A DNA stretch of 64,000 bases from Actinomadura xylanilytica (lineage in GTDB: Bacteria; Actinomycetota; Actinomycetes; Streptosporangiales; Streptosporangiaceae), in contig NZ_JASNWE010000004.1 of NCBI RefSeq assembly GCF_030283145.1, positions 1,047,704 to 1,111,703 on the forward strand, in the 5' to 3' direction. Below, piece after piece: positions 1 to 64,000 of this stretch (positions within the stretch are counted from its first letter, which is position 1; each line of letters begins with the position of its first letter). The notes under the pieces are model-generated. The model saw nothing but the letters and a program-made list of their open reading frames with translations, searched no databases and was not told the origin of the DNA. A program made the translations under genes and the position numbers.

Positions 1-1015
1 CGGGCTGTGGTGGGCGATCACGGCGGCGCGGCACGGCCGGCTCAGCATCGGCGATGTGTCCATGTTCCTCGCGGCCGTCCTCGGCGTGCAGGCCGCCCTG
101 TCGACGCTCACCACGGCGATCGCCGGCGGGCAGGCGCGGCTGCTGTCCTTCACCCACTACCTCGCCGTCGTCCGCGCCGAACCCGACCTTCCCAGCGCGA
201 TCGAGGGCGACGCGCCGCCGCTGCGGGACGCCATCGAGCTGCGGGACGTGTGGTTCCGCTACAGCGACGACCACCCCTGGGTCCTGCGCGGGGTGGACCT
301 GACGATCCCGCGCGGGCACGCGGTCGCGCTCGTCGGCCTGAACGGGGCCGGGAAGAGCACCCTCGTCAAGCTGCTGTGCCGGATGTACGACCCGACCCGC
401 GGACAGATCCGCTGGGACGGCGTCGACCTGCGCGACATCCCGCCGGCACTGCTGCGCGAGCGGATCAGCGCCGTGTTCCAGGACCACATGAACTACGACA
501 TGACGGCCGGCGAGAACATCTCCCTCGGCGACCTGGGCGCGATCGGCGACCAGCGGCGGCTCACCGCGGCGGCCGTCCGTGCGGGCATCCACGACAAGCT
601 CACCGGGCTGCCCCGGGGCTACGACACCCCGCTCACCCGCATGTTCGTGATGGGGGACGACAAGGACGACCCGGTGACCGGCGTCGTCCTGTCCGGCGGG
701 CAGTGGCAGCGGCTCGCGCTGGCCCGCGCGTTCGTCCGGGAGGGCCGGGACCTGATGATCCTGGACGAGCCCAGCTCCGGCCTCGACCCCGAGGCCGAGC
801 ACGAGATCCACACCCGGATGCGGGAGCACCGCGAGGGCCGCACCAGCCTGCTGATCTCGCACCGGCTCAGCGCCGTCCGCGACGCCGACCACATCGCGGT
901 ACTGAAGGAGGGCCGGATCATCGAGCAGGGAACGCACGACTCCCTGCTCGAGACCGGCGGCAGCTACGCCGGGCTGTTCCGGCTCCAGGCATCCGGATAC
1001 CAGGAGGTCCCGTGA
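1..1015 (+). CDS. ABC transporter, C-terminal part (permease end + ATPase), 5' truncated by window edge
   Basis: The reading frame enters at base 2 and gives 337 residues. The first ~45 are the last hydrophobic part of a fused membrane domain. A complete ABC ATPase follows: Walker A GLNGAGKST at about nt 335-361, signature LSGGQ, Walker B LMILDEP and the H-loop SHR. An acidic insert (GDDKDDPVTG) lies just before LSGGQ; I recall such inserts from actinobacterial peptide-type exporters, unverified. The gene ends in a GTGA overlap with the signal peptidase gene, so the two are translated together. Fused permease-ATPase order is exporter architecture. The substrate cannot be seen; a modified peptide is one possibility given the peptidase partner. 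Confidence 0.9.
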   Translation, partial: GLWWAITAARHGRLSIGDVSMFLAAVLGVQAALSTLTTAIAGGQARLLSFTHYLAVVRAEPDLPSAIEGDAPPLRDAIELRDVWFRYSDDHPWVLRGVDLTIPRGHAVALVGLNGAGKSTLVKLLCRMYDPTRGQIRWDGVDLRDIPPALLRERISAVFQDHMNYDMTAGENISLGDLGAIGDQRRLTAAAVRAGIHDKLTGLPRGYDTPLTRMFVMGDDKDDPVTGVVLSGGQWQRLALARAFVREGRDLMILDEPSSGLDPEAEHEIHTRMREHREGRTSLLISHRLSAVRDADHIAVLKEGRIIEQGTHDSLLETGGSYAGLFRLQASGYQEVP

Positions 1016-1491
1016 CCACCGCCCTGCCGGTCGCCGGAGCGGCGGCGGCGCTCGGCCTGCTGGCACTGTCGATCCGCCTCCGCCTCATCGTCACGACCGT
1101 CGACGGCGACAGCATGGAGCCGACGCTGCGGTCCGGCGACCGCGTGCTGGTCCGCCGGACCAAGCGGGTCCGCTCCGGAGACGTCGTCCTCGTCCGGTTC
1201 CCCGACCTGCCGAACGAGCGGCGGCCCGTGGCCGACCGCCAGCTCCTCCTCAAGCGGGCGACGGCCGTGCAGGGCGACCGGGTGCCCGCGGGCTGGGCGG
1301 ACCCGGACGTCGCGGGGCTGGCCGGCATGACGGTGCCGCCCGGTTCCGTGGTGGTGCTGGGCGACAACCGTCCGACGAGCTGGGACTCCCGGCACTACGG
1401 CTTCGTGCCCCGCGAGCGGATCGTCGGCGTCATGGTCCGGCACCTGTCCGCCGCGCCGTCCCCCGAACCCGAGCCCGCTCGCTCCCGCTGA
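1012..1491 (+). CDS. small S26-family signal peptidase
   Basis: Predicted membrane serine protease of 159 residues with the Ser/Lys dyad of type I signal peptidases. An N-terminal hydrophobic helix (about 4-26) is followed by GDSMEPTL with catalytic Ser34, then LLKRA with the general-base Lys81, and the C-terminal box GDNRPTSWDSR. The GTG start overlaps the stop of the exporter gene (GTGA) and has GGAGG just upstream. It is shorter than housekeeping LepB and resembles the single-helix S26 proteins found in maturation or export clusters. It probably cleaves a substrate handled by the upstream exporter; that link is inferred from coupling only. Confidence 0.88.
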   Translation: MTTALPVAGAAAALGLLALSIRLRLIVTTVDGDSMEPTLRSGDRVLVRRTKRVRSGDVVLVRFPDLPNERRPVADRQLLLKRATAVQGDRVPAGWADPDVAGLAGMTVPPGSVVVLGDNRPTSWDSRHYGFVPRERIVGVMVRHLSAAPSPEPEPARSR

Positions 1492-1502
1492 GCTCAGGGC
1501 GG

Positions 1503-2780
1503 TCAGGCGATGCGGTCGATGATCAGGGGATGGAGGTCCGGGGTGCCGGATTCGGTGATCTCGAACGCGCCGTCCAGTGACTCCAGGGCCCGGTCGAAGC
1601 GGGACGGCTCGTCGGCGTGCAGGGTCAGCAGCGGCTGGCCCTCGGTGACGGTGTCACCGGGCTTGGCGTGGCAGATGATGCCGGCACCGAACGACACCGG
1701 GTCCTCCTTGCGGGCGCGGCCGGCACCGAGCCGCCACGCGGCCACGCCGACGCCGTAGGCGTCCAGCCGGGTGAGGACTCCCGAGGACGGCGCGGTCACC
1801 TCGTGCGCCTCGTTCGCGACCGGGAGCGCGGCGTCGGGGTCGCCGCCCTGCGCGGAGATCATCCGGCGCCAGACGTCCATCGCCGAACCGTCCTGGAGCG
1901 CGTCGGCGGGGTCCTTGCCGTCCGCCAGGCCGGCCGCGGCGAGCATCTCGCGGGCCAGCGCCACGGTCAGCTCGACCACGTCGGACGGGCCCGCGCCGGC
2001 CAGCACCTCGACCGACTCGGCCACCTCGACCGCGTTGCCGACCGCGCGGCCGAGGGGACGGTCCATCGCGGTGAGCAGCGCGACGGTGCGCAGCCCGTGG
2101 TCGGTGCCGATGCCGACCATCGTCTCGGCCAGCTCGCGCGCGTCCGCGACCGTCTTCATGAACGCGCCGGAGCCGACCTTGACGTCCAGCACCAGCGCCC
2201 CGGTGCCCTCGGCGATCTTCTTGGACATGATCGAGGACGCGATCAGCGGGATCGACTCGACCGTCCCGGTCACATCGCGCAGCGCGTACAGCTTGCGGTC
2301 GGCCGGGGCCAGGCCGCCGCCCGCCGCGCACACCACCGCGCCGGTGCCGGTCAGCACGTCCAGCATCTCGCCGGTGCTCAGCGACGCCCGCCAGCCCGGG
2401 ATCGACTCCAGCTTGTCGAGCGTCCCGCCGGTGTGCCCGAGGCCCCGCCCCGACAGCTGCGGGACGGCCGCGCCGCACGCGGCCACCACCGGCGCCAGCG
2501 GCAGCGTGATCTTGTCGCCGACGCCGCCGGTGGAGTGCTTGTCGGTGGTCGGGCGGTCCAGCGCCGACCAGTCCATCCGCTCGCCCGAACGGATCATCGC
2601 GTCCGTCCAGCGGGACACCTCGGCCCGGGTCATCCCGTTCAGCAGGATCGCCATGGCCAGCGCCGCCATCTGCTCCTCGGCGATCGCCCCCCGGGTGTAG
2701 GCGTCGACCGCCCAGTCGATCTGCTCACCGGTCAGCCCGGTCCGGTCGCGCTTGGCGCGGATGACGTCGATGGCGTCCAC
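1503..2780 (-). CDS. deoA: thymidine phosphorylase
   Basis: Cleaves thymidine/deoxyuridine with phosphate to base plus deoxyribose-1-phosphate (pyrimidine salvage, cytosol). The protein is about 425 residues. Visible family motifs are KHSTGGVGDK (phosphate binding) and the pyrimidine phosphorylase signature LSGRGLGHTGGTLDKLES, followed by the C-terminal alpha/beta domain. I chose the GTG at 2780 because GAGGAGA precedes it; a GTG four codons upstream (2792) lacks spacing to its purine-rich run. Last gene of the nucleoside operon, 15 bp after cdd. pdp (pyrimidine-nucleoside phosphorylase) is the alternative name. Confidence 0.93.
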   Translation of the reverse strand: MDAIDVIRAKRDRTGLTGEQIDWAVDAYTRGAIAEEQMAALAMAILLNGMTRAEVSRWTDAMIRSGERMDWSALDRPTTDKHSTGGVGDKITLPLAPVVAACGAAVPQLSGRGLGHTGGTLDKLESIPGWRASLSTGEMLDVLTGTGAVVCAAGGGLAPADRKLYALRDVTGTVESIPLIASSIMSKKIAEGTGALVLDVKVGSGAFMKTVADARELAETMVGIGTDHGLRTVALLTAMDRPLGRAVGNAVEVAESVEVLAGAGPSDVVELTVALAREMLAAAGLADGKDPADALQDGSAMDVWRRMISAQGGDPDAALPVANEAHEVTAPSSGVLTRLDAYGVGVAAWRLGAGRARKEDPVSFGAGIICHAKPGDTVTEGQPLLTLHADEPSRFDRALESLDGAFEITESGTPDLHPLIIDRIA

Positions 2781-2795
2781 AGCTCTCCTCACCTC

Positions 2796-3206
2796 TCAGC
2801 GGCGCAGCAGGTCGTCCGGGCCGAACGCGTCCGGCAGGACCTCGGTCATCGGCAGCACGCCGCGCACGGTCTCCAGCAGCAGCGCCGCGCCGCCCTGCTC
2901 CCACAGGAGCTGCCGGCAGCGCCCGCACGGCATCAGCGGGTCGCCGTTCCGGTCGACGACCGCGACCGCGACCAGCTGCGGCGCCGCGGTCGCCTTCCCC
3001 TCGCCGTGCAGCGCCGACACCAGGCTGCACTCGGCGCACAGGCCGACGCCGTACGAGGCGTTCTCCACGTTGCATCCGGTGATGGTCCGGCCGTCGTCCA
3101 CCAGCGCCGCGGCGCCGACGGGGAAGCCGGAGTACGGCGCGTACGCCCGCCCCATCGCCGCCCGCGCCGCCGCGCGCAGCGCCGGCCAATCGATCTGTTC
3201 GGTCAT
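2796..3206 (-). CDS. cdd: cytidine deaminase
   Basis: Deaminates cytidine/deoxycytidine to uridine/deoxyuridine. The protein is 136 residues, the size of the homotetrameric class. The zinc site is visible as CAEC (ligand Cys with catalytic Glu) and PCGRCRQ, with the N-terminal substrate segment APYSGFPVGAA. The ATG at 3206 fits the family length; a longer in-frame start exists but adds unrelated residues. It lies between the second permease gene and deoA, so imported pyrimidine nucleosides can go straight to deamination and phosphorolysis. Confidence 0.95.
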   Translation of the reverse strand: MTEQIDWPALRAAARAAMGRAYAPYSGFPVGAAALVDDGRTITGCNVENASYGVGLCAECSLVSALHGEGKATAAPQLVAVAVVDRNGDPLMPCGRCRQLLWEQGGAALLLETVRGVLPMTEVLPDAFGPDDLLRR

Positions 3207-3252
3207 GTCCCCATGATCTCCCGCGTCCGGCCCGTCCCGGGCCATCGCCCGA

Positions 3253-4608
3253 TCAGCGCGACTCGCCGCGCCGGTACTGGATCCCGTTGGCGGCCGGCAT
3301 CCGCAGCCGCTGGCTGGCGAGCGCCAGCACCAGCAGCGTGGTCAGGTGCGGGGTGAACGACACCAGCTCGCCGGGCACCACGTCGCTGCTCAGGAACCAC
3401 GCCAGCAACGCGGCGGCGAACACCACCGACAGCGCGCCGCCGACGAACGCGTTGCGGACCGCGCGGCGCTCCACGTCGGTGGTCACCAGCGGGCGCATCC
3501 GGTTGCCCCGGACGAGCTGCCAGATCGCGACGGCGACCAGCAGGACGGTCACGAACAGCAGCAGCGCGTGCACCGCCTGGCCTCCGCCGCGCACGTTCAT
3601 CGCGTCGGTGTAACCGAACAGCAGCGATCCGGCGGCGAGCCCGCCCGGACGCCAGTTACCGAAGATCATCGCGGCCAGGCCGATGAAGCCGCGTCCGCCG
3701 GTCTGCCCGTCCTGGTACAGCGGGGCGGCGACCGTGACCAGGAACGCCCCGGCCAGCCCGGAGAACGCACCGGAGATCGTCACCGCCAGATACTTCATCC
3801 GATAGACCGGCACGCCCAGCGACTCGGCCGCGTACGGGTCCTCGCCGCACGACCGGATCCGCAGCCCGAACGCGGTGCGCCACAGCACGAAGAAGGTCAG
3901 CGGGACCAGCAGCAGCGCGACCAGCGTCAGCAGCGACATCCCGCTGGTCAGCCCGCGCAGCACGCCCGCCAGGTCCGACGCCAGGAACCAGTGGTGCCGC
4001 TCGACCGAGCCGAGCCAGTCCGGGCTCCGCCACCCGAAGATCTCGCCGCCGGACAGCACCGGCAGCGTCAGCGTGCTGATCGGATCGACCGGCGGGGACT
4101 GCCGCGGCCCGCCGCCCAGCGCCTTCGCCGCACCGGTGTCGAAGATCAGCCCGGCCAGGAACTGGGTCAGCCCGAGACCGAGGATGTTGATCGCGACACC
4201 GGAGACGATGTGGTCGACGCCGAACGACACGGTCGCGACGGCGTGCAGCAGCCCGCCGAGCGCGCCACCGGCGATCCCGGCGGCCACCCCGGCCCACGGG
4301 CCCCACTGGTAGCCGGCCCAGGCGCCCGACCAGGTCCCGAGGATCATCATGCCCTCGAGGCCGATGTTGATGACGCCCGACCGCTCCGCCCACAGCCCGC
4401 CCAGCCCGGCCAGGAAGATCGGCACCGCGAGCCGCAGCGTCGCGCCGACCGTCCCGCTGGACGTCACGTCGTTCGCGTCATCGATCAGCCGGACCAGCGA
4501 CAGCAGCACCAGCAGCGCCGCCGCGATCAGCAGGTGGTGCGGCCAGCGGAGCCGGCGGCCCGTGGTCAGCGCCTTGGCCTTGCCCGCGGCCGTGGTGACC
4601 GTGCTCAT
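3253..4608 (-). CDS. nucleoside-type ABC transporter permease 2
   Basis: Inner-membrane permease of 451 residues with many hydrophobic helices and the segment SGVINIGLEGMMILG that marks the BPD_transp_2 permeases working with BMP-type binding proteins. Its ATG overlaps the stop of permease 1 by 4 nt (ATGA), and GGGAGG lies just upstream. The C-terminal ~90 residues carry further helices. It should pair with permease 1 as the heterodimeric channel of the importer. Family knowledge and the flanking cdd/deoA make nucleosides the likely cargo. Confidence 0.92.
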   Translation of the reverse strand: MSTVTTAAGKAKALTTGRRLRWPHHLLIAAALLVLLSLVRLIDDANDVTSSGTVGATLRLAVPIFLAGLGGLWAERSGVINIGLEGMMILGTWSGAWAGYQWGPWAGVAAGIAGGALGGLLHAVATVSFGVDHIVSGVAINILGLGLTQFLAGLIFDTGAAKALGGGPRQSPPVDPISTLTLPVLSGGEIFGWRSPDWLGSVERHHWFLASDLAGVLRGLTSGMSLLTLVALLLVPLTFFVLWRTAFGLRIRSCGEDPYAAESLGVPVYRMKYLAVTISGAFSGLAGAFLVTVAAPLYQDGQTGGRGFIGLAAMIFGNWRPGGLAAGSLLFGYTDAMNVRGGGQAVHALLLFVTVLLVAVAIWQLVRGNRMRPLVTTDVERRAVRNAFVGGALSVVFAAALLAWFLSSDVVPGELVSFTPHLTTLLVLALASQRLRMPAANGIQYRRGESR

Positions 4609-6005
4609 CCCGCCTCCCGTGCCAGGTCGTGTCCGGTGGCCAGCTCGACCGCCACGGCCCGCTGCTGGAGCCGGATCTCCCAGCGCCGCACCAGCTCGTA
4701 GACGATGACGACGGTCAGTACGACCACGCCCTGCATCACCCCGACGATCTCCTTGGGCACATCGACCTCCTGGAGCACGTCGGAGGTCTGGTCGAGGAAG
4801 GCGAACAGCAGCGCCGCCAGCGCGATGCCCACCGGATGGTTGCGGCCGAGCAGCGCCACCGTGATGCCGGTGAAGCCGAGCCCGGCCGGGAAGTTCAGCG
4901 AGTACTCGTGCGAGGCGCCGAGCAGCTCGGGCATCCCGATCAGCCCGGCCACCGCGCCGGACGCCACCATCGTGACGACCACCATCCGGCGCGCGCTGAC
5001 CCCGCTGGCCTGCGCCGCCGTCGGCGACAGCCCCGACACCCTCATGTCGAACCCGAACCGGGTGTGGTTGATCACCACCCAGAACACCACGCCGACCACG
5101 ATCGCCAGCGGCAGCAGCCCGTACAGCCGGCCGGGCAGGTCGAGCCCCACCGCCGACAGCACCCCGTTCAGGTCGCCGACCTGGCCGGACTTGGGGATCG
5201 GCGGGGTCGCCACGTTGTTGCTGCCCGGCCGCACCTCGGCCAGCCGCTTGTCGTTCAGCAGGTAGGCGATCAGCCCGGTCGCGATCGCGTTCAGCATGAT
5301 CGTGGACAGCACCTCGCTGACCCCGCGGGTGACCTTCAGTACGCCCGCGATCGCGGCCCACAGCCCGCCGACCAGCATCGCCGCCACGATCACCAGGAGC
5401 TGGCCGAACGGGGCGGGCAGCGTCAGCGCGCCGCCGAGCGCCGCCGACAGCATCGCCGCCAGCCGGTACTGCCCGTCCACGCCGATGTTGAGCAGCGCCA
5501 TCCGGAACCCGATCGCGACCGCGACCGCCGACAGGTAGTACCGCGTCGCCCGGTTGACGATGTCGACCAGGGAGTTCTCGGTGGTGCCGAAGCTGACCAT
5601 GCTCTGGATCGAGCTGACCGGGTCGGCGCCGGTGACCCGCAGCAGCAGCATCGTGATGGCCAGGGAGATCAGCAGCGCCAGCACCGGCGCGCCGATCTTC
5701 AGGCCGAGCCCGCGCGGCCCGAGCCCCTGGAGCACCGCCTTCCACGCCGGCACCTCGGCGGGCCCGGACGGATCGCCGGGCTCGGCCGGGTCGGTCTCGC
5801 CGGGCTCCGGCCCGCGCGGCGCGGGCACGCCGGGCCCGGCCTCGCCCAGGTCGGGCACAGCGTCCTTCGCGACACCGGAGTCCTTCGCGACACCGGAGTC
5901 CTTCGCGACGCCGGAGTCCTTCGACGCGGCGGGGCCCGCCGTGTCGCCCGGCTCCCGCTCGTCCCTCGGGTCCTTCTCGTCCCGGGGTTCCTTCGGGTCG
6001 CTCAT
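4605..6005 (-). CDS. nucleoside-type ABC transporter permease 1 with charged, repeat-bearing N-terminus
   Basis: Permease of 466 residues. The first ~90 residues are hydrophilic and Pro/Glu/Asp-rich and contain three KDSGVA units; the membrane domain begins near residue 98 (LGLKIGAPVLALLISLAI). The core motif FRMALLNIGVDGQYRLAAM is typical of BPD_transp_2 permeases. The ATG overlaps the ATPase stop (ATGA) with GGGAG 7 nt upstream. The long N-terminal extension is unusual against the ~350-residue family norm and is probably a disordered cytosolic tail. Confidence 0.92.
   Translation of the reverse strand: MSDPKEPRDEKDPRDEREPGDTAGPAASKDSGVAKDSGVAKDSGVAKDAVPDLGEAGPGVPAPRGPEPGETDPAEPGDPSGPAEVPAWKAVLQGLGPRGLGLKIGAPVLALLISLAITMLLLRVTGADPVSSIQSMVSFGTTENSLVDIVNRATRYYLSAVAVAIGFRMALLNIGVDGQYRLAAMLSAALGGALTLPAPFGQLLVIVAAMLVGGLWAAIAGVLKVTRGVSEVLSTIMLNAIATGLIAYLLNDKRLAEVRPGSNNVATPPIPKSGQVGDLNGVLSAVGLDLPGRLYGLLPLAIVVGVVFWVVINHTRFGFDMRVSGLSPTAAQASGVSARRMVVVTMVASGAVAGLIGMPELLGASHEYSLNFPAGLGFTGITVALLGRNHPVGIALAALLFAFLDQTSDVLQEVDVPKEIVGVMQGVVVLTVVIVYELVRRWEIRLQQRAVAVELATGHDLAREAG
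5863..5916. repeat. 18-bp tandem repeat, three copies, inside permease 1
   Basis: Three head-to-tail 18-bp units (tccttcgcgacaccggag and one single-base variant) encode KDSGVA on the minus strand, followed by a partial fourth unit. The unit is a multiple of three, so copy-number change would keep the reading frame. Confidence 0.9.
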
Positions 6006-7528
6006 GGGGTGTCTCCCGCGCCGGTCATGGCGGAGCCGAGCTGCTCGGGGGTGACCGTCCCCGGGTCGACCTCCGCGACCAGCCGCCCGCGCAGGATCAC
6101 GTGCAGGGTGTCGGACATACCGATGAGTTCCTCAAGATCGGCGCTGATCAGCAGCACGGCCAGCCCGCTCGCGCGGGCCAGCCGCAGGTACTCCCAGATG
6201 GCGGCCTGGGCGCCCACGTCGATGCCGCGGGTGGGATGGGCGGCGATCAGCAGCCGCGGGTCGCCGGACATCTCCCGGCCCACGATGAGCTTCTGCTGGT
6301 TGCCGCCCGACAGCGCCGCGGCCGGCACCTCGATCCCGGGGGTGCGCACGTCGTAGTCGCGGACGATCCGGGTGGTGTCGCGCCGCGCGCCGCGCCGGTC
6401 GACCCACGGGCCGCGCACGTTCGGCCGCTGGGTCTGGTGGCCCAGCATCCGGTTCTCCCAGAGGCTGCCCTCCAGCACCAGCCCGTGCCGGTGCCGGTCC
6501 TCGGGGATGTAGGCGATCCCGGCCTCGCGGCGGCGCCGGGTCGTCCAGCCGGTGATGTCGTGCTCGCCATAGGTGATCGTCCCGGCGTCCGCGCCGCGGA
6601 TCCCCATGATCGCCTCGATCAGCTCGCTCTGCCCGTTGCCCTCGACCCCGGCCAGACCGACGATCTCGCCGCGCCGGATGCGCAGCGACACCCCGTCCAC
6701 GACCGGACGGCCCTCGGCGGTCAGCACGCTCAGGCCGCCGATGTCGAGCTGCACGTCGTCGGTCACGGTGGACTCGCGCAGCTCCGGCTTGGGCAGCTCG
6801 GAGCCGACCATCAGCTCGGCCAGCCGTCCCGAGGTGATCTGCCCCGGGTCCAGCCGGGTGGCGACGGTGGTGCCGCGCCTGATCACCGAGATGGTGTCGG
6901 CGACCGACAGCACCTCGTCGAGCTTGTGCGAGATGAATAGCACGGTGAGGCCTTCGGCGCGCAGCTCCCGCAGGTTGCCGAACAGCTCGTCGACCTCCTG
7001 CGGGACGAGCACCGCGGTGGGCTCGTCCAGGATCAGCACCCGGGCGCCGCGGAACAGCACCTTGAGGATCTCGACCCGCTGCCGGTCGCCGACGCCGAGC
7101 GTCTCGACCAGCACGTCGGGGTCGACGCGCAGCCCGTACGCCTCCGACATCTCGCGGATCCTCGCGCGGGCGGCGGCGAAGTCGATCCGGAACCCGCGCC
7201 GCGGCTCGGCGCCGAGGATCACGTTCTCCAGCACCGTCAGGTTGTCGGCCAGCTTGAAGTGCTGGTGCACCATCCCGATCCCGCGCGCGATCGCGTCGGC
7301 GGGGGTGCGGAGCACCGCCTTGGCGCCGTCGATCTCGATGGTGCCCTCGTCCGGCCGCTGCATCCCGTAAAGGATCTTCATCAGGGTGGACTTGCCGGCA
7401 CCGTTCTCCCCGCACAGCGCGTGCACCTCGCCGCGCTCGATGGTGAGGTCGACGTCGTGGTTGGCCACCACGCCGGGAAACCGCTTGGTGATCGATGTCA
7501 GCCGGACGGCCGGCATCTGCTCAGGCAC
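6002..7528 (-). CDS. two-domain ABC ATPase for nucleoside/sugar-type importer
   Basis: Energises the importer. The 508-residue protein holds two ABC domains. The first has Walker A GENGAGKST near residue 40 and Walker B VLILDEPTAVL. The second has a degenerate P-loop region GVEGNGQSE, the signature LSGGNQQK and the HPTRGIDVG box, as in the RbsA/MglA/YufO type. The start is a GTG with GGGAGGGG about 5 nt upstream. It is the first of the tightly coupled transporter genes after the lipoprotein gene, from which it is separated by 152 bp containing a strong hairpin. Confidence 0.94.
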   Translation of the reverse strand: MPEQMPAVRLTSITKRFPGVVANHDVDLTIERGEVHALCGENGAGKSTLMKILYGMQRPDEGTIEIDGAKAVLRTPADAIARGIGMVHQHFKLADNLTVLENVILGAEPRRGFRIDFAAARARIREMSEAYGLRVDPDVLVETLGVGDRQRVEILKVLFRGARVLILDEPTAVLVPQEVDELFGNLRELRAEGLTVLFISHKLDEVLSVADTISVIRRGTTVATRLDPGQITSGRLAELMVGSELPKPELRESTVTDDVQLDIGGLSVLTAEGRPVVDGVSLRIRRGEIVGLAGVEGNGQSELIEAIMGIRGADAGTITYGEHDITGWTTRRRREAGIAYIPEDRHRHGLVLEGSLWENRMLGHQTQRPNVRGPWVDRRGARRDTTRIVRDYDVRTPGIEVPAAALSGGNQQKLIVGREMSGDPRLLIAAHPTRGIDVGAQAAIWEYLRLARASGLAVLLISADLEELIGMSDTLHVILRGRLVAEVDPGTVTPEQLGSAMTGAGDTP

Positions 7529-7626
7529 GTGTGGCCCCTCCCGCTTCGGACTACCCGCTGCCCCGCTGTCTCGGAGTACCGCGCTCCCGGCCGACCGGCC
7601 GACCGGCCCGCCTCCCGACGGCCGGT

Positions 7627-7660
7627 CCGGGGCGCCGCCGTCGCCACGGCGGCGCCCCGG
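7627..7660 (-). terminator. 15-bp perfect hairpin between binding-protein and ATPase genes (partial terminator/stabiliser)
   Basis: Perfect 15-bp inverted repeat (arms 7627-7641 and 7646-7660, loop CGCC), 20 bp past the lipoprotein stop and 98 bp before the ATPase start. No U-tract. Such a processing or attenuating hairpin would give excess binding protein over membrane components; the role is inferred. Confidence 0.7.
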
Positions 7661-7680
7661 TCACGCAGTACGGCGCGAGG

Positions 7681-8739
7681 TCAGGACCCGGTCGGAACCT
7701 CGATCTTGCCGGCCACGATCCCGGCCTTCAGCTCGTCCAGCTTGGCCTTGATGTCGTCGATCTTGCCGCCCGACACCGAGTAGCCGACGCCGTCGTTGGC
7801 CAGGTCGTACTTCTTGGTGCCGGCCTTGAAGGTGCCGTTCCCGACGCCCTCGACGAAGTCGAGCACCGACGAGTCGACCCGCTTCACCATGGAGGTGAGG
7901 ATCTGCTCCTTCACGCCCTGCACGGCCGGCAGGTTGTACTGGTCGGAGTCGACGCCGATGGCCCACTTCTTGGCCCCGCCGACGGTGTTGATGACGCCGA
8001 TGCCGGCGCCGCCCGCGGCGTGGAAGATCACGTCGGCGCCGCCGTCGAGCTGGCCCTTGGCCGCCTCGGTGCCGAGCGCCGGGTTCTTGAACCCGTCGAA
8101 GTTCGGCGGCTGGGTCAGGTACTTGGCCGGCAGGATCTTGATGCCCGGCTTGGCCTTCTTGGCGCCCGCCTCGTACCCGGCCTGGAACCGCTGGATCAGC
8201 GGCACGTTCACGCCGCCGATGAAGCCGATCGTGCCGGTCTTGGACTTCAGCGCGGCGGCGGCGCCGACCAGGTAGGAGCCCTGCGCCTCGGCGAAGCACG
8301 CGCCGAGCACGTTCGGGCCCTCGACCTTGCACTGGTCGGCGTCCACGACCAGGAACTTGGTGTCCGGGAAGTCCTTGGCGACCTTGATCACCGAGGCGGT
8401 GTAGGCGAATCCCACCCCGATGATCATCTTGTAGCCCTCGTTGGCCATCAGGCGCAGCCGCGACTCCTTGTCGGCGTCCGGCTCGTCGGGCTTGGCGGAG
8501 ATCTCCTTGGTCTGGACGTTCAGGTCCTTCTTGGCCTTGTCGAGCCCGGCCGCCGCCGAGTCGTTGAACGACTGGTCGCCACGACCGCCGATGTCGAAGG
8601 CCAGCCCCACCTTGACGGTCTTCTTGCCGTCCGCGCCGCCGCCGTCGTCAGCGGCCTTCTTGCCACCGCAGCCGGAGGCGCTGAGCACCAGCGCTGCGCC
8701 CGTCACACCGACGAGCGAGATCTTCAGTCCACGGCGCAA
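7681..8739 (-). CDS. BMP-family substrate-binding lipoprotein (nucleoside-type)
   Basis: Extracytoplasmic receptor of the importer, 352 residues. The start is TTG at 8739: AAGGAG lies 7 nt upstream, and the translation from there begins LRRGLKISL with a hydrophobic core and lipobox ASGC, making Cys24 the lipidated residue. The mature protein shows the BMP fold: GLAFDIGGRGDQSFND at the start of domain 1, IIGVGFAYTASV, GFIGGVNVPLI, and VIFHAAGGAGIGVI. Upstream in-frame ATG/GTG codons would add about 36 residues before the signal peptide and lack a Shine-Dalgarno. Family knowledge (PnrA, TmpC) and the neighbours cdd/deoA support nucleosides as ligand. Confidence 0.93.
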   Translation of the reverse strand: MRRGLKISLVGVTGAALVLSASGCGGKKAADDGGGADGKKTVKVGLAFDIGGRGDQSFNDSAAAGLDKAKKDLNVQTKEISAKPDEPDADKESRLRLMANEGYKMIIGVGFAYTASVIKVAKDFPDTKFLVVDADQCKVEGPNVLGACFAEAQGSYLVGAAAALKSKTGTIGFIGGVNVPLIQRFQAGYEAGAKKAKPGIKILPAKYLTQPPNFDGFKNPALGTEAAKGQLDGGADVIFHAAGGAGIGVINTVGGAKKWAIGVDSDQYNLPAVQGVKEQILTSMVKRVDSSVLDFVEGVGNGTFKAGTKKYDLANDGVGYSVSGGKIDDIKAKLDELKAGIVAGKIEVPTGS

Positions 8740-8968
8740 GAGAGCGCTCCTTCCGGTCCCACCTGAACGGGCATAGCGGCCCATGGCGGGCCACTGAAAT
8801 CGATGGGACGTTATCTCGGGAACGGCAGGAAACACCCCAGGGTGCACCGTTTCGCAACGCGTCCGTTACCAATGCGTACGCTTATCGCCACAGGTCAGCG
8901 TGTGAAGCGTCACCGCATGTGATCGATCTCGGGTGGGCGGCCGGCCCCGGCGGGGCGGACGGCGCGGA
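8740..8968. promoter_or_regulatory. upstream region of the nucleoside operon
   Basis: This 229-bp gap separates the amidohydrolase stop from the lipoprotein start. On the minus strand TAACGT (within GAGATAACGTCC, around 8808-8813) fits a TANNNT -10 box. No clear -35 and no convincing operator were found. It must hold the operon promoter. Confidence 0.4.
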
Positions 8969-10384
8969 TCAGGCGAGGGCGGCGCCCTCCATCGGCTCGG
9001 GCTCGGCCGGACGGCCGCCGTCCCACAGCGCGGTGAGCGCCGTGGCGGTCAGCACCCGGATGCCGACCCCGACGCACCGCTCGTCGACGTCGAAGTCGCC
9101 GCGGTGCAGGTCGTACTCGGCGGGCGATCCGGGCGTGCGCACACCGAGCCGGGCCAGCGCCCCCGGGATCGACTCCAGGTACCAGCCGAAGTCCTCACCA
9201 CCGAGGCTCTGCGGGGTCGGGACCACGCCCTCCTCACCGATGACCTGCGTCGCGGCGTCGCGGAACATCTGCACGCTCGCGGGGTCGTTCACCGTGGGCG
9301 GCACCCCCCGGACGTACTCCAGCGTCGCCTCCACGTCGTAGGCGGCGGCGACCGACTGGAGCAGCGACTTCATCATGTCCGGCGCGCGGTGCCACGCCTC
9401 GTCGTCGAGGCAGCGCACCGTCCCCTCGGCGATGCCGTCGTCGGGGATGGCGTTGGCGACCGACCCGGCCGACACCCGCCCCCACACCAGCGACAGGCTG
9501 GAGCGCGGGTCGACCCGCCGGGACAGCGCCGAGGGCAGCTCGGTGACGATCTTGGCGAGCGCGTAGACCAGGTCGGCGGTCAGGTGCGGCCGGGCGGTGT
9601 GCCCGCCGGGCCCGGTCACCTTCACGTACACCTTGTCGCAGGCCGCGGTGATCGGCCCGCTGCGCAGGCCGAGCCGCCCCACCTCGTTGCGCGGGTCGCA
9701 GTGCAGCGCGAACGCGCGGTCGACGCCGGCGATGCCGCCGGCCGCGATCACGTCCAGTGCGCCGCCCGGGGTCTCCTCGGCGGGCTGGAACAGCAGCCGC
9801 ACCCGGCCCGGGAGCAGCCCCGCCGCCGCCTGCTGCGCCAGGAACAGCCCGGCGCCCAGCACCATCACGGTGTGCACGTCGTGCCCGCAGGCGTGCGCCA
9901 CGCCCGGCACCGTCGAGCGGTACGGGACGTTCTCCTTCTCGTCCTGCAACGGCAGTGCGTCGATGTCGGCACGCAGCGCGATGGTCGGCCCCTCCTCGGG
10001 ACCGACGTCGCAGAACAGGCCGGTGCCGCGCGGCAGCACCCGCGGCCGGAGGCCGGCCGCGGTGAGCCGCTCGACGACCAGCCGCGTGGTGCGGTGCTCG
10101 GCGTACCCCAGCTCCGGATGCCGGTGCAGGTCGCGGCGGAACGCGATCAGCTCGTCCTCGTGCCGGCGCAGGAACGCGTCGAGCTGCGGCTGAAGCGCCG
10201 CGCCCCGCTCGTCCCGCCGCGCCGATGCCGGGGCGGCCGGTCGGTCGAGTCCGGGCATCACCCCGGGCCCCTGATATGTCATGTGCGCCCCCTGCGCGAT
10301 GGCGGGGCCGGACGGCGCCCGCCGGATGGTCTGCCCTCTGGTGTTGTCGCCGGGCGGGCCGGCCGGCTTCTCAGGGTCCGGCAT
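8969..10384 (-). CDS. M20-family amidohydrolase / metallopeptidase
   Basis: Likely hydrolyses an N-acyl amino acid or related amide in the cytosol. The 471-residue protein carries the M20 metal sites HACGHDVHT, PAEETPGG and LGGEDFGWYLE, with the dimerisation insert after about residue 240. The ATG at 10384 has GGGGGAGG 6 nt upstream, inside the end of the upstream ligase gene (14-nt overlap), so translation is coupled. A second ATG at 10282 would drop a poorly conserved N-terminal tail and has no comparable ribosome site. The exact substrate is not visible. Confidence 0.88.
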   Translation of the reverse strand: MPDPEKPAGPPGDNTRGQTIRRAPSGPAIAQGAHMTYQGPGVMPGLDRPAAPASARRDERGAALQPQLDAFLRRHEDELIAFRRDLHRHPELGYAEHRTTRLVVERLTAAGLRPRVLPRGTGLFCDVGPEEGPTIALRADIDALPLQDEKENVPYRSTVPGVAHACGHDVHTVMVLGAGLFLAQQAAAGLLPGRVRLLFQPAEETPGGALDVIAAGGIAGVDRAFALHCDPRNEVGRLGLRSGPITAACDKVYVKVTGPGGHTARPHLTADLVYALAKIVTELPSALSRRVDPRSSLSLVWGRVSAGSVANAIPDDGIAEGTVRCLDDEAWHRAPDMMKSLLQSVAAAYDVEATLEYVRGVPPTVNDPASVQMFRDAATQVIGEEGVVPTPQSLGGEDFGWYLESIPGALARLGVRTPGSPAEYDLHRGDFDVDERCVGVGIRVLTATALTALWDGGRPAEPEPMEGAALA

Positions 10385-11537
10385 GGGCGACCTCCCCCAG
10401 CGTGACGAATCTGTCCTGTGCGAGCTCGGCGACGGCGGCGTCGACCACGTTCTCCAGCGTCCCGCCCTCGGCGCGGATCGCGCGCTGGCGTTCGTACGGC
10501 GCCCCGTGCGCGAGCACCTCGCTCGCGACCTTGAGCTCCTCGGCGCAGCCGAGCCGGTCGGCCACCGGCTCCAGCTCCCGGATCAGCTCGTAGAGATCGT
10601 CGCGGAGCGGGGCGGTGCTGCCGGTGTCGTCGGTGATGACGGTGGCGTCGAGCCCGTACCTGGTGGCGCGCCACTTGTTGTCGCGGACCACCCAGGCGGC
10701 CGGCCGCGGCAGCGTGTAGCCGCGGTCGAGCTGCTGGTCGAACAGCGTGACGAGGCTCTGGCAGAGCGCGGCGGCCATGCCCACCTCGCGCAGCGTGGGA
10801 ATGCCGTCGAACATCCTGATCTCGATGGTGCCGAAGTCGGGATGCGGGCGGATGTCCCACCAGACCTCCTTGATGGTGCGGATGGTTCCCGCACGCATCA
10901 GGGTGGCCATGTAATCCTCGAAGGCCGCCCAGTCGTCCAACGAGTGGGGAGGTCCGGCCGTCGGGAGCTGACCGAAGACGACGGCCCGGCTGGAGGCCAG
11001 CCCGGTGTCGGCGCCGCTCCAGAACGGGCTCGACGCGGTCAGCGCGAGGAAGTGCGGGAGGTAGGCCGACAGGGCGTTGACGATCGGGATCGCCTTGGCC
11101 ACGTCGGTGATGCCCACGTGCACGTGCACGCCGAACGTCTGGATGCGGCGGGCCAGCCACTGCATCTGCTCGATCAGGTCGGCGTAGCGCTGCACCGGCG
11201 CCATCACCGCGTCGCGCCAGTCGCTGATGGGGTGGGTGCCCATGCAGGCCAGCGTGATGTCGCGCTCGGCGGCGGCGGTCCGCAGCGCGCCGAGCGTGCC
11301 GGCCAGGTCGCGCTTGGCCTCGCCCACGGTGTGACTGATATCGGTCACCACCTCGACCGTCGACTCCATCAGCTCATGCCGGACCTTGGCGAACCCGGCG
11401 CCCTCGGTGAGCGCGGGCAGCGACGCGAGCACCTCGCGCGCGTCCTGCCGCAGGTGCCTGGTGCCGGTGTCGACGAGCTGGATCTCCCACTCGACGCCCA
11501 GCGTCGCCCCGCGGGATGCGTTGAAGTCAATGGCCAC
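10371..11537 (-). CDS. GCS2/YbdK-type carboxylate-amine ligase
   Basis: ATP-dependent ligase of the glutamate-cysteine ligase 2 family, about 388 residues. Visible features are GVEWEIQLVD at the N-terminus (acidic metal/ATP residues), ELMESTVEVVTD, FGVHVHVGI, and FGTIEIRMFDG late in the fold. GTG at 11537 is chosen because GGAGG sits 6 nt upstream; an open frame continues 24 codons upstream but has a Cys-rich unrelated leader. First gene of a two-gene unit with the amidohydrolase, which could act on a related amide. Known family members include gamma-glutamylcysteine-type ligases; the substrate here is unknown. Confidence 0.85.
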   Translation of the reverse strand: MAIDFNASRGATLGVEWEIQLVDTGTRHLRQDAREVLASLPALTEGAGFAKVRHELMESTVEVVTDISHTVGEAKRDLAGTLGALRTAAAERDITLACMGTHPISDWRDAVMAPVQRYADLIEQMQWLARRIQTFGVHVHVGITDVAKAIPIVNALSAYLPHFLALTASSPFWSGADTGLASSRAVVFGQLPTAGPPHSLDDWAAFEDYMATLMRAGTIRTIKEVWWDIRPHPDFGTIEIRMFDGIPTLREVGMAAALCQSLVTLFDQQLDRGYTLPRPAAWVVRDNKWRATRYGLDATVITDDTGSTAPLRDDLYELIRELEPVADRLGCAEELKVASEVLAHGAPYERQRAIRAEGGTLENVVDAAVAELAQDRFVTLGEVAHAGP

Positions 11538-11933
11538 GGCCAACCTCCGTCCACAATCCTTGCAGGTCGTTGCGTGGCACGTGGCGCGATTCGGCCAGCC
11601 GGTCACCAAGCCTGGACGAACGCCGATCCAGGGTCACGTAGCCCCCATGATGACTCCCCGCGCAGGCCGCCTGCCGGGCTCCTCTGCCCTTTGCGGATCA
11701 TTTGACCCGTACGGGCGGGGGACGAACGCGTCCGGCCCCACCTTTCGGTCAGGGTTCACCCCGGCGGCCCCCCTCAAACAGACTAGTCAGTCCGTCCAAA
11801 ATTCTCCCCAATAACGGAGGGTGAGACCCGCCGTTCACCCCTTACGCACCGTGAGTCCCGTCCGTCCCATGCGTCGCCGTCTTTCGCCGGGGGTACCTGT
11901 TCTCCGGATACGTCGCCTAGTCTTCGGAAGGTC
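11538..11933. promoter_or_regulatory. divergent promoter region, ligase / D,D-carboxypeptidase
   Basis: 396 bp without a supported gene. On the plus strand TAGTCT at 11918-11923 is a TANNNT -10 candidate 10 bp before the carboxypeptidase ATG, with GGAAGG between them, giving a very short leader. Nothing else convincing is seen; short open frames here lack ribosome sites. Confidence 0.4.
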
Positions 11934-13244
11934 ATGAGCACCGTTCGCCGCGCCTCCGCCGCGCTCTCCGTGCCGCTGGTCGCGGCTTCCCTGGTCACCC
12001 CCGCCGGGACGGCCCATGCCGCCGCATCCCAGGCCGCCGGACCGCGCGCCGCCGGCAGCGGGGCGCAGAACGCGCCGCCCACCGACCCGGTCGGCGGCCC
12101 GCAGCTCGGCGGCAGGGGGATGGTCGTCAACCAGGAGCCGGGCGTCCCCGCCCCGCCCAAGATCAAGGCCGCGTCCTACCTCATCTCCGACGGCGACACC
12201 GGCCAGGTGCTCGCGGCCAAGGACCCGCACGGCCGCTACCTCTCGGCGAGCACGCTGAAGACCCTCACCGCGCTGACCCTGGTCCCCAAGCTGGACGCCG
12301 GGCGGCTCGTCCGGCCCTCCCAGAAGGCGTGCGACGTCGAGGGCACCAAGGTCGGGCTGACCCCCAAGATGCAGTACAAGGTCTCCGACCTGTTCCACGC
12401 GCTGATGATGATGTCGGCCAACGACGCGGCGGTGGCGCTGGCCGAGGCCGACGGCGGCATGAAGAAGACCCTGGCCGACATGAACGCCGAGGCCGGGCGG
12501 CTGAACGCGCACGACACCCTGGCCGGCTCGCCCGACGGGCTCGACAAGGACCGCGGGCTGAACATCCGCACCCAGCACACCTCGTCCTACGACCTGGCGC
12601 TGATCCTGCGGGAGGGCATGAAGAACCCTGAGTACCGCAAGTACGTGCAGGCCATCGACTTCTTCTTCCCGGCGCCGCCGACCAAGAAGCAGCGCAAGAA
12701 GGGCAAGAAGACCGGCGGCTACCCGATCCACACCCACAACCGGATGCTGGCCGGGCAGGCGCAGGAGTACGACGGCATGCTCGGCGGCAAGAACGGCTAC
12801 ACGGTCACCGCCGGGCAGACCTACGTGGCCGCCGCCAAACGCGGCGAGCACACGATCATCATCTCGCTGATGCGCGCCGACAAGCCGCCGTCCGCGTACG
12901 CCGCCAAGCTGCTCGACTGGGGGTTCGCGGCGCGCGGCAAGGTCAAGCCGGTCGGCACGCTGGTCCCGCCCGGCGACAACGCGAACGGCACCGACACCGG
13001 CAAGGCCGGGAACGACCGGTCCAACAGCCTGCTGCCCACCAACCCGCTGACTCCGGACGACTCCATCCGGGGCTGGGCGCTGCTGGGCGGCGGCGCGGTG
13101 GGGGCCGTCCTCGGCGTGGGGGCCCTGTTCCTGGTGCTGCGACGGCGCCGGCGCGGCGGCTACGTCGCCCCGGCCGGCGCGGCGGCGGGGCGGGCACCCC
13201 GTCCGCCCGCCGACGCCTCGCCCGACAACCCGTACGACCAGTAG
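11934..13244 (+). CDS. D-alanyl-D-alanine carboxypeptidase (S11), membrane-anchored
   Basis: Penicillin-binding enzyme that trims the terminal D-Ala of peptidoglycan pentapeptides outside the membrane. The 436-residue protein has an N-terminal signal peptide (about 1-30), the active-site motifs SxxK (S106-TLK109), SxN (S161-A-N163) and KxG (K286-N-G288), a Pro/Asn-rich linker, one C-terminal transmembrane helix (about 381-402) and a short basic cytosolic tail. Anchoring by a real helix is the usual actinobacterial arrangement. A Lys-rich loop (KKQRKKGKK) lies before the last motif. ATG preceded by GGAAGG. Confidence 0.93.
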   Translation: MSTVRRASAALSVPLVAASLVTPAGTAHAAASQAAGPRAAGSGAQNAPPTDPVGGPQLGGRGMVVNQEPGVPAPPKIKAASYLISDGDTGQVLAAKDPHGRYLSASTLKTLTALTLVPKLDAGRLVRPSQKACDVEGTKVGLTPKMQYKVSDLFHALMMMSANDAAVALAEADGGMKKTLADMNAEAGRLNAHDTLAGSPDGLDKDRGLNIRTQHTSSYDLALILREGMKNPEYRKYVQAIDFFFPAPPTKKQRKKGKKTGGYPIHTHNRMLAGQAQEYDGMLGGKNGYTVTAGQTYVAAAKRGEHTIIISLMRADKPPSAYAAKLLDWGFAARGKVKPVGTLVPPGDNANGTDTGKAGNDRSNSLLPTNPLTPDDSIRGWALLGGGAVGAVLGVGALFLVLRRRRRGGYVAPAGAAAGRAPRPPADASPDNPYDQ

Positions 13245-13266
13245 AGCTGGAGGAGGGTAGGGCCGG

Positions 13267-14352
13267 TCAGCCGGTGCGGCCGGCCGGTTCCGTCGGTCCC
13301 GTGACCCGCGAGGCCCCGCCCTGACCGCCTTCGCCCGCGACGCCCGCATCGGCAGGGCCGGCGACGATCCCCGGCCCAGACTCGGTATCCGGCTCGGACT
13401 CAGCCGCGGGCTCGGTCGCAGGCTCGGTCGCGGCGTCGGCGTCGGCCTTCAGGACGACCCGGCGGGTCGCCGTCCAGGCCGCGGCGAACAGCAGGAACCG
13501 CGACACGAAGTTGATCCACACCATCAGCCCGACCAGCACCGCGAACGAGGCGTACACGGGGTTCCGCGTCGTCTGGGCGAGCAGCAGCGTCGCGCTCTGC
13601 TTCAGGATCTCGAACCCGACCGCGCCGAACAGCGCGCCCCTGGCGATCCGCCGCCACGGCGCGCGGGTGCCCGACAGCCGGGAGAACAGGAACAGGAAGA
13701 TCACCGTGTTGACGCCGACCGCCAGCGCCAGGGACAGCAGCCGCAGCCCGGTCCCCGCGCCGGGGACCGAGCCGAGCCCCACCTGGTCGAGCACGGCATG
13801 GCTGGTCGAGGTGGCGACCGTCGTCACCGCCATGCCGAGCACGAGCGCCGCGCCGAGGAAGGCCAGCACCGCGGCGTCCCAGAGCTTCTTCACGAGGAAG
13901 TTGCCGTCTCCGTTGGGCTCGTTGCCCCAGATGTCGCGCAGCGACTCGCGCAGCACCTGCACCCAGCCGAGCCCGGTGAACAGCAGCGCGGCCAGGCCGA
14001 CCAGGCCGACGGTGGCCTTGGACTTGGCGATCTCCTGCACCTGGAGCTGGTCGGACAGGCCCGGCAGCAGCGAGTTGACCGCCCGGACGAAGTAGTCGCG
14101 GGCCTCGTCGCTCACCCCGACCAGGTAGCCGAGCAGCGAGTACGCCAGCGCCAGCAGCGGGAAGAAGGACAGGAACCCGTACGAGGTGAGCGCGGCGGCC
14201 AGGCGGTCGCCGCGCCGTTCCTGGTAGCGCCCGTACGCGCGGCCGAGATGGTCGAGCCAGCCCCAGCGGGCCCGCGCCGCGCGCAGCAGGCGCTTGGCCG
14301 CCTCGGTCAGCGCGCCCACCCGGCGCCGGCCCTCGTTGATCACCTGAGGCAT
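13267..14352 (-). CDS. YihY/BrkB-family integral membrane protein
   Basis: Protein of 361 residues with about six hydrophobic helices and the YihY/UPF0761 signature at the first helix (LAAALTSYGFLSFFPLLAL). The C-terminal ~70 residues are Glu/Pro/Gly-rich and probably disordered. ATG 14352 has no Shine-Dalgarno but lies 6 nt after TACGTT (14359-14364), the geometry of a leaderless mRNA; the GTG nine codons upstream is then excluded. It converges with the carboxypeptidase gene (22 bp between stops). Function is unknown in the family; the old ribonuclease BN name is a misassignment. Confidence 0.85.
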   Translation of the reverse strand: MPQVINEGRRRVGALTEAAKRLLRAARARWGWLDHLGRAYGRYQERRGDRLAAALTSYGFLSFFPLLALAYSLLGYLVGVSDEARDYFVRAVNSLLPGLSDQLQVQEIAKSKATVGLVGLAALLFTGLGWVQVLRESLRDIWGNEPNGDGNFLVKKLWDAAVLAFLGAALVLGMAVTTVATSTSHAVLDQVGLGSVPGAGTGLRLLSLALAVGVNTVIFLFLFSRLSGTRAPWRRIARGALFGAVGFEILKQSATLLLAQTTRNPVYASFAVLVGLMVWINFVSRFLLFAAAWTATRRVVLKADADAATEPATEPAAESEPDTESGPGIVAGPADAGVAGEGGQGGASRVTGPTEPAGRTG

Positions 14353-14358
14353 GTACGC

Positions 14359-14364
14359 AACGTA
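14359..14364 (-). promoter_or_regulatory. -10 box for leaderless YihY-family mRNA
   Basis: TACGTT, 6 nt before the ATG on the minus strand. No -35 hexamer is evident. Confidence 0.4.
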
Positions 14365-14412
14365 CCCAGGCGAACGCACTCGATGCGGCGCGGGGCGGCC
14401 GGACGGGCGCCG

Positions 14413-15015
14413 TTACGCGCCCGGCGCGGCACCGAACACGAAGTCGCGCTGGGGGCGCCACACCCCGTCGCGGCCGTGCTCGTACAGGGAGAAGCCCCAC
14501 ACCTCGAAGTCGGCCCGGTACCCGGCGAGCTCCTTGAACGCCCGGTCCATGACCTCCTCGGGGAGGTGGTGGGCGATCGTCACGTGCGGGTGGTAGGGGA
14601 AGGTCGGCTCCCGCACGAGCGGCCCCGACGCCACCCGCGCCTGGAGTTGCTCGCAGCCGCCGATCCCGTCGGCCAGCGCGACGAACACCACCGGCGAGAC
14701 GGGACGGAACGTGCCGGTGCCGCGCAGCCTGATCCAGAACGCCCGCTCGGTGCGGGCGATCCGGACCAGGTGGTCCTCGATCCCGGCCATCGCCGCGCCG
14801 TCCACCGTCGTCGGGGGCAGCAGCGTGATGTGGGTCGGGATCGCGGTCGCGAGCGGGTCGCCGAACGACTCGCGGCGGCGCTGGAGCCGCCGGCCGTACG
14901 GCTCGGGGATCGGGATCGCCACCCCGATCGTGCGGGCGCCGTCCCGCGCCGGTACCGCCGGGTCGCGGGCGCCGTCGCCCGGGGCCGGCTCCGGGGCCGC
15001 CCGGTCAGCGGCCAC
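14413..15015 (-). CDS. 2'-5' RNA ligase / LigT-like two-histidine phosphoesterase
   Basis: 200-residue protein of the 2H superfamily. The two catalytic HxT motifs are visible as HITLLPP (N-terminal half) and HVTIAHH (C-terminal half). The first ~30 residues are Ala/Pro-rich. The GTG start overlaps the trpS stop by 11 nt, so it is the downstream partner of trpS. The family acts on 2',3'-cyclic phosphate or 2'-5' linked RNA ends; the physiological substrate in actinomycetes is unknown. Confidence 0.85.
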
Positions 15016-16075
15016 GTCCCACGAATCCCACCCGGTCGCGCACGATCTCCATCGTCCGCGCGGCGACCTGCGAGGCGCGGTCCGCGCCCTGGGCCAGGAG
15101 CCGGTCGAGCTCCTGCTCGTCGGCCAGCAGCTTGTGCGTGCGCTCCCGGATCGGCGTGAACGTGTCGAGCACGACCTGGGCGAGGTCCTTCTTGAACTGG
15201 CCGTAGCCGGTGCCCGCGTAGCGGCCCTCCAGATCGGCGACCGGGGTGCCCTCCAGCGCGGAGAAGATGCGCAACAGGTTGGTGACGCCGGCCTTGTTCT
15301 CCTCGTCGTAGCGGACGTCGGTGCCGGTGTCGGTGACCGCGCGCATGATCTTCTTGCGCATCGGCCCCGGGTCCTCCAGCACGTCCACGATGCCCTGCGG
15401 GGACGAGGCCGACTTGCTCATCTTGGCGGTCGGGTCCTGGAGATCGGTGATCTTGGCGGCGCCGGCCGGGATGTGCGCCTCGGGCACCACGAAGGTGTCG
15501 CCGAACCGGTGGTTGAACCGCTGCGCGAGGGTGCGGGTCAGCTCCAGGTGCTGCCGCTGGTCCTCGCCGACCGGGACCCGGAGGTCGCGCTCGCCCTCCC
15601 CCGGCTCGGGCGAGTAGAGCAGGATGTCGGCGGCCTGGAGCACCGGATAGGTGAACAGGCCCACGGTCGTGCCCGACGTGCCCTGCTTAGCCGACTTGTC
15701 CTTGAACTGGGTCATCCGGCCCGCCTCGCCGAACCCGGTGAGGCTGCCCAGCACCCACGCCAGCTCGGCGTGCTCGGGCACGTGGCTCTGGAGGAAGAGG
15801 GTCGAACGGTCCTGGTCGAGCCCCATCGCCAGCAGCTGCGCCGCCGACACCCGGGACCGGACCCGCAGCGCGGCCGGGTCGTAGGCGACGGTGATCGCGT
15901 GCATGTCGACCACGCAGTAGAACGCCTCGTGCGTGTCCTGCATGGCGATCCACTGCCGCAGCGCGCCCAGGTAGTTGCCGAGATGGAACGAGCCGGCGGT
16001 CGGCTGGATGCCGGAGAACACGCGCGGGGTCGCGGTGCCGCTGGCGGGGCTGCTGGGGCTGGACGCTTCGGACAT
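15005..16075 (-). CDS. trpS: tryptophanyl-tRNA synthetase
   Basis: Charges tRNA-Trp. About 356 residues, normal for bacterial TrpRS. Class I motifs: [19 protein letters not shown] with the HIGH-like HLGN, and KMSKS followed by ASSPQG. The ATG at 16075 lies 18 bp after the stop of the CBS-protein gene, so trpS is probably cotranscribed with it and with the LigT-like gene. There is no room for a Trp attenuator directly upstream. Confidence 0.96.
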
Positions 16076-16093
16076 GTGCACAGACCGATTCTC

Positions 16094-17035
16094 TCAGGCC
16101 TCATTCGAGGCGGTGTCGCCGGTGGAGGTGGCGGACGTGGAGGTGGCGGACGCCGCGAGCGGCACCACCACCGCCTGCGGCGTGACGCGCACGCGGGCCA
16201 CCCGCCGGCCGTCCATCCGGGCGACCGCGAGGCGGCGGCCCGCGGCCTCCACCGAGTCGCCCTCGGCGGGGACCTGCCCGAGCGCCGCCATGATGTGGCC
16301 GGCGACCGTCTCGTAGGGCCCGGCGGGCAGCCGGATGCCGGTCTCGGCGGCGAAGTCGTCCAGATTGAGCAGGCCGTCGACCTCGACCACCCCACCGTGC
16401 AGGCGCCGCGCCTGCGCGTCCTGCACATCATATTCATCCCGGATGTCGCCGATCAGTTCCTCCAGGAGGTCCTCCAGCGTGACGATCCCCGCGGTGCCGC
16501 CGTACTCGTCCAGGACGACCGCCAGGTGGCAGCGCTCCCTGCGCATCTCCGACAGCACCGGCAGCACCCGCTGCGACGGCGGCAGGAACTTCACCGGCCG
16601 CACCAGCTTCCCGACCGGGGCGGCCCGGTCGGGGACCTCGGGAACCAGCAGGTCGCGGATGTGCACGAACCCGATGACCTCGTCGTGGGAGTCCCGGCAC
16701 ACCGGGAACCGGGAGTGCGGGCTGCCCGCGGCGATCCGGGCGGCGGCGGCCAGCGGGAGCGCCGCGTCCAGGAACACCACCTCCGTGCGCGGCACCAGGA
16801 CCTCGCGCAGCGGACGCTCCCCCGCCGCGAACACCTCCTCGATCAGCGCCCGCTCGTCCGCGGGGAGCGCGGTGGTCTCGGCGACCAGCGCCCGCATCCG
16901 CTCGGCGGTGAGCTCCTCGCGCAGCGCGCGCGGATCGCCCCCGGCGAGCCGCACCACGAGGTCGGTCGACCGTGACAGCAGCCATACCAGCGGGCGGGCG
17001 GCCCGCCGGGGCGCCCCGCGCGACATCCGGTCCAT
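16094..17035 (-). CDS. CorC/hemolysin-type CBS-domain protein lacking the DUF21 membrane domain
   Basis: 313 residues. Order: a short segment matching the end of the usual membrane part (PLVWLLSRSTDLVVRLAGGD), the linker LTAERMRALV, a CBS pair (about 80-200, with VPRTEVVFLD and LDEYGGTAGIVTLEDLLEELIGDI split across it), and a CorC/HlyC transporter-associated domain (about 215-290). Full-length relatives carry about 140 N-terminal residues with DUF21 helices; here only 103 bp separate the ATG from galE, so they are absent. The ATG has GGGGAAGGG about 7 nt upstream, so the short form looks expressed. Adenosine-nucleotide sensing by CBS is known for the family; the role without the membrane part is unclear. 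Confidence 0.85.
   Translation of the reverse strand: MDRMSRGAPRRAARPLVWLLSRSTDLVVRLAGGDPRALREELTAERMRALVAETTALPADERALIEEVFAAGERPLREVLVPRTEVVFLDAALPLAAAARIAAGSPHSRFPVCRDSHDEVIGFVHIRDLLVPEVPDRAAPVGKLVRPVKFLPPSQRVLPVLSEMRRERCHLAVVLDEYGGTAGIVTLEDLLEELIGDIRDEYDVQDAQARRLHGGVVEVDGLLNLDDFAAETGIRLPAGPYETVAGHIMAALGQVPAEGDSVEAAGRRLAVARMDGRRVARVRVTPQAVVVPLAASATSTSATSTGDTASNEA
16122..16151. repeat. 15-bp perfect tandem duplication in the CBS-protein tail
   Basis: gtggaggtggcggac occurs twice head to tail and encodes a repeated Ser/Ala/Thr motif near the C-terminus. In-frame slippage product. Confidence 0.85.
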
Positions 17036-17138
17036 GGGTTCACCCTTCCCCGCTCACCGTTCCGGATAGCCTGGGGCGTCCGGCGGCACGATCGGTCGTT
17101 TCCGGCATTGCACCGTTCCATGATTCTGGAGGTCGTTC

Positions 17139-18092
17139 GTGAAACTGCTCGTCACCGGAGGCGCCGGCTACATCGGCAGTGTCGTCACGGCCCAGCTCCT
17201 GGAGGCCGGGCACCGGGTGGTCGTGCTCGACGACCTCACCACCGGGCACGAGGACGCGGTCCCCGCCGGCGCGCGGCTGGTGCGCGGCACCCTGCGGGAC
17301 GAGGCGTTCGACGTCCTGGACGGCGGCGGCTTCGACGCGGTGCTGCACTTCGCGGCCAAGTCCCTGGTCGGCGAGTCGGTCGAGAAGCCCGGCCTGTACT
17401 GGGACAAGAACCTCGGCGAGTCGCTGGCCCTGCTCGACGCGATGAGCCGCGCGGGCGTGGCCCGCATCGTGTTCTCCTCGACCGCGGCGACCTACGGCGA
17501 GCCCGAGTCCGCCCCGATCCCGGAGACGGCCCCGACCCGGCCCACCAACCCCTACGGCGCGTCCAAGCTGGCGATCGACACCGCGCTCGCCGAGTACGCC
17601 CGGCTGCACGGCGTCGGCGGGGTCTCGCTGCGCTACTTCAACGTCGCGGGCGCGCGCGGGGCGCAGGGCGAGCGGCACACCGTGGAGACCCACCTGATCC
17701 CCAACGTGCTCAAGGTCGCGCTCGGCGAGCGCGAGTCGGTGCAGATGTTCGGCGAGGACTACCCGACGCCCGACGGCACCTGCCTGCGCGACTACATCCA
17801 CGTCGTCGACCTCGGCGACGCGCACCGGCTCGCGCTGGAGGCGTGCACGCCCGGCACCCACCAGATCTTCAACCTCGGCAGCGGCCGGGGCTACTCGGTC
17901 CGCGAGGTGATCGAGGTCTGCCGCGAGGTGACCGGCCACCCGATCCCGGCGTCGGTGAGCCCGCGCCGGCCCGGCGACCCGGCGGTGCTGGTGGCCTCGT
18001 CCGACAAGATCAGGACGGAGCTCGGCTGGAAGCCCGAGCTCGACCTGCGGGCGATGGTCTCCGACGCCTGGACCTTCATCCGGTCCCGCTGA
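17139..18092 (+). CDS. galE: UDP-glucose 4-epimerase
   Basis: Interconverts UDP-glucose and UDP-galactose with bound NAD. 317 residues, extended SDR fold: GGAGYIGS at the N-terminus, SSTAATYG, catalytic [13 protein letters not shown], and [17 protein letters not shown] 17139 has GGAGG 6 nt upstream. It is followed after 10 bp by galK, forming a galE-galK unit; galT is absent from this window. Confidence 0.95.
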
Positions 18093-18102
18093 CCGGGCAC
18101 CG

Positions 18103-19290
18103 ATGACCGCCCCGCGCACCGCCCCGCCCGCCGGCCCCGACCCGGCCGCGCTCGCCGCCGCGTTCACCGAGGCGTACGCGGCGCCGCCCGAGGGCGTCTG
18201 GCACGCGCCCGGCCGGCTCAACCTGATCGGCGAGCACACCGACTACAACGACGGCCTCGTCCTGCCGTTCGCGCTGCCCCTCGGCGTCTCGGTGGCGGCG
18301 GCGCGGCGCGACGACGGCGTCCTCGTCGTCCGCTCGCTCCAGGCCGCCGGCGACGGCGTCCGCACACCGGTGGACGGCGGCCCGATCAGCGCCGAGGACT
18401 GGCCCGACGGACGGCGCTGGGCCGCCTACCCGGCCGGCGTCGCCCGAGTGCTGCGGCCGTCCGGCACCGGCGGCGCGTCCCTGCTGATCGACGCCGACCT
18501 GCCGCAGGGCGCCGGGCTGTCCTCCTCGGCCGCGCTGGAGTGCGCGACCGCGCTGGCGCTCTGCGAGCTGTACGGGGTCCAGATCGCGCGGCCCGAGCTG
18601 GCCCGGCTGGCACAGCGCGCCGAGCACGAGCACGTGGGCGTCCCCTGCGGGCTGATGGACCAGTCCGCGTCACTGCTGTGCACGGCGGGCCACGCCCTGC
18701 TGCTCGACTGCCGCAGCGGCCTGTCCGCACAGGTCCCGTTCGCGCCGTCCGGCGCCGGACTCGCGCTGCTGGCCGTCGACACCCGCGCCGGGCACGAACT
18801 GGCCGGCGGGGAGTACGCGCGGCGGCGGGACGAGTGCGAGCGGGCCGCGGCGGCGCTCGGCGTGGACGCGCTGCGCGACGTCACGGACCTGGCCGGGGCG
18901 CTGGCCTCGCTCCGCGACCCGGTGCTGCGCCGCCGCGCGCAGCACGTGGTCACCGAGAACCACCGGGTGGAGGCCGCCGCCGGGCTGCTCAGGGCGGGCG
19001 CCGTGGCCGAGCTCGGCGCGCTGCTGACCGCCTCGCACCTGTCGCTGCGGGACCAGTTCGAGGTCTCCTGGCCCGAGGCCGACACCGCGGTCGAGGCGGC
19101 GCTCCGGGCCGGCGGCCGGGGCGGCCGGATGATCGGCGGCGGCTTCGGCGGCTCGGTCATCGTGCTCACCGCGGCGGCCCGCGCGGACCGCGTCCGCGAC
19201 GCGATCACCGCCGCGTACGCCAAGCGCGGCTGGACGGCCCCGGCCTTCCTGGAGGCCGACCCTGCGGAAGGCGCCCACCGCGTCCGCTGA
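18103..19290 (+). CDS. galK: galactokinase
   Basis: Phosphorylates galactose to galactose-1-phosphate. 395 residues of the GHMP kinase family: galactokinase signature GRLNLIGEHTDYNDG, ATP-binding LPQGAGLSSSAALE, and the third motif GGRMIGGGFGGS. ATG 10 bp after galE, without a clear ribosome site, so probably translated by coupling. Without galT nearby, the Leloir pathway is incomplete in this stretch. Confidence 0.95.
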   Translation: MTAPRTAPPAGPDPAALAAAFTEAYAAPPEGVWHAPGRLNLIGEHTDYNDGLVLPFALPLGVSVAAARRDDGVLVVRSLQAAGDGVRTPVDGGPISAEDWPDGRRWAAYPAGVARVLRPSGTGGASLLIDADLPQGAGLSSSAALECATALALCELYGVQIARPELARLAQRAEHEHVGVPCGLMDQSASLLCTAGHALLLDCRSGLSAQVPFAPSGAGLALLAVDTRAGHELAGGEYARRRDECERAAAALGVDALRDVTDLAGALASLRDPVLRRRAQHVVTENHRVEAAAGLLRAGAVAELGALLTASHLSLRDQFEVSWPEADTAVEAALRAGGRGGRMIGGGFGGSVIVLTAAARADRVRDAITAAYAKRGWTAPAFLEADPAEGAHRVR

Positions 19291-19360
19291 CCTGGCTGCC
19301 CGCCCAGGACCTGCCGAGGGGCCGGTTTCAGATGCCCCAGCCGTCGCGCGGGCGCGTTAC

Positions 19361-19402
19361 CTGTCCGGTGAGGCGAAGCCGGAGGCGAGCCTCACCGGAC
19401 AG
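19361..19402. terminator. bidirectional hairpin between galK and mdh
   Basis: Perfect 14-bp inverted repeat (CTGTCCGGTGAGGC, arms 19361-19374 and 19389-19402) with a 14-nt loop, between two convergent genes. No U-tract on either strand. Confidence 0.65.
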
Positions 19403-19490
19403 ATCGCGAAGCGATGCCGCGCCCGCCCGGACACGGTCAGGTACGAGCCGCCAGGCGAGTGCCTGGGCCGGGACCGTAAAACACTAGAGG

Positions 19491-20513
<1,023 letters not shown>

Positions 20514-20702
20514 TCAGGCGGCCATGCTTCGATCTCGAACCCGACCGCCCGGGAGGCGAGCCGCCGCGCCGGTTCTCTCGTCGTCGAGATACTCCACCGG
20601 CCAGGCTATCGCGCGCCGCCGGTGCCGCATCCCCCAGGTCCACACACGGGCATGGCGAGGCCGCTTGGCCGCCGCCCGTCGGACCGCTCCAAGGAACGCC
20701 GA

Positions 20703-20731
20703 AGGCCGCCCCGGATTCACCAGGGCGGCCT
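20703..20731 (-). terminator. icd terminator hairpin
   Basis: 9-bp perfect stem (AGGCCGCCC / GGGCGGCCT, arms 20703-20711 and 20723-20731, 11-nt loop), 50 bp past the icd stop. The rest of the 300-bp mdh-icd gap (20481-20780) shows nothing else I can support. Confidence 0.55.
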
Positions 20732-20780
20732 GGAGTGCCCACGCGGGCGGGCCTCACGACGATCAGGCGTGATCCGACGA

Positions 20781-21998
20781 TCAGCCGTTGATCTTCTTCT
20801 GGAGGTTGGTGTCGAGCGCCTCCAGGAACTCCTGCGTGGTCAGCCAGGGGGCGTCCGGCGCGACCAGCAGCGCCAGGTCCTTGGTCATCTGACCGTTCTC
20901 GACGGTCTCGACGCAGACCTGCTCCAGCTTGCGGGCGAAGTCGACGAGCTGGGGGTTCTCGTCGAGCTTGCCGCGGTGCTCCAGGCCCCGGGTCCAGGCG
21001 AAGATCGACGCGATCGGGTTGGTCGACGTCGGCTTGCCCTGCTGGTGCTGCCGGTAGTGCCGGGTCACCGTGCCGTGCGCGGCCTCGGCCTCGACGGTCT
21101 TGCCGTCCGGGGTCATCAGCACCGAGGTCATCAGCCCGAGCGAGCCGTAGCCCTGGGCGAGGGTGTCGGACTGGACGTCGCCGTCGTAGTTCTTGGCCGC
21201 CCAGACGAAGCCGCCCTCCCACTTGAGCGCGGCGGCGACCATGTCGTCGATCAGCCGGTGCTCGTAGGTCAGGCCCTTGGCCTCGAAGTCGGCCTTGAAC
21301 TCGGCGTCGAAGATCTCCTGGAAGAGGTCCTTGAACCGGCCGTCGTAGGCCTTGAGGATGGTGTTCTTCGTCGACATGTACAGCGGCATCTCACGGCTCA
21401 GCGCGTAGCGCATGCTGGTCCGGGCGAAGTCGCGGATCGAGTCGTCGTAGTTGTACATCCCCATCGCGACGCCGCCGCCGGGGAAGTCGGCGATCTCGAA
21501 CTCCATCGGCTCGGAGCCGTCCCGCGGGGTGTAGGTCATGGTGACCGTGCCCGGGCCCGGCACGACGAAGTCGGTCGCGCGGTACTGGTCGCCGTGGGCG
21601 TGCCGGCCGATGATGATCGGCTTGGTCCAGCCCGGGACCAGCTTGGGGATGTTGGAGGCCACGATGGGCTCACGGAAGATGACGCCGCCGAGGATGTTGC
21701 GGATCGTCCCGTTGGGCGAGCGCCACATCTTCTTGAGGCCGAACTCCTCCACCCGGGCCTCGTCCGGGGTGATCGTGGCGCACTTCACACCGACGCCGTA
21801 CTTCTTGATGGCGTTGGCGGCGTCGATCGTGACCTGGTCGTCCGTGGCGTCACGGTGCTCGATCCCCAGGTCGTAGTACTTCAGGTCCACGTCGAGGTAG
21901 GGCAGGATCAACTGGTCCTTGATGAATTTCCAGATGATCCGCGTCATTTCGTCGCCGTCGAGTTCGACGACCGGGCCCGCTACTTTGATCTTGGGCAT
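20781..21998 (-). CDS. icd: NADP-dependent isocitrate dehydrogenase, dimeric type
   Basis: TCA cycle, isocitrate to 2-oxoglutarate with NADPH. 405 residues of the homodimeric subfamily shared with eukaryotic IDH1/2: [16 protein letters not shown] at the start, [12 protein letters not shown] (substrate Ser), [13 protein letters not shown], and [13 protein letters not shown] near the cofactor site. A purine-rich GGAAAGGGA lies about 13 nt before the ATG, which is long spacing. It follows the DUF3017 gene in conserved synteny. Confidence 0.96.
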
Positions 21999-22079
21999 AC
22001 TGTTGCTGTCCCTTTCCTACACCGGCCAGCAGTCCTTGTAAGGCTCAACTGGCTAGGCTAGCCGAGGCCAAGTTGAGGT

Positions 22080-22550
22080 CTAGACCTGGCCTGTTCCCGC
22101 GGACGACCCGGGTTCTTCGGAGGGTCCCGAGCGTCCCGCCCGCCGCTCGGCGAGCAGGAACCGCACCGCGCGGACCCCGAGGGCCAGCGCGATGAGCACC
22201 CCGAACACGCCGGCGAGCAGCAGGCCCGTCTTGTTCATCGGCGGCACGCTCAGCGCGACGAAGGCGACCATCTCGCCGAGGATCACCAGCGTCCAGCAGT
22301 CGACCGGGCGGCTGCGCACCGCGAGGTGGCCGAGCTGCGACTCGGGGAGCAGCAGCCGGGCCAGCGCGCCGAACAGCAGCGCGGCGGCCATCAGCCCCGA
22401 CCCCTTGCGGAAGTAGGCGAGCGCGCAGAGCACCAGCCCGCCGGCGACGCCGGACAGCACGATGAGATAGGGGAGCTGGCCCAGCCAGTGCGGGGCGGCC
22501 CCCCGGCCACGCGGTGCCCTGCGGCGCCGCCGGTGCACCTCGGTGCTCAT
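22080..22550 (-). CDS. DUF3017-type membrane protein
   Basis: 156 residues with four hydrophobic segments after a basic N-terminus ([10 protein letters not shown]). The core LPYLIVLSGVAGGLVL then FRKGS and LLFGALARLLLPE matches what I recall of the DUF3017 family, usually found beside folD. ATG 22550 is chosen because GGAG is 6 nt upstream; a GTG four codons earlier has none. Function unknown. Here it is separated from folD by an inserted plus-strand FHA gene. Confidence 0.75.
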   Translation of the reverse strand: MSTEVHRRRRRAPRGRGAAPHWLGQLPYLIVLSGVAGGLVLCALAYFRKGSGLMAAALLFGALARLLLPESQLGHLAVRSRPVDCWTLVILGEMVAFVALSVPPMNKTGLLLAGVFGVLIALALGVRAVRFLLAERRAGRSGPSEEPGSSAGTGQV

Positions 22551-22660
22551 GCCTGGCTCCACTCAGCGACGGTCCGTGGGCCTTCCACCGTACTGCCATC
22601 CAGGAACCCCGACGACATCCGCGCTCCGGTACGGCTGGGGCCCGACTGATGGCGATGGAC

Positions 22661-22712
22661 CCCATATGGGTACTGAATCCCTTGTGTCATCGCTCCTACC
22701 GGCCAGTAGGAG
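22661..22712 (+). promoter_or_regulatory. two palindromes upstream of the FHA gene
   Basis: CCCATATGGG (22661-22670) is a perfect 10-bp palindrome. CTCCTAC-N6-GTAGGAG (22693-22712) is a perfect 7-bp inverted repeat. Both lie 65-120 bp before the FHA start and look like operators; the regulator is unknown. Confidence 0.45.
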
Positions 22713-22778
22713 GGTGTGACGGTGACGCGGCCGGGTAACCCGCTGGACAGGGGTCGCTAACTAGCTGGGAGGACTGCC

Positions 22779-23525
22779 GTGGAGGGGCCGTTCATGCGGA
22801 TCGAGGACAGCGGGCTGGTGATGCCGTTGCGCCCCGACGTGACGACGGTCGGAAGAGGGAGAGGAGTGGACATCCGCCTCGACGACCCGAGTGTGTCCCG
22901 TTTGCACGCAGAGATCATTCGGCGCGGCCCGTACGTCTACGTCGTGGACATGGGCCTGTCCCGCAACGGGACCAGGGTCAACGGCCGGCCGATCGCACGG
23001 CGCGTGCTGGAGGACGGTGACGTCGTGAGCTTCGGCACGGCGCGCTGCCGCATGGGGGGCATCCCCCGGGAGGAGGTCGATCCGGACGTCGAGCTGCGGC
23101 GTGCCATCGCACCCGAACTGACCCGCCGCGAGGTCGATGTGCTGACCTCGCTGTGCAGGCCCGCCCTGTCGGACGAGGCCTTCGTCGCACCCGCCACCGC
23201 CCGGGAGATCGCCGGCGATCTCGTCGTCACCGAAGCCGCGGTGAAGCAGCACCTGCTGCGGCTCTACCAGAAGTTCCGCATCCCCGAAGGAGCCAACCGC
23301 CGAACCCGGCTCGCCAATGAGGTCATCGCCATGGGCCTGGTCCGGCCGCTGCCACCGGTGCACGTCCCGCAGCAGGGGCGTCCGCCGATGGAGGGCCGGC
23401 CGGCCCCGGGCGGACGCCCGGACGCCCGCCGCACGGGCCCCCCGCCGGGCGGCGGCCACGGACCGGGCCACGTGACCGGCCCGGTCCGCCCGGCGGCCGG
23501 CGCGGCAGGGCGGCGGGCCAGCTGA
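22779..23525 (+). CDS. FHA-domain protein with C-terminal helix-turn-helix-like region
   Basis: 248 residues. An FHA domain occupies about 8-95: VGRGRGVDIRLDDPSVSRLHAEI and LSRNGTRVNG are the canonical phosphothreonine-binding strands. It is followed by a LuxR-like wing (LTRREVDVLTSLCRP, then TAREIAGDLVVTEAAVKQHLLRLYQKF, about 113-175) and a Pro/Gly-rich tail. GTG 22779 has GGGAGG 6 nt upstream; an ATG five codons later is possible. It could be a phosphothreonine-responsive regulator fed by a Ser/Thr kinase, but no kinase is nearby. Confidence 0.82.
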   Translation: MEGPFMRIEDSGLVMPLRPDVTTVGRGRGVDIRLDDPSVSRLHAEIIRRGPYVYVVDMGLSRNGTRVNGRPIARRVLEDGDVVSFGTARCRMGGIPREEVDPDVELRRAIAPELTRREVDVLTSLCRPALSDEAFVAPATAREIAGDLVVTEAAVKQHLLRLYQKFRIPEGANRRTRLANEVIAMGLVRPLPPVHVPQQGRPPMEGRPAPGGRPDARRTGPPPGGGHGPGHVTGPVRPAAGAAGRRAS

Positions 23526-23535
23526 TGTGATCGTG

Positions 23536-23618
23536 CGATCGCCCCCATCGGCAGCGCAATACGGGGGCGGTCGCCGGCCAACCCGACGGGGCCGCGCCTG
23601 GAGGAGGGCGCGGCCCCG
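23536..23618. terminator. pair of hairpins between convergent FHA gene and folD
   Basis: First hairpin 23536-23573 (11-bp stem with one G-U pair, 16-nt loop) starts 11 bp after the FHA stop. Second hairpin 23587-23618 is a perfect 12-bp stem (CGGGGCCGCGCC) with an 8-nt loop, 44 bp past the folD stop. Probably one per gene. Confidence 0.6.
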
Positions 23619-23662
23619 CTCGGTGTTCCCCCACGCCCCCGGGCGCGGCCCGCTGCGGCGGC

Positions 23663-24520
23663 CTAGGCGGGTTCGGCGGCCCTCTCGGCGGCCTCGACCA
23701 CGTTGGTGAGCAGCGTCGCGCGGGTCATCGGGCCCACGCCGCCCGGGTTGGGGGCGACCCAGCCCGCGACGCCGTGGACGTCCGCGGCGACGTCGCCGGT
23801 GAGCTTGCCGTCGACCCGGGAGACTCCGACGTCCAGCACCGCCGCGCCGGGCTTGACCATGTCGGCCGTGATCAGGCCGGGGACGCCGGCCGCGGCCACC
23901 ACGATGTCGGCCGCGCGGGTGTGCGCGGCCAGGTCGCGGGTGGCGGTGTGGCAGAGCGTGACGGTCGCGTTCTCGCTGCGCCGGGTCAGCAGCAGCCCGA
24001 GGGCGCGGCCGACGGTGATGCCGCGGCCGACGATGGTGACCTCGGCGCCCTTCAGCGGGACGTCGTAGCGGCGCAGCAGGTCGACGATGCCCTTGGGCGT
24101 GCACGGCAGCGGGCCGGGCTGCATCAGGACCAGCCGGCCGAGGCTCATCGGGTGCAGGCCGTCGGCGTCCTTGAGGGGGTCGATCCGCTCCAGCACCCGC
24201 TGCTCGTCCAGGCCCTTGGGCAGGGGGAGCTGGACGAGGTAGCCGGTGCAGGCCGGGTCGGCGTTCAGCTCGGCGACGGCTCGCTCGACCTCGTCCTGGG
24301 TGGCGTCCGCGGGCAGGTCGCGGCGGATGCTCTCGATGCCGACCTCGGCGCAGTCGCGGTGCTTCATGTTCACGTAGGCGTGGCTGCCGGGGTCGTCGCC
24401 CACCAGGACGGTGCCGAGGCCCACGTTCACGCCGCGCTCGCGGAGCGCCGCGACCCGTGTCTTGAGGTCGGCGTGGATCTCCGCCGCGATGGCCTTGCCG
24501 TCCAGAATCCGTGCCGTCAT
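23663..24520 (-). CDS. folD: bifunctional methylene-THF dehydrogenase / methenyl-THF cyclohydrolase
   Basis: Provides 10-formyl-THF for purine synthesis. 285 residues. Catalytic YVNMK (Y49, K53), the loop PLPKGLDE, nucleotide-binding [16 protein letters not shown] and the C-terminal [13 protein letters not shown]. The canonical SxxVG of the dinucleotide site reads GITVG. ATG 24520 with GGAGG 5 nt upstream. Adjacent to purH, whose formyltransferase step uses its product, although a GNAT gene on the other strand lies between. Confidence 0.95.
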
Positions 24521-24750
24521 CCGTACCTCCGCGCTGATTCGCCAGGGGCCCGCGCAGGACCGAGCCCGGCTCGGGTCCCGTCCACCCAGGCGCGCGGTGT
24601 CCGGACTGTGGTTCGCTCCCCGGTGGTGAATCCACCTTGACCGCGCCAGTCGCGTCCGGGCCATGCTATCCGGCGGCGCGGGCACCGCGGCGGGAGCGGT
24701 CTCCGCGAAAGGGCGTCGAGTGGCCCTGCGGGGGCGCCTCCGCCGATCCA

Positions 24751-24756
24751 TACACT
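24751..24756 (+). promoter_or_regulatory. -10 box for leaderless GNAT mRNA
   Basis: TACACT, 7 nt before the ATG at 24764, no Shine-Dalgarno. The preceding folD/GNAT gap also has an inverted repeat GGTGG-N5-CCACC at 24622-24636. Confidence 0.45.
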
Positions 24757-24763
24757 GGACGGT

Positions 24764-25357
24764 ATGAACGACGCCTGGTTCGACCGTCCGGCCCTGACCG
24801 GGCGTCGCGTACGGCTGGAGCCGCTCTCCGCCGACCACGCCGAGGGCCTCTTCAAGGCGGGCGCGGACCCGGCCGTCTGGACGTGGCTGAGCTCGTTCCA
24901 GCCGGACGGCGTCGACGGGATGAGGGTGATCGTCGAGAAGGCGCTGAACGCGTACCAGCACCGGATCCAGGTGCCGTGGGTGCAGCTCGACGCCGCCACC
25001 GGAGAGGTCGCGGGCACCACCTCGTACTACGAGGTCGCCCCGGCGCACCGCGGCCTGTGCATCGGCTCGACGTGGCTCGGCGCCCGCTGGCACCGCACCG
25101 GGATGAACACCGAGGCCAAGCTGCTGCTCATGGAGCGGGCGTTCGAGGGGCTCGGCGCGATCCGGGTCGGCTGGCACACCCATCACCGCAACGAGCGGTC
25201 GAGGCGGGCGATCGAGCGGCTCGGGGCCTCGTTCGAGGGGATCCACCGCAACCACCGGATCATGCCGGACGGCTCGACACGCGACACCGCCACCTACGGG
25301 ATGACCGACGCCGAGTGGCCCGCCGCGCGCGCCGCCCTGCGGGCCCGCCTCCGCTGA
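24764..25357 (+). CDS. GNAT acetyltransferase, RimJ/RimL-like
   Basis: 197 residues. [18 protein letters not shown] opens the fold, [23 protein letters not shown] is the acetyl-CoA/substrate region and [17 protein letters not shown] the C-terminal helix-strand typical of RimJ/RimL-type N-acetyltransferases. The second motif lacks a clear Q/RxxGxG/A P-loop, as is common in this subgroup. Plus strand, placed between two minus-strand genes of a conserved block, so likely a later insertion. Acceptor unknown. Confidence 0.82.
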
Positions 25358-25390
25358 CCTCTCGCCGGCCTCCCCCCGCGGGGCCGGAAG

Positions 25391-25570
25391 TCAGTCCTCG
25401 TCGGGGCGGTGGCGCCAGGCGATGAGCCGGTCGGTGCCGTGCCAGCCGAGCTGGGCGGCGAGCATCGCGGCCAGGACCGCGGCCAGCATCCCGATCACCT
25501 GGCGGCCCTCCATCAGCAGGGAGGCGGTCTGGGACACCGTCCCCAGCATGAGGGTCATGAGGAAGTCCAT
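25391..25570 (-). CDS. 59-residue membrane protein
   Basis: Small frame with GGAGG 4 nt before its ATG. It starts MDFLMTLMLG, contains one long hydrophobic stretch (about 26-42, MLAAVLAAMLAAQLGW), then a basic/His segment and an acidic end (RHRPDED). It follows purH in the same direction by about 170 bp, beyond the purH hairpin. No function assigned. Confidence 0.6.
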   Translation of the reverse strand: MDFLMTLMLGTVSQTASLLMEGRQVIGMLAAVLAAMLAAQLGWHGTDRLIAWRHRPDED

Positions 25571-25697
25571 CGCGCCTCCATCGGCGAACGCGCGCGCCCG
25601 GGGTCATGGAGGGGCAAGGGGAGGGCGCGGCCAGGCCGAGGCTACCAACGCGGGAAGGTAAAACCGCCCATGATCAGGGAGAACACCGGATCGGGGC

Positions 25698-25734
25698 GGT
25701 CCGGCGCGGCGGGACGGACCCGCCGCGCCGGACC
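25698..25734 (-). terminator. purH terminator, 16-bp perfect stem
   Basis: Arms 25698-25713 and 25719-25734 (GGTCCGGCGCGGCGGG and its complement), loop ACGGA, 6 bp after the purH stop. No U-tract. Confidence 0.75.
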
Positions 25735-25740
25735 CCGCGA

Positions 25741-27300
25741 TCAGTGGAAGAAGTGCCGGACGCCGGTGAAGTAGAGGGTGATCCCCGCCTTCTCCGCCGC
25801 GGCGATCACCTTGTCGTCGTTGATCGACCCGCCCGGCTCGACGATCGCCTTCACCCCGGCCGCCGTCAGTACCTCGAGGCCGTCCGGGAACGGGAAGTAG
25901 GCGTCGGACGCGCCGACCGCGGTCGCCGCGCGGTCCTCGCCCGCCCGCGTCACCGCGAGCTTGGCCGAGTCGACCCGGTTGACCTGGCCCATGCCGACGC
26001 CGACCGTGGCGCCGCCGGCGGCGAGCAGGATCGCGTTGGACTTGACCGAGCGGCACGCCGTCCAGGCGAACGCCAGGTCGCGGAGGGTCGCCTCGTCGGC
26101 GGCGGGCCCCGTCTTGAGCTCCCACGTGGACGGCGCGTCGCCGGCGGCGTCGACCCGGTCGACGCCCTGGAGCAGCACGCCGCCGTCGATCCGGCGGAAC
26201 TCGACCTCGTTCCGCGGGCCCTCGGGGCAGCGCAGCAGCCGAATGTTCTTCTTGCGGGTGAGGATCTCCAGCGCCTCGGCGTCGAACGCCGGGGCGACCA
26301 GCACCTCGGTGAAGATCTCGGCGACCTGGGCGGCCATCGCGGCGGTGACCGGCGCGTTCACCGCGATCACCCCGCCGTAGGCCGACATCGGGTCGCAGGC
26401 GTGCGCCTTGCGGTGCGCCTCGGCCACGTCGGCGCCGATCGCGATGCCGCACGGGTTGGCGTGCTTGATGATCGCGACGGCGGGCCCGGCGAAGTCGTAG
26501 GCGGCGCGGCGCGCGGCGTCGGCGTCGACGTAGTTGTTGTAGGACATCTCCTTGCCGTGGAGCTGCTCGGCCCCCGCCAGGCCGCCCGTGCCGTCGGTGT
26601 AGAGCGCGGCGCGCTGGTGCGGGTTCTCGCCGTACCGCAGGACGTTCGAACGCTCCCAGCTCGCCCCGAGGAAGTCGGCCCACCGCGACTCGGCGGCCGT
26701 CTCGTCCGGCGCGTACTCGCCCGCGAACCAGGACGCGACCGCCACGTCGTACGCGGCGGTGTGCGCGAACGCGCGCGCGGCCAGGCGGCGGCGCTCGTCG
26801 AGCGTGAAGCCGCCCGCCGCCGCGGCCTCCAGGACCGCCCCGTACGCGGACGGGTCGACCACGACCGCGACGCTCGTGTGGTTCTTGGCGGCGGCGCGGA
26901 CCATGGTCGGGCCGCCGATGTCGATCTGCTCGACGCACTCGTCCGGCCCGGCGCCCGAGGCGACCGTGTCGGCGAACGGGTACAGGTTCACCACCGCCAG
27001 GTCGAACGGCTCGACGTGCAGGTCGTCCAGCTGCTGGAGGTGGTCCTCCTTGCGCCGGTCGGCCAGCAGGCCCGCGTGCACCTTGGGGTGCAGGGTCTTG
27101 ACCCGTCCGTCGAGGCACTCGGGGAATCCGGTGAGCTTCTCCACCTTCATCACCGGCACTCCGGCGGCGGCGATCCGCCCCGCCGTGGAACCGGTGGAGA
27201 CCAGTTCGACCCCGGCCGCGTGCAGGCCCCGGGCCAGCTCCTCCAGCCCCGTCTTGTCGTAAACGCTGATCAGCGCACGCTTAATCGCCACCCGACTCAC
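25741..27300 (-). CDS. purH: AICAR transformylase / IMP cyclohydrolase
   Basis: Last two steps of IMP synthesis. 519 residues. N-terminal MGS-like cyclohydrolase (about 1-150, [29 protein letters not shown]), C-terminal transformylase with [19 protein letters not shown] and the family-ending [18 protein letters not shown]...TGVRHFFH. The GTG start overlaps the purN stop by 4 nt (GTGA), so the two are coupled. Confidence 0.97.
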
Positions 27301-27953
27301 CGGTCGAGCTCCCCTCGTTCATCCGACGCATCACTGCATGTACGGCTCTTCATGGAGACCCGTCTGCCCTCTTCGGTCCACCCGTCGCGGGCCAGCCGCC
27401 CGACGACGTCGACCAGGAGCCGCCGCTCCACCTGCTTGATCCGCTCGTGCAGGGAGTCCTCGTCGTCGTGCCGGCGGACGGGTACGGCCTCCTGGGCGAT
27501 GACGGGTCCGGTGTCCACGCCCTCGTCGACGAAGTGCACGGTACAGCCCGTGAGCCTCACCCCGTACTCCAGGGCCTGCCGCACGGCGTGCGCGCCCTGG
27601 AAGGACGGCAGCAGTGCCGGGTGCGTGTTGATCGTCCGGCCACCGAACCGGGCCAGGAAGCGCGGCCCGAGGATCTTCATGAAGCCGGCCGACACGACCA
27701 GGTCGGGCTCGTGCGCGGCGACCGCCTCGGCGAGCGCCCCGTCCCAGTCGGCGCGGCTGCCGAAGTCGGGGATCCGCAGGGTGAAGGCGGGCAGCCCGGC
27801 GCGTTCGGCGCGGCCGAGCCCGCCGGCGTCGGCCCGATCGGCGCCGACGGCCACCACGCGGGCACCGTAAGCTGGGTCCGCGCACGCGTCGAGCAGCGCT
27901 TGTAGGTTGGTCCCCGCTCCGGAGACGAGGACGACGAGCCGGGCGGACACCAT
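27297..27953 (-). CDS. purN: phosphoribosylglycinamide formyltransferase
   Basis: Third step of purine synthesis, uses 10-formyl-THF. About 218 residues. [16 protein letters not shown] at the start, catalytic region [16 protein letters not shown] and [19 protein letters not shown] 27953 or GTG 27950 is the start; GGGAG lies just upstream and suits the GTG slightly better. The last ~20 residues ([17 protein letters not shown]) extend past the conserved fold. Confidence 0.95.
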
Positions 27954-28056
27954 GACTCCCTGGTGGACGTGGGGTTGACGAGCCGATACGCAGCCTATCG
28001 GCCATGCTGAGCGCGCAGGAATCCACACCAGAGGTCAGCGGCCAGGAGGAACAGAC

Positions 28057-28566
28057 GTGACTGAGCAGCCGGGCGGAACCGGCCCCGGTAAGGACGGCGG
28101 CGACGGCGCCGAGGCCCCCGACCGCACGCCGGACGGCGCGGGCCCGGCCGGGCGGCCCCCGCTGGGCGGACCGCCCTCCAAGACCGACGCCAGCGGCCTG
28201 CGCGCCCTGCTGCTCGGGGGTCTGGCCCTGGTGTTCGCGCTGTTCTTCTTCCCCGCCGGGCTGATCCTCGGCATCGCGGCGGTGGTGGTGGGGATCAGGG
28301 CTCGCCGCCAGGCCAAGGGGCGGCGGGCCACCGCGCCCGGCGCCGCCGGGGGCATCGTGCTCGGATCGATCGGCCTGGTCGTCGTGGTGTTCTCCATCAC
28401 GGTCACCGCGCTCCTGTGGCCGCAGATGAGCGCCTACCAGGACTGCCTGGGCGCCGCCAACACCGTCTCCGACGAGAAGGCGTGCAAGACCACCTACGTC
28501 CACGAGCTGGAGAAGAAGTTCGGCCGGCCGGGCCTGGACCTGAGCCGGCTCGAACAGTGGACCTGA
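28057..28566 (+). CDS. small membrane protein, DUF4190-like
   Basis: 169 residues: Gly/Pro/Asp-rich cytosolic N-terminus (about 1-45), two hydrophobic helices (about 48-78 and 96-122, LLLGGLALVFALFFFPAGLI and GIVLGSIGLVVVVFSI) joined by a basic loop RARRQAKGRR, and an extracytoplasmic C-terminus with two Cys (DCLGAANTVSDEKAC) that could form a disulfide. AGGAGGA before the GTG. Divergent from purN, convergent with the PerM-like gene. Confidence 0.75.
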   Translation: MTEQPGGTGPGKDGGDGAEAPDRTPDGAGPAGRPPLGGPPSKTDASGLRALLLGGLALVFALFFFPAGLILGIAAVVVGIRARRQAKGRRATAPGAAGGIVLGSIGLVVVVFSITVTALLWPQMSAYQDCLGAANTVSDEKACKTTYVHELEKKFGRPGLDLSRLEQWT

Positions 28567-28576
28567 GCCGCGGCCG

Positions 28577-30403
28577 TCAGTCCCGGCGGGGGTCGTCCCT
28601 GAGCACGTAGATCGCTCCGCCGCGGGTCTCGGTGCGCTCGGGGTCCTCCCGGGGCGTCGGGACGTCCGGGTCGGTCTCGGGCCCAGGGCGCCGGGCGGAC
28701 CCCGCCGGTCGTGCGGGGCGGGAGGACCGGGACGGCTGCTCCTCGGCCTCCAGCGGCTCGGGCGGCACCGGCCCAGGGTCCTCGACCTGCTCGGGCAGGG
28801 ACTCGGGCGCCGGCTCGGCCGCACGTCCCCTCGCCCGCGCCGGCCGGCGCGGGGTGAGTACCGGCTCGGCCTCCTCGAACTCCAGCGGATCCGACGCGTA
28901 CGGCGAGGCCAGGGGCGCGGCCGGACGGACCGGCGCCTCCTCGTCCGCCCGGACGGGCTCGGCCCGCGCGGCGGGCGCGCCCCGTTTGCCCGGCGCGCCG
29001 GGCTGAGCGGACTTGGTGGGCTTAGCGGACTTAGCGGCCTTGGTGGGCTTGGACGGCGGGGCGGACGCGGGCTTCTCGGCCCTCCGCCGGACCCGCCCGC
29101 GCTCGCGGGGCTCCGCCGCGCCGGACGCCGACGACTCCGTGGACTCCACGGGACGGCGCAGGATCAGCCAGTTCGTGACCCAGGCCGCGATCGCCGCCGA
29201 GACCCCGACCTCCAGCGTGGCCATCAGCCCGACCTGCCAGGCCGACGGCCCCACGGTCGCCATCCCGCCGCTGCCGAGCGGACCGCCCGACAGCGCCGTC
29301 AGCAGCGCCGTCACGGCGCCCGTCATCGCTCCCGACACGAACCCCCACAGCGGCGCGCCCTCGTACACCGGGCTCGGCATCGCGCGGATGGTGAGCACCC
29401 CGCCCACGGCCCCGGCCACGAACGGCGCCGCCAGCGCCAGCAGCGACACCACCGGCGCCGGGCCCGGCTCGGGCAGCGCAGCCAGTGGCGGGAAGGCCGG
29501 CACGGCGCTCAGGAACACCCCGGTCGGCGAGACGCTGGTGCCCGCGCCGACCGAGAAGCCCGGCCCGACCGCGTAGGCCATGCCCCAGATCACCGCGTTC
29601 GGCAGGAAGGCCAGCTCGACCAGCAGCAGCAGGGCGCCCCCGACGATCCCCGGGGCGAGGGTGTTGTACAGGTCGGTCGCGGCGCCCATGTGCCCCAGCA
29701 GGGACCCGCCGACCAGGATCGCGCCCGACGCCAGCAGCACCCCGGTGGCGCCCGCGACCCCGACCACCAGCGAGCGCTGCCGGTCCGGCAGCAGCCGCAG
29801 CAGCGCGCCGAGCCCCGAGCGGACCCGCCGTCCCCCCGCGGTGCCCGCCACGACGGCCCGCGCCGCACCGAGGGCGCCCGCCGCGAACGCGACCAGGAAG
29901 CAGGCCGGCAGCCCCTCCCAGGTCGACGGCCGGATCGCCGAGGACGTCGCGGCGAGCGCGAGCAGCCCGGCCAGCAGCGCGTAGGGGACCGCCAGCGCGA
30001 CCGCGACGTGCACCACGCCGATCCGGGGACGGCTCGGCATCCCCACGGTGCGGATCATCCAGGCGCCGCTCCGGTACAGCAGCGCCCCCGGCAGGACGAT
30101 CAGGCCGAGGGGCAGCAGCCCCACCCGCCCGTGCTCGCTGGAGAAGCCCGCGTGGTGTGCGACGAGCCAGAAGTTGACGACCGTCCGGAACACCCCCGGC
30201 AGCCCCGCCCCGAGGGCGGTCCGCGGCGCGGCGATCCAGCCGATGAGCGTGATCGTCGTGAGCACGGCCAGGCCGATGCCGACGCACCACAGCGCGCCCA
30301 CCAGCCCGGCCACGTACAGCGGCCTGGGCGGCCCGGAACGCGGGTCCTCCCCGGCCTCGGGCGGCTCAGCGGTCACGCGCGGTCCGGGCTTCTGGTCGCT
30401 CAC
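28577..30403 (-). CDS. perM: PerM-like polytopic membrane protein (DUF6350)
   Basis: 608 residues: more than ten hydrophobic helices in the first ~415, then a long charged, Pro/Ala/Lys-rich cytosolic tail. Position between sucD and purN matches M. tuberculosis Rv0955 (PerM), reported to support cell division through FtsB and persistence; assignment rests on position, length and topology more than on motifs. GTG start with weak GGGCGG. The tail contains Lys/Ser/Thr/Pro repeats (KPTKAAKSAKPTKSAQP). Confidence 0.75.
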   Translation of the reverse strand: MSDQKPGPRVTAEPPEAGEDPRSGPPRPLYVAGLVGALWCVGIGLAVLTTITLIGWIAAPRTALGAGLPGVFRTVVNFWLVAHHAGFSSEHGRVGLLPLGLIVLPGALLYRSGAWMIRTVGMPSRPRIGVVHVAVALAVPYALLAGLLALAATSSAIRPSTWEGLPACFLVAFAAGALGAARAVVAGTAGGRRVRSGLGALLRLLPDRQRSLVVGVAGATGVLLASGAILVGGSLLGHMGAATDLYNTLAPGIVGGALLLLVELAFLPNAVIWGMAYAVGPGFSVGAGTSVSPTGVFLSAVPAFPPLAALPEPGPAPVVSLLALAAPFVAGAVGGVLTIRAMPSPVYEGAPLWGFVSGAMTGAVTALLTALSGGPLGSGGMATVGPSAWQVGLMATLEVGVSAAIAAWVTNWLILRRPVESTESSASGAAEPRERGRVRRRAEKPASAPPSKPTKAAKSAKPTKSAQPGAPGKRGAPAARAEPVRADEEAPVRPAAPLASPYASDPLEFEEAEPVLTPRRPARARGRAAEPAPESLPEQVEDPGPVPPEPLEAEEQPSRSSRPARPAGSARRPGPETDPDVPTPREDPERTETRGGAIYVLRDDPRRD

Positions 30404-30493
30404 CCGCCCATGCTGGCACCCCGCCCCGGCACGGGCGGGCTGCCCGCCCGGCGTGTCGTCTTTGTCATCACCCCTCCCGGCCCGGCCGCCGAA

Positions 30494-30534
30494 CGAAAGA
30501 CACCCGGGCCGTCCCGCGGCTCGGGTGTCTTTCG
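30494..30534 (-). terminator. sucD terminator, 18-bp stem
   Basis: Arms 30494-30511 and 30517-30534 with one G-U pair and loop TCCCG, 29 bp past the sucD stop. A second, shorter dyad (about 30538-30561, CCTGGG/CCCAGG core) lies between it and the stop. Confidence 0.75.
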
Positions 30535-30562
30535 TGGCCTGGGCCCCCTCGGGGTCCCAGGG

Positions 30563-31456
30563 TCAGAGGTTCTTCATGACCTCGCGCATCAGGCGGGCGG
30601 TCTCGCTGGGGGTCTTGCCGACGCGGACGCCGACCTTCTCCAGGGCCTCCTTCTTGGCCTGCGCCGTGCCGGCCGAGCCGGACACGATGGCGCCAGCGTG
30701 GCCCATGGTCTTGCCCTCGGGGGCGGTGAACCCGGCGACGTAGCCGACGACCGGCTTGGTCACGTTCTGCTCGATGTAGGCGGCGGCGCGCTCCTCGGCG
30801 TCGCCCCCGATCTCACCGATCATCACGATCGCGTCGGTGCCCGGGTCCTCCTGGAACGCCTTGAGCGCATCGATGTGGGTGGTCCCGATGATCGGGTCGC
30901 CGCCGATGCCGACGCAGGTGGAGAAGCCGATGTCGCGCAGCTCGTACATCATCTGGTACGTGAGCGTGCCCGACTTGGAGACCAGGCCGATGCGGCCCGG
31001 CGTGGTGATGTCGGCCGGGATGATGCCCGCGTTGGACGAGCCCGGGGTCGCGATGCCGGGGCAGTTGGGCCCGACGATCCGGGTCTTGCTCCCCTTCTCG
31101 CCGGCGTACGCCCAGAAGTAGGCGGTGTCGTGCACCGGGATGCCCTCGGTGATGACCACGCACAGCGGGATCTCGGCGTCGATCGCCTCGACCACGGCGT
31201 CCTTGGTGAACTTCGGCGGCACGAACACCACCGACACGTCGGCGCCGGTCGCGGCCATCGCCTCGGCGACGGTGCCGTACACGGTCAGCTCGGTGCCGTC
31301 GAAGTCGACCTTCTGGCCGGCCTTGCGCGCGTTGACCCCGCCGACCACGTTGGCGTCGGCGGCGAGCATCCGGCGGGAGTGCTTCATGCCCTCCGAGCCG
31401 GTGATGCCCTGCACGATGATCTTGCTGTTCTCCGTGAGCCAGATGGCCATGCTCAT
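30563..31456 (-). CDS. sucD: succinyl-CoA synthetase alpha subunit
   Basis: 297 residues. CoA-binding N-terminal domain ([19 protein letters not shown]), [11 protein letters not shown], and phosphorylated His in [15 protein letters not shown]. The ATG overlaps the sucC stop (ATGA), which fixes this start over a second ATG two codons on. Works as alpha-beta complex with SucC in the TCA cycle. Confidence 0.97.
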
Positions 31457-32631
31457 GCACCTGCCGCAGCGAGTTCGGCGGCGCGCTTGGCCGCGTCGTC
31501 CATGGTGTCGACCTGTTCGACGCCGGGCAGCGCCGCGTCGTCGAGGATCTTGCGCCCGAGGTCGGCGTTGTTGCCGTCCAGCCGGACCACCAGCGGCCGG
31601 TTGACGGTCTCGCCGCGCTCGCCGAGCAGCTTGTAGGCGGACACGATGCCGTTGGCGACCGCGTCGCAGGCGGTGATGCCGCCGAACACGTTCACGAACA
31701 CCGACTTGACCGCGGTGTCCGACAGCACGATCTCCAGGCTGTCGGCCATCACCTCGGCGGACGCGCCGCCGCCGATGTCGAGGAAGTTGGCGGGCTTCTG
31801 CCCGTTGAACTCCTCGCCGGCGTAGGAGACCACGTCGAGCGTCGACATGACCAGGCCCGCGCCGTTGCCGATGATGCCCACGCTGCCGTCGAGCTTGACG
31901 TAGTTGAGGTCCTTGGCCTTGGCCGCGGCCTCCAGCGGGTCGGCGGCGGCCTTGTCCTCGAGCCCGCCGTGCTCCTGGCGGAACGAGGCGTTGTCGTCGA
32001 GGGTGACCTTCCCGTCGAGCGCCTTCACCTCGCCGGCGGTGGTGAGGATCATCGGGTTGACCTCGACGAGGCTGGCGTCCTCGTCGGTGAACACGGCCCA
32101 CAGCCGCTCGATGATCTCGGCGGCGCCGGCCAGTGCCTCCTCGGGCAGCCGGCCCTGCTCGGCGATCTCGCGGGCCTTGGCCCGGTCGACGCCGGTCAGC
32201 GGCGAGATGGGCACCAGCCCCAGCCGGTCGTGCGGCACGTCCTCGATCTCCACGCCGCCCTCGACGGAGCAGATGGAGAGGAAGGTGCGGTTAGCCCGGT
32301 CCAGCAGGAAGCTGAAGTAGTACTCCTGCGCGATCGCGCTGCCCTCTTCGACCAGGACCTTGTGGACCGTGTGGCCCTTGATGTCCATGCCGAGGATCTG
32401 GTCGGCGAGGGTCTGCGCCTCGTCCGCCGAGTCGGCCAGCTTCACGCCACCGGCCTTGCCACGACCACCGGTCTTGACCTGGGCCTTGACGACGACCTTC
32501 GAGCTTCCCGCGGCGAACAGCTCCGCCGCAATAGCTCGTGCTTCCTGGGGGGTACGGGCGACCTTGCCGGTGGGCACCGGTACCCCGTACTCGGCGAAGA
32601 GTTCCTTCGCCTGATGTTCGAACAGGTCCAC
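31453..32631 (-). CDS. sucC: succinyl-CoA synthetase beta subunit
   Basis: 392 residues with ATP-grasp fold: [19 protein letters not shown] start, [36 protein letters not shown] and [18 protein letters not shown] 32631 is preceded by AAAGGA at 7-8 nt; an upstream-extended frame would add 36 unrelated residues. First gene of the sucC-sucD operon. Confidence 0.97.
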
Positions 32632-32975
32632 GAGGCGTCCTTTAACGGATCGACAGCCAAATGACCGCTGAGTGGGGGTACACGTGTGTCCGTGCGGCCT
32701 GCCACTCTGCGGTCCGCTCCGTCGATGGAGCCTAGTCAACCCGGGCCCATGGTCATGCCGCCGGGTCGGTTTCCCCTGCCCCCTGTCCGGTTCCCGGAAC
32801 CCTTTGGGGGAGGCGGGCGCGGCGGGACGTCGCCCGTGAGGAGGAAGCGGCGCGGGGTACTCACCTTGAGGGAGGAGGTCGCGCGCGGGCCCTGAGATGG
32901 ATGAACGGGTTCGCGGAGTTTGATGTACTTAAGTGCGCCTTGCGGTAAAGCAAGGCTCTGAGGGGAGATGCGGCC
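32632..32975. promoter_or_regulatory. divergent region sucC / GH15-like gene with 7-bp palindrome
   Basis: 344 bp without a gene. Close to the GH15-like start lies GCCTTGC-N6-GCAAGGC (32937-32956), a perfect inverted repeat that could be an operator or an mRNA hairpin, followed by GAGGGGAGA as ribosome site. On the minus strand TTGACT (about 32734-32739) could serve as a -35 for sucC, but no good -10 follows. Confidence 0.45.
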
Positions 32976-34613
32976 GTGGCCGATGAGCGGATGAGGCCGG
33001 GCCGGGTCGGGGTGCGGCGGGGTCCGCGCGGCGGACCGTCCGCGGCCTCACGGCGGGGGCCGCGCCGGGTCCGGCGGGCCGCCGCGCTGCTCCTCGTCGC
33101 CGTGCTGGTCGCCACCTGCGGGGCCGGCAGCCCCGACCGGGCCGCCGGTCCGGGCTGGGCCAGCCCCGGGCTGGTCGGCGGCGGCGGCTGGCCGTTCAAC
33201 AGCGTCCCCCTGTCCCCGGCCGAGGCCGAGGGCGCGTCCTACCTGCCGGACAGCTCGGTGGTGCGGCTGGGGAACGGCCGGATCCGGTTCATCCCGTTCG
33301 GCTCCGATACCCCGATCACCGTGGACCCCTCCGACCCGCGCGTGGCGGCGGCCGTACGGTCCGACAGCGCCTGGCTGGCGCGCGGCACCGTGCCGGGCCT
33401 CACCGTGCCGGACATCACAGTGCCCGGCGTCCCCAGACCCGGGGCCACCGGACCCGGCGTCACCGGACCGCCGGCGCCCGCGCCGTCGCCGTCCGCCGCC
33501 GTCCAGGCGGCGCCGGGGCCGCAAGGGGCGAAGAGCGCGGAGGCCGCGAAGGCCGCCGAAGCGGCGGAGGCGGCCGAGCGGAACCGGGACATGGCGGCGC
33601 GCGCGCTGCTCGACCTCCGGCTGCTCACCCGCCCCAACGGCGCCTCGCTCGCGTCCTGGTACGGGCCGTGGAACTTCAGCTGGCCGCGCGACTCGGCGTT
33701 CGCGGCGGCGGCGTTCGCGGTGTCCGGGCATCCGGCCGAGGGCCGGCGGGTGCTGCGCTTCATGGCCCGCGTCCAGCACGAGGACGGCCTGTGGGCCGCG
33801 CGCTACAACGCCGACGGGACGGCGGTGGCGGACGGCCGGCCCCCTCAGCTCGACTCGCTCGGGTGGGTGCTGTGGGCAAGCTGGTTCTTCCGCACGCAGG
33901 CGCCGTCGTCCGACCTGCCGGAGCTGTGGCCCATGGTGCGGCGCGCGGCCGACCGCCTGGCCCGCTCGCTCGACTCCACCGGCCTGCCGCCGCCCTCGTC
34001 CGACTACTGGGAGCGCGGCCCCGGCCACGAGCAGGACCCCGACCGTCCGACGCTCGGGGTCGTCGGGCCGGTCCTGGCCGGACTGCGGTCCGCCGCCGCG
34101 ATCGCCGACGGGTACGGCAAGCACGACAAGGCCGCCCGGTGGCGGTCCGCGTCGCACCGGCTGTCGGACGCGGTCGGACGCGACTTCGCCCCGCACGGCT
34201 ACCCGCGCTCCCCCATCGCCGGCGGGCTGATGGACACCTCCGTCACCTTCCTCGGCCCGCCGTTCGGCCCGGCCGACCCCGCCGTGGACGCCGCGGTCGC
34301 CAACGCCGCCCGCAAGCAGGCGCTGCCGAACGGCGGGGTGCTGCCGGGCGAGCGCTGGTCGGGGCACAAGCAGGTCGCCTGGACGCCGGAGATGGCGCTG
34401 TTCACGCTCTCCGCGGCCACCTCCGGCCGTACCGTCGAGGCGCACGACCGGCTCGGCTGGCTGGCCGAGCACAGCACCTCGCTGGGGGCGCTGCCCGAGA
34501 AGGTCGGCGAACGCGGCCAGCCCGCCGGGGTCGCCCCGCTCGGCTGGACGGCGTCCCTCGTGGTGCTCAGCCTGGCCGCGCTCGAACGCCCCCTGCCCGT
34601 CCCGCCCGCCTGA
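32976..34613 (+). CDS. secreted glycoside hydrolase family 15-like protein
   Basis: 545 residues. Basic N-terminus and hydrophobic core (about 34-47) ending ...VATC: a poor lipobox (Thr at -1), so secreted or lipid-anchored at Cys48. A low-complexity region (about 135-200, TVPGV/ATGPG units then KAAEAAEAAE) precedes an (alpha/alpha)6 domain: WYGPWNFSWPRDSAFAAAA, VQHEDGLWAARYN, QLDSLGWVLWASW, SSDYWERG and PLGWTASLVVL. These resemble GH15 glucoamylase/dextranase-type folds. Catalytic acids would be the Asp of WPRD or Glu of DYWE; I cannot confirm activity. Confidence 0.75.
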   Translation: MADERMRPGRVGVRRGPRGGPSAASRRGPRRVRRAAALLLVAVLVATCGAGSPDRAAGPGWASPGLVGGGGWPFNSVPLSPAEAEGASYLPDSSVVRLGNGRIRFIPFGSDTPITVDPSDPRVAAAVRSDSAWLARGTVPGLTVPDITVPGVPRPGATGPGVTGPPAPAPSPSAAVQAAPGPQGAKSAEAAKAAEAAEAAERNRDMAARALLDLRLLTRPNGASLASWYGPWNFSWPRDSAFAAAAFAVSGHPAEGRRVLRFMARVQHEDGLWAARYNADGTAVADGRPPQLDSLGWVLWASWFFRTQAPSSDLPELWPMVRRAADRLARSLDSTGLPPPSSDYWERGPGHEQDPDRPTLGVVGPVLAGLRSAAAIADGYGKHDKAARWRSASHRLSDAVGRDFAPHGYPRSPIAGGLMDTSVTFLGPPFGPADPAVDAAVANAARKQALPNGGVLPGERWSGHKQVAWTPEMALFTLSAATSGRTVEAHDRLGWLAEHSTSLGALPEKVGERGQPAGVAPLGWTASLVVLSLAALERPLPVPPA

Positions 34614-34664
34614 ACGGTGCCGGGGCCTGGCCCGGGGTCGGGTCCGGGGCGGAGCGCCGGAGGC

Positions 34665-35432
34665 TCAGGCGAACTGCTCGTACCCGAGCTTGAGCACCAG
34701 GCCGCCGACCACGCACAGCAGCACCGCCCGGACGAACCCGGCGCCCCGGCTGATCGCCATGCGGGCGCCGAGCAGCGCCCCGGCCATGTTGCAGACCGCC
34801 ATCACGAGGCCGAGGGCCCACAGCACATGGCCCTGCGCGGCGAACACGATCACCGCGCCCAGGTTGGTGCCGGTGTTGATGATCTTGGCGTTGGCGGAGG
34901 CGTTCACGAAGTCGACACCGAGCAGCGTGGTGAACGCCAGCACCAGGAACGTCCCCGTGCCCGGTCCGATCAGCCCGTCGTAGAAGGCGATCGGCACGCC
35001 GGGGATCAGGATCGCCGCCGCGGTCCGGCGGCGGGTGCGCAGCACCAGCGCGGGCACCCGGCCGAGGTCCGGCCGCAGCACCACGATCGCCGCCACCGCC
35101 AGCAGCACCACCATGATCACCGGCTTGAGCAGCTCGGACGAGATCGCCGCCGCGCAGAGCGCGCCGCCCGCCGCGCAGCACACCGCCAGCCCGGCGGCGG
35201 GCAGGGCGACCCGGACGTCCGGCTTGGCCTTGCGCAGGTAGGCGACGGCGGCGGTCGAGGTCCCCGCGATCGAGGCGATCTTGTTGGTGGCGAGCGCGGT
35301 CGCGACCGGCTGGCCCGGGTTGAGCAGCATCAGCGCTGGGAGCTGGATCAGCCCGCCCCCGCCGACCACGGCGTCCACCCAGCCCGCCGCCGCGGCGGCG
35401 AGGATGAGCAGGACCACTTGCTCGACGTGCAC
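34665..35432 (-). CDS. TauE/SafE (TSUP) family permease
   Basis: 255 residues, about eight helices in two similar halves. WVDAVVGGGGLIQLPAL in the first and YDGLIGPGTGTFLVLAF in the second are the family motifs. GTG start with GGGAG about 5 nt upstream. Family members move sulfite, sulfoacetate or other small anions; substrate here unknown. Its stop is 51 bp from that of the convergent GH15-like gene. Confidence 0.88.
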   Translation of the reverse strand: MHVEQVVLLILAAAAAGWVDAVVGGGGLIQLPALMLLNPGQPVATALATNKIASIAGTSTAAVAYLRKAKPDVRVALPAAGLAVCCAAGGALCAAAISSELLKPVIMVVLLAVAAIVVLRPDLGRVPALVLRTRRRTAAAILIPGVPIAFYDGLIGPGTGTFLVLAFTTLLGVDFVNASANAKIINTGTNLGAVIVFAAQGHVLWALGLVMAVCNMAGALLGARMAISRGAGFVRAVLLCVVGGLVLKLGYEQFA

Positions 35433-35527
35433 GGGGGCTCCCGGGGGTAAGGAGTCAAAGGATCGTCGCGCATGAACCTACTCACCCCCGCCGGCGCCGC
35501 GCGCACCGGCCGCTCCCGGGACGCCCG

Positions 35528-36754
35528 TCAGCGCATGACCGATACGCGGCAGTCGTCGCACCAGAATCCGTGCACCGTTCCACGCAGGCCCATCCGCCCG
35601 AACGGGGTGAAGCCGCCGTCGATGGACGTGACGTATCTCATGCACGTCCCGCACGCGGCGCAGGCCGGGTAGCGGAGCTCGTGCTCGGTCTCCCTCGGCA
35701 GCCCGCCCACGTGGTGGTTGGAGTGCCCGCCGAGCGCCATCATGCTGACGCCGTCCTGGTTCGGGTGCGGCTCCAGCGCCAGCGCCCGCGCCCCCGGCAC
35801 GACCCGTCCCTGCGCGGCCGGCGCGCTCGGGCCGCCGAGCACCTCCTCCACCGCGCCGTCCAGGCCGATCCGCGCCATCGGGACGTCCGGCTCCCCGCAG
35901 CCGCACGCGAGCAGGAAGAACGACGGATCCGCGCTCAGCCCGAACGGCAGCAGGCGCGCGGCCAGGGTCAGCACCCGCTCGGCGGGCGCACGGCACGTCC
36001 CGCAGGCGGGGACCTCGCCGGGGAAGCCGCCGCCCATGACGTGCGCGCTCTCCCCCCGGTCGACGACCAGGCCCATGAACGCGGGCCGGTACCCGGCCGG
36101 TTCCAGGGTGTCGGGGAGCAGGCCGGCGAGAGTGGCGAAGGTCTCCCAGGCCGCCTCGCCCTCGATCTTCTCGAGTTCCTCGCGCAGCGAGATCAGCGTC
36201 CGCACTGCGTGGTCGGTCCGGACGAGGGCGATCGACTCCAGCGTCCCGTCCTCCCCCGACCGCCAGCGCTCCACCAGCCCGTCCACGAGCGCGTCCGGGG
36301 CGCCCGACAGCAGGCCGGCGCGGATGGCCCCGTCCTCCTCGAACCGGTCGGCGAACGGGCGCAGCCGGGCCGGCTGGTACGCGGCGATCTCGAAGACCAC
36401 CGACGCGAGCGGGGTGCCGCGCACGGGCTCGGACAGGGAGTCGGCGACGAAGGCGTCGAGCAGCCCGCCGGGCAGCCAGGGCACCAGCACCCCCGCGTCC
36501 CGGGCCAGCGGCCCGGCCCCGCGCAGCCGCTCGGCCACCCGCGTCTTCTCCGCGTGCGCGCCGGGCATCAGCGCGAGGTGGGTGGAGGCGTAGGAGGCCG
36601 TGCGCTCGTCGGCCGTCTCCATCAGGATCTCGACCGCGTCGGCCAGGCCCCGCCCCGTCCTGGCCGCCAGCAGCTCGGTGATCCGCTCGCTCGTCTCGGG
36701 AACGTCCAGGGACGCGTCGTCGACCAGGTCCTGGACCATCTGGAGGATCTTCAT
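35528..36754 (-). CDS. unknown protein with four Cys clusters
   Basis: 408 residues, not recognised. N-terminal ~210 residues look helical and acidic; C-terminal half has paired cysteines: C251-x2-C254, C284-x-C286, C365-x2-C368-x2-C371 and C399-x2-C402. The end (PACAACGTCMRYVTSIDGG ... FWCDDC) looks like a zinc ribbon and recalls YwqG/DUF1963-type C-termini; that resemblance is weak. No signal peptide or membrane helix. ATG with GGAAGA 9 nt upstream. Confidence 0.7.
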   Translation of the reverse strand: MKILQMVQDLVDDASLDVPETSERITELLAARTGRGLADAVEILMETADERTASYASTHLALMPGAHAEKTRVAERLRGAGPLARDAGVLVPWLPGGLLDAFVADSLSEPVRGTPLASVVFEIAAYQPARLRPFADRFEEDGAIRAGLLSGAPDALVDGLVERWRSGEDGTLESIALVRTDHAVRTLISLREELEKIEGEAAWETFATLAGLLPDTLEPAGYRPAFMGLVVDRGESAHVMGGGFPGEVPACGTCRAPAERVLTLAARLLPFGLSADPSFFLLACGCGEPDVPMARIGLDGAVEEVLGGPSAPAAQGRVVPGARALALEPHPNQDGVSMMALGGHSNHHVGGLPRETEHELRYPACAACGTCMRYVTSIDGGFTPFGRMGLRGTVHGFWCDDCRVSVMR

Positions 36755-36784
36755 CGGACGCAGTCTTCCAAGGACGAACTGACA

Positions 36785-38482
36785 TTAGGGGAACAACTCA
36801 GACATTACCCCCAGCGGCCCGCCTCCGGGACCAGCGGACGCGCCGCCGGCCGGCGGCGCGTCACCGGCGCGGAGGGCCCTGACGGCCCGGCCGATCCGGT
36901 CCCCGTTGAAGCCCGCGGCGCCGGCGACCGTGATGATGTAGCGGCCCACCCGGACGACCGTCCTCTCCTTCCCCGGCTTCCCGAACTGGTAGGCCTCATC
37001 GCCCAGACCGGGCACCGCACGGACGTCCGGGGTGAACGCGGCGAGCAGCTCATCGGCCTCCCGCGCGGACCGGGCCACCCAACTCACCGCGATCCGGCGA
37101 CCGGTGTCCCGGGGCGACTCGCAGGTCAGGCCGTGCAGGGTCACCGGGCCGATCTCGACCGGTTTCCCGGGCCGCCAGGACGGCTCGGCGACCAAGGTGC
37201 AGGCCTGCGGCCATTCCGACGGCCGGACACCGCCCAGTCCGACGGGAGCCCCGCCGGCACCGGGCTCGGCGTCCCACTCGTAGGCGGTCAGCCGGGTGCC
37301 GCCGCGCTCCCCTCGGGTGGGCCGGAAGAGCAGGCCGGCGGTCGCGAAGACGCCCGGTTCGGCGGCCGGCGCGTCCCAGAACTCCGGGTCCCCGAAGGGC
37401 GCCACCTCGGTCGTGACCTGGGCGGTCCTGGGGACGATGACGGACAACCCGGTCGCCGGTATCGCGTAGCCGGAGGCCAGCCGGGCGTCCGACTGGTAGA
37501 CCCGGTCTCCCGCAACGGTGAGCCGGCCGGTGGCATGGTGCCGCACCTCCCGGACGACCTTGCCGGTGCGGAGGTCGATGAACGCGAGGGACTCCCCGCC
37601 GGTGAGGGGGACGACCGCCCGCCGGCCCACCACGGCGAGCTCGCACTCCCAGCAGGTCCGCTTCGGGCTCATCCCGAGGATCTCGCGGCCGCCGGGGCCG
37701 AGAAGCGTGAAACGGCCCCTGGACTCCCCCTCGGGGATCAGGGTGATCCCTTCCTGCACCCACACGTCCTCGGCGGGCGTCCTCCTCTGCCAGCGCACGT
37801 CCCCGGTACGCGGGTCCAGCGCGACGAACCTGCGCTTCGGCGTGCCGCACTCCTCCTTGACCAGGAAGAGGCTGCCGTCGGTCGGCACTGGTTCCGCCTT
37901 GCACCCGGTCCCGGTCATGGCCCTCTCCGGCTCGACCTTGGTGGACCAGCGCCTCCGCCCGGTCTTCGCGTCGACCGCCTCGAACACGGTGCCGGCGTCG
38001 GCCCCCCAGGTCAGCACGGTGGTCCCCGACTTCGAACCGACCAGCGTCCGCGCTCCGAGTCCGGACGGGGTCGTCCTCCAGAGCTGCTTCCCGGTGACCG
38101 CGTCCAGCCCCACGATCCGTTCGGTGGTCTGGACGACGACCGCGTCCGGCGTCGTGGTGAGGCCGACGAGCCGGGCCTCCAGCTCCCGGTAGTGCCAGCG
38201 CGGCCGGCCCGTGCGGGCGTCGAGGACCTCCACGCCCCTCCTCGTCCAGGCGAGGACCTGCCCCGCGACGTGCGCGAAGGCCACCTCGTCCTTCCGCGTC
38301 GCGGAGAACTCCCGCTGCCAGGCGGGGCGCAGCCGCCCGGGGGCGGGCCCGGTCTCGGACGTCTCCTCGGGTTCGGTTCTGCTCGTCACGTGGTCGACCG
38401 GCGGATCCAGCATCGGGTCGACGGGTTCGCAGCCCATGGTGAGGACGGCCAGCGCGACGAGCGCGGCCAGGAAAGGGCGCAC
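36785..38482 (-). CDS. PQQ-type beta-propeller lipoprotein
   Basis: 565 residues. Signal peptide with lipobox LTMGC (Cys18), a Glu/Thr/Pro-rich spacer, then repeated blades with the PQQ-like signature (VLDARTGRPRWHY, GLDAVTGKQLWRT, AVDAKTGRRRWST, ALDPRTGDVRWQR, FIDLRTGKVVRE). A C-terminal ~130-residue domain follows (PSEWPQACTLV ... LGDEAYQFGKPG), a DUF3558-like pattern by eye. GTG with GGAGG. Probably a surface scaffold rather than an enzyme. Confidence 0.8.
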   Translation of the reverse strand: MRPFLAALVALAVLTMGCEPVDPMLDPPVDHVTSRTEPEETSETGPAPGRLRPAWQREFSATRKDEVAFAHVAGQVLAWTRRGVEVLDARTGRPRWHYRELEARLVGLTTTPDAVVVQTTERIVGLDAVTGKQLWRTTPSGLGARTLVGSKSGTTVLTWGADAGTVFEAVDAKTGRRRWSTKVEPERAMTGTGCKAEPVPTDGSLFLVKEECGTPKRRFVALDPRTGDVRWQRRTPAEDVWVQEGITLIPEGESRGRFTLLGPGGREILGMSPKRTCWECELAVVGRRAVVPLTGGESLAFIDLRTGKVVREVRHHATGRLTVAGDRVYQSDARLASGYAIPATGLSVIVPRTAQVTTEVAPFGDPEFWDAPAAEPGVFATAGLLFRPTRGERGGTRLTAYEWDAEPGAGGAPVGLGGVRPSEWPQACTLVAEPSWRPGKPVEIGPVTLHGLTCESPRDTGRRIAVSWVARSAREADELLAAFTPDVRAVPGLGDEAYQFGKPGKERTVVRVGRYIITVAGAAGFNGDRIGRAVRALRAGDAPPAGGASAGPGGGPLGVMSELFP

Positions 38483-38548
38483 GGGGCCTCCAGGGACGAT
38501 GCCCTTAGGACTCCCGCGCCGCCCCCGCGGTTCGAGCGGGGACGGCCG

Positions 38549-40810
38549 TCAGAGCTTCTCGACCGGGGCGTACCGGAGCACCAGGCGCTTGACCCCGTAC
38601 TCGCCGCCGAAGTCGACGCTGGCGGCGGCCTTGTCGCCGTCGCCGTCGACGGACACCACGGTGCCCAGGCCGAACGAGTCGTGGGTGACCTTGTCGCCCG
38701 GCGACAGGGCCGGGACGGCCCGGTTGCCCGGCGAGCGGACCCCGGGGCGGGCCGCCACCGAGGCGATCGCCGGGGACGACCTGCCGGACGCCTCGCGCTC
38801 CCACGCCATCAGCCCGGTCGGGACCTCGCCGAGAAAGCGGGACGGCGGGTTGACCTGCGGGGCGCCCCACGAGCTGCGCATCGTGGCGCGGCTCAGGTAC
38901 AGCCGCTGCCGGGCCCGGGTGATGCCGACGTAGGCGAGCCGGCGCTCCTCTTCGAGCTCCTTGGGGTTGCTCATGGCGCGCAGGTGCGGGAACACCCCGT
39001 CCTCCATGCCGGTGAGGAACACCACCGGGAACTCCAGGCCCTTGGCGGTGTGCAGGGTCATCAGCGTCACCACGCCCTGCTCGGTCTCCTCGGGCTGCTC
39101 GCCGGGCGGCACCGGGTTGCCCTTGGCGCCGCCCGGGATCGAGTCGGCGTCGGCGACCAGGGCCACCTGCTCCAGGAAGTCGGTGAGCCGGCCGGCGGCG
39201 TCCTCGCCGTCGAGGCGCTCCTCGAACTCGCGGGCGACGGCCTCCATCTCCTGGAGGTTCTCGACGCGGGTCTCGTCCTGCGGGTCCTTGGACGCCTGGA
39301 GCTCGGCCAGGTAGCCGCTCTTCGTGAGGATCCGGTCGACCAGCTCGGCCGGGGTCGCGGACTCGACGGCGGCGCGCAGCTCGTCGAGCAGGGCGACGAA
39401 CTCGCGGACCGCATTGCTGGACCGGGTCGCCATGCCCGGCACGTCCTCGGGACGGCGCAGCGCCTGCCAGAACGAGATGCGCTCGCGGGAGGCGTACGCC
39501 TCGACGCACGCCTCGGCTCGGTCGCCGATGCCGCGCTTGGGCACGTTGAGGACGCGGCGCAGCGAGACGGTGTCCTCGGGGTTGGCCAGCACCCGCAGGT
39601 AGGCCAGCAGGTCGCGGATCTCCTTGCGCTCGTAGAAGCGGACGCCGCCGACGACCTTGTAGGGCAGGCCGACGCGGATGAACACCTCTTCGAACACCCG
39701 GGACTGCGCGTTGGTCCGGTAGAAGATCGCGACGTCGCCGGGCCGGGCGTCGCCGGCGTCGGTGAGCTTGTCGACCTCGTGCGCGACGAACGCGGCCTCG
39801 TCGTGCTCGTTGTCGGCCACATAGCCGGTGATCTTGTGGCCCTCGCCCTGGTCGGACCAGAGCCGCTTAGGCTTGCGGTCGGCGTTGCGCTCGATGACCG
39901 CGTTGGCCGCCGACAGGATCGTCTGGGTGGAGCGGTAGTTCTGCTCCAGCATGATCGTGGTGGCGTCCGGGTAGTCGCGCTCGAACTCCATGATGTTGCG
40001 GATCGTCGCGCCCCGGAACGCGTAGATCGACTGGTCGGCGTCGCCCACCACGCACAGCTCGGCCGCCCCCACCCCCTCGACCGGCGCGGTCAGCTCCCGG
40101 ACCAGCTCGTACTGCGCGTGGTTGGTGTCCTGGTACTCGTCGACCAGGACGTGCCGGAACCGGCGCCGGTAGTGCTCGGCGGCCTCGGGGAACACTTGGA
40201 GCAGGTTGACCGTCATCATGATCAGGTCGTCGAAGTCCATCGCGCCGGCCTGCTGGAGCCGCGCCTGGTACATCTCGTACGCCTCGGCGAGCGTCTGCTC
40301 CATGTGGGTGGCGGCGCGGGCCTTGTAGGTCTCGTAGTCGATCAGCTCGTTCTTGAGGTTACTGATCTGCGCGGAGAACGACTTGGGCGGGTAGCGCTTG
40401 GGGTCGAGGTCGAGCTCGCGGCAGACCAGCGCCATCAGCCGCCGCGCGTCGGCCTGGTCGTAGATCGAGAAGCTCGTCGGGAAGCCCAGCCGCTTGGCCT
40501 CGCGGCGCAGGATCCGCACGCAGGCCGAGTGGAAGGTCATCACCCACATCGCGCGCGAGCGCGGGCCGACGAGCGCGTCCACCCGCTCCTTCATCTCGGC
40601 CGCGGCCTTGTTGGTGAAGGTGATCGCCAGGATCTGGCCCGGATGCGCGTCGCGCTCGCCGAGCAGGTGGGCGATCCGGTGGGTGAGCACGCGGGTCTTC
40701 CCCGAGCCGGCACCGGCGACGATCAGCAGGGGGCCGCCCGAGTGCACGACGGCGGCGCGCTGCTGCGGGTTGAGGCCATCGAGCAAGGGGTGAGCTTCGG
40801 TCTTCGACAT
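38549..40810 (-). CDS. pcrA: UvrD/PcrA-type DNA helicase
   Basis: SF1A 3'-5' helicase in repair and replication-conflict resolution. 753 residues. Q-motif GLNPQQRAAV, Walker A AGAGSGKT, TFTNKAAAEMKERV, Walker B LVDEYQDTN, GDADQSIYAFRGA, LEQNYRST, and VGITRARQRLYLS; C-terminal Tudor-like segment VTHDSFGLGTVVSVDGDG. No ribosome site; TAGACT at 40819-40824 precedes GTG 40813 by 5 nt and ATG 40810 by 8 nt, so translation is probably leaderless from one of them. Orthologue of mycobacterial uvrD1, also upstream of sucC. Confidence 0.95.
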   Translation of the reverse strand: MSKTEAHPLLDGLNPQQRAAVVHSGGPLLIVAGAGSGKTRVLTHRIAHLLGERDAHPGQILAITFTNKAAAEMKERVDALVGPRSRAMWVMTFHSACVRILRREAKRLGFPTSFSIYDQADARRLMALVCRELDLDPKRYPPKSFSAQISNLKNELIDYETYKARAATHMEQTLAEAYEMYQARLQQAGAMDFDDLIMMTVNLLQVFPEAAEHYRRRFRHVLVDEYQDTNHAQYELVRELTAPVEGVGAAELCVVGDADQSIYAFRGATIRNIMEFERDYPDATTIMLEQNYRSTQTILSAANAVIERNADRKPKRLWSDQGEGHKITGYVADNEHDEAAFVAHEVDKLTDAGDARPGDVAIFYRTNAQSRVFEEVFIRVGLPYKVVGGVRFYERKEIRDLLAYLRVLANPEDTVSLRRVLNVPKRGIGDRAEACVEAYASRERISFWQALRRPEDVPGMATRSSNAVREFVALLDELRAAVESATPAELVDRILTKSGYLAELQASKDPQDETRVENLQEMEAVAREFEERLDGEDAAGRLTDFLEQVALVADADSIPGGAKGNPVPPGEQPEETEQGVVTLMTLHTAKGLEFPVVFLTGMEDGVFPHLRAMSNPKELEEERRLAYVGITRARQRLYLSRATMRSSWGAPQVNPPSRFLGEVPTGLMAWEREASGRSSPAIASVAARPGVRSPGNRAVPALSPGDKVTHDSFGLGTVVSVDGDGDKAAASVDFGGEYGVKRLVLRYAPVEKL

Positions 40811-40818
40811 CACGTGCG

Positions 40819-40824
40819 AGTCTA
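40819..40824 (-). promoter_or_regulatory. -10 box for pcrA
   Basis: TAGACT on the minus strand, 5-8 nt before the start codons. GAGACA 19 nt further upstream is a poor -35. Confidence 0.4.
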
Positions 40825-40879
40825 CGGCCAGGCGCCGACGCATTGTCTCGGCTCCCGCACCCTCGCGGTGGTCGCCCGG

Positions 40880-41269
40880 TCAGGTCTTGCGGTGGTCGCG
40901 AGCGCTCTCGGCGGCGGCCAGCACCCCCTCCAGTCCGGCCCCGGCGGCGGCCATCGAGGCGGCGGCGATCGCGCCCTCCACCAGCGGCGCGTCGGCCAGC
41001 ACCAGGCCGCCCGGCACGTCCGCGGCGTCCTCCAGGGCCAGCTTCGCGGTGAGGACCGAGCTGCCGAGATCGGCGAGCAGCACCACCCCGTCGCCGTCCC
41101 CGGCCGCCTCGATGGCCCGTCCGACCAGCTCGGGGCTGGTGCCGAGGCCGCCGTCCGGGTCGCCCCCGGCGGGCTCCACGACCGCCTTGCCGACGCCCAT
41201 CGCGCGGGCCACCTCGGCGGTTCCCTCCGCCAGCGCGCGGCTGTGCGAGACCAGCACGATTCCGACCAT
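40880..41269 (-). CDS. dhaM: dihydroxyacetone kinase phosphoryl donor subunit (EIIA-like)
   Basis: 129 residues, only the EIIA(man)-like domain. LVSHSRALAEG places the phosphorylated His at residue 9, as in E. coli DhaM. LADLGSSVLTAKLALE is the second conserved strand. It lacks the HPr and EI-like domains fused to E. coli DhaM, so general PTS proteins must supply phosphate. Starts 2 bp after dhaL. Confidence 0.92.
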   Translation of the reverse strand: MVGIVLVSHSRALAEGTAEVARAMGVGKAVVEPAGGDPDGGLGTSPELVGRAIEAAGDGDGVVLLADLGSSVLTAKLALEDAADVPGGLVLADAPLVEGAIAAASMAAAGAGLEGVLAAAESARDHRKT

Positions 41270-41271
41270 CG

Positions 41272-41910
41272 TCAGTCCCTCTCCGTCAAGGTGTCGGCCA
41301 GGGCGCGCAGGATGAGCGCGGTGGACGCGGCACCGGGGTCCATGTGCCCGATGCTGCGTTCGCCCAGATAGCTTGCCCGGCCCTTCCGCGCCTGCATCGG
41401 GACGGTCGCGTCGGCGCCCTGGGCCGCGCCGTCCGCGGCGGCGCGCGCGCAGCCGGCAAGGCCCGTACCGGCGGCGAGGGCCGCGTCGTAGGAGGCGACG
41501 GCCGGGATGAGCGCGTCCACCATGGTCTTGTCGCCCCCGGCGGCCTGGCCGAGCTCGCGCACACCGTCCAGGGCCGCGCGCAGGCCCGCGCCGAGCGCGG
41601 CGGCGTCGATCGGGTCGGCGTCGCCGAACGCCTTGCCCGCGCGGCGGAGCGCCGTCCCGTACAGGGGGCCCGAGGCGCCGCCGGTCTTGGACACGACCGC
41701 CCGCCCCGCGGCGGTCAGCACCTTGCCGGGCGGGGCGCCGTCGGGCAGGGCCGCGACGGCGGCGGCGAGGCCGCGGTCCAGGTTGAGGCCGTGGTCGCCG
41801 TCGCCGATCGCCGCGTCCAGGCTGGTCAGGCGGCCGGCGTCCGCGGCGGCCCGCTCGGCGGCGAGCCGGATCCAGGCGGCCAGGTCCGCGCCGTCCGCCG
41901 TGCCGGTCAT
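41272..41910 (-). CDS. dhaL: dihydroxyacetone kinase subunit L (ADP-binding)
   Basis: 212 residues. [15 protein letters not shown] supplies the Asp residues that hold the Mg-[22 protein letters not shown] and [20 protein letters not shown] follow in the usual order. ATG overlaps the dhaK stop (ATGA). Here ADP is a cofactor rephosphorylated by DhaM. Confidence 0.95.
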
Positions 41911-42902
41911 CGGCCCCACCGCAGCGCCGGGGTCTGGACGGGCGCGTCCCACAGGCGGGTCAGCTCGGGGGTGAGCCGGCACACCGAGATCATGCAGCCG
42001 GCCATCTCCAGGCTGGTCACGTAGCCGCCGACCAGCGGCCGGACGACCCTCGCGCCGTGCCCGGCGAGCCACTCGGCCGCCGCCGCGTACGCCACGTACT
42101 GCTCCACCAGCGGGGTGCCGCCCATCCCGTTGACCAGCACCAGCAGCTCGGCCCCGGCCAGCGGCATGTCGGCGTCGATCGCGCTGAGCGAGGCGTCGAC
42201 GATCTCCCTGGCGGTGCCCGCCTTCACCCGCTCGCGCCCCGGCTCGCCGTGGATGCCGACGCCGAGTTCCATCTCGCCCTCGGCCAGCTCGAAGGTGGGG
42301 CGCCCGGCCGCCGGGACCGTGCACGGCGCCAGCGCCACGCCGAACGAGCGGCTGCGCTCGTCGACCTCGCGGGCGACCGCGGCGACCTCGGCCAGCGCGG
42401 CGCCCTCCTCGGCCAGCGCCCCGGCGATCTTCTCCACGAACAGCGTCGCGCCGGTGCCGCGGCGGCCCGCGGTGAACGTGCTGTCCTCCACCGCGACGTC
42501 GTCGTCCACCAGGACCGAGACGACCTCGATGTCCTCGTCCTCGGCCAGCTCGGCGGCCATCCGGAAGTTGAGCACGTCGCCGGTGTAGTTCTTGACGACG
42601 TGCAGCACCCCGGCGCCGCCGTGCGCCGCCGCGGTGGCCGCGATGATCTGGTCGGGGACCGGCGAGGTGAACACCTCGCCCGCGCAGGCGGCGTCGAGCA
42701 TCCCGTACCCGACGAAGCCGGCGTGCAGCGGTTCGTGGCCCGAGCCGCCGCCCGACACCAGGCCGACCTTGCCGGCGTGCGGGGCGTCCGACCGCACGAC
42801 CGTCCCGGCGGCGGGGTCGACCCGCAGCGACGGATGCGCGGCGGCCAGCCCGCGCAGCGCGTCGGTGACGACGTCCGCTGGATCGTTGATGAGTTTGCGC
42901 AT
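41907..42902 (-). CDS. dhaK: dihydroxyacetone kinase subunit K (substrate-binding)
   Basis: 331 residues. [19 protein letters not shown] and [11 protein letters not shown] are the dihydroxyacetone site; [12 protein letters not shown] contains His218, the residue that forms the hemiaminal with substrate in E. coli DhaK. First gene of dhaK-dhaL-dhaM, feeding DHA phosphate to glycolysis. Divergent from the PIG-L gene; no DhaS/DhaR-like regulator next to it. Confidence 0.96.
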
Positions 42903-42991
42903 GCCTCTGCTCTACCCCACCGGGGCCGCCGATCCCAGCCCCCGGGCGCGATCGCCGCCAAGATCGTCCGGACGCCGGGAGCGGGCCGTCA

Positions 42992-42997
42992 TAAGGT
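42992..42997 (+). promoter_or_regulatory. -10 box for leaderless PIG-L deacetylase mRNA
   Basis: TAAGGT within GTCATAAGGTG, 7 nt before GTG 43005. The same 11-mer precedes the P-loop kinase gene at 53655. Confidence 0.5.
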
Positions 42998-43004
42998 GGA
43001 AACC

Positions 43005-43736
43005 GTGACCAATGTTCTGGACGACACAGACGTGCAGCGGATCCTGGCCGTGATGGCGCACCCCGACGACGTCGACTTCGGCGCGGCCGGAACGGTCGCC
43101 GGCTGGACCGACCTGGGTATCGAGGTGACCTACCTGATGGTCACCGACGGCGACGCGGGCGGTTTCGACGACGCCGTCACCCGCACCGAGATGGCCGCGC
43201 TGCGCCGCGACGAGCAGCGCGCCGCGGCCAAGTGCGTGGGCGTCTCGGACGTCCGCTTCCTCGGCTACCCGGACGGGCGGCTCGAAGCCACTCTCGACCT
43301 GCGCCGCGACATCGCCCGGGTGATCCGGCAGGTGCGCCCCGACCGGGTGCTGATGCCGAGCCCCGAACGCGACTACCGGCGGATCTACCCCAGCCACCCC
43401 GACCACCGGGCGGCCGGGTCGGCGGCGCTCGACGCCGTCTACCCCGACGCCCGCAACCCCTACGCGTTCCCCGAGCTGCTGGCCGACGAGGGGCTGGCCG
43501 CCTGGACCGTCCGGGAGGTGTGGATCACCGGCGGCCCGGCCGCCGACCACCGCGTCGACATCACCGACCGGTTCGACCGCAAGGTGAACGCGCTGCGCGC
43601 GCACGCCAGCCAGACCGGCCACATGGGCGACGGGCTGCCCGAGATGCTGCGCACCTGGCTGTCGGCCAACGCCGCCGCGGCCGGCCTCCCGGCGGGCCGG
43701 CTGGCCGAGGCGTTCCAGATCGTCGACACCGCCTGA
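43005..43736 (+). CDS. PIG-L/LmbE-family N-acetylglucosamine-type deacetylase
   Basis: 243 residues. AVMAHPDDVDFGAAGTVA carries the zinc-binding HPDD; SHPDHRAAG supplies the third ligand, His. LMVTDGDAGG and LGYPDGRLE are further family marks shared with MshB/Mca of mycothiol metabolism. The length and single-domain form fit; whether it deacetylates a mycothiol precursor or another GlcNAc conjugate cannot be told. GTG start with TAAGGT 7 nt upstream. Confidence 0.9.
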   Translation: MTNVLDDTDVQRILAVMAHPDDVDFGAAGTVAGWTDLGIEVTYLMVTDGDAGGFDDAVTRTEMAALRRDEQRAAAKCVGVSDVRFLGYPDGRLEATLDLRRDIARVIRQVRPDRVLMPSPERDYRRIYPSHPDHRAAGSAALDAVYPDARNPYAFPELLADEGLAAWTVREVWITGGPAADHRVDITDRFDRKVNALRAHASQTGHMGDGLPEMLRTWLSANAAAAGLPAGRLAEAFQIVDTA

Positions 43737-43804
43737 CCCGCGCCCCCTTCGCACCGCCCGCCGCTCCCGCTTCCCCGCCACCGTCCCACCCTGGTGAGGT
43801 CCCG

Positions 43805-44752
43805 TTGCGCAAGATCCTTTTCGACTGCGATACCGGCATCGACGACGCGGTGACCCTGCTCTACCTGGCCTCGCTCGTCCGGGCCGGGGAGGCCGAGCTG
43901 GTCGGGGTCGGCACGGTGCACGGCAACGTCGACTCGCGCACCGGCGCCCTCAACACGCTGCGGGTGCTGGAGCTGGCCGGGATCGAGGCGGGCGTGCCGG
44001 TCGCGATCGGCGCCGGGCGGCCGATCGCGCAGGACGTCCACTACGCGGTGGAGTGGCACGGCGGCGACGGCCTGGGCGACACGCGCCTGCCCGAACCGCA
44101 GGGACGGCCCGTCGCCGAGCCGGCCCCCGCGCAGATCGTCCGGCTGGCGCGCGCCGCACCCGGCGAACTGACCCTGCTGGCGACCGGGCCGCTGACCAAC
44201 CTGGCCGCCGCGCTGCTGCTCGACGCCGAGCTGCCCGCGCTGATCCGCGAGGTGGTGGTGATGGGCGGTGCGTTCGACCATCCCGGCAACATCACCACGC
44301 ACGCCGAGGCCAACGTCTGGCACGACCCCGAGGCCGCCGACCTGGTGTTCTCGGCCGGCTGGCCGGTCGTGCTGGTACCGCTCGACGCCACCCACCCGAC
44401 CGCCGTCCACGATGACTGGCTGCGGCGGGTGGCGGCGCACGACTCGGCCGCCGCCCGGTTCGCCACCCGCGTCCTCGACTACTACGCCGACGCCTACACC
44501 CCGACCCTCAAGCGGCGCGGCGCCGTCATCCACGACGCGCTCGCCGCGATGCTCGCGGTCGACCCGGGCCTCGGCGAGTACGCCGAACGCGCCGTCCGGG
44601 TGGAGCTGCGGGGCGAGCTGACCCGCGGCACCACCGTGTGGGACGCCCGCTCGGTGCCCGCCGAGGACTCCCGGCGGCCGGTCCGGATCGCGGTCGGGAG
44701 CGACGTCGCGGCCTTCCAGGACCGGCTGCTGTCGGCCATCCTGTCCCTCTGA
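43805..44752 (+). CDS. inosine/uridine-type nucleoside hydrolase
   Basis: 315 residues. N-terminal DCDTGIDDA is the calcium/ribose site of IunH; MGGAFDHPGNITTHAEANVWHDPEAA and GAVIHDALAA (active-site His) complete the pocket. The start is TTG, with GTGAGG about 5 nt upstream, and puts the motif at residue 7 as in relatives. Releases base from imported nucleosides, complementing the deoA/cdd salvage genes earlier in the window. Confidence 0.93.
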   Translation: MRKILFDCDTGIDDAVTLLYLASLVRAGEAELVGVGTVHGNVDSRTGALNTLRVLELAGIEAGVPVAIGAGRPIAQDVHYAVEWHGGDGLGDTRLPEPQGRPVAEPAPAQIVRLARAAPGELTLLATGPLTNLAAALLLDAELPALIREVVVMGGAFDHPGNITTHAEANVWHDPEAADLVFSAGWPVVLVPLDATHPTAVHDDWLRRVAAHDSAAARFATRVLDYYADAYTPTLKRRGAVIHDALAAMLAVDPGLGEYAERAVRVELRGELTRGTTVWDARSVPAEDSRRPVRIAVGSDVAAFQDRLLSAILSL

Positions 44753-44768
44753 CGCCCCCGGAGCCCCC

Positions 44769-45227
44769 ATGCCGTACGAGATCGAAGCGACCGCCACGTC
44801 CGGCGCCGACGCCGAGGCGGTCTTCAAGCATCTGTGCGTGGCCGAGGCGTGGGGGCGGTGGGGGGCCTTCCCGACCCGGCCGCGCCGGGAGCGGCCCGGC
44901 TACGAGGTCCCGAACGGCGTCGGCGCGATCCGGCGCATCCCGCCGGCGCGCGAGCAGGTCGTGGTGTTCGACCCGCCGCGGCACTACGCCTACGTCGCGG
45001 TCGCCGGGGTGCCGCTGCGCGGCTACCGGGCCGACGTGACGCTGGAGCCGGCCGGTACGGGCACGCTCATCCGCTGGCAGGGCACGTTCGAGGCGAAGAT
45101 CCCGGGCAGCGGCCCGCTCCTCAGGGCCGCGCTGCAACAGATGCTGCGATCGTTCGCCCGCCGGGTGGCGCGGCATTCGGAGCGCTGCGAGCCGGGCTGC
45201 CCGGCGCGCCTCCCCGCCGATCTGTGA
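44769..45227 (+). CDS. SRPBCC (polyketide cyclase-like) protein
   Basis: 152 residues, START-like fold: YEIEATATSGADAEAVFKHL opening, GVGAIRRIPPAREQVVVFDPPRHYAYV and TLEPAGTGTLIRWQGTFEA in the central sheet, long C-terminal helix. GGAG 5 nt before ATG, 16 bp after the nucleoside hydrolase, likely cotranscribed. A ligand-binding or immunity-type role cannot be read. Confidence 0.78.
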   Translation: MPYEIEATATSGADAEAVFKHLCVAEAWGRWGAFPTRPRRERPGYEVPNGVGAIRRIPPAREQVVVFDPPRHYAYVAVAGVPLRGYRADVTLEPAGTGTLIRWQGTFEAKIPGSGPLLRAALQQMLRSFARRVARHSERCEPGCPARLPADL

Positions 45228-45264
45228 ACGGCCGGCCCGTCCCGCCGGTCCGTCCCGCCGCCCG

Positions 45265-45789
45265 TCAGTCCAGCGGGACGGCGCGCGCGAGGATCGCGTC
45301 GACCGTCTCCTCGGGAGTCTGGCCAGACGAGTCGAGCCAGAGCCCGATCCGGGGGGTGGTGGCGCGCAGCGCATGGTCGAGGTCCGCGACGGTGAACGCG
45401 CCGTAGGCGCGTTTGTCCCGCCCGGCCTCCCTGCCCGCCACCGTCTCCGGACGGGGCGCCAGCACCACGACGTAGAGCGGGCGGGTGCGCACCTGCTCGA
45501 CCGTCCAGGGCAGCATCTCCCCCAGCACGACGTCCTGGAGGACGGCGGTGAACCCGGCCTCGGCGTACGCGTCGGCGGTGGCCGCGGCCAGGCGGTGGCG
45601 CAGCCGGAGCTGCTCCAGCGCCTCGGGCGACGGGTCCGGGCCCATCTCGGCGCGGCCTCCCACCACGAACCGGCGGAACGCGTCGCCGCGCACGTGCGCC
45701 GATCTCGGCAGCCGCTCGGCCAGCGCCTGCGCGACGGTGGACTTGCCCGCCGCCTGCACGCCGGTGATCAGGTAGACCGGGGTAACCAT
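45265..45789 (-). CDS. P-loop kinase, chloramphenicol-phosphotransferase/zeta-like
   Basis: 174 residues. Walker A GVQAAGKST near residue 8, HVRGDAFRRFVVGG as acceptor-binding segment, LQDVVLGEMLP, and basic lid RPETVAGREAGRDKRAYG. ATG 45789 has weak upstream purines. Such actinobacterial AAA kinases phosphorylate small molecules; no substrate is evident. Confidence 0.8.
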   Translation of the reverse strand: MVTPVYLITGVQAAGKSTVAQALAERLPRSAHVRGDAFRRFVVGGRAEMGPDPSPEALEQLRLRHRLAAATADAYAEAGFTAVLQDVVLGEMLPWTVEQVRTRPLYVVVLAPRPETVAGREAGRDKRAYGAFTVADLDHALRATTPRIGLWLDSSGQTPEETVDAILARAVPLD

Positions 45790-45861
45790 CCGGCCATGAT
45801 CGCAGCCTCCCGGGGAGGTGGACGACGGCACGCCGAGGCCGCGGCCCGTCCGGACGCGCCG

Positions 45862-46503
45862 TCAGACCAGGCGGCGGGCGGCGGCCCAGCGGGACAGCTC
45901 GTGGCGGTTGGAGAGCTGGAGCTTGCGCAGCACGCTCGACACGTGCGTCTCGACCGTCTTGACCGAGATGAACAGCTCCTTGGCGATCTCCTTGTAGGCG
46001 TAGCCGCGGGCGATCAGCCGCAGCACGTCGCGCTCGCGCTGGGTGATCTGGTCGAGCTCGGGGTCGGCGGCGGGCGCGTCGGCGGCGGCGAACGCGTCCA
46101 GCACGAAGCCCGCCAGGCGCGGCGAGAAGACCGCGTCGCCGTCGGCGACCCGGGCGATCGCGTCGGTCAGCTCGGGGCCGGAGATGGTCTTGGTGACGTA
46201 GCCGCGCGCACCGCCGCGGACCACCCCGATGACGTCCTCGGCGGCGTCCGACACCGACAGCGCCAGGAACCGGGACGGGACGGTGCCGGTCAGCCGGCGC
46301 AGCACCTCGATGCCCCCGCCGCCGGGCAGGTGCACGTCCAGCAGCACCACGTCGGGCAGCGTCGCCTTGATCACCGCGATCGCCTCGTCGACGTCGCCGG
46401 CCTCGCCGACGATCTCCACGTTCAGCCCCAGCTCGGCCTTGACCCCGGTGCGGAACATCTGGTGGTCGTCGACCAGGACGACCCGCTTCATCGGCTCGCT
46501 CAC
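45862..46503 (-). CDS. NarL/LuxR-family response regulator
   Basis: 213 residues from GTG 46503 (overlapping the kinase stop, GTGA). Receiver: VLVDDHQMFRTG, phosphoacceptor Asp56 in VVLLDVHLPGG, Lys in GYVTKTISG. Output: LuxR helix-turn-helix (about 145-208, ITQRERDVLRLIARGYAYKEIAKEL, VKTVETHVSSVLRKL). An ATG four codons later (46491) is the alternative start. Partner of the PspC-type kinase. Confidence 0.93.
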   Translation of the reverse strand: MSEPMKRVVLVDDHQMFRTGVKAELGLNVEIVGEAGDVDEAIAVIKATLPDVVLLDVHLPGGGGIEVLRRLTGTVPSRFLALSVSDAAEDVIGVVRGGARGYVTKTISGPELTDAIARVADGDAVFSPRLAGFVLDAFAAADAPAADPELDQITQRERDVLRLIARGYAYKEIAKELFISVKTVETHVSSVLRKLQLSNRHELSRWAAARRLV

Positions 46504-47726
46504 GACTTGCTGATCTCCAGACGCACCTCGGTGCCCTCGCCCGGTCCGGTACGGACGCTCGCCTTGCCTCCGTTGCGCTCCATACGTCCGATGATGGACC
46601 CCCGGACCCCCATCCTGTCCGCCGGGACCCGGTCGAGGTCGAATCCCTTCCCCCGGTCGCGGACGAAGATGGCGATCTCGTCGCCCGACACCTCGGCGTA
46701 GACCGAGACCGACGGCGCCTCGGCGTACTTGGCGGCGTTGACCATCGCCTCCCGGGCGGCCTGGAGCGCGGCGCCGAGCCGGTCGTCCAGCGCGGTGTCG
46801 CCCACGCAGACCACCTCGATCGGCACCCCGTGGTCGTCCTCCACCTCCCCGGCGATCGCCTTGATCGCCGGCGCGAAGGTCTGGTCCGGGTCGGCGCGCG
46901 GCTGGTAGAGCCAGGTGCGCAGGGTCCGCTCCTGGGAGCGGGCGAGCCGCTGCACCTCGCGGGGGTCGCCGGCGTTGCGCTGGATGAGGGTCAGCGTGTG
47001 CAGCACCGAGTCGTGGATGTGCGCGGCCAGCTCGGCGCGCTCCTGCGAGCGGATCCGCTCGTGCCGCTCGGTGTCGAGGTCCTGCCAGAGCCGCACCACC
47101 CACGGGGTGGCGATCACCGCGACGCCGGTGAGGATGATCAGGGTCGCGATCACGACGGACCGGGCCTGCCCGACGTCCACGTTCTGCACCACGAACCCGC
47201 CGATGCCGCCGATCACCAGCAGCAGGCCGAGCAGGCTGCGCAGCCACATCTGCCGGAGCGGCAGCATCCAGCGCTGCCGCTGGTCGCGGTCGGCCTGCTG
47301 CCAGAGGATCGCGGCGCCGATGCCGCACACGACGAACGGCCACAGCGCGAACTGCGCGACCCTGTTCCCGGCGGGCAGCGAGACCAGCCCGCAGGTCACC
47401 GCCGTGTACGCCAGGAGCTGCCCCCAGTCGCGGCCCCTGCGGCGGCCGGCCGCCACGGCCGTGCCCGTGCCCGTGTCCGTGCCGGTGACCGCCGGGACGT
47501 CCTGGCGGGGCACCAGCACCCACAGCGCCGCGTACACGACGAAGCCGAGCCCGCTCGCCGCCGTCAGCAGCACGAACGCGGCCCGGACGACCAGCACCTG
47601 GACACCGAGGTTGGCGGCCATGCCGCGGCACACTCCGGCCACCAGCCGCCCGTCCGCGACGCGTTGCAGCCGCGCGGCGGGCGGCGCCTGCCCGTTCACC
47701 ATCGCCGTGTCCAAGGTCCCTCGCAT
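46500..47726 (-). CDS. PspC-domain sensor histidine kinase (HisKA_3)
   Basis: 408 residues. An N-terminal PspC domain (about 20-75, LQRVADGRLVAGVCRGMAANLG and a helix) is followed by three or four more helices, a dimerisation segment with phosphoacceptor His in AAHIHDSVLHTL, and a HATPase (EAMVNAAKYAEAPSV, FVRDRGKGFD, GSIIGRMERNGG). ATG 47726 directly follows GGGGGA; a later ATG (47702) is possible. PspC suggests sensing of envelope stress. Divergent from another PspC protein. Confidence 0.9.
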   Translation of the reverse strand: MRGTLDTAMVNGQAPPAARLQRVADGRLVAGVCRGMAANLGVQVLVVRAAFVLLTAASGLGFVVYAALWVLVPRQDVPAVTGTDTGTGTAVAAGRRRGRDWGQLLAYTAVTCGLVSLPAGNRVAQFALWPFVVCGIGAAILWQQADRDQRQRWMLPLRQMWLRSLLGLLLVIGGIGGFVVQNVDVGQARSVVIATLIILTGVAVIATPWVVRLWQDLDTERHERIRSQERAELAAHIHDSVLHTLTLIQRNAGDPREVQRLARSQERTLRTWLYQPRADPDQTFAPAIKAIAGEVEDDHGVPIEVVCVGDTALDDRLGAALQAAREAMVNAAKYAEAPSVSVYAEVSGDEIAIFVRDRGKGFDLDRVPADRMGVRGSIIGRMERNGGKASVRTGPGEGTEVRLEISKS

Positions 47727-47867
47727 TCCCCCACGTCACCGATCGTCACACGTGAGGGGCCCGGGCGCATCAGGGCGGTACCCCGATCCCGGCGCCCGCC
47801 CGCCTCAGGGTCGGCTCAGGGGAGTCCCGGATGGCGGGGACCCGCGCGACCGGCCACGATGGTGGCC

Positions 47868-49184
47868 ATGACCGAGGAGCAGGGCGCGACCGCCGCGACG
47901 GCGCCGCCGGGGGACGACTACCGGCGGCTCGCCCGCGACCCCGAACGCCGGGTGCTGGCCGGGGTGTGCACCGGATTCGGCCGGTTCACCGGGATCGACC
48001 CGGTGGTGTTCCGGGTGGGGTTCGCGATCCTCGTCCTCGCGCACGGGCAGGGCGTCCTGCTGTACCTCGCGGCGGCGCTGCTCATGCCGGGCCGGCCGGG
48101 CGAGGCCGCGTTCGCGGAGCGGCTGCTGAAGCGCTGGTTCGACGCGTCCGCGGTGCTGTCGATCATGGCGGCGCTGGTGTGCCTGGGCGTCGCCGGGAGC
48201 CTGTTCGGCGGGCTCTCCACCGACGCGATCGCGGTGATGACGGTGTTCGGGCTGATGCTGGTGGTCGCGCACGCCCGCGGCGTGGACCTGGTCGGCGCGG
48301 TCCGCTCGATGCCCGAGCGGCTGCACGGCCATCCGCCCGCGCCCACCTCCCTGGAAGACGACCGCGCGTTCGCGGGCACCGGGGTGCGCCTGGAGAAGAA
48401 CGCCCCGTCCGGAGCAAGGGGCGGGCTGCCCGAAGGCATGATCGACCTCGCCGACCTCGGCTCCCGCTCCTCCCCTGCGCCCGGGGGGACGGGCGACGCG
48501 TCCGCGCCGGGCAGGTGGCCCGTCCCGCCGATGTCCGCACCACCCGCGCACGGCCGCGGCAGGACGCCGCGCGCCAAGTCGCCGCTGACGTCGGTGACGG
48601 TGCTCGCGGCGATCGTGGCGGGGGCCGCGATGCTGCCGGTCGCGCACGGCCGGCCGGTCCTGGACGCGGTGCTGGTCGTCGGGGCACCGGCGCTCGCGGT
48701 CGGCGGCCTCGGCCTGCTGCTCGGCGGCTGGTTCCGGGTCCGCGGGCTGGCCACCGTGACGACCCTGCTCACCCTCACCCTCCTGACGACCGCGGCGGCG
48801 ACGGCGGTCCCTCGCGATCTGGGGTATGGCGACATGGACTGGCGACCGACCGATGCCGACCGCACCTACCAGGAGTACAAGCACGGGATCGGCTCGGTCT
48901 GGCTCGACCTCACCGCGCTGCCCGTGCCCCGGGGCAAGCGGGTCACCATCAACGCCAAACTAATCGCGGGCAGCATGGTGGTGTCGCTGCCGGCGACGGC
49001 CCGGGTGACGCTGGACGCGCAGACCGGCCTCGGCGACCTGTCGGTGGGGCCGCGCACCATCAGCGGCCCCAACGCCAGATCGACGAACGTGCTGGAACCC
49101 GAGGGCGGGACCGTCTCGAACCCTCCTGAGATCGTGCTGCGCATCCGGGCGCGGCTCGGGGATGTGCGGGTGACCCGTGACTGA
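47868..49184 (+). CDS. PspC-domain membrane protein
   Basis: 438 residues. Soluble start, PspC motif (RRLARDPERRVLAGVCTGFG then helix), several hydrophobic helices up to about residue 305, and a C-terminal ~125-residue extracytoplasmic domain with beta-type pattern (VWLDLTALPVPRGKRVTINAK, TGLGDLSVG, RIRARLGDVRV) like the LiaF/DUF2154 C-terminal fold. Divergent to the PspC kinase/regulator pair, a probable regulatory target or anti-regulator. Start ATG 47868 (47859 also in frame), no clear ribosome site. Confidence 0.82.
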   Translation: MTEEQGATAATAPPGDDYRRLARDPERRVLAGVCTGFGRFTGIDPVVFRVGFAILVLAHGQGVLLYLAAALLMPGRPGEAAFAERLLKRWFDASAVLSIMAALVCLGVAGSLFGGLSTDAIAVMTVFGLMLVVAHARGVDLVGAVRSMPERLHGHPPAPTSLEDDRAFAGTGVRLEKNAPSGARGGLPEGMIDLADLGSRSSPAPGGTGDASAPGRWPVPPMSAPPAHGRGRTPRAKSPLTSVTVLAAIVAGAAMLPVAHGRPVLDAVLVVGAPALAVGGLGLLLGGWFRVRGLATVTTLLTLTLLTTAAATAVPRDLGYGDMDWRPTDADRTYQEYKHGIGSVWLDLTALPVPRGKRVTINAKLIAGSMVVSLPATARVTLDAQTGLGDLSVGPRTISGPNARSTNVLEPEGGTVSNPPEIVLRIRARLGDVRVTRD

Positions 49185-49419
49185 GCGACCAGGCCACGAC
49201 CGGGAGGACGGCGCCCCGTCCGGACGGCGCTTCGACCCGGGCGGCCCGATCGCCGGGCTGTTCTTCCTCGCCGTGGCGGGCGTCCTCCTGGCGAGCGGCC
49301 TGTCCGGCGAGCTCGTCGTCGGGCTCCGGGTGCTGGTGCCCGCGGTGCTGATCGGGCTCGGCCTGGTGGGCATCGTGCGGATCCTCACCCGCGCCGCGCG
49401 CCGCGACCCCCGGCAGTGA
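49177..49419 (+). CDS. 80-residue membrane protein coupled to PspC gene
   Basis: Two hydrophobic helices (about 25-42 and 46-68) after an acidic N-terminus. GTG start lies inside the end of the PspC gene (8-nt overlap), so it is translated with it. Likely an accessory of the same envelope-stress unit. No family recognised. Confidence 0.75.
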   Translation: MTERPGHDREDGAPSGRRFDPGGPIAGLFFLAVAGVLLASGLSGELVVGLRVLVPAVLIGLGLVGIVRILTRAARRDPRQ

Positions 49420-49420
49420 T

Positions 49421-49436
49421 TGTGACCTAAGTCACA
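49421..49436. promoter_or_regulatory. perfect CRP-type palindrome
   Basis: TGTGACCTAAGTCACA matches the CRP consensus TGTGA-N6-TCACA exactly. It lies right after the small PspC-unit gene and 46 bp before the Cys leader start, so it most likely controls leader plus symporter. CRP-family regulators with this consensus are known in actinobacteria (Rv3676). Confidence 0.65.
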
Positions 49437-49482
49437 TCCCCCGATGGGAACACGCATTCCGGACATCAGGTTGACTACCTCC

Positions 49483-49569
49483 GTGAGGTTCTCCGAGAAG
49501 AGCGTTCTGCTCGTGGCCCGGCTGCACATCGACCTGTGCCGCCTCGCCAGCGTCACCTGTCGCGCCTGA
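49483..49569 (+). CDS. 28-codon leader peptide with two Cys (candidate cysteine attenuator)
   Basis: GTG-initiated ORF encoding MRFSEKSVLLVAR, then LHIDLCRLASVTCRA: Cys19 and Cys26. The pattern R-L/H-H-x-D-L-C-R ... C near the end is that of actinomycete attenuation leader peptides preceding sulfur and cysteine genes. No Shine-Dalgarno; TTGACT sits 6 nt before GTG, so a leaderless transcript is likely. Stop is 212 bp before the symporter start, with a C-rich G-poor tract and a hairpin between. Inferred role: ribosome stalling on Cys codons when Cys-tRNA is scarce prevents termination. Confidence 0.72.
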   Translation: MRFSEKSVLLVARLHIDLCRLASVTCRA

Positions 49570-49573
49570 CCAG

Positions 49574-49607
49574 TCCCCCCGCCTTCTTCTCCCACTCCCC
49601 TCCCTCC
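49574..49607 (+). promoter_or_regulatory. C-rich, G-poor tract, candidate Rho-loading (rut) site
   Basis: 34 nt with 23 C, 9 T, one G and one A, starting 5 bp after the leader stop codon. Strikingly depleted in G for a 73 % GC genome. A translating ribosome finishing the leader would expose this tract to Rho; a stalled one might cover or restructure it. Confidence 0.55.
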
Positions 49608-49689
49608 GCAGCCCGCCCCGGATCCGCGCACGCCCCGGCGCCCTCGCACCGAAACGCTCGCGCCAAGGCACCCGCCCGTCCACGGTCCC

Positions 49690-49711
49690 GCGTGCCCGCC
49701 CCGCGGCACGC
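49690..49711 (+). promoter_or_regulatory. hairpin between leader and symporter
   Basis: 7-bp perfect stem GCGTGCC/GGCACGC with 8-nt loop, about 120 bp after the leader stop and 70 bp before the symporter GTG. Weak alone; may help Rho release or pausing. Confidence 0.35.
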
Positions 49712-49781
49712 CCGGACCGCGCGCCGAGTGCCCGTGCGCCCGGACCCGGCAGGCTGCCGTGATCCTCCTGGAGAACGCTCC

Positions 49782-51107
49782 GTGAACCTGCGCGTCTGGA
49801 AATGGCAGTTCTGGCAGCAGATCGTGCTGTCCCTCGTGCTCGGCGTGGCCGCCGGCGCACTGATCAACAACCTCGGCGACGGCGAGAAGATCGCCGGGAA
49901 CTGGCTCGACCCGTTCGGCGACGTCTACATCAGCCTGCTGAAGGTCGTGGTCGTCCCGCTGGTGTTCGCCGCGATCGTGGTGAGCGTCGGGCGGCTCCGC
50001 AACGTCGGCAGCGTCGCCCGGCTGACCGGCAAGACCCTCGGCTGGTTCGTGGCCACCTCGGCGATCGCCACCGCGATCGGGCTGGCCGTCGGGCTGATCG
50101 TCAAGCCCGGCGAGGGCCTCGGCAAGCTCGCCAGCGAGTCCGCCGAGACCGAGCCGGTGACCTGGACCCAGGTGCTGCACAACCTGTTCCCGTCCAACAT
50201 CGTCAAGGCGATGGCGGACGGCAACGTGCTCGGCGTCGTCACCTTCGCGGTGCTGTTCGGCGCGGCGCTGGTCGCGATCGGCGAGCGCGGCGAGCGGCTG
50301 ACCGGCCTGATCGACGACCTCTACCTGGTCATGCAGAAGGCCGTGTGGTGGGTGGTGCGGCTCACCCCGATCGGCTCGTTCTTCCTGATCGGCTCGGTGG
50401 TGGCCACCTACGGCCCGAGCTCGCTGTCGCCGCTGGCCAAGTTCACCGGCGCGATCTACCTGGCCGTCGCGGTGATGCTGCTGATCGGCTACCCGGTGCT
50501 GCTGCGCGTGTTCGGCCGGGTCTCCCCGCTGAAGTTCTTCCGCAACTCCTGGCCGGCGATCCAGTTCGGCTTCGTCTCCTCGTCCTCCCTGGCCACCCTG
50601 CCGATCGCGCAGCGGGTGCAGATCGAGCGCAACGGCGTCCAGCCCGAGTACGCCAGCTTCGCCCAGCCGCTCGGCGCCACGATCAAGTTCGACGGCTGCG
50701 GCGCGATCTACCCGGCGGTCGCCGCGATCTTCGTCGCGCAGTACACCGGGATCAGCCTCGGCCTGGCCGACTACGCGCTGATCGCGCTGGCCGCGGTGAT
50801 CGGCCAGCTCGGCACCGGCGGCACCCCCGGCCCGGCCCTGGTCGCGCTGACCCTGACCCTGACCACCGTGGGTCTGCCGCTCCAGGCGGTCGGCTACCTG
50901 ATCGCGATCGACAAGGTCATCGACATGGCCCGCACCGCGCTGAACGTGGCCGGTCAGCTCACCGTCCCGGTGCTGGTCGCCCGGTCCGAGGGGCTGCTCG
51001 ACGAGGACATCTTCACCAGCACGCCCGTCGAGCTCACCTCCGCGGAGGCCGATGAGTCGCGCGAGACCTCCCGGACCCGGCAGCCCGCCGAGCCCGCGAC
51101 CGCCTGA
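49782..51107 (+). CDS. DAACS-family cation symporter, probable cystine importer (TcyP-like)
   Basis: 441 residues, about eight helices plus re-entrant loops. The serine-rich hairpin SSSSLATLP and GQLGTGGTPGPALVALTLTL are dicarboxylate/amino acid:cation symporter signatures. The substrate loop that in glutamate carriers reads NMDGT reads KFDGCGAIYPA here, with Cys for Thr, a variant I recall from TcyP/YdjN cystine symporters (memory only). GTG has GGAG 8 nt upstream. The Cys leader upstream and the cysteine dioxygenase downstream support cystine. Glutamate or C4-dicarboxylate remain alternatives. Confidence 0.85.
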   Translation: MNLRVWKWQFWQQIVLSLVLGVAAGALINNLGDGEKIAGNWLDPFGDVYISLLKVVVVPLVFAAIVVSVGRLRNVGSVARLTGKTLGWFVATSAIATAIGLAVGLIVKPGEGLGKLASESAETEPVTWTQVLHNLFPSNIVKAMADGNVLGVVTFAVLFGAALVAIGERGERLTGLIDDLYLVMQKAVWWVVRLTPIGSFFLIGSVVATYGPSSLSPLAKFTGAIYLAVAVMLLIGYPVLLRVFGRVSPLKFFRNSWPAIQFGFVSSSSLATLPIAQRVQIERNGVQPEYASFAQPLGATIKFDGCGAIYPAVAAIFVAQYTGISLGLADYALIALAAVIGQLGTGGTPGPALVALTLTLTTVGLPLQAVGYLIAIDKVIDMARTALNVAGQLTVPVLVARSEGLLDEDIFTSTPVELTSAEADESRETSRTRQPAEPATA

Positions 51108-51149
51108 CCCGACGGCCGCACGGCCCGCGAACGCCCGGCCCGACGGCCG

Positions 51150-51187
51150 GCGGAGGCACCCCCGCTCCCGAGCGGGGGTGCCTCCGC
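51150..51187. terminator. bidirectional terminator, 17-bp perfect stem
   Basis: Arms 51150-51166 and 51171-51187 (GCGGAGGCACCCCCGCT and complement), loop CCCG. Lies between convergent symporter (43 bp after stop) and dioxygenase (50 bp after stop). Confidence 0.85.
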
Positions 51188-51237
51188 GGTTCACGGCATC
51201 GCCGTGAGCACGGCGGCGCACGCCGGCCTGATCTCCA

Positions 51238-51690
51238 CTATGCGGTGTCGTCCGACGGCCCGGCGTGCAGGGTGATCGCGTACGAGGGGCCCGGGTTGGT
51301 GAGCTCGTGGGTGTGGCCGCCGCCGTGCACCCGGACCCGGTTGGCGCGCAGGGCCCGTCCGGCGACGCCGTCGGAGGCGAGGGTGACCTCGGCCAGCTCG
51401 CCGACGATCACCGCGCTGACCACGGCGCCCGCGTGGCCGTGCAGGCCGGTGCGGTGGCCGGGCGGCCAGACGGTGAGCCAGAGCCCGGTCCCGTCGGCCC
51501 CGCCGAGCGGGACGCGGACCGGTGCGGCGGCGTCGAACGTCACCCGGTGCCACCAGTCGCCCGGACGGGCGGCCAGCGCGTGCACGCGGGCGGCGAGCTG
51601 CCCCACGGTCGGCGGACGCCGCCGCAGCACGCGTCCGTGCGGGTCGTCCTGCCCGCGCATCGTGAGGTCGGGAACCATGTCGAGGTTCAC
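51238..51690 (-). CDS. cysteine dioxygenase-family cupin protein
   Basis: 150 residues. Likely oxidises cysteine to cysteine sulfinate. Iron ligands are visible as HGHAGAV (two His) and HTHELTN in the second cupin half; WWHRVTFD and LWLTVWPPGHRTGLH precede. GTG 51690 is chosen because AAGGAT lies 6 nt upstream; a GTG eight codons earlier has no such site. It is preceded 84 bp upstream by a five-Cys leader ORF, and converges with the putative cystine symporter, so import and catabolism of cysteine are side by side. Confidence 0.85.
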   Translation of the reverse strand: MNLDMVPDLTMRGQDDPHGRVLRRRPPTVGQLAARVHALAARPGDWWHRVTFDAAAPVRVPLGGADGTGLWLTVWPPGHRTGLHGHAGAVVSAVIVGELAEVTLASDGVAGRALRANRVRVHGGGHTHELTNPGPSYAITLHAGPSDDTA

Positions 51691-51774
51691 AGGCTGATCC
51701 TTCGTGACCGGCACCGTCGGCGCCGAGGAGAGCTGGGAGGGGCCGGGGAGCGGTCACCCGGGCGGGGAATGCGG

Positions 51775-51858
51775 TCAGCTACGACAACACGAAGGACACA
51801 GCGCGCAGGCCACGCGGCGAAGGGCCACAAGGCTTTCGATGCAGAGGCGCGCTGGCAT
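51775..51858 (-). CDS. 27-codon leader peptide with five Cys (candidate cysteine attenuator)
   Basis: ATG-initiated ORF, 27 residues, ending VACALCPSCCRS then TGA: Cys at 6, 18, 21, 24 and 25, i.e. four within the last ten codons. Basic residues before (ALRR) fit the leader pattern. No Shine-Dalgarno; a -35 TTGACA (51890-51895) with TCTGCT 18 bp on places the transcript start at or next to the ATG. The 60 nt after the stop are C-rich on the coding strand (CTCCCCGGCCCCTCCC). Only Cys density, geometry and position support it. Confidence 0.7.
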   Translation of the reverse strand: MPARLCIESLVALRRVACALCPSCCRS

Positions 51859-51865
51859 GCCCCCT

Positions 51866-51895
51866 AGCAGACACTCAACTACGGAGAGTTGTCAA
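51866..51895 (-). promoter_or_regulatory. promoter of the dioxygenase leader with embedded inverted repeat
   Basis: -35 TTGACA at 51890-51895 and weak -10 TCTGCT at 51866-51871 with 18-bp spacing, both on the minus strand. CAACT-N6-AGTTG (51876-51891) overlaps the -35 and could be a repressor site. Confidence 0.5.
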
Positions 51896-51923
51896 GTCGG
51901 GGCGGCGGAGGGCGACCGCGAGT

Positions 51924-52006
51924 GTTCACGCCCCGGCCACCCCGGATCCCGGCCGTGTCCGCCGCGCCGCGAGAGCCTGCCCCAGGATCACGCTTGAGTC
52001 TTGAGT
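51924..52006 (+). promoter_or_regulatory. possible PHO box and 7-bp tandem repeat before the phosphatase gene
   Basis: GTTCACGCCCC (51924-51934) followed in phase by GGCCACCCCGG resembles two 11-nt PhoP direct-repeat units, the second poor. CTTGAGT occurs twice in tandem at 51993-52006. Together they are the only features seen upstream of the PhoD-like gene. Confidence 0.3.
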
Positions 52007-52020
52007 GAACGGAGTCGGCC

Positions 52021-53571
52021 ATGGTGCTGGATAGACGGACCCTTCTGCGCAGTGGCGCCATAGCGGGCGGCGGTGCCGCGCTCGGCCTGCTCGGCGGCGG
52101 CACCGCGTCCGCCGCGCCCGGTCTCGTCCGCAGGGGCCGGCCGCGCCTCACCCACGGTGTGCAGAGCGGTGAGGTGACCGGCCGCGAGGCGGTCGTGTGG
52201 GCGCGCTCCGACCGTCCCGCACGGATGCTCGTCGAGGTGAGCCGCCGTCCCGACTTCAGGAACGTCCGGAGTGTGCGCGGCCCCGTGCTCACGCCCGAGA
52301 CCGACCTGACCGGCAAGGCGTTCCTGCACGGCCTCCCCACCGGCGAGGACCTGCACTACCGCGTCCGCCTCGCCGACCTCGACCGGCACTCCCTCCTCTC
52401 CGAACCGGTCACCGGCAGGCTCCGCACCGCGCCCGGCGCCAAGCGGGACGTCTCGTTCGTGTGGTCCGGCGACCTCGCCGGCCAGGGCTGGGGCATCGAC
52501 CCGGCCCTCGGCGGATACCGGATCTTCAACGCGATGGGCGCGGTCGACCCGGACTTCTTCCTGTGCAGCGGCGACCTGGTCTACTCCGACGGCCCGCTCG
52601 CCGAATCGGTGAAGCTCCCCGACGGCCGCACCTGGCGCAACGTCCTCACCGCCGAGAAGGCGAAGGTCGCGCAGACGCTCGCCGACTACCGGGGCCAGTT
52701 CCGGTACAACCTCCTGGACGCCAATCTCAAGGCGTTCAACGCCCGCGTCCCGATGCTCTATCAGTGGGACGACCACGAGGTCCTCAACAACTGGTACCCC
52801 GGCGAGATCCTCGACCTCCCCGAGTACACCGAGAAGCGCGTGGACGTCCTGGCAGCCCGCGCCCGCCGCGCGATGCTGGAGTACACCCCCACCGCGATCC
52901 GTCCCGCCAGGAACGGCCGCCTCTACCGCAAGGTGTCCTACGGCCCGCTGCTGGACGTCTTCATGCTCGACATGCGCACCTACAAGGACGCGAACGGACC
53001 GGACGACTCCCCCACCCAGCGCGACGGCCTGCTCGGCGCCGAGCAGGCGTCCTGGCTCAAGCGCGAACTGAGCCGCTCCAAGGCCACCTGGAAGGTCATC
53101 GCCGCCGACCTCCCGATCGGCCTGGTCGTCCCCGACGGCACCGCCCAGGAGGCCGCCGCGCAGGGCGACGGCAAGGCCCCGCTCGGCCGCGAGCGCGAGA
53201 TCGCCGACCTCCTCTCGTACGCCAAGCGCCACCGCGTCCGGAACATGGTGTGGCTGACCGCCGACGTCCACTACACCGCCGCGCACTACTACGACCCGTC
53301 CAAGGCGGCGTTCAAAAACTTCGACCCCTTCTGGGAATTCGTATCGGGTCCCCTGAACGCCGGCGCCTTCGGTCCCAACGCCCTCGACGCCACCTTCGGT
53401 CCCCAGCTCAAGTTCCAGCAGGCGCCCCCGCACGCCAACACCTCACCGGCCGAGGGCTTCCAGTTCTTCGGCCAGGTGGAGATCGACGCCCACAGCAAGA
53501 CCCTCACCGTCCACCTCCGCGACATCGACGGCGCCGTGCTCCACTCCACGGCCCTCACCCCCGCCCGCTGA
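52021..53571 (+). CDS. PhoD-type alkaline phosphatase, Tat-exported
   Basis: 516 residues. Tat signal DRRTLLRSGAIAGGGAALGLL then ASAAPG cleavage region; the N-terminal PhoD domain (HGVQSGEVTGREAVVWARSDRP) is followed by the metallophosphoesterase core: SGDLVYSDGP, QWDDHEVLNNW, LDMRTYKDANG, and WLTADVHYTAAHYY (metal His). GGAG 6 nt before ATG. Secreted phosphodi/monoesterase for phosphate scavenging by family knowledge. Confidence 0.92.
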   Translation: MVLDRRTLLRSGAIAGGGAALGLLGGGTASAAPGLVRRGRPRLTHGVQSGEVTGREAVVWARSDRPARMLVEVSRRPDFRNVRSVRGPVLTPETDLTGKAFLHGLPTGEDLHYRVRLADLDRHSLLSEPVTGRLRTAPGAKRDVSFVWSGDLAGQGWGIDPALGGYRIFNAMGAVDPDFFLCSGDLVYSDGPLAESVKLPDGRTWRNVLTAEKAKVAQTLADYRGQFRYNLLDANLKAFNARVPMLYQWDDHEVLNNWYPGEILDLPEYTEKRVDVLAARARRAMLEYTPTAIRPARNGRLYRKVSYGPLLDVFMLDMRTYKDANGPDDSPTQRDGLLGAEQASWLKRELSRSKATWKVIAADLPIGLVVPDGTAQEAAAQGDGKAPLGREREIADLLSYAKRHRVRNMVWLTADVHYTAAHYYDPSKAAFKNFDPFWEFVSGPLNAGAFGPNALDATFGPQLKFQQAPPHANTSPAEGFQFFGQVEIDAHSKTLTVHLRDIDGAVLHSTALTPAR

Positions 53572-53642
53572 CCCCGCGGACGGCCCGCCCCGGAACGCCC
53601 CGTTCACGGACGGGCCGCTCCGGGCCGGGTCACGACGGGTCA

Positions 53643-53648
53643 TAAGGT
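53643..53648 (+). promoter_or_regulatory. -10 box for leaderless P-loop kinase mRNA
   Basis: TAAGGT within GTCATAAGGTG, 6 nt before ATG 53655; no ribosome site. Confidence 0.5.
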
Positions 53649-53654
53649 GCGGGC

Positions 53655-54203
53655 ATGCGTCCTGGCGATCCGGCCCCCCGCGCCCTCCTGATCACCGGCA
53701 CCGTCGGAGCGGGCAAGACCTCGGTGGCCGAGGCCGTGGGCGGGCTGCTCGGCGACGCCGAGGTCCCCAGCGCCGTCATCGACCTGGACTGGCTGGCGAA
53801 GAGCCGGCCCGCGCCGCCGGGCGACCGGTTCAACTTCGCCCTGCTGCTGCGGAACCTGCGCAGTGTCGCGGGCAACTACCTGGACGCCGGCGCGACGCGG
53901 CTGATCCTCGCGGGAGTGGTCGAGTCCGGGGACGAGCGCGAGCGCTGCGGTGCGGCGGTCGGGGCGCCGCTGTCGGTGTGCCGGCTCCAGGTCGGGCTGC
54001 CGGAGGTCCGGCGGCGCCTCGTCCGGCGTCACGAGGACGAGCCCGCAGAGCTGCGCTGGCACCTGGACAGGTCGGGCGAGCTGGACCGCGTCCTGGTCGA
54101 GGCCGGGATCGCCGACTTCACGGTCGAGGCCGGCGGCCGTCCCATCGCCGAGGTCGCCGCGGCGGTGATCGAGGCGGCGGGCCTCCTGCCTGCTGGTCGC
54201 TGA
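53655..54203 (+). CDS. P-loop small-molecule/adenylate-kinase-like protein
   Basis: 182 residues. Walker A ITGTVGAGKTSVAEA near residue 14, then IDLDWLAKSRPAPPG, helical lid, LQVGLPEVRRRLVRRHE and C-terminal VEAGGRPIAEVAAAVIEAAG. Resembles actinobacterial AAA nucleotide-kinase-like proteins; substrate unknown. Confidence 0.78.
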   Translation: MRPGDPAPRALLITGTVGAGKTSVAEAVGGLLGDAEVPSAVIDLDWLAKSRPAPPGDRFNFALLLRNLRSVAGNYLDAGATRLILAGVVESGDERERCGAAVGAPLSVCRLQVGLPEVRRRLVRRHEDEPAELRWHLDRSGELDRVLVEAGIADFTVEAGGRPIAEVAAAVIEAAGLLPAGR

Positions 54204-54494
54204 CCGCACACCCCGCCCGCGCTCAGGGTGAGACGTACTGGCCGGTGTAGGGGCCGGACGGAGCGATGGTCGACAATTGCCATGCATCCGACAAATGTGG
54301 GCAATTTACTGCATTCACCTGGCCAGGAAGTCACCCATTCCCCTATCCGAAAGGACACAACGGGGCCCGTCACCCAAAACTGACATGCCTCAGATGTGAT
54401 TCGGCCGGAAATCCGGAAAGACAAGCGGCAGAGTCGTAATCTCGCTGACGTGCCCGCGCCGCGGGCGCGGAAGGCGACCGCCCCTGGAGGAGCA
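54204..54494. other. AT-richer intergenic stretch with dyads, upstream of CHAP unit
   Basis: About 290 bp, clearly lower in GC than its surroundings between 54270 and 54450. Contains AATTGCC-N18-GGCAATT (54275-54306), the palindrome CCGGA-AA-TCCGG (about 54405-54416) and TAATCT at 54437-54442, a good -10. Holds the promoter of the next two genes; low GC may mean regulation or acquired DNA. Confidence 0.5.
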
Positions 54495-54650
54495 GTGACC
54501 CCCGCCGACATCGAAGAACTGATGAACATGCCCCTGGTCGACGCCAACTCCGACGTCCACCGGGCCACCGAGTCCGATGAGGAACAGATCCTGAACGAGC
54601 TGTACGGGCCCGCCGACCCCGACGGGATCTACCGCGGAGAGGGGGCCTGA
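54495..54650 (+). CDS. 51-residue acidic protein coupled to CHAP gene
   Basis: GTG with GGAGGAG just upstream. 51 residues, very acidic, beginning VTPADIEELMNMPL and ending GIYRGEGA; no Cys, no signal peptide, no helix-rich membrane part. The stop is directly followed (1 bp) by the CHAP gene ATG. Not recognised; could be a chaperone, inhibitor or targeting partner of the amidase-like protein. Confidence 0.65.
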   Translation: MTPADIEELMNMPLVDANSDVHRATESDEEQILNELYGPADPDGIYRGEGA

Positions 54651-54651
54651 G

Positions 54652-55362
54652 ATGGGCTCCGCCGCGGGAATGATCGCCCGGGCCCGCAAGTCGCTGGGAC
54701 TGTCGGGCCGGCCGAACGTCATCACCAGGGAGTACGCCTCCCGGCACGGGGACGAGTTCCTCAAGGCCAACTGGTGCGACATGGCCATCACGTACTGGGC
54801 CCGGCACAGCGACAACGCCGCCGCGGCGCTGCCGGGCGGCGACCGCGCCTACACGGTGTGGCACGCGCAGGACTTCCAGAAGATCGACCGCTGGTACACC
54901 GGGACGACCAAGAACGTCAACGCCGCCAAGCCCGGCGACATCGTCTTCTTCGACTGGGGCGAGACCAACAAGGTCGGCGCGATCGACCACGTCGGCGTCA
55001 TCGAGAAGGTGCTCGGCGGCGGGCGGGTGCAGACCATCGAGGCCAACACCTCGAACGCCTGCAAGCGGCGCGTCCGCGCGTCGGCCGTGATCGCCGGTTT
55101 CGGCAGGCCCGCCTACGGCGGGAGCGACTGGATGGAGGCCATGATGAAGAAGCTGCCCGAACTCGCCAAGGGCGCCACGGGGGAACACGTGGAGAGCATG
55201 CAGGGACTCCTGATCGCCCGCAGCCACTCCGAGGTGACCGTCAGCGGGACCTTCGACGACGTCACCCTGAAGGCGGTCAAGGCCGTGCAGAAATGGGGCG
55301 GCGTCAAGGACGACGGCGTCGTCGGGCCGCAGACGTGGCCCGTCCTCCTCCGAGTGAACTAA
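54652..55362 (+). CDS. CHAP amidase-like protein with C-terminal peptidoglycan-binding domain, no signal peptide
   Basis: 236 residues. CHAP catalytic Cys42 in ANWCDMAITYW, His113 in IDHVGVIEKV and Glu130 in TIEANTS. After a linker, a PG_binding_1 repeat (about 170-236: GATGEHVESMQGLL, GTFDDVTLKAVKAVQKWGG, DDGVVGPQTW). The absence of an export signal with both lytic and binding domains is the pattern of phage endolysins or of proteins exported by a special route. It lacks any holin or phage gene nearby. Confidence 0.85.
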   Translation: MGSAAGMIARARKSLGLSGRPNVITREYASRHGDEFLKANWCDMAITYWARHSDNAAAALPGGDRAYTVWHAQDFQKIDRWYTGTTKNVNAAKPGDIVFFDWGETNKVGAIDHVGVIEKVLGGGRVQTIEANTSNACKRRVRASAVIAGFGRPAYGGSDWMEAMMKKLPELAKGATGEHVESMQGLLIARSHSEVTVSGTFDDVTLKAVKAVQKWGGVKDDGVVGPQTWPVLLRVN

Positions 55363-55408
55363 TACAAATAGGCCACGCCGGGGGCTAGTACCCCATTCAC
55401 CCGCATCA

Positions 55409-55414
55409 TACGTT
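55409..55414 (+). promoter_or_regulatory. -10 box upstream of molybdenum hydroxylase operon
   Basis: TACGTT, about 113 bp before the first ATG. GGGG-CTAGTA-CCCC (55381-55394) lies 15 bp upstream. No -35 consensus. Low confidence. Confidence 0.3.
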
Positions 55415-55527
55415 CATGAGGTCGCCTTCCCCGGAGGTGCGCCCCGATGACGTGGCCAGACCAACGTGCCCCTCCCCAGGGACGTCTCCCCGTCCAGCCC
55501 ACTTCGAGACGCCCCTGGGAGAAACGC

Positions 55528-56055
55528 ATGCCACCCATCCGGGTCGAGATCGACGGAACGGCGTACGAGGACGACGTCGAACCCCGTCTCCTGCTCGTCC
55601 ACTACCTTCGCGACCGGCTGGGGAAGGTCGGCACGCCGATCGGCTGCGACACCAGCAACTGCGGGGCGTGCACCGTCCTGCTCGACGGGTTGAGCGCCAA
55701 GAGCTGCGCCGTCCTCGCCGTCCAGGCCGACGGCCGGGACGTCACCACCATCGAGGGCCTCGGGGTCCCCGGCACCGGCCGCGAGCACCCGATGCAGCGG
55801 GCCTTCCACGAGGAGCACGCGCTCCAGTGCGGCTACTGCACGCCCGGCATGATCATGGCCGCGATCGACCTGCTCCGCGAGAACGCCGACCCGTCCGCCG
55901 ACGAGATCCGCCAGGGGCTCGAGGGCAACCTGTGCCGGTGCACCGGCTACCAGAACATCGTCCGCGCGGTGCGGCGCGCGTCCGCCGACATGAGGCAGGG
56001 CGCCGCGCAAGCGCAGGACGCCGTGCAGGGGCGGGAGCGGGGAGCGGCGTCGTGA
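55528..56055 (+). CDS. molybdenum hydroxylase [2Fe-2S] subunit (CoxS/XdhC-small-like)
   Basis: 175 residues. Plant-type ferredoxin cluster CDTSNCGAC with a fourth Cys60 (C40, C45, C48, C60) and the helical second cluster CGYC...CRC (C101, C104, C136, C138). ATG 55528 with GGGAG 7 nt upstream; longer open frame upstream lacks such a site. Stop overlaps the large-subunit GTG (GTGA). Electron relay between Mo centre and FAD. Confidence 0.94.
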
Positions 56056-58448
56056 GCGCGCCCGCCACCGAGGGGCCCGCGCCGGAGATCGGCTCGCCGC
56101 GCCGGCGTTCCGAGGACGCCCGCCTGGTCACCGGACGCACCCGGTGGACCGACAACCTCCAGCCCGCCGGGACGCTGCACGTGGCGTACCTGCGCAGCCC
56201 GTACGCGCACGCGGCGATCGCGCGGGTCGACGCCGGGCGGGCGCGCGACCGGCCCGGCGTGGTCGCGGTGTTCACCGGCGCCGACCTGGCCGCCGAGCAG
56301 GGCGGGCTGCCCTGCGCGTGGCCGGTCACCGAGGACATGAAGCACCCCGACCATCCGCCGATGGCGGTCACCGAGGTCCGGTACGTGGGCGAGCCGGTCG
56401 CCTGCGTGGTCGCCCGCGACCGGTACGCGGCGGTGGACGCGCTGGAGGACGTCGACGTCGACTACACGGCGCTGCCCGCGGTGGTCGACATGGAGGAGGC
56501 ACTGGCCGAGGGCGCCGACCTCGTGCACGCCGGCCTGGGGACGAACAGGTCGTACACGTGGGTGTACAAGAACGGCGACCTGGACGCGGCGATCCGGGAC
56601 GCGCCGGTCGTCCTCGAACGCCGCTACGTCCAGCAGCGGCTGATCCCGACCGCGATGGAGCCGCGCGCGGTGCTGTGCGTGCCCGAGGGCGACGATTTCA
56701 CCCTGTACTCGGCCACGCAGATCCCGCACATCCTGCGGCTGATGCTCGCCACCGTCACCGAGATCCCCGAGCACCGCATCCGGGTGGTCGCGCCCGACGT
56801 GGGCGGCGGGTTCGGCTCCAAGCTCCAGGTGTACGGGGAGGAGGTGCTCGCGCTGCTGCTCGCGCGGCGGCTCGGCCACCCGGTCAAGTGGACCGAGTCG
56901 CGCAGCGAGGGCAACATGACCGTCCACCACGGGCGCGACCAGATCCAGCGGCTCACCCTCGGCGCCGATCGGGACGGCCGGATCCGCGGGCTGAAGGTGG
57001 ACCTGCTCGCCGACATGGGCGCGTACCTGATGCTGGTCACCCCGGGCGTCCCGCTGCTCGGCGCGTTCATGTTCAACGGCATCTACAAGATGGACGCCTA
57101 CTCGTTCACCTGCTCGGGGGTGTTCACCACCAAGACCCCGACCGACGCCTACCGCGGCGCGGGCCGCCCGGAGGCGACGTTCGGCATCGAGCGGCTGATG
57201 GACGAACTGGCCGCCGAGCTGGGCCTGGACCCGATCGAGGTGCGGCGGCGCAACTGGATCACACGGGACGAGTTCCCCTACGAGACCGTCTCCGGCCTCA
57301 CCTACGACTCGGGCGACTACGAGGCCGCCACCGACAAGGCGCTGGAGCTGTTCGGGTACGACGCGCTGCGCGCCGAGCAGGCCGAGCGGCGCGGGCGCCG
57401 GGACCCGGTGCAGCTCGGCCTCGGCGTGTCGACGTTCACGGAGATGTGCGGGCTGGCGCCGTCGCGGGTGCTCGGCTCGCTGGCGTACGGCGCGGGCGGC
57501 TGGGAGTACGCGTCGGTGCGGATGCTGCCGTCCGGCAAGGTCGAGGTGGTCACGGGCGCGTCGGCGCACGGGCAGGGCCACGAGACGGCGTGGGCGCAGA
57601 TCGCCGCCGACCGGCTCGGGGTGCCGTTCGACGACGTCAAGGTGCTGCACGGTGACACCGCCGTGGCGCACAAGGGCATGGACACTTATGGTTCGCGGTC
57701 GCTGGCCGTGGGCGGGATGGCGCTCTACTCCGCCTGCGACAAGGTCGTCGACAAGGCCCGGACCATCGCCGCGCACCTGCTGGAGGCCGCCGAGCAGGAC
57801 CTGGAGTTCGCGGGCGGCCGGTTCAGCGTCCGCGGCGTCCGGGACGAGGGCACCACCATCCAGGAGGTCGCGCAGGCCACCTTCACCGCGCACGACCTGC
57901 CCGACGGCATCGAGCCCACGCTCGACTCCGACGCCACGTTCGACCCCGACAACTTTTCCTTCCCGCACGGCACCCACCTGTGCGCCGCCGAGGTGGACAC
58001 CGAGACCGGGATGGTGCGGCTGCGCTCCTACGTCGCGGTGGACGACGTCGGCAAGGTGGTCAACCCGATGATCGTCGAGGGGCAGGTGCACGGCGGGCTC
58101 GCGCAGGGCATCGCGCAGGCCCTCTACGAGGAGGCGGTGTACGACGCCGAGGGCAACCTGACCACGACCACGATGGCCGACTACCTGGTGCCGTCGGCGG
58201 CCGACCTGCCCGAGTTCACCACCGACCGCACCGAGACCCCGGCGACGTCCAACGCGCTCGGCGTGAAGGGCGTCGGCGAGGCGGGCACGATCGCGTCCAC
58301 CCCGGCGGTGGTCAACGCGATCGTGGACGCGCTGCGCCCGTTCGGCGTCAAGGACGTGCCGATGCCGTGCACGCCCGAGCGGGTGTGGCGCGCGGTGCGC
58401 GACGGCACCGGACCGGACGGTCCCGGCTCCACCGGAGGTGCGCGATGA
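56052..58448 (+). CDS. molybdopterin-binding large subunit, xanthine/aldehyde oxidase family (form II CoxL-like)
   Basis: 798 residues. Pterin motifs [10 protein letters not shown] (about 248-257) and the active-site loop AYRGAGR at 366-372, characteristic of form II relatives and not of genuine CO dehydrogenase (AYxCSFR). Catalytic Glu in [10 protein letters not shown] (about 743). It therefore most likely hydroxylates an aldehyde or N-heterocycle, substrate unknown. Overlaps both neighbours by 4 nt. Confidence 0.93.
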
Positions 58449-59302
58449 TCCCCGCGAAGTTCGAGTACGTGCGCGCCGCCTCGGCCGGCGAGGCCGTGTC
58501 GGCGCTGGCGCAGGCGGGCGAGGACGCCAAGATCCTGGCCGGCGGGCAGAGCCTGATGCCGCTGCTCCGGCTGCGGCTGGCCTACCCGGACGCGCTGATC
58601 GACGTCGGCCGGATCGAGGCGCTGCGCGAGATCCGCGACGAGGGCGGCGCGCTGCTGATCGGCGCGATGGCCACCCACCACCAGGTGGTCCGCGACCCGC
58701 TGGTCCGCGCGCACGCGCCGCTGATCGCGGCGGCGACGGCGACCGTGGCCGACCCGGCGATCCGGCACCGCGGCACGTTCGGCGGCGCGCTCGCGCACGC
58801 CGATCCGGCCGGTGACCTGCCCGCCGTGGCACTGGCGCTGGACGCGGTGCTCCTCGCCCGCTCCCCCCGGGGCGAGCGGGAGATCCCGGCGGCGGACTTC
58901 TTCGTCGACTGGATGACCTCGGCGCTGGACCCGGACGAGCTGCTGACCGGCGTGCGCGTCCCCAAGCTCGGGCCCGGCTGGGGCGTGCACTACGAGAAGT
59001 TCCACCGGACGGCGCAGGCGTGGGCGATCGTCGGCGTCGCCTGCGCGGTGCGGCGGGAGCGCGGCGCCGTCGAGGACGCCCGGGTGGCCCTCACCAACAT
59101 GGGCCCGGTCCCGGTGCGGGCCACCGCGGTCGAACGGTTCATCGAGGGCCGGACGGTCTCCTCCAGCTCGCTGCGCGCCGCCGGGGAGCGGGCCGCCGAG
59201 GGCACCTCGCCGCCCACCGACCTGCACGGTTCGGCGGAGTACCGGGCGCATCTGGCCACCGTTCTCACCGCCCGCGCGCTGACCGCCGCCGCCGCGGTCT
59301 GA
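58445..59302 (+). CDS. FAD-binding medium subunit (CoxM-like)
   Basis: 285 residues. FAD motifs AGGQSLMPLLRLR and TVADPAIRHRGTFGGALAHADPAGDLPA, then the C-terminal CO_deh_flav_C region. ATG overlaps the large-subunit stop (ATGA), GGAGG just upstream. Completes an S-L-M trimer. Confidence 0.95.
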   Translation: MIPAKFEYVRAASAGEAVSALAQAGEDAKILAGGQSLMPLLRLRLAYPDALIDVGRIEALREIRDEGGALLIGAMATHHQVVRDPLVRAHAPLIAAATATVADPAIRHRGTFGGALAHADPAGDLPAVALALDAVLLARSPRGEREIPAADFFVDWMTSALDPDELLTGVRVPKLGPGWGVHYEKFHRTAQAWAIVGVACAVRRERGAVEDARVALTNMGPVPVRATAVERFIEGRTVSSSSLRAAGERAAEGTSPPTDLHGSAEYRAHLATVLTARALTAAAAV

Positions 59303-59396
59303 CCGGTCCGCGCCCCCGCCGCCGGGTCCGCCCGCCCCGGGTCCCGCCGCGGGGGCGTCCGGCGGGGCCGTCTGGCGGTGGGGCGGGTGACCGCCG

Positions 59397-59402
59397 TAAG
59401 GT
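59397..59402 (+). promoter_or_regulatory. -10 box before CoxG-like gene
   Basis: TAAGGT; transcript start expected near 59408, giving a ~33-nt leader that includes GAGAAGGA before ATG 59441. Confidence 0.4.
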
Positions 59403-59440
59403 CGCGTGAGCAAGCCCCCCGGATGAGAAGGACCACGAAC

Positions 59441-60322
59441 ATGGAGCTCGACCACGAATTCACCGTCCCCGTGCCGGTGGATCAGGCCTGGTCGGTGCTG
59501 CTCGACGTGGAGCGGGTCGCGCTCTGCATGCCCGGTGCGACGCTCGACTCGGTCGACGGCGAGGAGTACACGGGCCGGCTGAAGATCAAGGTCGGCGCGA
59601 TGACCATCACCTACCGCGGGACCGCGCGCGTCGTCGCGGCCGACGAGCCGTCCCGCACGGTCACCCTCGAGGCCGCGGCCAAGGAGGCGCGCGGCACCGG
59701 CACGGCCTCGGCGACCGTCCAGGCCCGGCTGCATGACGAGGGCGGGAGCACGCGCGTCACCGTGCACACCAAGCTGAACGTGACGGGCCGCCCGGCGCAG
59801 TTCGGCCGCAACATCCTCTCCGAGGTCGGCGGCAAGCTGATCACGCGCTTCGCCAAGGCCCTCGCCGCGGAGCTGGAGACCCCCGCGGGGCCTCCTGTGG
59901 AACCTCCCGCAGAGCCCGCCGCGAAGCCCGCCACTCAGCCCGCCGCCACGGAACCGGCGAAGGCCGTCGAGGCCGTTGAGCCGACCGCACCCACTCCGCC
60001 CGCGCCTCCCGCCCCGCCCGCCCCGCCCGCCTCGCCGGCGGCCCCGGCCGCACCAGCCGCACCGAATTCTCCGGTGGCGCCCGCGCGGCCTATCCCGTCC
60101 ATCCCGCAGCAGCGCACCGCAAGCGCGGCGGAGTCGACGTCCGAGCCGCTGCCGCGACCGCAGGCCCAAGCGCCCCGCGCGGGCGGCGCCGATGACCCGA
60201 TCGACCTGCTCGAGGTCGCCGGTCCGTCGGTCGCCAAGCGGGCCGTGCCGGCGATCGGCGCGGTGGTCGTGTTCCTGCTGGCCGTCCGCTTCCTGATCCG
60301 GCGCCGCCGCGACCGGGGCTGA
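59441..60322 (+). CDS. CoxG-like SRPBCC protein with Pro/Ala linker and C-terminal membrane anchor
   Basis: 293 residues. SRPBCC/CoxG domain in the first ~145 (VDQAWSVLLDVERVALCMPGA, YTGRLKIKVGAMTITYRG, NILSEVGGKLITRFA), then a Pro/Ala-rich stretch of about 110 residues (APPAPPAPPASPAAPAAP) and a C-terminal hydrophobic helix followed by RRRRDRG. In CO-dehydrogenase systems CoxG tethers the enzyme to the membrane; the same layout here suggests recruitment of the hydroxylase to the membrane. Own -10 (TAAGGT) upstream. Confidence 0.88.
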   Translation: MELDHEFTVPVPVDQAWSVLLDVERVALCMPGATLDSVDGEEYTGRLKIKVGAMTITYRGTARVVAADEPSRTVTLEAAAKEARGTGTASATVQARLHDEGGSTRVTVHTKLNVTGRPAQFGRNILSEVGGKLITRFAKALAAELETPAGPPVEPPAEPAAKPATQPAATEPAKAVEAVEPTAPTPPAPPAPPAPPASPAAPAAPAAPNSPVAPARPIPSIPQQRTASAAESTSEPLPRPQAQAPRAGGADDPIDLLEVAGPSVAKRAVPAIGAVVVFLLAVRFLIRRRRDRG

Positions 60323-60330
60323 GGAAACGC

Positions 60331-61767
60331 TCAGCCCGTCCTGGCCGAGGTCCGGGGCGCCGTCCGGCGGGTCCGCTTTCCGGCCCGGCCGGCGGGCCGG
60401 CGCCCCCGGACGAACGCCAGCAGGGCGGCGAGCGCCCCCAGCGGGAACGCGGGCACGACGTAGCGGTAGTCGAAGTCCGCCGTCGCGGCGGGCACGACCA
60501 GTAGCGCCAGCGACGTCAGCCAGGGCAGCAGCGCCTGCCGCCAGGTTCCGCGGACGAACAGCATCCCGCTGGCGCCCGCCAGCAGGAGCAGCCCGAGGAT
60601 CGAGCCCGGCAGACGCATACGATGTTGGTAGCCGCGCATCCAACCCGCCATGGGCTCCACCACCGGCTGCGGTCCGGTGAACCCCGAGTACGCGCGCGCC
60701 ACCTTCTTCTGCCGGTCGGCGAGCGGCTTCGCCCGGCTCGGGAACTCGTACTTCCGGAATGTCCACGGCGACGGGTACACGGTGCGTTCCCAGGTGAACG
60801 CGCGAGCGGTGTCACGCAGGACGATCCACGCGTAGTCCGCGGGCTGGGCGCGGATCGCGGCGTAGGCGAACTCCCCCGCGAGCTCGTTACCGCCCGACTT
60901 CCCTCCGGGCATGCTCGCGAACGGCGACCGGTCCGTCCACAGGGACGCGTACGCGGGGGAGATGCCCACCGGAGGCGTGTGCGGGCACATCCTCACCAGG
61001 GCGGGACGGGGCTTGATGATGCGGCAATCGGCGAACCCTACGGCCCGCCCGTACAGGAACACGTTCCCGGCGGTGGTCATCGCGTACTGCCGGTGCGCGG
61101 CATGGAACCAGCTCATGTACAGCCCGACCGGCAGCAGGCAGGCGGCCGTGAGCGCCACTGCGGGGACGAGCGCCGCACGGCGACCGCGCAGGACGAGCCA
61201 GCCGAGCACCAGCGCCAGCAGAGGCAGTCCCACTGTGCGGGTCACCGCGGCCATGCCGAGCAGCAGGCCCGCGCATACGGCCGTCCACCCCGTCACGTCA
61301 GGCCGCCACAGCAGGACGGCCACTAGCGACACCACCAGGAAGGTGAACAGCGTGTCCGACAACAGCAGGTGTTCCAGCTCGATCTGGTAGGCGTCGAAGA
61401 GCACCGGGACGGCCACGGCGGTACCGAGGACGCCCGGAAGCCACTCCGGACGCGGCCACGCGGCCCGCACATGCCGCCGTGCCAGCGCGTACAGCACCAC
61501 ACCGGTCGCCAGGCCGAGGAGGTGCTGCACCGTGACGACCGCGACGAGGCCGTGCAGCGGCCGGAGCAGCCACAGCAGCAGCGAATAGCCACTGGGACGC
61601 GTCCTGGACGGCTCCAGGTTGATCGCGCTGCGCAGGTACCCGACCGAGTCCCCGAACCACAGCGCGGACGGATATCCCAGCACGGCGACGAGGCGCAGCA
61701 GCACGGCCGCAGCGAGCGCGCCGGCCAGCACGGCGTGCGCGCGCACGAGACGGACGATAGCCCCCAC
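60331..61767 (-). CDS. polytopic GT-C-type membrane glycosyltransferase-like protein
   Basis: 478 residues, about ten helices. WFGDSVGYLRSAINL in the first extracytoplasmic loop has the Asp expected for GT-C (mannosyltransferase-like) catalysis, followed by RPSGYSLLLWLLRPLHG. GTG 61767 is chosen since GGGGGG lies 5 nt upstream and translation then begins just before the first helix; a GTG at 61848 would add 27 basic residues. Lipid-linked sugar donor presumed, acceptor unknown. Converges with the CoxG-like gene by 8 bp. Confidence 0.75.
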   Translation of the reverse strand: MGAIVRLVRAHAVLAGALAAAVLLRLVAVLGYPSALWFGDSVGYLRSAINLEPSRTRPSGYSLLLWLLRPLHGLVAVVTVQHLLGLATGVVLYALARRHVRAAWPRPEWLPGVLGTAVAVPVLFDAYQIELEHLLLSDTLFTFLVVSLVAVLLWRPDVTGWTAVCAGLLLGMAAVTRTVGLPLLALVLGWLVLRGRRAALVPAVALTAACLLPVGLYMSWFHAAHRQYAMTTAGNVFLYGRAVGFADCRIIKPRPALVRMCPHTPPVGISPAYASLWTDRSPFASMPGGKSGGNELAGEFAYAAIRAQPADYAWIVLRDTARAFTWERTVYPSPWTFRKYEFPSRAKPLADRQKKVARAYSGFTGPQPVVEPMAGWMRGYQHRMRLPGSILGLLLLAGASGMLFVRGTWRQALLPWLTSLALLVVPAATADFDYRYVVPAFPLGALAALLAFVRGRRPAGRAGKRTRRTAPRTSARTG

Positions 61768-62038
61768 TGTGACCCCCCGATCACGGCCGCGGACCCGCTC
61801 CCCGGTGCGATCCGCGCCGCGTCCTCGGGACGGTTCCGTGCCGTCCACCAGCCCATCAGCGCGCCGGTGGCGTTGTCCAGCATGCGCCGATCCCCGCCGT
61901 GGCGCCGCGAGTGCCCAGGTGGCGGCCGGTGCGTCCGGACCCGCGGGCGACGATCACATGGCCAAGAACAGGTCAACGATGCACGGCGCGCGGCGCTGAC
62001 GCTGGCGGTGGACGCCCCCGATCACGTCGGCTGGTGCC

Positions 62039-62737
62039 GTGGACGCCATCGAGATCCCGCGGGACGCCCAGGCCGAGGACGCCGACTGGTGGTGCCGCGA
62101 CCGCCGCGCCGTCATCGCCCGCGAGGTGCGCCGGACCGGGCCGCCCGGCCGGGCCGTCGCGATCGGCGCGGCCACCGCCGGCGACCCCCGCGTCCTGGCC
62201 GCGCACGGCTGGGAGACCGTCACGGTGGAGGGCTCGCCCGCCTCCGCCCGGCTGGCCCGCGGGCACGGCCTGGACGTCTACGAGGGCGACGTCTGCTACC
62301 TGCCGCTGCCGTCCGCCCACTTCGGGTTCGCCACGGCGCTGAACGCCCTGGAGCGCGCCGATGACGACCGCGCCGCCGCCGCCGAGATCGCGCGGGTGCT
62401 CAGCCCCGGCGGGACCGCGCTGATCACCGTCCCCAGCGACATGGCCCTGTGGTCGGCGCACGACGTGTCGCTCGGGCGGGTGCGCCGCTACGGCCGGTCG
62501 GCGCTGGCCGAGGTCGTCGAAGCCGCCGGCCTGCTGGTCGATCGCATCTGGAGCCGCAACGTCCTGCTCCGCCCCCTGGTCCGGTGGCGGCGGCACCGCC
62601 ACGCCGGCTACGGCCTGGACCGCCCCTGCACGGCCGTCAACGCGGGCCTGCGCGCCCTGGCGGCCGTCGAGCGCCACCTACCCGTCAAGGCGCTCCCCGG
62701 CGTCACCCTGTTCGTCCGCGCCCACCGCCCCGTCTGA
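62039..62737 (+). CDS. SAM-dependent methyltransferase-like protein
   Basis: 232 residues, Rossmann-type: AIGAATAGDPRVL (degenerate motif I), VTVEGSPASARLARGHGLDVYEGDVCYLPLPSAHFG and VLSPGGTALITVPSD, then a basic C-terminal half. The start motif lacks the usual GxGxG, so SAM binding should be tested. GTG start with only GGTG upstream. Converges with oxyR (11 bp). Confidence 0.75.
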   Translation: MDAIEIPRDAQAEDADWWCRDRRAVIAREVRRTGPPGRAVAIGAATAGDPRVLAAHGWETVTVEGSPASARLARGHGLDVYEGDVCYLPLPSAHFGFATALNALERADDDRAAAAEIARVLSPGGTALITVPSDMALWSAHDVSLGRVRRYGRSALAEVVEAAGLLVDRIWSRNVLLRPLVRWRRHRHAGYGLDRPCTAVNAGLRALAAVERHLPVKALPGVTLFVRAHRPV

Positions 62738-62748
62738 AAGGCGCCGCC

Positions 62749-63675
62749 CTAAGCCGTCACGTCCACGGACGGGCGAACCCCCGGCGCGGCGTCCACAAGG
62801 GCCGCGCTGATACTGGCCGCCAGCGCCGCGAACTCCTCCGCACGCGGCGACGTCGACCGATGCCCCAGACCGATCCGGCGGAACGGGGCCGGCGAGGCGA
62901 ACCGGTGCAGCCTCAGGTTCGGCGCCCGCCGAGTCTCCACGGGAAGGGCCGTCTCTGGGACGAGCGTCACGCCAAGCCCGCCGGAGACAAGTTGGACAAG
63001 AGTCGCCAGGCTGGTCGCGTACGTCGCCGCCGCCGCTCGCGCGCCGACCTCCCGGCAGACGTCCAGCGCCTGGTCGCGCAGGCAGTGCCCCTCGTTAAGG
63101 AGGATCACGTCGAGTTCGTTGAGCGCCTCGCGCGCGAGCACGGCGTCCGGCCCGCCGAGGTCGTAGGACTCGGGTGCGACCAGGACGAAGTCCTCGTCGT
63201 ACAACGGGAGCTCGGTCACCCCCGTCACCGGGGCCGGCAGGGCGAGCAGCACCACATCGAGACGTCCGGCGAGCAGCTCCGAGACGATGTGCTCGGTCTG
63301 CTCCTCGTGCACCGACAGCTCCAGATCGGGGAACTCCCGGGCCAGCCTCGGCAGCACGGCCGGCAGCAGGTACGGCGCCACGGTCGGGATCACCCCGACC
63401 CGCAGCGGCCCGACCAGCGGCCCCCGGACCGCGCGCACCTCGTCCACCAGCCGGTCCAGCTCGGCCAGCACGACCTCGGCCCGCCGCGCCACCCGCTCCC
63501 CCAGCGGGGTGAGCAGCACCCGGCGCGTGGTCCGCTCGACCAGCCGCGTGTCGAGCGCCTCCTCCAGCGCGGCCACGGCCCCCGACAGAGCGGGCTGGCT
63601 CATCCGCAGCGCCGCCGCGGCGTCCCGGAAGTGCAGATGCTCGGCGAGCGCCTGGAACGCCCGCAACTGAGCCAC
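62749..63675 (-). CDS. oxyR: OxyR, LysR-type peroxide sensor
   Basis: 308 residues. LysR helix-turn-helix at the start (LRAFQALAEHLHFRDAAAALRMSQPALSGAVAALEE) and, in the regulatory domain, GHCLRDQALDVC with Cys198 and Cys207, spaced like Cys199/Cys208 of E. coli OxyR and able to form the peroxide-induced disulfide. GTG 63675; a few earlier codons are open but without a start. Two ATAG-N7-CTAT sites lie upstream. Confidence 0.95.
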   Translation of the reverse strand: MAQLRAFQALAEHLHFRDAAAALRMSQPALSGAVAALEEALDTRLVERTTRRVLLTPLGERVARRAEVVLAELDRLVDEVRAVRGPLVGPLRVGVIPTVAPYLLPAVLPRLAREFPDLELSVHEEQTEHIVSELLAGRLDVVLLALPAPVTGVTELPLYDEDFVLVAPESYDLGGPDAVLAREALNELDVILLNEGHCLRDQALDVCREVGARAAAATYATSLATLVQLVSGGLGVTLVPETALPVETRRAPNLRLHRFASPAPFRRIGLGHRSTSPRAEEFAALAASISAALVDAAPGVRPSVDVTA

Positions 63676-63688
63676 CGTCGGCCTACTG

Positions 63689-63703
63689 ATAGCCGCCCCC
63701 TAT
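63689..63703. promoter_or_regulatory. OxyR-type dyad next to oxyR
   Basis: ATAG-N7-CTAT (GATAG ... CTATC), 14-28 bp before the oxyR start; an extra ATAG lies at 63717-63720. Fits autoregulation. Confidence 0.6.
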
Positions 63704-63929
63704 CGCCAGAGCAAAGATAGATAACCCCTCCGACGATACCCGTCCCCCGTGATGCACGAACATCCCCGCGACAGAGGGCGTCTGTGGCCTCTGGTAGGTT
63801 ACAGACCGTTTCGTCCTACACTCCGTGCTCACGGAGAGGCTCACACAGCGGCGGACGGCTGTGACCTTGGCCATCTCAGAGACGAAACCATCCCCCTTGA
63901 AGTGCTCTGACCAGGGGCTTTGCCGACTG

Positions 63930-63944
63930 ATAGGGGTGTCCTAT
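63930..63944. promoter_or_regulatory. second OxyR-type dyad near right edge
   Basis: ATAG-GGGTGTC-CTAT inside the longer palindrome TGATAG-N7-CTATCA. Placed to control a rightward gene beyond 64000. Confidence 0.6.
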
Positions 63945-64000
63945 CAAGTTCATGTGTCGGATTGATTTCTCTTCTCAATCGCGATGATGCACGCTGAGTG

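Follow-up and report, generated by a model that had tools for sequence, protein, structure and literature searches.

According to the accessible text of two papers, leaderless open reading frames (ORFs) with Cys codons act by attenuation in Mycobacterium smegmatis (PMC9031893, PMC13236596). The mycobacterial leaderless poly-Cys short ORFs are attributed to Canestrari et al. 2020 in the accessible parts of PMC9031893, PMC9094748 and PMC13236596. In Rhodobacterales, the uORFC-8-2 motif lies upstream of cysS and contains an upstream ORF (uORF) with conserved Cys codons, for which ribosome-mediated attenuation has been proposed; as far as the available portion of that source goes, these codons are mostly UGC and the motif ends in an intrinsic terminator (PMC8632094). 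In addition, NCBIfam contains the family NF042934, which is named "putative leader peptide" (cis_reg_atten). In a literature search, for which subscription papers were mostly out of reach, no description was found of a Cys leader before the symporter or the cysteine dioxygenase (CDO)-like gene considered here.

The locus lies in a 64,000-nucleotide stretch of Actinomadura xylanilytica DNA, the whole of which is called the window, and it has two Cys leaders, one on each of two convergent arms. Compared by description and not by leader sequence, the CDO arm would resemble the mycobacterial poly-Cys ORFs in being a short ORF with Cys codons, located where the transcript begins or close to it and ahead of a cysteine-metabolism gene, where slow Cys decoding leads to attenuation. 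It differs in that its Cys codons are the complement of the Shine-Dalgarno (SD) sequence and that the gene is CDO-like. With uORFC-8-2, as described in the part of the source available, it shares conserved Cys codons in a uORF and a proposed ribosome-mediated attenuation, whereas the CDO leader uses UGU and would act by SD sequestration. The symporter leader is a member of NF042934 (30.8 bits, cut-off 27), whereas the CDO leader has no match at E<=10 to NCBIfam models, NF042934 included. The features are, in window coordinates:

49421..49436, no strand assigned: palindrome TGTGACCTAAGTCACA, which we take to be Crp/GlxR-like, 5' of the symporter leader and recognised by conservation of GTGA-N6-TCA[CT]
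49446..49472, plus strand: putative ECF-sigma-type promoter, GGGAAC-N18-GTT, 10 nt ahead of the symporter leader GTG
49483..49569, plus strand: symporter leader ORF, VRFSEKSVLLVARLHIDLCRLASVTCRA then stop, GTG start, 28 codons, 2 Cys; NF042934 match and conservation
49782..51107, plus strand: SDF-family (dicarboxylate/amino acid:cation) symporter, possibly for cystine/cysteine; Pfam SDF 363.9 bits, TM7 GCxxxYPA
51150..51187, no strand assigned: perfect 17-bp hairpin with convergent gene ends on either side, without a U tract
51238..51690, minus strand: CDO_I-family (thiol-dioxygenase-fold) protein, GTG start at 51690; Pfam, AlphaFold model and fold match
51697..51706, minus strand: SD region belonging to the CDO-like gene, CACGAAGGAT, which forms the 3' side of the predicted sequestering helix
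51775..51858, minus strand: leader ORF of the CDO-like gene, MPARLCIESLVALRRVACALCPSCCRS then stop, ATG at 51858, 27 codons, 5 Cys; conserved in the genus
51788..51797, minus strand: anti-SD GTCCTTCGTG within the Cys codons of the CDO leader, 5' arm of the predicted sequestering helix
51890..51895, minus strand: TTGACA (-35-like), 37 nt upstream of the CDO leader ATG

Both leaders, the symporter, the hairpin and the CDO-family ORF were re-found in the window sequence. An earlier, sequence-only reading of the locus had placed a U-tailed intrinsic terminator between the genes; the hairpin is real, but a T run is absent beside it on both strands and the terminator scan does not list it. Rfam, searched with positions 49300-52100 at E<=1, gave a single irrelevant match that is below its gathering score.

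The CDO leader is kept in all 58 readable Actinomadura loci, in each of which the Cys codons cluster near its stop, and it was also recognised in all 54 named loci, 48 times by pattern and 6 times by eye. The reading covered the window and 57 of the 59 other genomes, the CDO-family matches of G030 and G051 falling outside it. Similarly, the symporter leader is kept in 26 of 26 readable loci; this count excludes G053 and G036 (L083 and L092), from which the sequence upstream of the symporter is absent. Judged by this conservation, neither leader is due to chance and each arm has its own, as had been proposed. In the CDO leader, UGU accounts for 181 of 185 Cys codons versus 4 of 97 in the ORFs of the window. 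The number of Cys, counted from the first conserved one, ranges from 2 to 5 across the 61 distinct loci and is most often 3. By this count the window leader also has 3, the other 2 of its 5 being upstream of the conserved stretch. Five Cys is therefore correct for this genome and peculiar to it, and the idea that leaders with 2 and 5 Cys codons set two thresholds is weakened, because Cys number varies in orthologs. All 57 loci have TTGACA upstream of the CDO leader, in 43 of them at a promoter-like spacing of 35-38 nt from the most upstream in-frame start, and the transcript probably begins at or near the leader start codon, that is, it is probably leaderless. The genome has no convincing second copy of this leader, the next match being 30 nt long (87%, E 0.004). 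That match falls within a gene which resembles, by eye, acetolactate synthase.

The UGU codons of the CDO leader are complementary to the downstream SD region, and 31 of the 61 distinct loci have the full set of 11 pairs. Over the 61 distinct rows, 602 of 671 cells are paired (90%) against 592.8 +/- 2.5 for permuted partners, and 10 of 5000 permutations reach 602; identical rows were removed for this test, and L070, L075, L078 and L095, which have inserted codons, were counted in the wrong register. The helix is nearly invariant, which leaves room for only modest covariation. Compared with shuffled spacers, the helix reaches p<=0.05 in 48 of 57 loci and misses it in 9. RNAalifold, applied to 54 leaders with their spacers, returned no useful consensus because spacer length varies. 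Folding with the ribosome at different positions was done for 67 of 69 loci, L091 and L099 being without a start. Here, the median predicted value for unpaired SD was 0.01 in the free RNA and 0.00 when just the first 27 nt were covered, but rose to 0.37 when a ribosome occupied the first conserved Cys codon and to 0.40 when it stood at the leader stop. The predicted pairing of the SD with the Cys segment is below 0.5 in 11 of the 67 loci, in part through the script picking the wrong SD. These in silico results suggest that the position of the ribosome on the CDO leader may control the downstream ribosome-binding site.

The leader of the symporter arm has its Cys codons at codon 19 (UGC) and codon 26 (UGU), and both positions and codons are invariant in the 26 loci. 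Beyond the genus, such a leader precedes 30 of the 31 distant symporter homologs checked. Upstream, GTGA-N6-TCA[CT] is present in 19 of 26 loci versus 0.08 expected from mononucleotide shuffles, and GGGAA[CT]-N17-20-GTT in 20 of 26 versus 0.04 expected, with a spacer of 18 or 19. The latter, an ECF-type promoter that presumably resembles those of SigR/SigH, is 10 nt from the leader GTG in every case, a spacing which suggests a leaderless transcript. Sequestration of the symporter SD by the Cys codons of its leader was considered, but folding does not support it and stalls on these codons alter little. For the symporter SD, folding predicts pairing with the first 27 nt of the leader (median 0.82, with 18 of 26 loci reaching 0.5 or more); since the other 8 loci do not, this pairing is not claimed as a mechanism. 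Elsewhere in the genome, NF042934 matches C3 (22.3 bits) and C5 (11.7 bits) are leads only, because sub-cut-off matches at E<=10 are found in 10 of 14 control genomes too.

The symporter itself was called TcyP-like. With TcyP, the E. coli cystine/sulfocysteine:cation symporter, it shares the SDF family, 33% identity (167 bits) and the TM7 motif GCxxxYPA, which is absent from GltP and DctA; however, GltP scores slightly higher (30%, 182 bits). A small symporter tree neither rejects nor shows a grouping with TcyP (p-AU 0.417). The name is thus a lead, and the substrate is possibly cystine/cysteine.

The CDO-like protein passes the gathering score of Pfam CDO_I (31.4 bits, cut-off 23) and has a three-His site, H84, H86 and H128, which we take to be the iron ligands from alignment with the C6 paralog. 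A first AlphaFold model, from 11 sequences, was poor (pLDDT 52.6); a second, from 40 sequences, reached pLDDT 81.6. Its nearest solved fold is the Thermocatellispora ergothioneine dioxygenase (8qfl-8qfr), which aligns over 124 residues at 2.4 A with Z 16.5; cysteine dioxygenases come next (Z about 13-15), and the window protein shares the HxH...H triad with both. In contrast, identity in the structural alignments is 23-25% and phmmer found no match among PDB chains at E<=0.001. Moreover, the window protein has G144 at the Tyr column of S-x-H-x-Y, presumably the C-terminal motif of the CDO family; this Tyr is present in 0 of 58 rows but occurs in the C6 paralog, and by motif it corresponds to the residue mutated in 8qfo (Y149F). 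All three iron ligands are found in only 19 of 58 orthologs, at least one being lost in the other 39. By sequence and fold, this is a divergent thiol-dioxygenase-fold protein: family membership and the three His stand from the earlier name "cysteine dioxygenase", while the low score, the missing phmmer match and the replaced Tyr tell against it, and the ligand losses and the nearest fold speak against a role in disposal.

The explanation that we favour, and hold to be reasonably probable, is that expression of both arms is raised when charged tRNA-Cys is scarce and that their pairing is inherited. On the CDO arm, a short, probably leaderless ORF ends in UGU codons paired to the SD of the CDO-like gene, so that the ribosome-binding site would be closed in the free RNA. 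Slow decoding of the Cys codons would keep a ribosome over the anti-SD and open the site, as in translational attenuation. On the symporter arm, an ECF-type promoter and a Crp-like site lie upstream of a leader of the NF042934 type, and this leader belongs to a genome-wide set, several members of which precede sulfur genes. A lock opened by a ribosome on Cys codons predicts that the CDO arm is expressed at scarce Cys-tRNA, as would be expected of import too, and not the opposite cysteine responses first proposed.

Whether the two products are functionally linked is a separate matter. The pair is conserved beyond this genome, within the genus: the two genes converge in 25 of 25 Actinomadura loci that carry both on a single contig, one of these loci being partial. 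Unrelated members of a cysteine regulon could stand side by side simply by common descent, without any link between their products, and we think this rather likely. Of the loci with the symporter, 22 of 24 have a PspC-type gene in the stretch retrieved, as do 28 of 30 without it; in L230, from a related genus, such a gene lies beside the symporter with no CDO homolog. The genes are 0.8-4.8 kb apart in 16 of the 24 complete loci, several with other long ORFs between (L092, which is cut, is left out of this list and of the tree, and included in the triad counts below). Against this, the symporter lies off the contig of the CDO-like gene in only three genomes of the genus (G015, G035 and G044), where contig breaks may be the cause. 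The symporter is present in 28 of 60 Actinomadura genomes and missing from 32; outside the genus, its surroundings at 29 loci (1.5 kb flanks) and at 6 loci (about 8 kb) yielded no CDO homolog. A dedicated two-gene module is thus disfavoured; judged by gene order, the pairing is an inherited genus-level chromosomal neighbourhood, a point on which descent alone and our favoured explanation agree. Co-evolution of symporter and triad was also considered and set aside: of the genomes that have the symporter, 17 of 28 retain the whole triad, versus 2 of 30 of those that lack it (Fisher p 1.3e-5), but this rests on few tree events, with 5 symporter changes, 4 triad changes and just 2 independent pairs on well-supported branches.

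The CDO leader is also kept where the triad is lost, and no relaxed selection was seen after this loss (median dN/dS 0.39 vs 0.37). We tentatively suggest that a cysteine-starvation switch, with the UGU codons as both sensor and lock, has been kept while the protein loses its iron site across the genus; its product may be an oxidase that acts on another thiol to scavenge sulfur, or a cysteine-stress protein that is not catalytic, rather than a means of cysteine disposal. More thiol dioxygenase during cysteine starvation would be odd if the protein oxidises cysteine.

Since ribosomes at the stop and on the first Cys codon are predicted to open the SD equally well, the sign of the response rests on ribosome dwell time. 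The nascent CDO leader peptide could instead stall the ribosome at plentiful cysteine, much as TnaC responds to tryptophan; the same SD would then open and the gene would be on. This sign would fit a disposal enzyme, and most loci keep the peptide core VALRRVASALC while showing some synonymous substitutions; however, the divergent relatives L155, L158 and L161 have lost the middle of the peptide and keep its MPAR start and the ALC...CCR end that holds the anti-SD, and we regard such stalling as unlikely. Least likely by our estimate, and very improbable, is a single module with opposite-sign leaders, two thresholds, import at scarcity and oxidation at abundance: the leaders are real and conserved, the arrangement is convergent throughout and the triad is associated with the symporter, but the lock gives the starvation sign, that association rests on few events, over half of the genomes lack the symporter and the leader outlives the triad.

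The CDO arm would then be a cysteine-responsive leaderless attenuator in a new form, in which Cys codons appear to lock the ribosome-binding site of their own gene. This would provide a compact, testable cysteine switch outside mycobacteria, whose sensing codons double as the lock. On the other arm, a leader conserved far outside the genus would link a little-studied actinobacterial symporter with cysteine nutrition. Finally, a regulatory leader that outlasts the active site of its enzyme casts doubt on the name "cysteine dioxygenase".

The symporter and the CDO-like gene (CDO_I family) converge in the window, and each is preceded by its own Cys-coding leader.

Features of the locus in the window
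49421-49472: Crp-like palindrome and putative ECF-type promoter, stacked before the symporter leader
49483-49569, plus strand: symporter leader ORF, 28 codons, Cys at codons 19 and 26
49782-51107, plus strand: SDF symporter, preceded by the symporter leader
51150-51187: perfect 17-bp hairpin between the convergent gene ends
51690-51238, minus strand: CDO_I-family ORF, 150 aa, preceded by the CDO leader
51858-51775, minus strand: CDO leader ORF, 27 codons, 5 Cys

The Cys-Pro-Ser-Cys codons of the CDO leader, UGUCCUUCGUGU, are complementary to the Shine-Dalgarno (SD) region of the CDO-like gene, ACACGAAGGAC. The best helix between the two is better than with shuffled spacers (p<=0.05) in 48/57 loci. 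Across 61 distinct rows, 602/671 helix cells are paired (31 rows fully), and permuting the partners left 592.8 +/- 2.5 cells paired, with 602 reached by 10/5000 permutations. The covariation is real but modest, because the helix hardly varies. One compensating change is seen in a clade with leader GUCCUGCC and SD CAGGAC, the helix of which is not significant when taken alone. In addition, L070, L075 and L095 are loci with extra leader codons, in which the anti-SD is kept despite its shifted peptide position.

Folding predictions were obtained for 67/69 loci. Here, the SD is unpaired with a median of 0.01 and pairs with the Cys segment with a median of 0.99, the latter falling below 0.5 in 11/67 loci, some of which reflect a wrongly picked SD. 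A modelled ribosome raises the unpaired median to 0.37 when placed at the first conserved Cys codon and to 0.40 at the stop; covering just the first 27 nt, the control, gives 0.00. The predicted rise exceeds 0.3 in 37/67 loci versus 1/67 in the control. Separately, CAGCGCG at the leader start could form a helix with CGCGCUG, which directly precedes the first conserved Cys codon (window 51775-51858); the pairing sequence is kept even in divergent CDO leaders and is perhaps a second helix.

The Cys codons of the CDO leader are UGU in 181/185 cases, and those of 29 window ORFs are TGC 93 times and TGT 4 times. Past the second Cys codon, 60/63 are UGU, a preference exceeding what the helix alone requires. 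TTGACA lies upstream in 57/57 loci, 35-38 nt from the most upstream in-frame start in 43/57, a spacing that would suit a leaderless transcript. From the helix complementarity, the folding, the UGU bias and this promoter spacing, we infer translational attenuation of the CDO-like gene by Cys codons: low charged tRNA-Cys would slow UGU decoding and keep the SD open. The sign is a presumed one, since the SD opens just as well in the model when the ribosome sits at the stop codon. The sequence-only reading had expected opposite cysteine responses from the two arms; with the CDO leader predicted to be on at low charged tRNA-Cys this is not supported, and nor is the idea of two thresholds.

The symporter leader belongs to NF042934, an NCBIfam leader-peptide family. 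Elsewhere in the genome, above-cut-off members precede a second thiol-dioxygenase gene with the usual HDH...H residues (G000:C6:74143-74668; L002, L125), a DUF4395/rhodanese pair, a 2-oxoacid oxidoreductase and a HEAT-repeat protein; sub-cut-off matches lie ahead of genes for sulfite reductase and for a sulfonate-binding protein, all of these genes being named by eye. Two motifs precede the symporter leader: GGGAA[CT]-N18/19-GTT in 20/26 loci (0.04 expected from shuffles), exactly 10 nt from the leader GTG in each, and a Crp-like palindrome in 19/26 (0.08 expected). We take the promoter to be ECF-type and SigR/SigH-like. This stacking suggests carbon and thiol-stress input at the symporter besides cysteine. 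Folding of the 26 loci predicts pairing between the symporter SD and the leader's first 27 nt (median 0.82; absent in 8/26 loci), and modelled ribosomes on the Cys codons alter the SD little. Directly past the leader stop lies a C-/T-rich, G-poor tract (49570-49620) common to many orthologs, a possible Rho-loading site. The symporter shares the TM7 motif GCxxxYPA with TcyP, the E. coli cystine/sulfocysteine symporter; overall scores give TcyP no special rank, and a small tree leaves its grouping undecided.

The AlphaFold model of the CDO-like protein (pLDDT 81.6) best matches ergothioneine dioxygenase (Z 16.5), with the cysteine dioxygenases of bacteria and mammals next (Z about 13-15), and the ergothioneine enzyme ranked first in a family profile search (E about 1e-5). 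The His triad of iron ligands is intact in the window protein but in just 19/58 orthologs, and the C-terminal-motif Tyr is missing in 58/58, so the name cysteine dioxygenase is not favoured and the proposed role in cysteine disposal is doubtful. The triad is intact in 17/28 genomes with the symporter and 2/30 without; the tree holds four triad and five symporter changes, with only two well-supported independent pairs. The gene appears to be still under selection, as median dN/dS is 0.39 for triad-less versus 0.37 for triad-bearing pairs. A third thiol-dioxygenase gene (G000:C1:1412050, L003) resembles, by eye, the solved ergothioneine dioxygenase.

Both genes sit on a single contig in 25 loci, one of which is cut, and are convergent in all 25. 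The gap, in 24 complete loci, is <350 nt in 8 and 0.8-4.8 kb in 16; several wide gaps hold other long ORFs, by eye TetR-like and secreted lyase-like. A TetR-like regulator gene lies between the pair in several species (L064, L074, L063). Among the four tightest gaps, three have 15-17-bp hairpins and the fourth (L071) has 5 bp; in the window, the single 17-bp-stem terminator proposed earlier stands as a hairpin and lacks a U tract. A PspC-type neighbour occurs within the fetched stretch in 22/24 other symporter loci and 28/30 symporter-less loci, and in L230, from a related genus, PspC adjoins the symporter, and the surrounding stretch of about 8 kb lacks a CDO homolog. Given the wide gaps, PspC retention with or without the symporter, and L230, we read the pairing as an inherited slot and not as a dedicated module.

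CDO-family matches (E<=1e-8) occur in 60/60 genus genomes, own included, that of G051 being weak; 58 loci were read, leaving out G030 and G051. The CDO leader is present in 58/58 (57 via pattern, L078 from the locus list) and in 54/54 of an overlapping named set (48 by pattern, 6 by eye). Those 54 are nearly all Actinomadura, the rest being Thermomonospora, Spirillospora and two metagenome-assembled genomes, which marks the window genome as Actinomadura-type. Searches of the genus and named relatives placed no CDO-like gene with its own leader beyond Actinomadura and near kin. The symporter occurs in 28/60 genus genomes, own included (E<=1e-60), with its leader in 26/26 loci having upstream sequence. 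The combination of symporter and Cys leader is widespread, as 111/394 genomes sampled from the class match (E<=1e-75) and 30/31 extra-generic homologs with upstream sequence read have a leader that carries [HY][VI]DL and one or more Cys close to the stop; the exception, L032, has only a diverged Cys-bearing ORF.

Precedents appear in passages on mycobacterial poly-Cys leaders (PMC9031893, PMC13236596, PMC4633059, PMC9094748), on Cys leaders predicted ahead of cys operons (PMC1262725) and on a Cys uORF ahead of cysS in Rhodobacterales (PMC8632094). What remains as new here is a variant of the leaderless Cys attenuator, which would differ from the known form in that its sensing codons double as the lock on the SD.
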